29,806 bases of DNA from Deltaproteobacteria bacterium (GTDB taxonomy: Bacteria > Desulfobacterota > Desulfobacteria > Desulfobacterales > ETH-SRB1), in contig JAUWQK010000001.1 of assembly GCA_030611115.1 (NCBI GenBank), forward strand, positions 1 to 29,806. Reading direction: 5' to 3'. Below, piece after piece: positions 1 through 29,806 of this stretch; position 1 is the first letter of the stretch; the number at the start of each line of letters is the position of its first letter. A model generated the notes under the pieces. The model saw only the letters and a program-made list of their open reading frames with translations. It ran no database searches and had not been told where the DNA came from. The translations under genes were made by a program, and so were the position numbers.

Positions 1-1503
1 AAGAAATTGTCCATTATTGTTGTTGTTGTCATCACTCTGGTCAGTATCGGGGCATTTGTCGTCTCCGTAAATCATAAAGAATACAAGGTTCTTTTTTCCA
101 GGCTTTCGACTGAAGATGCGGGGAAGATTGTTGCTGTATTGCAGGAAAAGAAGATACCCTACAAGGTATCATCCTCTGGCGATTCCATACTGGTTCCCGC
201 CGAACATGTTTCTGAGTTGAGGCTCGATCTGGCGGCTTCGGGGTTGCCCATAGGCGGGGGCGTGGGCTTTGAAATATTTGACAATAAGAATTTCGGGGTT
301 ACCGATTTTGTGCAGAAGCTGAATTATCAAAGAGCGCTCCAGGGGGAATTGTCACGCACAATCACCGGCCTGGATGAGATTCAACACAGCAGGGTTCATG
401 TCGTAATACCCAAGGAATCACTTTTTGTTGAAAAACAGGGAAAACCGACTGTTTCCGTTATTATAAAACTAAAAACCGGAAGGAATCTGCGGGCATCTCA
501 GGTAGAAGGCATAGCATACCTGGTGGCCGGCAGTGTGGAAGGGCTGAGCCCTGAAGAGGTAATGATAGTTGACAGTGGAGGAAATATTCTGTCAGCGGTC
601 AAAAGCGGGTCTCAAATGTCAAAGCGGACAGATTCACAAATGGAATTCCAGAGAAATGTAGAAAAGAATCTGGCCGACAGGATTCGAACCATGCTGGAAA
701 ATGTGGTGGGAAAAGAAAAGGTTGTTGTAAGGGTTTCCGCAACTCTTGATTTTAGAGTTATGGAAAAAACAGAGGAATCCTATGATCCTGAAGAACCTGT
801 TGTGAGAAGCATGCACCGCAGAAGCGAAAAGTCAAGTGCATCCGACAGTGGAGGAGAAAGTACTGTCAGTCCCACCAGCGGATCGAATGAACAATCCTAT
901 GGCACAGGTCATGAAAAAACGGATGAAACAATCAATTATGAAATAAACCGGATTGTCAGCAAAACTGTAATGCCGGTAGGGGAAGTGAAAAAATTGTCAA
1001 TGGCTGTGCTGGTAGATGGAATTTATAACAAAAATGATAAAGGTGTTGAAGAGTTTCAGCCAAGATCGAAAAAAGAGATAGAAACTATGGAAAACCTTGT
1101 TAAAAGGTCGGTTGGGTTTGATGCCGAAAGGGGCGATCAGATAGTGGTAAGCAGCATCCCTTTCAGAAAAATTGAATTGGAAATGGGGCCTGTTGAAGAG
1201 GAGGGCTGGAAGTCTAAATTACATCTAATTGTTCCGTTAATAAAATATTTTGTTCCGTTAATTGTCCTTATATTTGTTTTGTTTTTTATTTTGCGTCCTT
1301 TAATTAAATTCATTATGACAAAAGAGATTGGGGGAGGGAGAGTGCTTCCTGTTGGCGTTGCTCAGTCACAAGACGAAGGTGTTTTCTTGGATCTGGGAGG
1401 AGGAGAGCCGGATGAAACTCTCAAAGGCCTGGATGCTGTCAAGAACTTGGCTGCTCATGATGCCAAGAAATTTGCAGAGTTATTAAGAAACTGGCTCAGA
1501 TAA
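1..1503 (+). CDS. fliF: Flagellar MS-ring protein FliF (5' partial)
   Basis: FliF forms the inner-membrane MS ring on which the rotor, export gate and rod are built. The reading frame is open from base 1, so the true start lies upstream; roughly the first few dozen residues (cytoplasmic N-terminus and start of the first membrane helix) are missing. About 500 residues are visible: a hydrophobic helix at once, then the YscJ/FliF ring-building region (LFSRLSTEDAGKIVAVLQ, and ASGLPIGGGVGFEIFD typical of the family), a long Ser/Gly-rich low-complexity stretch near residues 270-305, a second membrane helix at about residues 405-435, and an acidic C-terminal tail ending near DAKKFAELLRNWL, the expected FliG-binding segment. 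fliG follows after 17 bases. Family assignment is secure. Confidence 0.97.
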   Translation, partial: KKLSIIVVVVITLVSIGAFVVSVNHKEYKVLFSRLSTEDAGKIVAVLQEKKIPYKVSSSGDSILVPAEHVSELRLDLAASGLPIGGGVGFEIFDNKNFGVTDFVQKLNYQRALQGELSRTITGLDEIQHSRVHVVIPKESLFVEKQGKPTVSVIIKLKTGRNLRASQVEGIAYLVAGSVEGLSPEEVMIVDSGGNILSAVKSGSQMSKRTDSQMEFQRNVEKNLADRIRTMLENVVGKEKVVVRVSATLDFRVMEKTEESYDPEEPVVRSMHRRSEKSSASDSGGESTVSPTSGSNEQSYGTGHEKTDETINYEINRIVSKTVMPVGEVKKLSMAVLVDGIYNKNDKGVEEFQPRSKKEIETMENLVKRSVGFDAERGDQIVVSSIPFRKIELEMGPVEEEGWKSKLHLIVPLIKYFVPLIVLIFVLFFILRPLIKFIMTKEIGGGRVLPVGVAQSQDEGVFLDLGGGEPDETLKGLDAVKNLAAHDAKKFAELLRNWLR

Positions 1504-1520
1504 GGGTAAAGGAAAATTGT

Positions 1521-2528
1521 ATGAGCATGACAAAAGAAGAAAAAGCGGCGGTGCTCCTTTTATCTTTGGACGAAGATGTGGCAGCAAGTATAATGAAAAA
1601 CCTCGCACCGGGTGAGATCAGACGTATCGGAAAATGTATGACCGGGTTAAGCGGAGTGGCGAATGAAGATGTAGGAAGTATTGCCAGGGAATTTTGCTCG
1701 CTTGCCGAGTCAAAAGGGAGCAGGATTATGTCTGTGAAAGGCAGTGCCGTCGAAAACATTGTAATGAAAGCACTTGGAGATGTTAAGGGGGCAGCGCTTC
1801 TAAAAACAATTGAAGAGGGCAGCTTTTTAATGGAGAGCCCAGTTATTGAAAATTTGAGAAATACAAATACACAGACATTGATTGATTCCACAAAGATGGA
1901 ACATCCTCAGACCATAGCCCTTATACTGGCGCACCTTAGACCGGAACAGACATCTGAAATTATGGAACAATTCCCACCTGATAAGCAAGAAGACATTGCA
2001 AAGAGGATCGCGACACTGGGAAGCGTTCCGCGTGAGTTTATGAAGGATATGGCAAGAACGCTTGAATCAGAAATGGTTGCAGAAAAAGATCGTGGAGAGC
2101 AAATTGGCGGAGTTAAAATGATTGCGGAGATTCTAAACAGGATGAGCCGATCAGATGAAAATAGAATTTTAGAATCGTTTGAAGAGACAAATGCAGATTT
2201 AGCGACTGATATCAGAAACCTTATGTTTACTTTTGATGATATTTTCGATTTAGATGACAGGAGCTTGAAAGTCTTGCTTGAGGCCGTAGATCGTGAGTCT
2301 TTAGCCGTTGCACTCAAAATAGTTGACAGTAACATGAGAGAAAAGATTTTTAAAAATATGTCAAAACGCGCTGCCGAAATGCTCAGGGAAGATATAGAGG
2401 TTATGCCCCCAAAAAGACTGTCAGAGGTTGAAACAAACCAGAAAACGATTATTGATACCGCAAAGAGACTGGAAGCTGAAGAGAAGATAACAATATCAAC
2501 GGGTCATGAAGAGGATGTGTTTGTCTAA
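1521..2528 (+). CDS. fliG: Flagellar motor switch protein FliG
   Basis: FliG joins the MS ring to the C-ring and carries the residues that meet MotA to make torque. The 335-residue length is normal. The N-terminal region (KEEKAAVLLLSLDEDVAASIM) binds FliF, the middle domain carries the EHPQTIALILAHL signature, and the C-terminal torque helix reads DDIFDLDDRSLKVLLEAVDR with the usual run of charged residues. The ATG is preceded by AAAGGA. The 3' end overlaps the start of fliH, so the two are probably translationally coupled. Confidence 0.98.
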   Translation: MSMTKEEKAAVLLLSLDEDVAASIMKNLAPGEIRRIGKCMTGLSGVANEDVGSIAREFCSLAESKGSRIMSVKGSAVENIVMKALGDVKGAALLKTIEEGSFLMESPVIENLRNTNTQTLIDSTKMEHPQTIALILAHLRPEQTSEIMEQFPPDKQEDIAKRIATLGSVPREFMKDMARTLESEMVAEKDRGEQIGGVKMIAEILNRMSRSDENRILESFEETNADLATDIRNLMFTFDDIFDLDDRSLKVLLEAVDRESLAVALKIVDSNMREKIFKNMSKRAAEMLREDIEVMPPKRLSEVETNQKTIIDTAKRLEAEEKITISTGHEEDVFV

Positions 2529-3210
2529 TTCCAATAAAATTGTCAAGGCGCAGGACATTAAACTCACAGATTTGAAGAAAAAAGCGCGAGTTCATTTTAT
2601 TCGGGGCATATGCCATATTCCGGCAAATGAAGCAAATTTTAATGTCCGTGAAAATAACATGAATATCGGTTTTGAGATCGAAGGGACCGAGAAACCCATA
2701 GAGGAAAAAATAAAAATTGCAGCAAAAGAAGCTTATGGCAGAGGATTTTCGAAAGGAAAAACAGAAGGAATAAATCGGAAAAAGAAGGAATTAGCTCTTG
2801 CGGCGGAATCTCTTGCAAAATTGATAAAAGAATTAAAAGTACTGAAAAAAGAATTTCTGAAAGACTCTGAAAAGGGAATAATCGATCTTGTTTTTTCAAT
2901 AGCCAGCAGTGTTATACATAGGGAAGTGAGAACAGACAGGGAAGTTGTTCTTTCTGTTCTTAGCGATGCTATGAGGGCTATACAGGAGAAGAAGAATATC
3001 AGTATCCGCTTGAACCCTGAAGATTATCGTTACATAACAGAGGCAAAATCCGATTTCCTCGATAGTTTCGGAGATATATTGATTGAGAAGGACGAAGAAA
3101 TCGATCAGGGCGGGGCAGTGATAAAGACACGTTCCGGAACACTCGATGCCAGACTGGATCAGCAGTTAAATAAAATCAGGGAGCAGGTATCATATGTCGG
3201 GGAGCAGTAA
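2521..3210 (+). CDS. fliH: Flagellar export ATPase regulator FliH
   Basis: FliH is the stalk that ties the FliI ATPase to the C-ring and restrains it. The protein has the expected order: a short N-terminal segment, a Lys/Glu-rich coiled coil with small-residue spacing (AAKEAYGRGFSKGKTEG), and a C-terminal globular domain (IIDLVFSIASSVIHREV, then LNPEDYRYI and GGAVIKTRSGTLDARLDQQL) that binds FliI. The start is uncertain. TTG at 2521 has an ideal AAGAGG six bases upstream and overlaps fliG by 8 bases. ATG at 2506 and 2515 are in frame but lack a well-spaced ribosome site. The position between fliG and fliI supports the call. Confidence 0.93.
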   Translation: MSNSNKIVKAQDIKLTDLKKKARVHFIRGICHIPANEANFNVRENNMNIGFEIEGTEKPIEEKIKIAAKEAYGRGFSKGKTEGINRKKKELALAAESLAKLIKELKVLKKEFLKDSEKGIIDLVFSIASSVIHREVRTDREVVLSVLSDAMRAIQEKKNISIRLNPEDYRYITEAKSDFLDSFGDILIEKDEEIDQGGAVIKTRSGTLDARLDQQLNKIREQVSYVGEQ

Positions 3211-3291
3211 TCAGGTATCGGGGATGGATGCTCACGGTTCACGGTTCTGGAAACCGAAAACCGAAAATTCCTGATCCCTGAAAACATAAAC
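3211..3291. repeat. Intergenic mini-repeats before fliI
   Basis: The 81-base gap between fliH and fliI is built almost entirely of short words that recur elsewhere in the window: CACGGTTCACGGTTCTGG (CGGTT pairs with AACCG a few bases on, so it can fold) and CTGATCCCTGAAAAC, the same word seen in the palindromes before flhB and at the end of flhF. No Shine-Dalgarno is obvious before the fliI ATG. Confidence 0.6.
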
Positions 3292-4599
3292 ATGAATTTT
3301 GAAAAATATCATAAAGCCGTCAAGAGTACAAACCCCTTCCGTGTCTATGGAAAAGTAAGCGGGGTTCTCGGTCTTCTGGTGGAAGGCTATAATCCTAAAA
3401 CTTCCATAGGCGATATGTGCCGGATTTATCTGAATGGCAGCAACAGAGCAATAGGGGCCGAAGTTGTGGGATTCAGGGAAGAAAAGGTTCTTTTAATGCC
3501 TTTCGGGAATCTTGATGGTGTCGGGCCTGGCTGCAGGATTCTCTCCACGGGAAAAAAGTCGAATGTCAAAGTAAGTCATACTCTTCTGGGAAGGGTCATT
3601 GATGGCCTGGGCAATCCTATTGATGACAGGGGGCCAATAGAATCAGAAGGCGAATATCCGACTTATGCTGATCCGATCAATCCTCTTAAAAGGGGCAGGA
3701 TAAAGGAACCGATAGATTTTGGAATCAGGGTGATGAATGGACTGTTCAGTTGTGGCAAAGGTCAGAGAATGGGGATATTTGCAGGCTCAGGGGTTGGCAA
3801 GAGCTTTCTCCTCGGCATGATTGCCAGAAACACAAAAGCGGATATCAATGTAATCGGATTCGTTGGTGAAAGAGGAAGAGAAGTCCGTGAATTTATTGAA
3901 AATGATCTTGGCAAGGAAGGGCTGGCAAAATCCGTGATTGTTGTGGCTACATCGGACATGCATCCCCTGATCAGGATGAGGGCGGCGTATGTAGCGACTG
4001 CAATATCGGAATATTTCAGGGATCAGGGGATGGAAGTCCTCCTTATGGTGGATTCGTTGACCAGATTTGCAATGGCGCAAAGAGAGGTCGGTTTATCTAT
4101 AGGAGAACCTCCAACTGCAAAAGGGTATACACCATCGGTTTTCAGTATTATGCCGAAGTTGCTGGAAAGAGCGGGGAACTTAGAAGGTAGTGGAAGTATA
4201 ACAGGCCTTTACACCGTTCTTGTGGAAGGCGATGATTTTAATGAACCGATTGCTGATGCGACAAGATCAATTCTGGATGGTCATATAACTCTTGATCGTA
4301 GTTTAGCTGCAAGAAATCACTATCCTGCGATAGATGTTCTGAAAAGCATCAGCAGGTTGATGATAGATATTGTGAATGAGAAACACCGAAAGAAGGCGAA
4401 TGATATTTTAAATGTTATAGCAACCTACAGGAAGGCTGAAGATTTGATTAATATAGGCGCCTACGTAGAAGGAAGCAATCCGGAAATAGATAATGCAATA
4501 AGAATGATAGATAAGATAAATTTGTTTTTAAAACAGGGTATTGACGAAAAGGTCAATTTTGAAGAGAGCAAAAAACAACTCCTTGCGCTTTTTGATTAG
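3292..4599 (+). CDS. fliI: Flagellar export ATPase FliI
   Basis: FliI is the hexameric, F1-beta-like ATPase that powers and primes type III export of flagellar subunits. Length (435 residues) is normal. Visible motifs are the Walker A GIFAGSGVGKSFLLGMIA near residues 162-179, a Walker B at VLLMVDSLTRFAMAQRE, and the conserved EPPTAKGYTPSVFSIMPKLL and GSITGLYTVLVEGDDFNEPI segments of the flagellar/type III ATPase subfamily. It sits directly between fliH and fliJ, its partners. It ends in TAG at 4597-4599, in the same frame as fliJ (see the fliJ entry). Confidence 0.98.
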   Translation: MNFEKYHKAVKSTNPFRVYGKVSGVLGLLVEGYNPKTSIGDMCRIYLNGSNRAIGAEVVGFREEKVLLMPFGNLDGVGPGCRILSTGKKSNVKVSHTLLGRVIDGLGNPIDDRGPIESEGEYPTYADPINPLKRGRIKEPIDFGIRVMNGLFSCGKGQRMGIFAGSGVGKSFLLGMIARNTKADINVIGFVGERGREVREFIENDLGKEGLAKSVIVVATSDMHPLIRMRAAYVATAISEYFRDQGMEVLLMVDSLTRFAMAQREVGLSIGEPPTAKGYTPSVFSIMPKLLERAGNLEGSGSITGLYTVLVEGDDFNEPIADATRSILDGHITLDRSLAARNHYPAIDVLKSISRLMIDIVNEKHRKKANDILNVIATYRKAEDLINIGAYVEGSNPEIDNAIRMIDKINLFLKQGIDEKVNFEESKKQLLALFD

Positions 4600-4623
4600 G
4601 CCGGGGATCAGGGGGATTACGAT

Positions 4624-5088
4624 ATATTTAATTTCAGATTACAGCCGGTATTAGATTATAGAAAGCAGTTAGAAGAAAAACGAATGCTTGAATTTGCGGA
4701 TGTAAAAAGACTCCTCGATTGTGAAAAAGAGACATTGAAAAAACTGAAGAGAGAGAGGGTGAATCTGATCTTCCGGCTGAAAAAGATGGGAGAAAACAGA
4801 TTGAGCGCGGCTGATGCTTCAATTTACCTCTCTTATATCAGTCGCCTTAAGGATGATGAAAATCACCGGGAAAAAATTATTCGCAAGATAGAAAAGGAAC
4901 TAAAAGAGAAAAGATCAGAGCTTGTTGATACTTCAAAAAAGAAGAGGGTTCTGGAGATTCTTAAAGAAAAAAAACTGAAAGAATACAGGCTGTCTTTAAT
5001 CAGCAGGGAACAAAAAGATTTAGATGAGTCTTCGCTTTTAAGATTCAACAGGAGCGTGAAAAATGAAGAAGTTGATAATTGCCTGTAA
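4624..5088 (+). CDS. fliJ: Flagellar export chaperone FliJ, non-standard start
   Basis: FliJ is the small antiparallel coiled-coil protein that inserts into the FliI ring, like the gamma subunit of F1, and escorts export chaperones. The sequence is almost all Lys/Glu/Leu coiled coil. The first ATG is 4684, but the frame upstream of it encodes FNFRLQPVLDYRKQLEEKRM, which is the conserved FliJ N-terminus. There is no ATG, GTG or TTG in that frame between the fliI stop (4597-4599) and 4684. The best-placed candidate is ATA at 4624, with a G-run at 4611-4615 about 8 bases upstream. From ATA the product is 154 residues, from 4684 it is 134. The ATA start is inference; the conserved upstream residues are seen directly. 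Confidence 0.82.
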   Translation: MFNFRLQPVLDYRKQLEEKRMLEFADVKRLLDCEKETLKKLKRERVNLIFRLKKMGENRLSAADASIYLSYISRLKDDENHREKIIRKIEKELKEKRSELVDTSKKKRVLEILKEKKLKEYRLSLISREQKDLDESSLLRFNRSVKNEEVDNCL

Positions 5089-5683
5089 CATTTTAATAGT
5101 ATTTGTTTTTCTGATAAAGCTTGCCGCTGTCGGAGGAATAATAAAAAATTCAGAAGCCGCAAACTCTCTTCTGCCTGTAAATGAGGCGGCCATGGCGGAT
5201 TCGCCGGTTACGGCCGGTTTTGCAACGCCTGTGAGGGACGTATTCGAGGACAGGCTGTCAGAAGAAAGGAAGCTTCTATCTTCATTGATGGGGAGGCAAA
5301 AGACGCTCAATGACCATAAAAACTTTTTACAGTCAGAAGAAAGGAGGTTAAATTTGTTAAGAGAAGAGATACTTTCCAAAATTAATACATTGCAAGAGAT
5401 AGAGAAGAGATTAACAGCGCTTTTTGAAATGGTTGAGGAAAGAGATAATACAAAGTACAAGAGCATGGCAAAAATTTATGAGTCTGTTCCCCCTGCCCGT
5501 GCAGGTTCTATGTTGGAAAAACTGGACATCGGCACGGCTGCGGCTATACTTATGAACATGAAAAGCAAAAAAGCGGGAGCCATATTAGGGCATGTATCTC
5601 CAGCCAAATCCGTAGAGATAACCAGAGAGGTAACTACCCAGGGTCACCGTTCCACTGTTCAAGATTCAAATCAAGGGGAATAG
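5063..5683 (+). CDS. motE: MotE-like stator factor (MgtE_N domain)
   Basis: The protein has a single N-terminal membrane helix (LIIACNILIVFVFLIKLAAV), a periplasmic coiled coil at about residues 60-130, and a C-terminal MgtE-N-like helical repeat (KIYESVPPARAGSMLEKLD, then AILMNMKSKKAGAILGHVSP). This is the layout of MotE, shown in other bacteria to assist periplasmic stator or motor proteins. It overlaps fliJ by 26 bases and has AGGAG before the ATG. The last ~15 residues (after EVTTQG) are encoded by bases resembling the dispersed intergenic repeats (caccgttccactgttcaag), so the natural C-terminus may have been replaced. The family call is good; the stator role is by analogy. Confidence 0.85.
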   Translation: MKKLIIACNILIVFVFLIKLAAVGGIIKNSEAANSLLPVNEAAMADSPVTAGFATPVRDVFEDRLSEERKLLSSLMGRQKTLNDHKNFLQSEERRLNLLREEILSKINTLQEIEKRLTALFEMVEERDNTKYKSMAKIYESVPPARAGSMLEKLDIGTAAAILMNMKSKKAGAILGHVSPAKSVEITREVTTQGHRSTVQDSNQGE

Positions 5684-5857
5684 TAAAAAAGCGTCCCGGT
5701 TCGCTCTGGTTTGACCATCCAGCACTCAACCTCTTCACTACTCAAATCCGGCATTTCTTTCAAGTCAATAGGCAATATTTGCCTTATCCTAATTTTTTAT
5801 CCCCTATTGTTTCCATAACCTATTGATATTTAATGCAATTATAAAAGCCCAAGGAGT
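5684..5857. other. Intergenic stretch between motE and the fliK promoter
   Basis: No convincing gene is seen here. The first part (about 5713-5750) has a low-complexity CACTCAAC/CACTACTC flavour like the repeat words found elsewhere, and the rest is AT-rich. It is the largest non-coding gap in the window and ends in the sigma-54 promoter at 5858. No clear factor-independent terminator (stem plus T-run) was found for the upstream operon. Confidence 0.5.
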
Positions 5858-5873
5858 TGGCATGTCTTTTGCT
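5858..5873 (+). promoter_or_regulatory. Sigma-54 promoter for fliK-flgD-flgE
   Basis: TGGCATG-TCTT-TTGCT matches the RpoN consensus TGGCACG-N4-TTGCW with one change. The GG (5859-5860) and GC (5871-5872) elements are exactly 12 bases apart. Transcription would begin near 5884, leaving a leader of about 100 bases before the fliK ATG. Hook genes under RpoN are normal for polar flagella. An upstream NtrC-type activator site was not identified. Confidence 0.85.
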
Positions 5874-5983
5874 CTTATCCTTTATAAAGCATTCAGGCTT
5901 TGTCAAATAATTGAATAGTTAAGCTGTTAAGTGATCGACCAGTTAACAAGGCCTGATATTGAAAGGAAATTGGTGCTTCAATA

Positions 5984-7432
5984 ATGACTGAGTTAAATCT
6001 GGTGAATTTAAAACAAAATGCCGGCCTTCTGAGCGCACCCGAAAAATTACAAAAAGGGAAAGCCGGTAAGGACGCAGAGCAGATGATGCCGTTTGTTTGT
6101 GTAATGGGGAAGGCATACCGTGAAACGACACAAAAGACGGAGGGAATTCCACCTGACCCACGCCTCGGCAAAGGGAAGATAGGGGGACGTTCCAATAAAG
6201 GAAATGCGATCAGGCCAGGCGGGGCCTTTAATATAGACCAGGAAAATAATATTCTGAGCGAAGGGAAGGGTAAAACGGATCAATCGCTACCAATAAAAAG
6301 CAAGGGAACAAAAATAAATAAATCATTTTCCGGTAAGATTGTTTTGTTATCGAAAAAAGATAGCCAAAATCAAACTCAAGGAGAAGTTAAAGATTTGCAG
6401 AGAAGCAGTGGCCTTAAAAAAAGCAAAACCGAAAGAATAAACCCTGTCTTGACCGGAGATGCCAAGGGGCCGCTGAAACCTATATTGAACAAACAAAACA
6501 TTGAATCCGGGCTGACGAAGTCAGGATTAATCAAAGCGGTTGTCGAAAAAAAGGAGACTCCGGTACGTGTAGGGATCGATGCCCTCATCGATCCGACTAA
6601 GAAACAGGCGCTCTATTCAGGTGTCGGGAATAAAAAGGGCGCTCCCCCTGTCTTCAAGGAGAATGCCCCGGGGTTTTTGAAGACCGGTTTGCAGAATGCG
6701 GTTGCTGTGAAAGGAAAGAATGCCGTAGAGCCTGACAAAACAGAAAAAAATGCTTTTATGCTCACAAAAAACGATAGCGGCAAAAATGAAATTAAAAATA
6801 TTCTGACTCCCTCGGGTTTTAAGAGTGGAGAGACGATAGAGATTCTTCACAGAGAGACATCGCCACCAGATCGTTCATCTAACAGAGTTTTTTCTGTCGG
6901 AGGATATCATAATACCACTTTTCATTCAGGCGGCGGTTCTACAGCCATTAATGAGAGTGTAAAGAGTCACGCCATAGAACCACGAATTTTGATCAATCGG
7001 ATTGCAGCCGGCGTGAAGAGACCCGGGAGGATAAGAATTACGCTCAATCCACCCCGTCTGGGCACACTTGATGTGAATGTACTTGTCAGAAATAATAAAG
7101 TGCATGTTATGCTTCAGTCTGAAAACAATGATGTCAAACAGATATTACAGTCAAATGTGGAAAGTCTCAAAAGCGCTTTTCGCAATCACGGATTGGTTGC
7201 GGATACCATAAATGTATCTGTTCAAGAAAAATCAGGCGGCGCTGATTATGGTGCTAATTATAGATCAGGGCAAAATGAAACATTATTTAAAGAAGGCGGA
7301 AACTGGAAAGGGAACCAAGAAGATCATGGGGAGGGACAAAATTCTGTAAACCCTGACTCCATATCGCTTAAGGAAGAAAACCCGCTCGACTGGAGTGATG
7401 AGCATGGCGGGCGTGTCAGTTTATTTGCTTAA
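5984..7432 (+). CDS. fliK: Flagellar hook-length control protein FliK
   Basis: FliK is the exported ruler that stops hook growth and switches FlhB to filament export. The first ~330 residues are Lys/Asn/Gly/Ser-rich, low-complexity and without clear domains, as usual for the ruler part. The C-terminal Flg_hook domain is clear at about residues 335-415, including GRIRITLNPPRLGTLDVNV, VHVMLQSENNDVKQIL and SLKSAFRNHGLVADTINV. It is followed by a polar tail. Position just before flgD and flgE fits. The only purine-rich ribosome site (AAAGGA at 5962-5967) is 16 bases from the ATG, so initiation may be weak. Confidence 0.93.
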   Translation: MTELNLVNLKQNAGLLSAPEKLQKGKAGKDAEQMMPFVCVMGKAYRETTQKTEGIPPDPRLGKGKIGGRSNKGNAIRPGGAFNIDQENNILSEGKGKTDQSLPIKSKGTKINKSFSGKIVLLSKKDSQNQTQGEVKDLQRSSGLKKSKTERINPVLTGDAKGPLKPILNKQNIESGLTKSGLIKAVVEKKETPVRVGIDALIDPTKKQALYSGVGNKKGAPPVFKENAPGFLKTGLQNAVAVKGKNAVEPDKTEKNAFMLTKNDSGKNEIKNILTPSGFKSGETIEILHRETSPPDRSSNRVFSVGGYHNTTFHSGGGSTAINESVKSHAIEPRILINRIAAGVKRPGRIRITLNPPRLGTLDVNVLVRNNKVHVMLQSENNDVKQILQSNVESLKSAFRNHGLVADTINVSVQEKSGGADYGANYRSGQNETLFKEGGNWKGNQEDHGEGQNSVNPDSISLKEENPLDWSDEHGGRVSLFA

Positions 7433-7469
7433 ATAATTCCGACCGGGCCGGAAATCAGGAGGATATAAA

Positions 7470-8123
7470 ATGTCAAGTATCGAAGGTATAATCGGCAGTA
7501 GCAGTGAAAGTTTGCAGACTCTACAGACGACTGCAAGTACGATGGGAAAGGATGATTTTTTTAAAATGATGATAGCCCAGCTTCAACATCAGGATCCTCT
7601 TAATCCCCTCGACGGCACGGATTTTACAGCGCAGCTTGCCCAGTTCTCCAGCCTTGAACAGTTGAGCAATATGAATACTCAACTGGAAACCCTGGGCCTT
7701 TATCAATCCTCGTTAAATAATGCTCAATCAATAAGTCTTATCGGCAAGGAAATAACCACGAAAGGCAATATCATTAAAGTAGATGGCACATCTGCCGATC
7801 TTACTTATAGTCTGTCGGAAGGGGCTGAAAAAGTTATTGTCAGTATTTATAATGAGAGGGGTACTCTTGTGGGTACCCTCGAACCCGGAACTCAACAACA
7901 GGGAGAAAATTCGATTACGTGGGATTGCAGTGGTGTTGCAGCCGGCGATTATATCTTTGAGATATCCGCAAACGATGCTAATGGAGACGTGGTTCCAGCG
8001 TATACAATGATAACAGGAAAAGTGACCGGGGTTTCTTTTGAGGAAGGGTCTCCCGTTCTCTCGGTTAACGGGCAGGATATCCCCTTAGGCAATATAATTT
8101 CTGTAAATGAACCGGCGGTTTAA
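7470..8123 (+). CDS. flgD: Flagellar hook cap protein FlgD
   Basis: FlgD is the scaffold that caps the growing hook and directs FlgE assembly. The N-terminal signature KDDFFKMMIAQLQHQDPLNP and TDFTAQLAQFSSLEQLSN is diagnostic. The middle and C-terminal part (VIVSIYNERGTLVGTLEPG, then GDYIFEISANDANGD) is the FlgD Ig-like/FLG_D tudor region. 217 residues is usual. AGGAGGATATAAA before the ATG is a strong ribosome site. Confidence 0.97.
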   Translation: MSSIEGIIGSSSESLQTLQTTASTMGKDDFFKMMIAQLQHQDPLNPLDGTDFTAQLAQFSSLEQLSNMNTQLETLGLYQSSLNNAQSISLIGKEITTKGNIIKVDGTSADLTYSLSEGAEKVIVSIYNERGTLVGTLEPGTQQQGENSITWDCSGVAAGDYIFEISANDANGDVVPAYTMITGKVTGVSFEEGSPVLSVNGQDIPLGNIISVNEPAV

Positions 8124-8130
8124 CAAAAGG

Positions 8131-8153
8131 TAACTGTTCACGGTTTACAGTTA
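8131..8153. repeat. Hairpin mini-repeat between flgD and flgE
   Basis: TAACTGT (8131-8137) and ACAGTTA (8147-8153) are inverted around TCACGGTTT. The word GTTCACGGTT is shared with the gap before fliI (3231 onwards), and a GTAACTGTCCG relative lies before fliL. The right arm touches the AAAGGAG ribosome site of flgE, so folding could modulate hook translation. Confidence 0.6.
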
Positions 8154-8168
8154 AAGGAGAAAATAAAA

Positions 8169-9686
8169 ATGGGAAGTTCATTATTTGCAGGCATTTCTGG
8201 CCTGGCGTCTGCCGGCAAGCAGCTGGATGTCATCGGTAATAATATAGCCAATGTTAATACAGTCGGGTTCAGATCCGGAAAAATACATTTCGGTGATATT
8301 TTAAGTCAAAGCGTTACGGGTGGATCGGCTGCCGGTATGCAGGTTGGTCGTGGTGTGGATGTAGCTGCCATAACCACGCAATTTGCTTCGGGGTCCTTTG
8401 AAACAACGGCAAATGCCACGGATCTCGCTATTGACGGTGACGGGTTTTTCATAGTCGAAGATGCCGATGGCGGAGAGTATTACACCCGGGCCGGCGCATT
8501 TCATCTCGATAATGAAGGTTACCTTGTTGATGTCAATTCTCTTAAAGTGCAGGGATATAACCTTGCCGGAATTGATCCGGATACGATATCGGACATTTCT
8601 CTTTCAGGCGTGCAGTCTGAACCATCCGCGACAACTGAATTTTCTGTGGGCTTAAATCTTGATGCTGCTACGATTACGGGAGAAACCTTTAATGCATCCC
8701 AGACGGCTTACGATTCTCTTGGGGCCGTTCACTCAGTCAAATTGACCTTTCAAAAAACGGAAGGAAATGGATACTGGGGGTTCCAGGGTTATCTGGATAA
8801 CGTTGCCGCTACAGCTCAGACCTATTCGGGTATTAAATTTGATACAAACGGTGTTCTTGATGAGATATATACATCGTCTGTAGGTGCGGTGGTCGGTAGT
8901 GGTGCTGGTACTGCCACCGCTGCAATCGATAAATATGGACAGGTGTATCAGACCGGTGCAATGGAACTGACGAGGGGGGCTGATGCAGCTACATGGACAA
9001 TAACGGATTACGGTGGTTACACGAATGCGACTGTTCTTACAGCTGATGCCACTACCGTTACCCTCGCCCTTGATGCCGGCGGCACCACCGATGTTACCCT
9101 TGCACTGGTAGGAGTTTGGGCTGAAGATGATACCGCCGATTTCACGCTTACACACACTGCCGTGGATGCTGCTCTGGATATTAATCTGACGATGCCCACT
9201 ATTACCGGTGCAACCATCGGAGACGCCGGTGTGGTGGAATGGGATCTGGCGGGTACGACAGCGGAGGTGATAACCGGATATGCAAGTACATCCGTTATAA
9301 GAACACTGGTTCATGACGGATATTCCTCTGGTACATTGAAAAGTATTTCCGTGACGGCAGACGGCACAATCAGCGGTTTTTTTACCAATGGTCAGACATC
9401 TGATATAGCCCAGGTTGTTCTGGCAAGCTTTGCCAATGTGACGGGTCTGAAACGGATGGGGAAGAATCTTTTCGGCACAACCGTGGAGTCGGGGGATGCT
9501 GTTCCAAATAGTCCAGGGTCTGCAGGTATGGGAGAAATCAGCCCGAATTCGCTTGAAATGTCAAATACGGATATTGCAACAGAATTCATCAATATGATTA
9601 CAGCCCAAAGGGCCTATCAGGCCAGCGCAAAAATTGTTACCGTAACCGACCAGATGATGGCCGAGCTGATGAACATCAAGAGATAA
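8169..9686 (+). CDS. flgE: Flagellar hook protein FlgE
   Basis: FlgE polymerises into the hook. The N-terminus (MGSSLFAGISGLASAGKQLD, then NNIANVNTVGFRSG) and C-terminus (NTDIATEFINMITAQRAYQA) are the D0 coiled-coil ends shared by rod and hook proteins. The long central region (about residues 140-420), rich in Thr, Ala, Asp and Gly, is the variable surface-exposed part. At 505 residues it is longer than enteric FlgE (about 400), but this size is common in Gram-negative environmental bacteria. AAAGGAG precedes the ATG. Confidence 0.97.
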   Translation: MGSSLFAGISGLASAGKQLDVIGNNIANVNTVGFRSGKIHFGDILSQSVTGGSAAGMQVGRGVDVAAITTQFASGSFETTANATDLAIDGDGFFIVEDADGGEYYTRAGAFHLDNEGYLVDVNSLKVQGYNLAGIDPDTISDISLSGVQSEPSATTEFSVGLNLDAATITGETFNASQTAYDSLGAVHSVKLTFQKTEGNGYWGFQGYLDNVAATAQTYSGIKFDTNGVLDEIYTSSVGAVVGSGAGTATAAIDKYGQVYQTGAMELTRGADAATWTITDYGGYTNATVLTADATTVTLALDAGGTTDVTLALVGVWAEDDTADFTLTHTAVDAALDINLTMPTITGATIGDAGVVEWDLAGTTAEVITGYASTSVIRTLVHDGYSSGTLKSISVTADGTISGFFTNGQTSDIAQVVLASFANVTGLKRMGKNLFGTTVESGDAVPNSPGSAGMGEISPNSLEMSNTDIATEFINMITAQRAYQASAKIVTVTDQMMAELMNIKR

Positions 9687-9690
9687 ATAT

Positions 9691-9728
9691 TACCCAGGTT
9701 CATGGTTCAAGGACTATGAACCTGGGTA
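9691..9728. repeat. 13-bp inverted repeat after flgE
   Basis: TACCCAGGTTCAT (9691-9703) pairs perfectly with ATGAACCTGGGTA (9716-9728) around a 12-base loop. No T-run follows, so it is not a classic terminator. It could be an RNA processing or stability hairpin at the end of the hook operon, or a member of the dispersed repeat set. Confidence 0.75.
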
Positions 9729-9881
9729 GTTGTACGTCAAATTTCTGACGATCCGTCAAAAAACCTTTCTGATCAGGGAGCAGAGGCCTCAAGGGTCAGA
9801 GGGGGTATTTATTACGTCTTTGAATTGTTGCTTGTTGACTGATAGAATCGCTTTGCTCTATCTTTTCAATCGACAATCCTC

Positions 9882-9897
9882 TGGCACAATCTTTGCT
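9882..9897 (+). promoter_or_regulatory. Sigma-54 promoter for motA operon
   Basis: TGGCACA-ATCT-TTGCT is a near-perfect RpoN promoter with GG (9883-9884) and GC (9895-9896) 12 bases apart. Predicted transcription start is about 9908, only ~6 bases before the motA ATG at 9914. The message would be almost leaderless; no Shine-Dalgarno is visible before the ATG. Confidence 0.8.
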
Positions 9898-9913
9898 TTT
9901 CCAAAACCCCATA

Positions 9914-10675
9914 ATGGATATTTCAACTATTTTAGGAATTATAATCGGTTTCGGTCTTGTGGGCGGGGCTGTATCTATTGGAGGCGGAGCGTCGTGGTTT
10001 TTAAACACTCCCTCTGCAATGATTGTTATGGGCGGGACTTTTGGCGCCGTGCTTATCAACTATCCCATATCGGATTTGCTTGGGGTAGCAAAGGTGGCAA
10101 GGAATGTATTTTTCCGGAAAAATCTGAAAACGGAAGAAATGATAGAGATGTTGTTGGATTTATCAAAGCTTGCCAGGCGTGACGGGATACTTGCCCTGGA
10201 GGACAAAACTGAAGATATTAAAGATCCCTTCTTTGTCAAAGGGCTGACCTTGATGATAGATGGCGTTGAACCCACTGTCCTTTCCAGAATTCTTAATACA
10301 GAACTTGAATATATTTCCGAGAGGCACCGGCTGGGAGCGGAAATATTTACAACCATGGGGAACTTTGCACCGGCCATGGGAATGGTGGGAACCCTGATAG
10401 GATTGATAAAGATGCTGGTTCAGATGGATGATCCGTCCTCCATAGGGCCGGCCATGGCTGTTGCCCTTGTAACTACCTTTTATGGCGTAGTCCTGGCAAA
10501 TCTGGTTTTCCTCCCGGCCGCCGGCAAACTGAAGACGCGAAGTAGCAGTGAAGTTATGCAAAAGCAGCTGATGATAAGCGGCATCCTCTCTATCCAGTCA
10601 GGAGATAATCCAAGGGTTCTGGAAGATAAGCTCCATTCGTTTATATCGCCCAAAAACAGGAAAACCGTATTTTAA
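9914..10675 (+). CDS. motA: Flagellar stator protein MotA
   Basis: MotA forms the pentameric ion-channel part of the stator and presses on FliG. The 253-residue product has four hydrophobic segments (MDISTILGIIIGFGLVGG, SAMIVMGGTFGAVLIN, and the two C-terminal helices in ATMGNFAPAMGMVGTLIGLI-like context and GPAMAVALVTTFYGVVLANL). The cytoplasmic loop between helices 2 and 3 carries ILNTELEYISERHRLGAEIF, and the short C-terminal tail is charged. A TTG at 9893 is in frame but lies in the promoter -12 element, so ATG 9914 is chosen. It heads the stator/switch/export block. Confidence 0.95.
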   Translation: MDISTILGIIIGFGLVGGAVSIGGGASWFLNTPSAMIVMGGTFGAVLINYPISDLLGVAKVARNVFFRKNLKTEEMIEMLLDLSKLARRDGILALEDKTEDIKDPFFVKGLTLMIDGVEPTVLSRILNTELEYISERHRLGAEIFTTMGNFAPAMGMVGTLIGLIKMLVQMDDPSSIGPAMAVALVTTFYGVVLANLVFLPAAGKLKTRSSSEVMQKQLMISGILSIQSGDNPRVLEDKLHSFISPKNRKTVF

Positions 10676-10702
10676 AGGTGAAAGGGTCTTCTGGCTTCTG
10701 AT

Positions 10703-11389
10703 ATGGAAAATGAATCAAGAAAAAAGGAAAGAAAAAAAGAAGCCGGAGCTGCAGCCTGGGAGGTGATATATTGTTCTCTTGTTCTGATTTTAGTGGCTTT
10801 TTTTGCCATGCTTGTGTCATATTCAAACGTCCAACTGGAAAAAATAAAAAACTTTCGAAAAGAAAAGGTGTTTGTCTCGAAAAACAGTACGCCGGGCAGC
10901 GACACACTGAATCTCTCGCCGGATATTCTGAAAGATCCTGACGGAATCGTGATACAGACCATGAAATCCTTAAAGACATATTTGACACAGGCAGGTCTGG
11001 ATAATTCGGTCAACATCGAAAAGAGCCGGAAAGGATTTAAAGTTACCTTTGGAAGCAATGTATTGTTTTCATCAGGAAAGGCTGAAATAAATAAAGATGC
11101 CTGTTCTTATCTTGATGAGATGATAAAAATAACGCGAAACAACCCTTTTTCTATAAGGGTGGAAGGTCATACTGATAGTGTTTCGATAAACACTCCCGAG
11201 TTTCCGTCGAACTGGGAACTCTCGACAACCCGGGCGGTCAATATCCTGCGGTATCTCCTTGAGAAGGGAGAACTTCCAGAGGAGAGACTGGCCGCAGTCG
11301 GATTCAGCCAGTATCATCCGATCGCGTCAAATGACGTTTCTGAAGGCAGACAGAAAAACAGGAGGGTTGACTTTTATTTTGAACTATAA
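10703..11389 (+). CDS. MotB-type OmpA protein lacking the channel Asp
   Basis: The protein has one N-terminal membrane helix (about residues 19-38) and a C-terminal OmpA/MotB peptidoglycan-binding domain (IRVEGHTDSVSINTPEF, SNWELSTTRAVN, RVDFYF). It resembles MotB, but the helix reads AWEVIYCSLVLILVAFFAML: aligned on the W and Y, the position of the proton-binding Asp (D32 in E. coli MotB) is S25, and no Asp or Glu lies within the helix after E20. The second gene downstream does keep the Asp. It may be a structural partner of the stator rather than an ion carrier. The bases before the ATG (tcttctggcttctgat) resemble a dispersed repeat word, and a ribosome site is only present far upstream. 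Confidence 0.88.
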   Translation: MENESRKKERKKEAGAAAWEVIYCSLVLILVAFFAMLVSYSNVQLEKIKNFRKEKVFVSKNSTPGSDTLNLSPDILKDPDGIVIQTMKSLKTYLTQAGLDNSVNIEKSRKGFKVTFGSNVLFSSGKAEINKDACSYLDEMIKITRNNPFSIRVEGHTDSVSINTPEFPSNWELSTTRAVNILRYLLEKGELPEERLAAVGFSQYHPIASNDVSEGRQKNRRVDFYFEL

Positions 11390-11409
11390 AGTTTATTCTG
11401 GGGCACTGG

Positions 11410-12141
11410 ATGAAAAACAAGCATGAAGATTCAGAAGATGATGGAGGAAAATGGCTCACAACCTTCAATGATATGGTGACACTACTGCTTACATTCCTGA
11501 TTTTAGTCCTTTCTCTTTCAGCAACCGATGAATCTAAACTGGAAAAGGTATCCTATGCGATGAGAGCTGTATTTGATACACCGATAATAGAAAAAGAGAA
11601 GATAACGATTTTTACACCTTTTGTTATTCCTATGATAAATAAGACCATGATGTTTGAAAATAAAAAGAGAAAATTGGCCGAGCGTATAAACAAAGCGGCG
11701 GAAATGACCGCAAGAGTGACCGGAGATGGAGCTTCTGCCGGCTCTGAAGGCATAATGAATGTAAAACTAATAAATGAGGGGGTTTCCGTTACCCTGGGGG
11801 AAAATCTGTTGTTCAAGACGAGTATGGCCGAAATTGAAGAAAAAAATCGGCCTACCCTTAAGTTACTCAGTTCTGTTTTTCAAAAAACCGATACCCGGAT
11901 AAGGGTAGAGGGACATACGGATAATGTTCCGATAAATACTCCCGAATTTCCGTCGAATTGGGAACTGTCAACAGCCAGGGCCGTGAATGTTGTCAAATAT
12001 TTTATTTCCGAAGGCGGTATTCTCCCGGAAAGGCTCTCTGCGGCAGGTTATGCAGACTCAAGACCACTTTTCCAGAATGTGAGCGATTACAACAGGAGCA
12101 TCAACAGGAGGGTAGAGGTTATTTTAGCATTAAAGGAATAG
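11410..12141 (+). CDS. motB: Flagellar stator protein MotB
   Basis: MotB anchors the stator to peptidoglycan and provides the ion-binding Asp. The helix reads WLTTFNDMVTLLLTFLILVL with D21 in the expected place. The C-terminal OmpA domain (IRVEGHTDNVPINTPEF, SNWELSTARAVN, NRRVEVIL) is complete. The OmpA domain is close to that of the preceding gene, including at the DNA level around the INTPEFPSNWELST segment, so the pair looks like a tandem duplication. The 20-base spacing to the upstream gene suggests co-transcription with motA. Whether protons or sodium drive it cannot be read safely here. Confidence 0.95.
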   Translation: MKNKHEDSEDDGGKWLTTFNDMVTLLLTFLILVLSLSATDESKLEKVSYAMRAVFDTPIIEKEKITIFTPFVIPMINKTMMFENKKRKLAERINKAAEMTARVTGDGASAGSEGIMNVKLINEGVSVTLGENLLFKTSMAEIEEKNRPTLKLLSSVFQKTDTRIRVEGHTDNVPINTPEFPSNWELSTARAVNVVKYFISEGGILPERLSAAGYADSRPLFQNVSDYNRSINRRVEVILALKE

Positions 12142-12167
12142 TAACAGTCGGATTACTAAGGCGCATA

Positions 12168-12195
12168 TGTAACTGTCCGCTGTGAACGGTAACAG
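12168..12195. repeat. Mini-repeat before fliL
   Basis: GTAACTGTCCG, then TGTGAACGGTAACAG: CTGT-CCG is inverted against CGG-(TA)-ACAG. It is built of the same words as the flgD-flgE hairpin (TAACTGT, GAACGGT). It lies in the 77-base gap ahead of the AGGGGGG ribosome site of fliL. Confidence 0.5.
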
Positions 12196-12218
12196 ATACA
12201 AAAAAAGTTTAGGGGGGC

Positions 12219-12716
12219 ATGGTAATGGTTGAAAAAAAAAATGAAGAAGAACTTGAAGAAAAAAAGGCAAAAAAAGGCAAAAAATCAATTCTTAAATTGA
12301 TTATAATGTTTTTTTGTGTAGTGATTCTCGGGGCCGCAGGTTTTGCCGGGTGGACCTATTATAAGACTCACTTTTCCGGTTCAAAAGAAGCAGGCGAAGA
12401 ACAGATTGTTCAGGAACCGGGCCTCTGGTCCATGGGCAGCCTTATCGTAAATTTAATGGATGCTAACGGCGAAAGATACTTAAAGATTGTGATTCAGATT
12501 GAAGTATCCAGTCAGGATTGTATATCGGAGATGGACCTTTTAAAGCCCAAAATTACAGACAGTATTTTAGGCCTTCTTTCATCAAAAAACTATAAAGAAA
12601 TAGCAGGATTTGAGGAAAAACAGCGTCTCAGAGACGAGATTGCCATGCGTCTGAACAGCTATCTTACTAAAGGTCAAGTCAGAAGAATTTACTTTACTGA
12701 ATTTCTTATACAATAG
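12219..12716 (+). CDS. fliL: Flagellar basal-body associated protein FliL
   Basis: FliL surrounds the stator in the inner membrane and supports torque under load. It has a Lys/Glu-rich cytoplasmic N-terminus, one membrane helix (LIIMFFCVVILGAAGFAGW), and a periplasmic stomatin-like domain (GSLIVNLMDANGERYLKIVI, then DSILGLLSSKNYKEI, ending VRRIYFTEFLIQ). 165 residues is normal. The ATG at 12219 follows AGGGGGG; an in-frame ATG at 12225 is possible. It precedes fliM, the usual order. Confidence 0.95.
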   Translation: MVMVEKKNEEELEEKKAKKGKKSILKLIIMFFCVVILGAAGFAGWTYYKTHFSGSKEAGEEQIVQEPGLWSMGSLIVNLMDANGERYLKIVIQIEVSSQDCISEMDLLKPKITDSILGLLSSKNYKEIAGFEEKQRLRDEIAMRLNSYLTKGQVRRIYFTEFLIQ

Positions 12717-12737
12717 GGAACGGATCGAGTAGAAAAC

Positions 12738-12755
12738 TGGTCGACTGCTCGACCA
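12738..12755. repeat. Short hairpin TGGTCGA/TCGACCA before fliM
   Basis: TGGTCGA (12738-12744) pairs with TCGACCA (12749-12755) around CTGC. A relative of this word, in reverse orientation (ATTCGACCACTCGAC), occurs at 28713 in the first codons of flgH. The GGGGAGA ribosome site of fliM begins about 6 bases downstream. Confidence 0.6.
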
Positions 12756-12776
12756 AATATTGGGGAGACAACTTGG

Positions 12777-13763
12777 ATGTCCGAGATACTATCACAGGAA
12801 GAGGTGGATGCCCTTTTAAAGGGAGTATCAGATGGAGAGATTGAGACGGAACAGCCGGAAGAGCAGGTTCCATCAGTAGTACAGGGATATGATTTAACCA
12901 GTCAGGAAAACCTTGTAAGAGGAAGAATGCCGACGCTGGAGACGATGGCTGAAAAATTTGCCAGACAGTCCAGGACAACTCTGGCATCAGTGTTGAGAAA
13001 AGATGTCACTGTAACCACTTTATCGGTTCATGTGATCAAGTATAAAGAGTTTATAAAAACAATTCCCGTGCCTGCAAGTCTTAATCTCTTTAAAATGAAT
13101 CCATTAAAGGGATTTGCACTTTTTGCTGTTGAATCACGAGTGGTGTTTACGCTGGTTGATATTATCTTCGGGGGATCCGGGCGGGAAATGGTTAAAATTG
13201 AGGGAAGAGACTTTACAATTATAGAAAACAATATGATAAAAAAAATTGTATTGAATGCGCTGTCTGATTTTGAAGAGGTGTGGAAAACAATTGTACAATT
13301 TGATGTTGTCTATCAGGGAATGGAAAGCAACCCCCAGTTTGTACAGCTTGTGGCGCCTTCTGACATGGTGATTGTCATGCAGTTTGAAGTCGACATGGGC
13401 TTTTCTTCCGGTAAAATTAGCTTTTGCATACCTTCTTCAATGCTAGAACCGATCAGTAAAAAATTACAGACAGGTTATCAGGAAGATACATTTGTGGCTG
13501 ATAAAGAGTGGACGAATAGCTTTAATGAGGGTCTTCGTCAAGCAAGTGTAAACATGGTTGCTGAGTTGGGTAGAACGGAGTTGAGTGGAGGAGAACTTGC
13601 AAATCTGAAAAAAGGGGATGTGATATGTCTGAAGCAATATTGCAGTGATAGTCTGAATGTTTATGTGGAAGATGTCCTTAAGTTTAAGGGGTACCCGGGA
13701 ATTTATAAAAGCGGCAGGGCAATAGAGGTATCAAAATTTATTGTTGGAAAAGAGGTGCGTTGA
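12777..13763 (+). CDS. fliM: Flagellar motor switch protein FliM
   Basis: FliM is the C-ring protein that binds CheY-P. The N-terminal EILSQEEVDALLKGV is a typical FliM start (the LSQxEIDALL motif). The middle domain and the C-terminal SpoA-like domain (LGRTELSGGELANLKKGDVI, FKGYPGIYKSGRAIEV) are complete. 328 residues is normal. Stop and fliN start are one base apart (TGATATG), indicating coupled translation. Confidence 0.97.
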   Translation: MSEILSQEEVDALLKGVSDGEIETEQPEEQVPSVVQGYDLTSQENLVRGRMPTLETMAEKFARQSRTTLASVLRKDVTVTTLSVHVIKYKEFIKTIPVPASLNLFKMNPLKGFALFAVESRVVFTLVDIIFGGSGREMVKIEGRDFTIIENNMIKKIVLNALSDFEEVWKTIVQFDVVYQGMESNPQFVQLVAPSDMVIVMQFEVDMGFSSGKISFCIPSSMLEPISKKLQTGYQEDTFVADKEWTNSFNEGLRQASVNMVAELGRTELSGGELANLKKGDVICLKQYCSDSLNVYVEDVLKFKGYPGIYKSGRAIEVSKFIVGKEVR

Positions 13764-13764
13764 T

Positions 13765-14193
13765 ATGGAAAAAAATGACTCGGTGAAAGAAGGAAAAGAA
13801 ACAAAAAATGATGATGAAATCGATTGGGGAGATGTTGAGGATGAAATGGAGGCATCTGCTAAACCGGTTGAAAAAAAAGAAGTAAGCTCTGTCAAATTTG
13901 ATAAAATAACACAAGGTAAAGCAAAAAAAGCCTCACTGGAAATGGATTTTCTTATGGAGATACCACTTACAGTGACTGTTGAGCTTGGTAGAGGAAAGAT
14001 GTTGATAAGTGAGCTTCTTAAGTTAGGCCAGAGTTCAGTTATAGAGTTAACGAAATTTGCAGGAGAACCGATGGATGTCTTTGTCAATAATAGATTGATT
14101 GCCAAGGGTGAAGTCGTTGTGGTTGATGAGAGGTTCGGAGTTAGATTGACGGACATCGTTTCTCACGCTGAAAGACTTGATAAACTGAAATAA
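13765..14193 (+). CDS. fliN: Flagellar motor switch protein FliN
   Basis: FliN makes the base of the C-ring and docks FliH. The acidic, Lys-rich N-terminal tail (about residues 1-55, low complexity) is followed by the SpoA domain: MEIPLTVTVELGRGKMLISE, then GEPMDVFVNNRLIAKGEVVV and RFGVRLTDIVSHAERL. ATG 13765 follows AGAGGTG and the fliM stop; a TTG at 13741 in frame would overlap fliM and is less likely. Confidence 0.96.
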   Translation: MEKNDSVKEGKETKNDDEIDWGDVEDEMEASAKPVEKKEVSSVKFDKITQGKAKKASLEMDFLMEIPLTVTVELGRGKMLISELLKLGQSSVIELTKFAGEPMDVFVNNRLIAKGEVVVVDERFGVRLTDIVSHAERLDKLK

Positions 14194-14226
14194 TTGATTA
14201 ATCCGCCATTTCCCAAAAGGATCACC

Positions 14227-14592
14227 ATGAATTCACCGGAATTATTTCCGTCGCTTTTAAAAATCATATCAGCCCTTGCTGTTACGCTTGGGGTTATGAT
14301 TATGGTTGCATATTTGTTTAAAAAACTCGTGAAAAAGGGAGGCGGCGCAATCAATGGCAAAGAATTGATAAAGATTTTATCTGCTAAATATCTGGGGCCC
14401 AAAAGCAGTATAATGCTGATTGAGGTGTTGGGCACGATTATGCTGGTCGGCGTTTCGAGCAGCAAGATATCCCTGTTGACGGAAATTGTGGATTCTGACT
14501 CTCTTGAACAATTGAAAGATATTCAAGGAAAGGGCGGCAAAAGCAGTTCCTTTTCAGATTGTTTAAAGGGAGCGTTGAAAAGGAAGGGTTGA
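14227..14592 (+). CDS. fliO: Flagellar export gate assembly protein FliO
   Basis: FliO helps FliP assemble into the export gate. The 121-residue protein has an N-terminal membrane helix (LLKIISALAVTLGVMIMVAY), a basic stretch, and a small cytoplasmic domain (ISAKYLGPKSSIMLIEVLGT, MLVGVSSSKISLLTEI) characteristic of FliO. ATG 14227 has AAAGGATC at good spacing; the TTG at 14194 directly after fliN lacks one. The family is weakly conserved, so position between fliN and fliP carries weight. Confidence 0.92.
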   Translation: MNSPELFPSLLKIISALAVTLGVMIMVAYLFKKLVKKGGGAINGKELIKILSAKYLGPKSSIMLIEVLGTIMLVGVSSSKISLLTEIVDSDSLEQLKDIQGKGGKSSSFSDCLKGALKRKG

Positions 14593-14601
14593 GGTGATAA
14601 A

Positions 14602-15381
14602 TTGATACTTTTCACACCATCAAGGCTCGGGAAATATCTTATATGCATACTGGTTTTTTCCGGGATCATTTTTTTTGCAGATTCTTCGTGGGGGCAATCA
14701 TTTTCTATTCCCTCGATAAATCTAAGTGTGGGGGATGGTGGTGATGAGCCTGGCAGGGCAACTATAATGTTGCAGCTGTTGTTTGTTTTTACAATACTGT
14801 CTCTTGCCCCGGCAATACTTATAATGCTGACGTCATTCACCCGGATTGTTATTGTCCTTTCCCTTTTAAGGCATGCTCTGGGTACACAGCAGGTGCCTGC
14901 AAATCAGATTATCATTGGATTAGCCCTCTTCCTGACTTTTTTTATCATGACTCCGGTCTGGAACAAGGTGAATTCTCAGGCGTTGCAGCCATATATAAAT
15001 GAAGAGATATCGGCAGAAAAGGCCTTTGACCTGGCAACGCAGCCCATAAAAGAGTTTATGTTAAAACAGACCGGAGAAAAGGATATAGCCCTCTTTGTCA
15101 AAATTTCAAGAGGAAAAAGGCCCAACAAATCTGATGATATTAAACTTCCCGTATTAATACCCGCATTTGTAATCAGTGAATTAAAGACGGGTTTTCAAAT
15201 CGGATTTATGATCTATCTCCCTTTTCTGATACTGGATATGGTTGTTGCCAGTGTGCTTTTATCAATGGGAATGATGATGCTCCCACCTATAATGATAAGC
15301 CTGCCGTTCAAACTACTCCTTTTTGTGTTGGTTGACGGGTGGAATTTGATAATTGGTTCACTGGTTCGAAGCTTTACTTAG
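14602..15381 (+). CDS. fliP: Flagellar export gate protein FliP
   Basis: FliP is the main subunit of the FliPQR export pore. A cleavable N-terminal signal (ICILVFSGIIFFADSSWGQS) is followed by the family core: LTSFTRIVIVLSLLRHALG, QQVPANQIIIGLALFLTFF, and the C-terminal helices with LPFLILDMVVASVLLSMGMM. 259 residues is normal. It starts with TTG behind GAGGTGATAA; the stop is TAG. It is followed by fliQ after 13 bases. Confidence 0.97.
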   Translation: MILFTPSRLGKYLICILVFSGIIFFADSSWGQSFSIPSINLSVGDGGDEPGRATIMLQLLFVFTILSLAPAILIMLTSFTRIVIVLSLLRHALGTQQVPANQIIIGLALFLTFFIMTPVWNKVNSQALQPYINEEISAEKAFDLATQPIKEFMLKQTGEKDIALFVKISRGKRPNKSDDIKLPVLIPAFVISELKTGFQIGFMIYLPFLILDMVVASVLLSMGMMMLPPIMISLPFKLLLFVLVDGWNLIIGSLVRSFT

Positions 15382-15394
15382 GAGAGAGGTGCGC

Positions 15395-15664
15395 ATGACT
15401 GTTGATATGATTATTGGACTGGCAGCCGAGGCCATAAAGGTTACCTTGCTGCTATCGGCTCCTATGCTTACAGTAGGGCTTGTTATTGGTCTTATTGTCA
15501 GCATCTTTCAGGCGGTAACTCAGATTCAGGAAATGACATTAACATTTGTTCCTAAGATAGTTGCTGTCATGCTGGCTCTCGTTATTGCGCTACCCTGGAT
15601 GATCAATATTATAGTTACCTATACCCGGGAGCTCTTTCAGACCATACCAAAGTATATAGGGTAA
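15395..15664 (+). CDS. fliQ: Flagellar export gate protein FliQ
   Basis: FliQ is the two-helix subunit of the export pore. The 89-residue length and the segments LLLSAPMLTVGLVIGLIVSI and FQAVTQIQEMTLTFVPKIVA are textbook for FliQ. ATG 15395 follows GGAGAGAGGTG; a further upstream in-frame TTG (15353) lies in fliP and is rejected. Confidence 0.97.
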   Translation: MTVDMIIGLAAEAIKVTLLLSAPMLTVGLVIGLIVSIFQAVTQIQEMTLTFVPKIVAVMLALVIALPWMINIIVTYTRELFQTIPKYIG

Positions 15665-15699
15665 GGGATCGGAGCTCAGAGGCCAGAAGTCAGAGAATT

Positions 15700-16470
15700 A
15701 TGAATATGTCGCAAATAACGGTAGAACAGATTGAGACGTTTGTTATTATACTCCTCAGGGTGAGCTCGATAGTAGCAACCATGCCTGTTTTAGGGAACAG
15801 AACTGTTCCTGCCAGGGTCAAGGGGGGACTGTCTTTGATGATAGCATTTCTCCTTTTTCCATTTGTTGAGCTCCATATTTCGTCTCCTGATATTCTGACG
15901 TTGGTGTCAAAAATGGCCGGGGAAATTATGATTGGCATCACTATCGGGTTGGCGGGCAGGCTGATCTTTGCCGGAGTGCAGCTTGCAGGACAGCTTGCAG
16001 GCTTTCAAATGGGTTTTGCCATTGTAAATGTGTTTGATCCCATAAGCAGCGCGCAGGTTTCAATTATAGCCCAATTTCAATATCTCCTTGCCATGCTGAT
16101 ATTCCTTGCTATTGACGCCCACCATGTCTTTTTATACGCTATCGCGGAAAGTTACCGTATTGTTCCTGCTTTTGATTTTCATTTTTCAGGAGGCTTAATG
16201 CAGTCAATCGTTGACCTTTCAAAAAATATGTTTGTTGTTGCAATTAAGATAGGTGCTCCAGTTATTGCAATGCTTTTGATGATAAGTATCGGGTTTGGAC
16301 TAATTGCCAGGACAGTTCCCCAGATTAACATACTTATCGTTGGGTTTCCTGTGAAAATAGCAGTGGGGCTTATATGCATCGGACTTTCCCTTCCTGTTTT
16401 CGCAAGAATGGTAGGCAGTATTTTTTTAGATTTTGAAAACCCGTTGAATCTGCTTCTCCATCTGATGTGA
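15700..16470 (+). CDS. fliR: Flagellar export gate protein FliR
   Basis: FliR completes the FliPQR pore. About six hydrophobic segments are seen in 256 residues, with family features such as FVIILLRVSSIVATMPVLG near the start, AGQLAGFQMGFAIVNVFDP in the middle, and IGFGLIARTVPQINILIVGF towards the end. The 35-base gap after fliQ holds repeat words (gggatcgg, ccagaagtcagag). No strong Shine-Dalgarno is visible before the ATG. Confidence 0.96.
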   Translation: MNMSQITVEQIETFVIILLRVSSIVATMPVLGNRTVPARVKGGLSLMIAFLLFPFVELHISSPDILTLVSKMAGEIMIGITIGLAGRLIFAGVQLAGQLAGFQMGFAIVNVFDPISSAQVSIIAQFQYLLAMLIFLAIDAHHVFLYAIAESYRIVPAFDFHFSGGLMQSIVDLSKNMFVVAIKIGAPVIAMLLMISIGFGLIARTVPQINILIVGFPVKIAVGLICIGLSLPVFARMVGSIFLDFENPLNLLLHLM

Positions 16471-16499
16471 AGGTTTTTTGACGTATGCGTCAGAGAACA

Positions 16500-16566
16500 G
16501 ACAGGGATCGGGGGTCAGGGGACAGGAATCAGACAGGTTTCAGGGATTATAGATCCCTGAAACCTG
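16500..16566. repeat. Repeat block with perfect 14-bp hairpin before flhB
   Basis: Direct words (cagggatcgggggtcagggg, acaggaatcag) lead into a perfect inverted repeat: CAGGTTTCAGGGAT (16534-16547) and ATCCCTGAAACCTG (16553-16566), loop TATAG. There is no T-run, so it is not a typical terminator. The flhB ATG is 13 bases after the stem and has no Shine-Dalgarno. The word CAGGGATC is shared with the palindrome in flhF. Confidence 0.8.
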
Positions 16567-16579
16567 ACAACTAAAAATT

Positions 16580-17650
16580 ATGGCTGAACAGAATCAAGGT
16601 CAGGAAAAAACCGAGCAAGCGACTCCTAAGAAACGGGAAGATGCGAGGAAGAAGGGGCAGGTTGCAAAAAGCCGAGATGCCGCGTCTGTAGCTGTTCTTC
16701 TGGCCTGCCTGGTATTCTTCTGGTTTGGTTCCTCAAGCATGATCGAAAAGACGATGTCTCTTACAAGATGGCTGCTTACCCAGTCCAGCCAGTTCAATGT
16801 TGATAGCAATAATATTCAAGGCCTCTCAATCGGCATTGTATATAAAATTTTTGCCATACTTTTTCCTCTTCTTTTGACGGTTTTTTCCATGGCTCTGCTT
16901 GCCAACTACCTTCAGGTGGGTTTTGTGCTTTCCGCAGAATCGGTGCAGCCGAAACTCTCAAAGATTGATCCGATCAAGGGATTTCAGAAACTGTTTTCCA
17001 TCAGGTCCCTTGTAGAGCTGGCAAAAAACATATTCAAGATTTCGATAGTCGGTTTTGTTGTTTATATGACCATCATGAAGGAAATTGAAAATATTCTTCC
17101 GCTGATGAATCAGAGCGTGTGGGGAATATTGATTTACATCGGTGGGGTTTCATTCAAAATTATTCTCAGGGTCTGTCTGGTGCTTATAATCCTAGCCGTT
17201 GCAGATTATATTTATCAAAAGTGGGAATTTGAAAAAAATCTTAAAATGTCAAAACAGGATATAAAGGACGAAGCTAAACAGACAGAAGGAGATCCTCTCA
17301 TAAAGTCAAGGATAAAGCGTCTTCAGAGAGATGCGGCCAGAAAGAGAATGATGGCGAGCGTCCCGGAAGCGGATGTGGTTATAACCAACCCCACCCATCT
17401 TGCAGTAGCCCTTCGCTATGATCAGACAAGCGTGTCTGCGCCGAAGGTGGTCGCGAAAGGAGCCGGTTTCATAGCTGAAAATATAAAAGAGATTGCAAGA
17501 AAAAACAAGGTACCCATTGTTGATAACAAGCCGTTGGCACGGGTATTGTATAAGAGGGTAGATGTGGATGAGACGATACCGGCAAATTTGTACAGGGCGG
17601 TTGCTGAAGTACTGGCATTCGTTTACAGCATGAAAATGAAGCAGGGTTAA
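16580..17650 (+). CDS. flhB: Flagellar export switch protein FlhB
   Basis: FlhB is the membrane protein that sets export specificity and self-cleaves when the hook is finished. The N-terminal EKTEQATPKKREDARKKGQV is the family start. Four membrane helices follow, then the cytoplasmic domain with the autocleavage motif NPTH at residues 270-273, in VVITNPTHLAVALRYDQ. The C-terminal part (PKVVAKGAGFIAENIKEIA, IVDNKPLARVLYKRVDVDE) is complete. 356 residues is normal. flhA follows after 2 bases. Confidence 0.98.
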   Translation: MAEQNQGQEKTEQATPKKREDARKKGQVAKSRDAASVAVLLACLVFFWFGSSSMIEKTMSLTRWLLTQSSQFNVDSNNIQGLSIGIVYKIFAILFPLLLTVFSMALLANYLQVGFVLSAESVQPKLSKIDPIKGFQKLFSIRSLVELAKNIFKISIVGFVVYMTIMKEIENILPLMNQSVWGILIYIGGVSFKIILRVCLVLIILAVADYIYQKWEFEKNLKMSKQDIKDEAKQTEGDPLIKSRIKRLQRDAARKRMMASVPEADVVITNPTHLAVALRYDQTSVSAPKVVAKGAGFIAENIKEIARKNKVPIVDNKPLARVLYKRVDVDETIPANLYRAVAEVLAFVYSMKMKQG

Positions 17651-17652
17651 AA

Positions 17653-19737
17653 ATGGCGGATTCTTACGTTAAAACCAGCAGTTTTGTCGATCTGTTTAAA
17701 GGCAGAACTACAGTGATGGCCATGGGAATAGCAGGTATTCTTCTGGTGATGATGATACCCATGCATCCCTTTTTTCTCGACATTCTTCTCTCTGTCAGCA
17801 TCACTTTTTCTCTGATTATACTATTGCTTTCCGTTTATGTGACAAAACCTCTCGATTTTTCCGTTTTTCCATCCACCCTTTTAATCGCCACTTTGTTTCG
17901 TTTGTCCCTTAATGTGGCTTCCACACGTCTTATACTTCTCCATGGCAATGAGGGTACAGGGGCCGCAGGACAAGTTATAAAAGCATTCGGCGCCTTTGTT
18001 GTCGGCGGCAATTATGTGGTTGGATTTATCGTATTCCTGGTACTCGTCCTGATTAATTTTATTGTGATAACCAAGGGGGCTACAAGGATAGCCGAAGTGG
18101 CCGCAAGATTCACCCTGGACGCGATGCCCGGAAAACAGATGAGCATTGACGCCGATCTTAATGCAGGGGTGATTACAGATGCAGAGGCGAGAAGAAGACG
18201 GCACGAAATTGAGCTGGAATCAAATTTTTATGGTGCAATGGATGGGGCGGGCAAGTTCGTCAGGGGAGATGCAATCGCGGGAATTTTTATTGCCATGATA
18301 AATATTCTCGGCGGTTTGATTGTCGGCGTGCTACAGCAGGGCATGTCGGTGGCGGATGCTGCTCACGTTTATACTCTTCTTACGGTAGGTGACGGGCTGG
18401 TAACGCAGATTCCGGCGCTGATTGTATCGACTGCTACGGGCATGCTTGTTTCCAGGTCTACAGCCTCATCTGATCTGGGCAAGGAGATGGGAGAGCAACT
18501 CTTTGCCCAGCCAAAGGTGATTGGCACGGCTTCGGTTATACTTTTGATATTTGGTTTGATTCCCGGTATGCCCAAGATCTCTTTTCTGATGATCGCTCTT
18601 ATTTTGGGAGTTGTTGCGTATAAAACATTTAAATCGCTACAAAAAATCGAAGAGGCAAAGGAGGAACCGCCGGCACAAGCGGCTGAAGAACACATAGAAG
18701 CCCTCCTGCCCCTTGATTCCCTTGAGCTTGAGGTGGGATACAGCCTAGTGCCCCTCGTTGATACCGGACAAGGCGGAGAGTTGCTTGAAAGAATCAAGGC
18801 CCTGAGAAGGCAGATGACCGTTGAAATGGGCTTTGTCATGCCGCCAATACATATAAGAGACAACCTGCAGATAAAGCCCGGTGAATATATTGTCAAACTG
18901 AAAGGTGTTGAGGCGGCTAAAGGAGAAATACACATAGGTCATTGTCTGGCAATAACTGCAGGAATTGAAGGCCCAAAAATAACGGGGATTAAGGCGACGG
19001 AGCCCGCCTTCGGCCTGCCCGCCGTCTGGATAGACGAAAAAGAAAAAGAATCTGTTCAGGCAAAGGGTTTTGTTGTTGTCGATCCGGCCACCGTTATTAC
19101 GACCCATTTGACTGAAATTATAAAAATGTATGCAGATGAACTGCTGGGCAGGCAGGACGTTCAGTCTTTGCTGGATAGTCTGGCGGGCAGCCATCCTAAG
19201 GTTGTAGAGGAGCTAGTTCCGAATGTCGTTCCGCTCGGCACGCTTCAGAAGGTGCTGCAAAGGCTCCTGAGGGAGAGAATTTCTATTCGCGACATCCTCA
19301 CGATACTGGAAGCACTGGCGGATTATATGCCTATGACAAAAAATATTGATATGTTAACCGGATATGCAAGGCAGGCCCTGGCTAGGACGATAACAGGAGA
19401 ATATAAGGATGCGGATGGGAACATAACGGTTGTTATGGTCTCTCCCGACATTGAGGACAGCATTAATAAATCTGTTCAGCATACGGAATATGAATCATTC
19501 GTTGCGGCTGACCCCACTCTGATACAGGAGGTTGTAAGTAATCTCCAGGAATTTATCAAAACCTTTACCGGCAAAGGTCTACAGCCGGTTATTCTCTGTT
19601 CACCCAATGTCAGGATACACTTAAGGAAGATATTAGAGAAATTTTTCCCCAATATCATTGTCCTCTCCCATAATGAAATTACCCGTGATGTAAATATCAA
19701 ATCTCTGGGCATGCTGGCGGCAAAAGATGCAGATTAA
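17653..19737 (+). CDS. flhA: Flagellar export gate protein FlhA
   Basis: FlhA is the large export gate protein whose cytoplasmic nonamer docks chaperone-substrate complexes. About eight membrane helices occupy the first ~330 residues, with the FHIPEP-family cytoplasmic loop (ARFTLDAMPGKQMSIDADLN, AEARRRRHEIELESNFYGAM). The long cytoplasmic domain ends with the flexible-linker and ring motifs (DYMPMTKNIDMLTGYARQAL). 694 residues is usual. It overlaps flhF by 11 bases. Confidence 0.98.
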   Translation: MADSYVKTSSFVDLFKGRTTVMAMGIAGILLVMMIPMHPFFLDILLSVSITFSLIILLLSVYVTKPLDFSVFPSTLLIATLFRLSLNVASTRLILLHGNEGTGAAGQVIKAFGAFVVGGNYVVGFIVFLVLVLINFIVITKGATRIAEVAARFTLDAMPGKQMSIDADLNAGVITDAEARRRRHEIELESNFYGAMDGAGKFVRGDAIAGIFIAMINILGGLIVGVLQQGMSVADAAHVYTLLTVGDGLVTQIPALIVSTATGMLVSRSTASSDLGKEMGEQLFAQPKVIGTASVILLIFGLIPGMPKISFLMIALILGVVAYKTFKSLQKIEEAKEEPPAQAAEEHIEALLPLDSLELEVGYSLVPLVDTGQGGELLERIKALRRQMTVEMGFVMPPIHIRDNLQIKPGEYIVKLKGVEAAKGEIHIGHCLAITAGIEGPKITGIKATEPAFGLPAVWIDEKEKESVQAKGFVVVDPATVITTHLTEIIKMYADELLGRQDVQSLLDSLAGSHPKVVEELVPNVVPLGTLQKVLQRLLRERISIRDILTILEALADYMPMTKNIDMLTGYARQALARTITGEYKDADGNITVVMVSPDIEDSINKSVQHTEYESFVAADPTLIQEVVSNLQEFIKTFTGKGLQPVILCSPNVRIHLRKILEKFFPNIIVLSHNEITRDVNIKSLGMLAAKDAD

Positions 19738-20974
19738 AAGATATGAGGCGCAAAGCACAAAGGAGGCTATAAAGAAAATAAAGGCGGATCTCGGTTCGGA
19801 TGCCATAGTCCTTTCCAGCAAAAGGCTGAATGGCAAACTTGAAGTGCTTGCTGCCAAGGATGATAATAATGGAATTCTGAAAGAAAGTGACGTTGGAAAA
19901 GAGGAAAAAGAGGAAAAAGAGGAAATAGATACATTCTCTATAATCAGATCAGAGGTTAGTGAGTTGAAGTCCCTCATCATGGGTTTCAAAAAGGAAAGAG
20001 GTATTCATGCCGAACTGGCTGAATTAAAGGAGACAATGAATGTCTTGTTTGATGTTCTTGGCGTTCAAAGGAATGGAAGAGTTTCTTCTCCTCTGTCAAA
20101 GGTTTATTATCATCTGATTTCAATCGGCGTATCAAAGGAGCGAGCGTGTGGATTAATAGAGAAATTGAAGACCGATGGCTCGACGGCCGAACCGGCGAAC
20201 TATTATCATGCTCTGAACGCCGCTGAGGATATGATAAAGAACTCTATCGCCTCTTCTTACAGGAATGTGGAAAAAAAGAGGATTTCCGCTTTTGTCGGTC
20301 CCGCCGGCGAGGGGAAAACGACAACTCTGGCAAAGCTGGCCGCTCGCTGTTTATTCGAAGAGAGTTTGACTGTGGGTATCATAACGATGGATACATATCG
20401 GATAGGCGCGGCTGAACAACTGAAGACATACGCGGATATCATGGATATCCCCGTGGAGATTGCATCTGAAAAGAAGGAGTTCGATAGGGCTTTGAACAAG
20501 TTTTCCAACAAAGATATTATATTGGTGGATACGCCGGGCAAGAGTAGTGGTGATGAAAAATATTTGTTGAAATTAAAGGAATTTCTTGAGCCGGATACTT
20601 CCATGGAAACGAATCTTGTTTTAAGCATGACATCAAGCCGGGAGAGCATGATGGATGTAGTGACAAGATTCGGCATTATAGATTATAGCAGTATCATATT
20701 TACAAAATTGGATGATTCAAGGAAATCCGGTTCAATCTACAATGTTATGGACCATACCGGAAAACCAGTATTTTATGTCGCCGATGGGCAGAACGTTCCC
20801 CGTGATTTAAAAAAAATGGATCCCGCAAAGCTTGCAAGGCTGATAGTGGGCCAGGGATCAGGAGCCAGGGCTAACTTGTTAACCCTGACTCCTGATCCCT
20901 GTAAAGGAGATAATGGTGGATCAGGCAGGAGTGTTGAGAGAAATGAAGACAAGTGTGATGCCTTCGTCAATTAG
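19727..20974 (+). CDS. flhF: Flagellar placement GTPase FlhF
   Basis: FlhF is the SRP-type GTPase that marks the pole for flagellar assembly. The N-terminal MQIKRYEAQSTKEAIKKIKA is typical, followed by an acidic linker, an N-domain helical bundle, and the G domain: P-loop FVGPAGEGKTTTLAKLA near residue 190, DTYRIGAAEQLKTYADIM, ILVDTPGKSSGDE (usual DTAGRS reads DTPGKS), and FTKLDDSRKSGSIYNV. After LARLIVG the last ~35 residues are encoded by a 50-base palindrome and the start of flhG, so this C-terminus is an oddity: the gene overlaps flhG by 62 bases. Confidence 0.96.
   Translation: MQIKRYEAQSTKEAIKKIKADLGSDAIVLSSKRLNGKLEVLAAKDDNNGILKESDVGKEEKEEKEEIDTFSIIRSEVSELKSLIMGFKKERGIHAELAELKETMNVLFDVLGVQRNGRVSSPLSKVYYHLISIGVSKERACGLIEKLKTDGSTAEPANYYHALNAAEDMIKNSIASSYRNVEKKRISAFVGPAGEGKTTTLAKLAARCLFEESLTVGIITMDTYRIGAAEQLKTYADIMDIPVEIASEKKEFDRALNKFSNKDIILVDTPGKSSGDEKYLLKLKEFLEPDTSMETNLVLSMTSSRESMMDVVTRFGIIDYSSIIFTKLDDSRKSGSIYNVMDHTGKPVFYVADGQNVPRDLKKMDPAKLARLIVGQGSGARANLLTLTPDPCKGDNGGSGRSVERNEDKCDAFVN
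20852..20901. repeat. 50-base near-perfect palindrome within the flhF 3' end
   Basis: A left arm (20852-20875, starting CAGGGATCAGGAG and ending CTAAC) and a right arm (20878-20901, starting GTTAACCCTG and ending CTCCTGATCCCTG) pair over 24 bases with only two mismatches and two spacer bases. It lies in frame inside flhF and ends 11 bases before the flhG ATG. It shares the words CAGGGATC and TGATCCCTG with gaps before fliI and flhB. It has no T-run after it. Confidence 0.9.
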
Positions 20975-21797
20975 GCAAAAAAGGCACAACGGTAATACCC
21001 GCGTCATTGCCATTACCAGCGGCAAGGGGGGCGTCGGGAAAACAAATATATCGGCAAACTTTGCGTATCTTCTTTCGAAGATGGGAAAAAGAACTTTGCT
21101 GCTTGATGCGGACGCCGGGCTGGCCAATATAGATGTCATTTTGGGTATTACCCCAAAATATAACCTGCACCACGTTCTTAGCGGCGAAAAAAACCTGTCG
21201 GAGGCCGTTGTCGAGGGTCCGGGGGGGGTTAAAATTTTGCCGGCATCCTCGGGAATTCCAGAGATGGCTTCGCTGTCAAAAGGGCAGAAATTTACTCTTC
21301 TCGAAGAACTGGACGGACTGGATGAAGACTTCGATTTTATGCTTATCGACACAGCCGCAGGAATTGCCGACAACGTCATGTATTTTAATATGGTAGCCGG
21401 GGAAATTATTGTGGTTGCTTCACCTGAGCCCACATCTTTGACAGATGCCTATGCCTTAATCAAAGTGCTTTATCAGGGTTACGCGGCAAGACGATTTATG
21501 CTGCTTGTCAACATGGCCGAAGATTCAAATGAGGCCGAAGGGGTTTACACGAGATTGAGCAACGCGACGAATCAGTTCCTTGATCTTCCAATTGAGTATC
21601 TTGGATATATCCCTCGTGATCAGAATGTTTCAAAAGCGGTGAGAAAACAAAAATTGTTGTCAGAGGTCTTCCCTGATTCAAAGGCAAGCAAAAGCATGTC
21701 TGAAGTTGTCGAAAAGCTGTGCCGAAAGCAGCCGGGAAATTATAAAAATGGTACCATTAAATTCTTTGACAGGTCTATCATTGACAAAAATGACTGA
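20913..21797 (+). CDS. flhG: Flagellar number regulator FlhG (FleN), MinD-like ATPase
   Basis: FlhG is the ParA/MinD-type ATPase that limits flagellar number and works with FlhF. It has a short N-terminal lead, the deviant Walker A AITSGKGGVGKTNISANFA at about residues 33-51, LLLDADAGLANIDVILG, the switch DFMLIDTAAGIADNVMY, and PEPTSLTDAYALIKVL. The lead (residues ~14-26, SVMPSSIRQKRHN) may hold the FlhF-activating segment. ATG 20913 is chosen because AAAGGAG sits 5 bases upstream; this places the first 62 bases inside flhF. It overlaps fliA by 8 bases. Confidence 0.97.
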   Translation: MVDQAGVLREMKTSVMPSSIRQKRHNGNTRVIAITSGKGGVGKTNISANFAYLLSKMGKRTLLLDADAGLANIDVILGITPKYNLHHVLSGEKNLSEAVVEGPGGVKILPASSGIPEMASLSKGQKFTLLEELDGLDEDFDFMLIDTAAGIADNVMYFNMVAGEIIVVASPEPTSLTDAYALIKVLYQGYAARRFMLLVNMAEDSNEAEGVYTRLSNATNQFLDLPIEYLGYIPRDQNVSKAVRKQKLLSEVFPDSKASKSMSEVVEKLCRKQPGNYKNGTIKFFDRSIIDKND

Positions 21798-22512
21798 TAA
21801 AAAAGAGCGCGAGGAGCTGATAATGAAATATGTGCCTCTCGTCAAAAATATTGTCGGAAGGATTGTCCTGAGGCTTCCCGATCACATAAGTAAAGATGAT
21901 TTAATCAATGTCGGTGTAATAGGATTGATGTCGGCTTTGGAGAAGTTTGATGAAACGAGGAATGTACGGTTTGAGACGTATGCAGGATTCAGGATTCGGG
22001 GGGCCGTACTGGATGAATTGAGGGCGAGAGATGTTGTGCCCAGATCGGTTAGAAACAAAGAGACAAGGCTGGAGGCGGCATTTAAGACATTACAGAATGA
22101 GCTCGGACGTCATCCAACGGATGAGGAGGTTTCGAATCATCTTGGTATATCGCTTGAAAAGTATTATAAACTTCTTGATGAAGCCAGGGGTGTCTGCATC
22201 CTGAGCAATGACGATTTGCCCCGGGGTTACTGTGAAAAATGCGGCCAGTATGAGGTGTTGAAGAAAATTGACCAGAACAATCCTTTTTCCCTTCTCGCCC
22301 GCAGAGAACTCAAAGAGACATTGAAGAATGCAATAGATTCACTGCCTGAAAAAGAGAGACTGGTTTTGGCCCTCTATTATTATGAGGAGTTGACATTAAA
22401 GGAGATAGGAGTTGTCATTAAATTGACGGAGTCAAGGATTTGTCAAATCCACTCCCGGGCAATACTAAAATTAAAAACCAGTTTGAGAGAATTGAAACAT
22501 GTTGTCGCCTAG
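21790..22512 (+). CDS. fliA: Flagellar sigma factor FliA (sigma-28)
   Basis: FliA directs RNA polymerase to late flagellar and motility promoters. Sigma region 2 is seen at residues ~15-80 (GVIGLMSALEKFDETRNVRF, ETYAGFRIRGAVLDELRAR), region 3 (VVPRSVRNKE, LGRHPTDEEVSNHLGI) and region 4 (PEKERLVLALYYYEELTLKE, ESRICQIHSRAILKLK). Between regions 3 and 4, C136, C148 and C151 occur, the last two in YCEKCGQYE, a CxxC pair that is not a usual sigma-28 feature. ATG 21790 overlaps the flhG stop; TTG 21781 is a possible alternative. Confidence 0.96.
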   Translation: MTDKKEREELIMKYVPLVKNIVGRIVLRLPDHISKDDLINVGVIGLMSALEKFDETRNVRFETYAGFRIRGAVLDELRARDVVPRSVRNKETRLEAAFKTLQNELGRHPTDEEVSNHLGISLEKYYKLLDEARGVCILSNDDLPRGYCEKCGQYEVLKKIDQNNPFSLLARRELKETLKNAIDSLPEKERLVLALYYYEELTLKEIGVVIKLTESRICQIHSRAILKLKTSLRELKHVVA

Positions 22513-22972
22513 CCGGGTTACCACAAGATATTACAAAACGGCACTGATGTCCGTATGTCTGTGCATTGCGGTGTTTGCAGGCGGCGGCGCATTCTGCGGG
22601 CCTGTCGGAAATGAGCTTAGTCAGAAACCGGAAGTCAGAAGTCAGAATTTCGGTGAAAAAAGGTTTGAATATTTTGATGATTTTCTTGTTTATTTGAAAG
22701 ATGCTAGTGAACCTGTCTTTCTTGATGAACACGGCACAGGCAGGAAGGACAGGATCCTGGTTTGTAGTGTGGTTGTTGAACTGAATCAAGGGATGGGGCT
22801 GTCAAAAGAGAGGGTCGAGCTGAGAAAAATCATATATAAGACATTGAAAGAGCTATCGGGTTTGCCTAAAAATAGAAAAGAATTAAAAAAAGTAATTAAA
22901 ATCAGGTTGAATAATTTTATGGATTCTGAAACAATAAAAAAAGTGTATTTTATCAAGTTGATTTTGTTGTAA
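22499..22972 (+). CDS. FliL-like secreted protein
   Basis: The 157-residue protein overlaps fliA by 14 bases. It starts with a signal-like hydrophobic stretch (ALMSVCLCIAVFAGGGAFCG) that looks cleavable. Its C-terminal half (LVCSVVVELNQGMGLSKERV, IIYKTLKELSG, IKIRLNNFMDSETIKKVYF) matches the pattern of the FliL periplasmic domain, compare VRRIYFTEFLIQ in the fliL gene of this window. It therefore looks like a FliL paralogue with no retained membrane anchor. Residues ~40-52 (SQKPEVRSQN) are encoded by the repeat word gaagtcagaagtcag. Role is unknown; association with the basal body or stator is inference. Confidence 0.75.
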   Translation: MLSPSRVTTRYYKTALMSVCLCIAVFAGGGAFCGPVGNELSQKPEVRSQNFGEKRFEYFDDFLVYLKDASEPVFLDEHGTGRKDRILVCSVVVELNQGMGLSKERVELRKIIYKTLKELSGLPKNRKELKKVIKIRLNNFMDSETIKKVYFIKLILL

Positions 22973-22995
22973 AATAAATGAAATAGGGGAATCGA

Positions 22996-23826
22996 ATGAA
23001 AAATGAATGGGAGAACAGGAGGACGAAGACTTTTTTTAAGGAATTGGAAAAAGAGTTTGAATCGACCTTTGGAGAGGACCTTATCCCCGGTATTCTTCAC
23101 AACTTTGCCAGCCCCTTAAATGGAATTTTAGGCCGTTCTGAGTTGTTGGAGGAAAGAACGAGTAAGATCCATGAACTTATTATAAATAATGTCAATAAGG
23201 TAGATGACGAGATCCTGGAAAGCTGTAAAAAGATAAGTTATGACGTTGATTTGATTGCAAAAGAGGCGGACAGATTCTTTAAGCTGTTCAATGATGTGAC
23301 AGAAAAATTTCAGAGGCTGTGCGGCACTGATTTACAAAAAATCAATCTGTCCGAGCTTATAGAGGCTGAAATAGCGTTCCTTGAATTTTACCCTGATTTT
23401 AAGAATACTATTAAAAAGAACTTGATATTGGATAAAAAAATTCCGGAAGTATCAGGAATAAAAGCTGATTATTCCATTTCTCTGTCAGCAATAATCAGAC
23501 ATTCCTTGAATTCCATGAAAGACAGTGAAGTTAAAGAGTTTGTTATCTACACAAGTCATGAGGATTCATATGTATGCATTAAAATTGAGGACACCGGGGC
23601 ACCCATTGTCGGAAGAAAAAAAATATTCGAAAATTTGAGTTCAACCGATCACTTCCTTCATGATCTGGACGGAGAGAAGGGATTGTTCTATGCGTTGTCT
23701 CTCCTGAAGAAGTACGACGCTCTTTTTCAGATTTCACAGGAATCAGGTCTTAATGTTATTTCGATAAGGATACCTTCTATCCACCTGAATAGTTGCCAGA
23801 GAGTTAAAGACTTTGATGGTTTGTGA
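22996..23826 (+). CDS. Small soluble histidine-kinase-like protein, degenerate
   Basis: There is no membrane segment and no sensor domain. Residues 29-50 (LIPGILHNFASPLNGILGRS) look like a DHp phosphoacceptor helix with H35. The remainder resembles a HATPase_c domain: RHSLNSM at 168-174 in the N-box position with His in place of the Mg-binding Asn, IEDTGAP (G1, D199) and GEKGLFYALSLLKKYDALF (G2). Because of the N-box change, kinase activity is doubtful. Three sigma-54 promoters surround it, so a link to an NtrC-type regulator outside the window is possible but unproven. GGGGA precedes the ATG. Confidence 0.72.
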   Translation: MKNEWENRRTKTFFKELEKEFESTFGEDLIPGILHNFASPLNGILGRSELLEERTSKIHELIINNVNKVDDEILESCKKISYDVDLIAKEADRFFKLFNDVTEKFQRLCGTDLQKINLSELIEAEIAFLEFYPDFKNTIKKNLILDKKIPEVSGIKADYSISLSAIIRHSLNSMKDSEVKEFVIYTSHEDSYVCIKIEDTGAPIVGRKKIFENLSSTDHFLHDLDGEKGLFYALSLLKKYDALFQISQESGLNVISIRIPSIHLNSCQRVKDFDGL

Positions 23827-23904
23827 CGATAAGATAGATAGAGGGGGTGTGGAGATCGTTTGAACCACTCGAATAGAGTCCTCCGAAAAGGGAGCACAGA
23901 AATC

Positions 23905-24213
23905 ATGCTCAGATCACTTGATGTACAACAGGTATTATTGCAATCCAATGCTGTTGAACGTGTCCAGCAGGTTCAACAGCAGCAGACTGATGTACAGCAG
24001 AAGCATTTTGAAGCTCAACTGGCCGAAGAGAAAAGGGAGTTGAGGGAAAAAGTTAAAAGCCTTGAAGAAACTGAACGGCTCATGATCAGGGAAGAAGAGG
24101 AGCGGAAAAAAAGGGAAGAGAACAGGAAAAAAAGGGGGAAAGAGGATGCTGATGACGCTGCCGGTGACCTGTCTGCCGATGAACCCGGGGGAAAAATAGA
24201 TATAAGGGTATGA
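23905..24213 (+). CDS. Coiled-coil protein of flagellar cluster, unknown function
   Basis: A 102-residue, very charged protein starting MLRSLDVQQVLLQSNAVERV, followed by a Gln-rich stretch (VQQVQQQQTDVQQKH) and a Glu/Lys/Arg coiled coil, then an acidic tail. No signal or membrane segment. ATG 23905 with GGGAG upstream is preferred over TTG 23860. Small proteins of this style sit after fliA in other Desulfobacterota flagellar clusters as I recall, but I know no function. It ends one base before the next gene. Confidence 0.7.
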   Translation: MLRSLDVQQVLLQSNAVERVQQVQQQQTDVQQKHFEAQLAEEKRELREKVKSLEETERLMIREEEERKKREENRKKRGKEDADDAAGDLSADEPGGKIDIRV

Positions 24214-24214
24214 A

Positions 24215-24676
24215 ATGACCATAGAATTCATATTGGGACTTCAGATCCTTGCTGATATAGCGCTGTGCCTTGCCATTATATTTCTTATCCGGGTCACAAA
24301 CAAACAAAAAAAGAGCCCCTCTGCAATAGACGCAGAGGCTTTTTCTGAATTCAAGAAATTGATTGAAGAGTCCCGGCTCTCTACCGATTGTCTTTTCCAG
24401 GCCTTGAATGAAGTTAAAGAGATCGGATATGTCCTGGATGAAAAAGAGAAGCGATTGAGAGCTCTTATAAAAGAAACGGACGCTGAGTCCGACGATCGGA
24501 AGTCAGGACATTCAAGCCGCAAGAAGAAATATGAAGATGTTATAAAAATGGCCGAACAGGGTCTGACTGAAAAAGAGATAGCCGATACGTTGAATTTAGC
24601 TGAAGGAGAAACCTGTCTTATTTTAAATCTCCATCGAAAAAAAAATGAAAATCCTGCCCCCCGCAATAACTTCTAG
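24215..24676 (+). CDS. SwrB/DUF2802-like membrane protein with C-terminal HTH
   Basis: The protein has an N-terminal membrane helix (FILGLQILADIALCLAIIFL), a central coiled-coil region, and a C-terminal helix-turn-helix-like segment (YEDVIKMAEQGLTEKEIADT, LNLAEGETCLILNLHRKK). This layout is that of SwrB of Bacillus and of the DUF2802 proteins that follow the sigma-28 gene in many flagellar clusters; SwrB helps activate the early export apparatus. Sequence match is by pattern only. AAGGG precedes the ATG. The 3' end overlaps the next gene by 32 bases. Confidence 0.72.
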   Translation: MTIEFILGLQILADIALCLAIIFLIRVTNKQKKSPSAIDAEAFSEFKKLIEESRLSTDCLFQALNEVKEIGYVLDEKEKRLRALIKETDAESDDRKSGHSSRKKKYEDVIKMAEQGLTEKEIADTLNLAEGETCLILNLHRKKNENPAPRNNF

Positions 24677-25784
24677 TAACTTAAATTATCTGTTACAAAT
24701 TCAAAAAAAAGCAGATTTTTTGCCTCCCCTTTCCGTTGGCGAAGTTTTGGAGGCGGAAATCATGGAAAACCCTCGCTACGGGAAGACGCTGATTCTGTTG
24801 AAAAACTATAGAGTTTTGGCAAATTCCGAGTTGCTGCTCAGGAAAGGAGAAAAGGTTGCGGTAAGGGTGACGCAATTGCATCCCAACGCTATTCTTCATA
24901 TTGTTCAGAATAAAATGTCGCAAAATTCCGGGTTGATGGATTATTTGAGTTTTTACCGTTCAAACCCAAAAGCCCTTTTTGAATTTTTCATAGAGGGGAT
25001 TGACAGATTCAGTCTTAAAAATTTAGGGGAGCTTGCAACCTATCTCGGAGAGAAAGATGTCAAGAATATACAAAGCATATTAAAATCCTTGGTATTTTCC
25101 CAGGAAAGTCTAAAAAATCCTCTTTTTCTTAGAGATTTTGTCTACAAATTCGGTTACTTGATGGAAAAGGGGCTGGGAGAGGCGCTGAAAAAAAAATCCG
25201 GCAGAACGATAAATGTAAGGAATGCCTCTGAAAATTTAAAGGGACTCTTGATAAAGATGTCTGACAGGCTTCAGTCGTTGATGGAAACCAGAAATTTTCC
25301 CGCAGCGGAAAAACTTGAAGGGTTTATCCGTTCGTCTTTAAAGACAATCAACTCTCATCAGGCAACAAATTATATGTTTCAGGAATATGAAGGTAAATAT
25401 ATGTTTCAAATTCCCCTGTTGTTTCCGGGAAATTTGGGCCTGGCGGAGATATTTGTGAAATTTAGAGATCAAGATTCACAAGGCAAGGACCGCCAGGGAG
25501 AAAAGAGTGTTCTGTTTCTGCTGAATATGGACGCCTTGGGTGACATTGTTATCGAAGCAAAGATTAAAACAGAGAAAATAGGCTGTGTATTGAAATGTGG
25601 AAATGAAACCGTATGCGACTTTATCAGGCCTTTTCTGAAAAATCTCGGAGATAGGCTTACTGCCCTGGGATATGAGATAGATTATCTGAAGTGTGTGACA
25701 GAGAAGGATAATTTAAAGATAAAAAGTGAACGTCGTGAGTTTCAAAACCTGTTTACCCTGGAGGGCGTGGATATTCTGGCGTAA
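24645..25784 (+). CDS. FliK-like Flg_hook domain protein (second FliK)
   Basis: 379 residues. The N-terminal part has a beta-rich segment (LSVGEVLEAEIMENPRYGKT, LLLRKGEKVAVRVTQ). The middle is helical. The C-terminus (about residues 245-365) reads as a Flg_hook-type domain (MFQIPLLFPGNLGLAEIFVK, SVLFLLNMDALGDIVIEAKI, VCDFIRPFLKNLGDRLTALG). It lacks the long Lys/Ser-rich ruler of the fliK at 5984. It sits directly ahead of the stand-alone FlhB C-domain, a pair also known as ylqG-ylqH in Bacillus. Function is not known; a role in export specificity is inferred. Confidence 0.8.
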   Translation: MKILPPAITSSNLNYLLQIQKKADFLPPLSVGEVLEAEIMENPRYGKTLILLKNYRVLANSELLLRKGEKVAVRVTQLHPNAILHIVQNKMSQNSGLMDYLSFYRSNPKALFEFFIEGIDRFSLKNLGELATYLGEKDVKNIQSILKSLVFSQESLKNPLFLRDFVYKFGYLMEKGLGEALKKKSGRTINVRNASENLKGLLIKMSDRLQSLMETRNFPAAEKLEGFIRSSLKTINSHQATNYMFQEYEGKYMFQIPLLFPGNLGLAEIFVKFRDQDSQGKDRQGEKSVLFLLNMDALGDIVIEAKIKTEKIGCVLKCGNETVCDFIRPFLKNLGDRLTALGYEIDYLKCVTEKDNLKIKSERREFQNLFTLEGVDILA

Positions 25785-25796
25785 AATGAGGCAAGT

Positions 25797-26081
25797 ATGA
25801 ACAAAAACAAAAAAGATATGACCATTGCTGCTGCCATAGAATATGACAGGAAAAGAGATCCGGCCCCTAGGGTTACTGCCAGGGGACGTGGTTTCATGGC
25901 TGAAAAGATTATAGAGCTCGCAAAAAAACATGGGGTGCCGATAAAAGAAGATCCCGCGCTGGCACAGATCCTGAGCCGGCTTGATATCGATGAAGAAATC
26001 TCTCCTGAACTTTATAAGGTTGTTGCTGAAATACTGGCCTTCGTTTATTCAGTCAATGAAAGGTACAGGGACCAAAGTTGA
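25797..26081 (+). CDS. Stand-alone FlhB C-terminal domain protein (FlhX/FhlB-like)
   Basis: The 94-residue product aligns with the C-terminal fragment of FlhB made after autocleavage: AAIEYDRKRDPAPRVTARGR, FMAEKIIELAKKHGVPIKED, then LDIDEEISPELYKVVAEILA and FVYSVNE (compare AVAEVLAFVYSMKMK in the flhB here). It starts just where NPTH would be but lacks that motif, and has no membrane segment. Such proteins (FlhX, YlqH) can substitute for the FlhB C-domain in some bacteria. GAGG precedes the ATG. Confidence 0.9.
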   Translation: MNKNKKDMTIAAAIEYDRKRDPAPRVTARGRGFMAEKIIELAKKHGVPIKEDPALAQILSRLDIDEEISPELYKVVAEILAFVYSVNERYRDQS

Positions 26082-26304
26082 AAGTTCAGAGATGAAAGTT
26101 TATAGGACACCACCCTACTACCTCTACAAAAGACCTGCCCGAACGGGAAAAATTTTCCCCAGTAGATCAAATTTGCCTGCTGGAAGGTTAAAACAGTCAT
26201 AACTTTTCACAGTTCAGGGTTCCCTCGTTCCCACGCTCCTTCCTGAGTGGGAATGTGTAATATCAACTGCTTAACGACATCCCGATCTCTGGCCTTCGCC
26301 CATA
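26082..26304. other. Non-coding gap with repeat words before flgF promoter
   Basis: The first part (gttgaaagttcagagatgaaagttt) is a loose direct repeat. No convincing reading frame continues. An inverted repeat TTCCCAC (26228-26234) / GTGGGAA (26247-26253) sits within a CTCGTTCCCACGCTCC word of the kind found as dispersed intergenic repeats in many environmental genomes. The sigma-54 promoter follows. Confidence 0.6.
26225..26255. repeat. CGTTCCCACGCTCC-type inverted repeat
   Basis: Seven-base arms TTCCCAC and GTGGGAA are separated by 12 bases. The arms and flanks (TCGTTCCCACGCTCC, GAGTGGGAATG) resemble a widely seen intergenic repeat word, not previously present elsewhere in this window. 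Confidence 0.55.
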
Positions 26305-26320
26305 TGGTATGCAACTTGCA
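26305..26320 (+). promoter_or_regulatory. Sigma-54 promoter for flgF-flgG-flgA-flgH-flgI
   Basis: TGGTATG-CAAC-TTGCA fits the RpoN consensus except T for C after GG. GG (26306-26307) and GC (26318-26319) are 12 bases apart. Start of transcription would be near 26331, ~22 bases before the flgF ATG, leaving room for the AAAGGGG ribosome site. Confidence 0.78.
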
Positions 26321-26352
26321 TTGTTCTGTGTAAAAGAAAGGGGACAGAAAAC

Positions 26353-27066
26353 ATGATTAATGGTATCGAGGTGCTGGCAAATGCGGCTATAAAGCAGATC
26401 AGTCGGCTTGATTGTGCCGCGCATAATATCGCCAATGTTAATACACCTGGTTTCAAGGCAGAGCGGTTTCGGTTTTTAAAGGGAACTGCCGGCGGGGGAA
26501 CGAATGAAGGCAGCTCCGCGCAGGAACCGACAACAACAGTCGATTATTCCCCGGGAATTATGCAGAAAACCGGTAATGTTCTGGACCTGGCAATAAACGG
26601 GAAGGGATTTTTTGCCGTTCAGACAAAAGACGGTGTTGCCTATACAAAAGATGGAAGGTTTATGCTCAATGAGAACAGAGAGCTGGTTACACGGGCCGGA
26701 GAGTATGTCCTTGGCAGAAGTGGAAAAATTATCATTGCGGGAAACGACATCCAGATAAGCCAAGATGGCGTAATAAATGTGGATGGTGTGGATGTTGATG
26801 CAGTGAATATCATGAATTTTCGTGAACCATCTGCTCTCATTAAACTTAATATGGGTCTCTATCGTGATTCTGATAATCTGGCAGGCGCAAAAAAGGAGGA
26901 GAACTCACGGATTCAATCCGGATACCTTGAGCTTTCCAATGTTAAGACTATAAGAGAAATGGTCGAAATGATTAATATACAGCGCACTTTTGAATCATAC
27001 CAGAAAGCGATTCTAACTGTATCGGAACAGGATAAATTGTCAATAAACCGCGTAGGGAAACTATAG
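26353..27066 (+). CDS. flgF: Flagellar proximal-rod protein FlgF
   Basis: FlgF is a rod subunit. The N-terminal MINGIEVLANAAIKQISRLD, then AHNIANVNTPGFKAERFRF, and the C-terminal LELSNVKTIREMVEMINIQR plus TFESYQKAIL are the rod-protein ends. 237 residues is normal. It has GGGGA before the ATG and flgG follows 10 bases on. It differs from flgG in its shorter middle domain, supporting the FlgF call. Confidence 0.92.
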   Translation: MINGIEVLANAAIKQISRLDCAAHNIANVNTPGFKAERFRFLKGTAGGGTNEGSSAQEPTTTVDYSPGIMQKTGNVLDLAINGKGFFAVQTKDGVAYTKDGRFMLNENRELVTRAGEYVLGRSGKIIIAGNDIQISQDGVINVDGVDVDAVNIMNFREPSALIKLNMGLYRDSDNLAGAKKEENSRIQSGYLELSNVKTIREMVEMINIQRTFESYQKAILTVSEQDKLSINRVGKL

Positions 27067-27076
27067 GAGAATTAAC

Positions 27077-27859
27077 ATGATAAGAGCTTTGTGGACGGCT
27101 GCAACCGGCATGGAGGCGCAGCAGATAAGCCAGGATGTTACAGCGAATAATCTGGCCAATATCAATACCGTGGGCTTTAAAAAGGCCAGGGCCGATTTTC
27201 AGGATCTCATGTATCAGATATCTTCACAATCAGGGGCCGAGACATCCGACGGAGGTCAACTGCCGGTGGGTGTAGAGATAGGTATGGGCGTAAAACCGGT
27301 GGCTGTTCAAAAAATATTTACCCAGGGTGATTATATGCAGACGGGCAATAAATTCGACTGGGCTATTGAGGGGGATGGATTTTTCCAGCTTGATAATAAT
27401 GGACGTACTGTTTACACACGTGCGGGTAGTTTCAGGACTGACTCGGATGGCATGTTGTGCAATGCCGAAGGACTTAAATTGACACCCGAACTTTCCATAC
27501 CTGAGGAGATGGTACATTTTACCGTTGACAGCGGGGGCACATGGACGGCAGCAGACGAGCAAGGCACTTCCCTGGCAACCGGCAGGATAGAACTTGCCAG
27601 GTTTATCAACTCCGCTGGACTTACCAGTCTTGGAAGAAATCTTTATGGCGAAACAGATGCCTCTGGCGCCGCCACTGTTGGAAATCCCGGAGAAGCGGGG
27701 ATCGGCACCATTTCACAGACTTTTCTGGAGATGTCAAATGTAAACGTTGTGGATGAGATGGTTAAGATGATTGTTGGTCAGAGAGCATACGAGATAAATT
27801 CAAAGGCCATTCAAACGGCAGATTCCATGCTACAGCTGGCCAACGGACTCAAGAGGTAG
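27077..27859 (+). CDS. flgG: Flagellar distal-rod protein FlgG
   Basis: FlgG is the distal rod subunit that passes through the P and L rings. Signature sequences: MIRALWTAATGMEAQQISQD, NNLANINTVGFKKARADFQD, GDGFFQLDNNGRTVYTRAGS, LEMSNVNVVDEMVKMIVGQR. 260 residues is the standard FlgG length. GGAG precedes the ATG. Confidence 0.98.
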   Translation: MIRALWTAATGMEAQQISQDVTANNLANINTVGFKKARADFQDLMYQISSQSGAETSDGGQLPVGVEIGMGVKPVAVQKIFTQGDYMQTGNKFDWAIEGDGFFQLDNNGRTVYTRAGSFRTDSDGMLCNAEGLKLTPELSIPEEMVHFTVDSGGTWTAADEQGTSLATGRIELARFINSAGLTSLGRNLYGETDASGAATVGNPGEAGIGTISQTFLEMSNVNVVDEMVKMIVGQRAYEINSKAIQTADSMLQLANGLKR

Positions 27860-27869
27860 TGTTGTTAAA

Positions 27870-27950
27870 ATGCTCCAGGCGTTGCATAGATCATTGAAAA
27901 AACTGTGTGGCGACAACTATGAACGGTTACAGGGAATGGAGGTGTTGTAA
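27870..27950 (+). CDS. Possible 26-residue leader ORF before flgA
   Basis: An ATG frame starts at 27870 (MLQALHRSLKKLCGD...) and its TAA (27948-27950) abuts the flgA GTG at 27951. AGGTAGTG lies upstream. It occupies nearly all of the gap between flgG and flgA. It may only be chance; part of its DNA (gaacggttacaggg) is repeat-like. If translated, it could couple ribosomes to flgA. Confidence 0.25.
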   Translation: MLQALHRSLKKLCGDNYERLQGMEVL

Positions 27951-28688
27951 GTGAGCGTTTCAGACAAAATACATAAGACAGCTTTTTTCTTAATTGCAAG
28001 TGTTGTTTTCCTGTTTCTTTTCAACAGTCCTCTGTGCGCAGCTACCTCAGTAGTGATAAAAGGAGAAACAATAAAAGAGTATGTCAGGACATATATTGAA
28101 AAGAACATGTTCTGGCCGAAAAACGTTGTGCGGGTGGAATTCCCATCCACAGTGTCTGATTTAAGACTGACCGGAAAAAAAATTACCTGTCGGGTCCTGA
28201 GCAAAAGGAATGAGGATTTTATAGGAAATTCTTCTTTTACTTTCAGGTGTTATGAAAAGGGTACGTTTCTAAATGGAAAAACCGTCAGAGTAAGAATAGA
28301 GATAGCGATGGATGTTGTGGTCAGCGCTAAATTTCTTCGCAAAAATGTTAAGATTGAACGCGGTGATATCAGATTGGTCAAAAGGTGGTTTAACCGCCTG
28401 CCCTCAAATATTATATCGAGTCCTGATGCTGTTGTGGGGATGAAACTCCGCACCAATATTAAACCAAATGCCGAAATAACCGGGAATATGGTGAGAACCA
28501 TACCGATAGTAAAGAAGGGGAAGCCGGTAAGAATTGTTTTTGAAAACGGCCCGATGAGAATAACGGCTATCGGGCTGTCAGAGCAGGATGGAATGCATGG
28601 GGAGTTGATAAAGATCAGAAATGCATCGTCTAAAAATATGATTTATGCCAGGGTGACAGGTAATTCTCTGGTAAAGGTGGAGTATTAG
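27951..28688 (+). CDS. flgA: P-ring assembly chaperone FlgA
   Basis: FlgA is a periplasmic chaperone for FlgI. GTG start is backed by GGAGGTG. The N-terminus holds a signal peptide (TAFFLIASVVFLFLFNSPLC). The C-terminal SAF domain is visible (LRKNVKIERGDIRLVKRWFN, DAVVGMKLRTNIKPNAEITG, GKPVRIVFENGPMRITAIGL). 245 residues is normal. flgH follows after 2 bases. Confidence 0.95.
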   Translation: MSVSDKIHKTAFFLIASVVFLFLFNSPLCAATSVVIKGETIKEYVRTYIEKNMFWPKNVVRVEFPSTVSDLRLTGKKITCRVLSKRNEDFIGNSSFTFRCYEKGTFLNGKTVRVRIEIAMDVVVSAKFLRKNVKIERGDIRLVKRWFNRLPSNIISSPDAVVGMKLRTNIKPNAEITGNMVRTIPIVKKGKPVRIVFENGPMRITAIGLSEQDGMHGELIKIRNASSKNMIYARVTGNSLVKVEY

Positions 28689-28690
28689 TC

Positions 28691-29458
28691 ATGAAATCAA
28701 ACCATAACAACTATTCGACCACTCGACTACCCAACATAGTCTTGATAAGTGTCTTTTTTTTGTTTGTCATTGCCGGATGTTCTTCAAAAAATATTAATAT
28801 GGTAAAAAAAGATGGTCCGGAACAGGTTCCGGTTCCGGTTCCGAAGGAGGATAGATCGCCTCCGCCCGTGGGATCCATCTGGCCCGGTGAAAATGCAAAA
28901 AATTCACTCTTTACCGATAATAAAGCAAGGCATGTCGATGATATCATTACAATAATCATAGACGAATATTCATCGGGCAGCAATTCCGCCAATACAAGCA
29001 CCGGAAGAGATACCCAAACGCTTGCGGACATATCGGCATTCCTAGGGGTGGATAAACAGATCGCCATGAAGAATAAGGCTCTTACAGACGGAGATATACT
29101 TACCGCAGGGCTTACCCCGTCGATTCAGATCGGCGGCTCTTCCAAAAACAACCTCACCGGCAAAGGCAAAACGAGCCGTGACGGTACATTAGAGGCAAAA
29201 ATAACAGCCAGGGTCATCAGGATATTGCCCAACGGCAATCTATTCATAGAGGGGAGACGGCGGTTGGCTATAAATGCTGAAGATCAGTATATCGTTGTTT
29301 CCGGAATTATCAGACCCGATGATATTACTTCGGACAATGTTATATCATCACAGTACATTGCCGATGCAAAAATTGTTTATACAGGAAACGGCGTAATTAA
29401 TGACAAAATGAGACCGGGCTGGCTGACGCGTATTGTGGATTGGTCATGGCCATTTTAG
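28691..29458 (+). CDS. flgH: L-ring lipoprotein FlgH
   Basis: FlgH forms the outer-membrane L ring. The signal peptide ends in the lipobox VIAGCSSK, so it is a lipoprotein. The core has SIWPGENAKNSLFTDNKARH, VDDIITIIIDEYSSGSNSAN and ITARVIRILPNGNLFIEGRR, VVSGIIRPDDITSDNVISSQ, all family markers. Residues ~8-14 before the hydrophobic core are encoded by a repeat word (attcgaccactcgac), giving an unusually long polar lead. A triple GGTTCC unit at 28824-28841 encodes VPVPVPK. Confidence 0.97.
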   Translation: MKSNHNNYSTTRLPNIVLISVFFLFVIAGCSSKNINMVKKDGPEQVPVPVPKEDRSPPPVGSIWPGENAKNSLFTDNKARHVDDIITIIIDEYSSGSNSANTSTGRDTQTLADISAFLGVDKQIAMKNKALTDGDILTAGLTPSIQIGGSSKNNLTGKGKTSRDGTLEAKITARVIRILPNGNLFIEGRRRLAINAEDQYIVVSGIIRPDDITSDNVISSQYIADAKIVYTGNGVINDKMRPGWLTRIVDWSWPF

Positions 29459-29469
29459 AGGATGATTTT

Positions 29470-29806
29470 ATGAAGACGGCAAGAATTTTCACATACATGG
29501 CAATTTCTTTCGCAATTAGTTTTATCATTATATCTCATGCGCACTCCGCCCGTATCAAAGACGTTTCCAGTATCGGCGGGGTCAGGGATAACCAGTTGGT
29601 CGGCTATGGCCTGGTAATTGGTCTGGCTGGAACAGGCGACGATATTGAGAACGGATTCACAAAGGAAACCCTTGCCAATATGTTGAGCAGGCAGGGGCTT
29701 GGGATGAAAGAAGCGGCCAGAAAGGACCTGAGTTCAGATAATGTGGCATCAGTTATGATCAGCGCCGAGCTTCCTCCATTCGCCAAGGTGGGGTCGAGAA
29801 TAGATA
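29470..29806 (+). CDS. flgI: P-ring protein FlgI (3' partial)
   Basis: FlgI forms the periplasmic P ring. A signal peptide (AISFAISFIIISHAHSA) is followed by RIKDVSSIGGVRDNQLVGYG, LVIGLAGTGDDIENGFTKET and LANMLSRQGLG, the conserved FlgI N-terminus. The window ends after ~112 codons, about a third of the gene. GAGG precedes the ATG, and flgH ends 11 bases upstream. Confidence 0.97.
   Translation, partial: MKTARIFTYMAISFAISFIIISHAHSARIKDVSSIGGVRDNQLVGYGLVIGLAGTGDDIENGFTKETLANMLSRQGLGMKEAARKDLSSDNVASVMISAELPPFAKVGSRID

What the first reader, a model, noticed from the sequence alone, without database searches (positions are those of the whole stretch)
20852..20974. A 50-base palindrome encodes the FlhF C-terminus and pushes flhF into flhG
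Seen: two 24-base arms with two mismatches and a 2-base centre lie in frame at the end of flhF; the flhF frame then runs 62 bases into flhG. The FlhF core ends around LARLIVG, directly before the palindrome. Inference: a mobile palindromic repeat landed at the original flhF stop, adding a tail and creating the flhF/flhG overlap. A hairpin here sits 11 bases before the flhG start and could set the FlhF:FlhG ratio, which controls flagellar number.
Basis: partly seen in the sequence, partly recalled or inferred. Interest (0 to 1): 0.72.

Follow-up and report, generated by a model that had tools for sequence, protein, structure and literature searches.

The report
Short-repeat hairpin at flhF-flhG junction
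The palindrome at the end of flhF is real, and it is one of many hairpins built from 7-9-letter repeats that turn up, in different versions, at gene junctions of related uncultured bacteria; it lengthens the FlhF protein, but nothing here shows that it controls flagellar number.

Summary
The palindrome (20852-20901; 24-nt arms, 22 of 24 complementary, 2-nt loop) and the 62-nt flhF/flhG overlap are confirmed; 50 Markov-simulated windows held no hairpin this strong. Each arm is three degenerate heptamers (CAGGNNT); a second array of that unit lies at 16502-16566. Relatives place it in a class: inverted arrays of degenerate 7-9-mers, mostly intergenic, rare at divergent junctions. Among 33 orthologous flagellar junctions 25 hold an array in some close relative or the window; of 16 filled in two or more genomes, 15 carry more than one unit family, so arrays are gained and replaced repeatedly. 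flhF-flhG is filled in 7 of 11. FlhF tails past LARLIVG are accordingly hypervariable. The overlap is not tied to the palindrome: L002 overlaps without it, L001 has it without overlap; L002 differs from the window by 45 nt between two AGGAG repeats. The predicted hairpin leaves the window's flhG Shine-Dalgarno open, and three relatives lack it, so FlhF:FlhG ratio control is unsupported. The same architecture was described in Geobacter metallireducens (PMC2700814) as putative regulator sites. New member of a known, poorly understood kind; the junction-by-junction replacement is the interesting part.

The parts
20852..20875 (+). left arm: three degenerate heptamers CAGGGAT-CAGGAGC-CAGGGCT plus AAC
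   Evidence: period 7
20878..20901 (+). right arm, reverse complement of the same units, 22 of 24 paired
20860..20909 (+). two AGGAG direct repeats (20860-20864 and 20905-20909), 45 nt apart; the L002 arrangement lacks one repeat and the stretch between
   Evidence: compare L002
19727..20974 (+). flhF (SRP54-type GTPase domain), core ends LARLIVG at about 20851; tail encoded by the palindrome and then by the start of flhG
20903..20909 (+). Shine-Dalgarno AAAGGAG of flhG, one base after the right arm and inside flhF
20913..21797 (+). flhG (MinD/ParA-type ATPase); conserved start probably GTG 20916
16502..16566 (+). second array of the same CAGGNNT unit at the junction of the genes taken as fliR and flhB, ending in a 14-nt perfect hairpin (16534-16547 / 16553-16566)
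   Evidence: not called by the stricter criterion
9691..9728 (+). hairpin of GGTTCAT/GGTTCAA units just after the stop of the gene taken as flgE; probably the same kind, too short to be called periodic

Best explanation
The palindrome is one copy of a junction-colonising class: two facing arrays of a degenerate 7-9-nt unit that fold into one hairpin. Such arrays are gained, replaced and lost at gene junctions of this bacterial group without an obvious role for the individual gene pair. At flhF-flhG the array sits between the last conserved flhF codons and the flhG Shine-Dalgarno. FlhF's C-terminus tolerates many tails, so each array is translated until its first in-frame stop; array length modulo 3 decides whether FlhF ends in the array or runs into flhG. 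In the window's mRNA the hairpin is predicted to form just before the flhG Shine-Dalgarno and to leave it open; ribosomes finishing flhF would melt it. Shown: anatomy, dispersal in relatives, replacement at orthologous junctions, variable tails. Inferred: tolerance rather than function, melting by ribosomes, and an unidentified multiplication mechanism.
For: The same junction in relatives holds CAGG-type 7-mer arrays (window, L001, L003, L005, L006), GGTTAGAA-type 8-mer arrays (L007, L008, L009) or nothing (L002, L010, L083). 800 kb of G009: 134 hairpins of score 16 or more against 2 in one Markov control; 69 of 166 hairpins of score 15 or more are periodic (7-10 nt), 58 of 69 intergenic although intergenic DNA is 16%; of 63 mostly intergenic ones 49 lie between co-directional genes, 12 convergent, 2 divergent, while the 97 non-periodic hairpins give 47, 5 and 13. 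33 flagellar junctions in the window and 10 close relatives: 56 arrays, 16 junctions filled in two or more genomes, 15 of these with more than one unit family; same-junction pairs share a family in 13 of 60, different-junction pairs in 157 of 1204. False-call rate on shuffled regions 6 of 2620. SD unpaired probability 0.95 in the window, 0.80 in L002 without hairpin.
Against: flhF-flhG is filled in 7 of 11 genomes where per-genome rates predict 2.9 (P 0.0016); this ignores kinship and that the junction was picked beforehand as one of 33, and by fraction flgE-motA (4 of 5) and g29-flgF (4 of 6) are filled more often, but selection there is not excluded. SD openness varies: L003 0.26 and L008 0.30 in filled sites, but also L010 0.21 and L083 0.36 in empty ones. 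No target duplication proven, no enzyme and no transposition event seen. No genome is held for the window itself.
Confidence: 0.72

Rival explanations
1. A regulatory RNA hairpin that tunes translation of flhG relative to flhF and so flagellar number.
For: Stable hairpin ending one base before the flhG Shine-Dalgarno; the junction is filled in 7 of 11 genomes, the largest number of genomes of any junction scanned.
Against: Absent in L002, L010, L083; SD stays open in the window; unit sequence and length of the hairpin differ widely between relatives; similar hairpins sit at many other flagellar junctions.
Confidence: 0.1
2. A REP/REPIN element moved by a RAYT transposase.
For: Hairpin, dispersed, downstream of genes, occasional in-gene copies as described for REPs (PMC3733652); Y1-type transposase genes in 11 of 12 relative genomes.
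Against: No GTAG or CGTC tag beside the palindrome; a GTAG after the Shine-Dalgarno in L001, L006 and L007 also stands in empty L010 and L083. Of 48 transposase matches the surroundings of 30 were scanned: clear short-unit arrays near 2 (L173, L179), weak ones flagged in L186 and L187, and a different, long hairpin in L180 and L181. Many unrelated unit families in one genome do not fit one enzyme per family.
Confidence: 0.12
3. Binding sites for a nucleoid or global regulator, as proposed for the paired tandem-repeat sites of Geobacter metallireducens.
For: Same architecture: facing sites of 3-5 tandem 7-8-mers at variable distance; class 3 consensus MTYCTGA is the reverse complement of TCAGRAK, close to the unit here.
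Against: Fifteen of 16 repeatedly filled junctions change unit family, which a conserved binding site should not allow; few lie at divergent, promoter-bearing junctions (2 of 63).
Confidence: 0.12
4. Local origin: snap-back or slippage copying of native sequence. The flhG start (GTGGATCAGGCAGGAG) already holds GGATCAGG, which recurs as GGATCAGG in the left arm and, as a second copy, in empty L010 and L083.
For: L010 reads GTGGATCAGGGAGG-TAGTTTC-AGTGGATCAGGCAGG; window and L002 differ by 45 nt between AGGAG repeats.
Against: The same unit occurs at 16502-16566 and many times elsewhere in some relatives; GGTTAGAA-type arrays at the same junction have no local source that I saw.
Confidence: 0.15

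Closest known systems
Paired tandem hepta/octanucleotide sites of Geobacter metallireducens (putative global regulator sites, four classes, mostly in pairs; PMC2700814, passages read, figures and supplements not seen)
   Same: Facing arrays of 3-5 degenerate 7-8-mers at variable distance, several unit families per genome; class 3 unit close to the unit here; the paper also notes that the proBA gap is occupied by a different conserved sequence in G. sulfurreducens
   Different: There read as protein-binding sites; here seen as hairpins that replace each other at orthologous operon junctions and are translated at flhF
REP / REPIN elements with RAYT transposases (PMC3733652, abstract and one section read; PMC3116915, abstract read)
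   Same: Dispersed hairpins, mainly 3' of genes and between co-directional or convergent genes, sometimes in frame
   Different: No GTAG/CGTC tag at the window element, arms are internal 7-9-mer arrays, many unit families in the one genome studied, no clear RAYT linkage in the loci scanned
Rickettsial palindromic elements (RPE; mentioned in the section of PMC3733652 read, otherwise recalled)
   Same: Palindrome translated in frame inside a protein gene
   Different: RPEs are defined sequence families of Rickettsia; here the element lies at a C-terminus and its sequence type varies between relatives

Membership tests
Paired tandem 7-8-mer sites (Geobacter type) | two facing arrays of short tandem units | tested here: met
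   three heptamers per arm, period 7 in both arms
Paired tandem 7-8-mer sites (Geobacter type) | multicopy in the genome, between genes and sometimes within them | tested here: inconclusive
   one further array of this unit in the window and many in some relatives; the window's own genome is not held
Paired tandem 7-8-mer sites (Geobacter type) | bound by a regulator or IHF/HU | not testable with these tools
   a hypothesis in the passages of PMC2700814 read
REP / REPIN | GTAG or CGTC tag at the foot of the hairpin | tested here: not met
   flanks CTGATAGTGGGC and TAAAGGAGATAATGG read directly
REP / REPIN | linked RAYT gene flanked by the repeat | tested here: inconclusive
   tested in relatives only: 30 of 48 Y1-transposase matches scanned, clear short-unit arrays near 2
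REP / REPIN | located downstream of genes, rare at divergent junctions | tested here: met
   in G009, 2 of 63 mostly intergenic periodic arrays at divergent junctions
Intrinsic terminator | U-tract directly after a G+C-rich hairpin | tested here: not met
   right arm is followed by TAAAGGAG
Known Rfam RNA family | match above gathering score | tested here: not met
   0 matches in the window

The most novel reading that the evidence does not exclude
Inverted arrays of 7-9-nt units are a general class of junction-colonising elements with an unknown generating enzyme: the 5' arm is usually purine-rich on both strands, many unit families coexist in one genome, and one family replaces another at the same operon junction. 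They would keep rewriting protein C-termini and gene overlaps, with flhF-flhG among the favoured sites.
Probability: 0.35. Interest if true: 0.7.

Novelty: new member of a known kind. Interest (0 to 1): 0.42.

Why it matters
It explains a puzzling translated palindrome without invoking flagellar regulation, warns against reading such C-terminal tails and overlaps as functional, and gives a clean comparative system (33 orthologous junctions) in which repeated gain and replacement of short-unit hairpins can be followed. If the generating activity were found, a neglected class of bacterial repeats would become explicable.

Tried and rejected
Rejected or without support: intrinsic terminator (no U-tract); Rfam RNA; phage link (an 18-base piece of the arm matched nothing in viral contigs; the FlhF alignment found no relative there); RAYT-driven REPIN; sequestration of the ribosome-binding site. 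Fixed polarity of unit families in G009, tested by shared 7-mers: 237 same-polarity pairs, 40 opposite, many of the opposite ones from self-dyadic words such as AACGTT or from A/T-rich units, so polarity is a tendency, not a rule; the clustering in that call merged 62 of 69 arrays and gave no family count. Purine fraction of the 5' arm: 58 of 69 periodic arrays above 0.5, 8 below; non-periodic hairpins show a weaker bias of the same sign (60 of 97 above, 33 below).

Limits of the junction scan: the first version missed the window's flhF-flhG hairpin because the protein alignment ran through it; one search corrected this. One search does not call L003/G003, where a loose, longer hairpin is visible and folds, nor the window's own array at 16502-16566, so the window's 1 of 33 is a low count. 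A unit family there means at least three shared 6-mers, a loose rule; at least one array so called (G006 at flhB-flhA) looks like a longer non-periodic repeat. Coverage is uneven: some relatives cover only 3 to 15 junctions. L004 ends at the junction and was not used.

Literature: searches returned 0 papers; one search returned 6, none on point by title; two searches listed REP, REPIN and RPE papers; led to the Geobacter paper; one search listed three Geobacter-group papers, of which PMC2996986 was read in passages and PMC3543383 was seen only in the listing.

Selections: one search returned 40 loci; L001-L010 were treated as close relatives; L011-L016 and L018 were printed. One search covered all 101 loci then held for the end-of-flhF motif; loci without it were not examined further. 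The tree took 65 of the 120 listed homologs (2693 found); five (P0060, P0061, P0064, P0065, P0066) were dropped by my cutting rule, 60 remained. P0003-P0006 have no DNA here, so their palindrome is inferred from the tail; P0006 is doubtful and counting it raises the palindrome's changes from 3 to 4. The control is one Markov sequence. Gene calls in G009 are crude ORF calls.

Full report
Observation. The palindrome is present as described: arms 20852-20875 and 20878-20901, 22 of 24 complementary, two bases between; flhF 19727-20974 and flhG 20913-21797 overlap by 62 nt. Only these two stretches of the window match the arm with up to three mismatches, against none expected. It is the strongest hairpin found in the window and none of 50 Markov-simulated windows reached a score of 18 (it scores 20). 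The arms are internally repetitive: CAGGGAT, CAGGAGC/T, CAGGGCT/TT, then AAC.

Surroundings. The window is a flagellar cluster. Of ten proteins scanned, Pfam names FliG, FlgD, MotA, FliM, FlhA (FHIPEP), an SRP54-type GTPase (FlhF), a ParA-type ATPase (FlhG), a sigma-70 factor (FliA by position), FliL (24.2 bits, just under its 24.6 cut-off) and nothing for the tenth. Other gene names in my tables (for example fliR, flhB, flgE, motB) come from gene order and recall, not from a call. At 16502-16566, between the genes taken as fliR and flhB, lies a second array of the same unit (CAGGGATCGGGGGTCAGGGGACAGGAATCAGACAGGTTTCAGGGAT, loop TATAG, ATCCCTGAAACCTG), and at 9691-9728, after the gene taken as flgE, a hairpin of GGTTCAT/GGTTCAA.

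Relatives. A search with FlhF found 2693 homologs, 120 listed. After the conserved LARLIVG the tail is hypervariable among close relatives. P0003, P0004 and P0005 share the palindrome-encoded tail. P0008, P0009, P0010, P0019 and P0020 have the flhG-overlap tail without it. Others have repeat-like tails such as GQESGVRGQESGVTG. DNA of close relatives shows why: the junction holds CAGG-type heptamer arrays in the window, L001, L003, L005 and L006, GGTTAGAA-type octamer arrays in L007, L008 and L009, and nothing in L002, L010 and L083. L009 carries in addition a long hairpin of about 150 nt inside the loop. L004 ends at the junction and cannot be judged.

Overlap. L002 overlaps without a palindrome; L001 has the palindrome, but FlhF stops inside its right arm. 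The window and L002 differ by 45 nt lying between two AGGAG repeats at 20860 and 20905, so either an in-frame insertion with a 5-nt duplication or an in-frame deletion between direct repeats explains the pair. On a tree of 60 FlhF cores the overlap tail needs five changes (starred branches force four) and the palindrome tail three with P0001, P0003, P0004, P0005 and P0007 as carriers, four if doubtful P0006 is counted. Several of the branches concerned are unresolved and the root is a midpoint. As drawn, carriers surround the lineages that lack it, which slightly favours loss in the L002 lineage. The overlap is therefore a by-product of junction length, possibly delivered by an array, but not tied to this palindrome.

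A class of elements. The window's genome is not held, so copy number was studied in relatives. The 19-nt arm core with up to two mismatches matches in 8 of 12 genomes, up to 31 times (G009; some matches overlap, and some are the flhF-flhG copy itself), and 0 times in the reversed control. In 800 kb of G009 (its locus L009 is titled Desulfobacteraceae bacterium Eth-SRB1) there are 134 hairpins of score 16 or more against 2 in one Markov control, many made of degenerate 7-, 8- or 9-mers of quite different sequence (GAACATC, GTGTTAA, GGCTGAA, CAGGGRT, GGTTCAC, AGAAGGTG, CCACAGAGA and others, read by eye). Of 166 hairpins of score 15 or more, 69 are periodic (7-10 nt); 58 of these 69 are intergenic, and 2 of 63 mostly intergenic ones lie at divergent junctions, against 13 of 65 for the non-periodic hairpins. 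They are dense around the flagellar cluster: 17 of 69 in 750-800 kb, 6% of the sequence. A three-unit TCAGGG pattern is patchy in the phylum: 31 of 198 genomes, 1 to 75 matches; six genomes have matches to the reversed control.

Replacement at orthologous junctions. Gene order is conserved between the window and the relatives compared, so 33 junctions could be followed where contigs reach. With one criterion (hairpin score 13 or more, period 7-9) 6 of 2620 shuffled regions were called. 25 of 33 junctions hold an array in the window or a close relative. flhF-flhG is filled in 7 of 11 genomes, window included, the largest number; by fraction flgE-motA (4 of 5) and g29-flgF (4 of 6) are higher, g25-g26 has 4 of 8 and flhG-fliA 4 of 9; the window has 1 of 33, G009 15 of 33, G007 14 of 33. 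Among 56 arrays, 16 junctions are filled in two or more genomes and 15 of them carry more than one unit family; sharing of a family at the same junction (13 of 60 pairs) is not far above sharing between different junctions (157 of 1204). Arrays are thus mostly gained and replaced rather than inherited; flhF-flhG itself shows two groups, window/G001/G005/G006 and G007/G008/G009. The excess at flhF-flhG (7 against 2.9 expected, P 0.0016) ignores kinship and is not corrected for 33 junctions.

Function. In the predicted RNA the array folds on itself and leaves the flhG Shine-Dalgarno open in the window (0.95) and L001 (0.93), much as in palindrome-less L002 (0.80). Values elsewhere are L007 0.94, L005 0.81, L006 0.62, L009 0.53, L008 0.30, L003 0.26 (filled) and L083 0.36, L010 0.21 (empty), so openness does not follow presence of a hairpin. 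Ribosomes translating flhF pass through the hairpin. A specific FlhF:FlhG switch is not supported; a tolerated element is the simplest account, but no experiment bears on it.

What is known. Facing arrays of 3-5 tandem 7-8-mers were described in Geobacter metallireducens as classes of putative global regulator sites, mostly in pairs; class 3 has the consensus MTYCTGA, the reverse complement of TCAGRAK, and the paper notes a different conserved sequence in the proBA gap of G. sulfurreducens (PMC2700814, passages). G. [quoted passage not shown] REPs share location but carry GTAG or CGTC tags and, for GTAG REPs, RAYT links (PMC3733652, abstract and one section); no tag is at the window element, and RAYT linkage could be tested only in relatives. 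Searches of the open library showed no description of family replacement at orthologous junctions; most subscription papers and the supplements of the Geobacter papers were not available, so this is weak evidence of newness.

Noticed in passing
window 26224-26256 (junction before the gene taken as flgF): A CTCGTTCCCACGCTC...GAGTGGGAATG hairpin-like repeat; G003 has a CTCGTTCCCACGC hairpin at the same junction and G009 has similar ones elsewhere.
   Followed up: no
L009 (about 7180-7330): A roughly 150-nt hairpin with GCTCAAAAATAA ends lies inside the loop of the octamer array at flhF-flhG; similar elements occur in the same contig (G009 C1 about 728 kb and 851 kb), so one repeat seems nested in another.
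   Followed up: partly
L180 891-985 and L181 302-400: A near-perfect hairpin of 31-35-nt arms (ATGGGGTCAGGTCTTGCGTTTTGCC) in loci fetched for Y1-transposase matches of G003 and G004, looking like a true REPIN with its RAYT.
   Followed up: no
G009 C1 750-800 kb: Short-unit inverted arrays are about five times denser around the flagellar cluster than in the rest of the 800 kb read (17 in 50 kb against 52 in 750 kb).
   Followed up: partly
window 11153-11242 and 11899-11988: Two 90-nt stretches 83% identical in neighbouring ORFs, pointing to a tandem duplication, perhaps of a MotB/OmpA-like gene (name by position only).
   Followed up: no
L001, L002: Flagellar contigs of these two MAGs carry FlhF about 81% identical to the window while the listed best matches of the other genomes in their family are about 28-40%, so the contigs may be binning contaminants.
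   Followed up: partly
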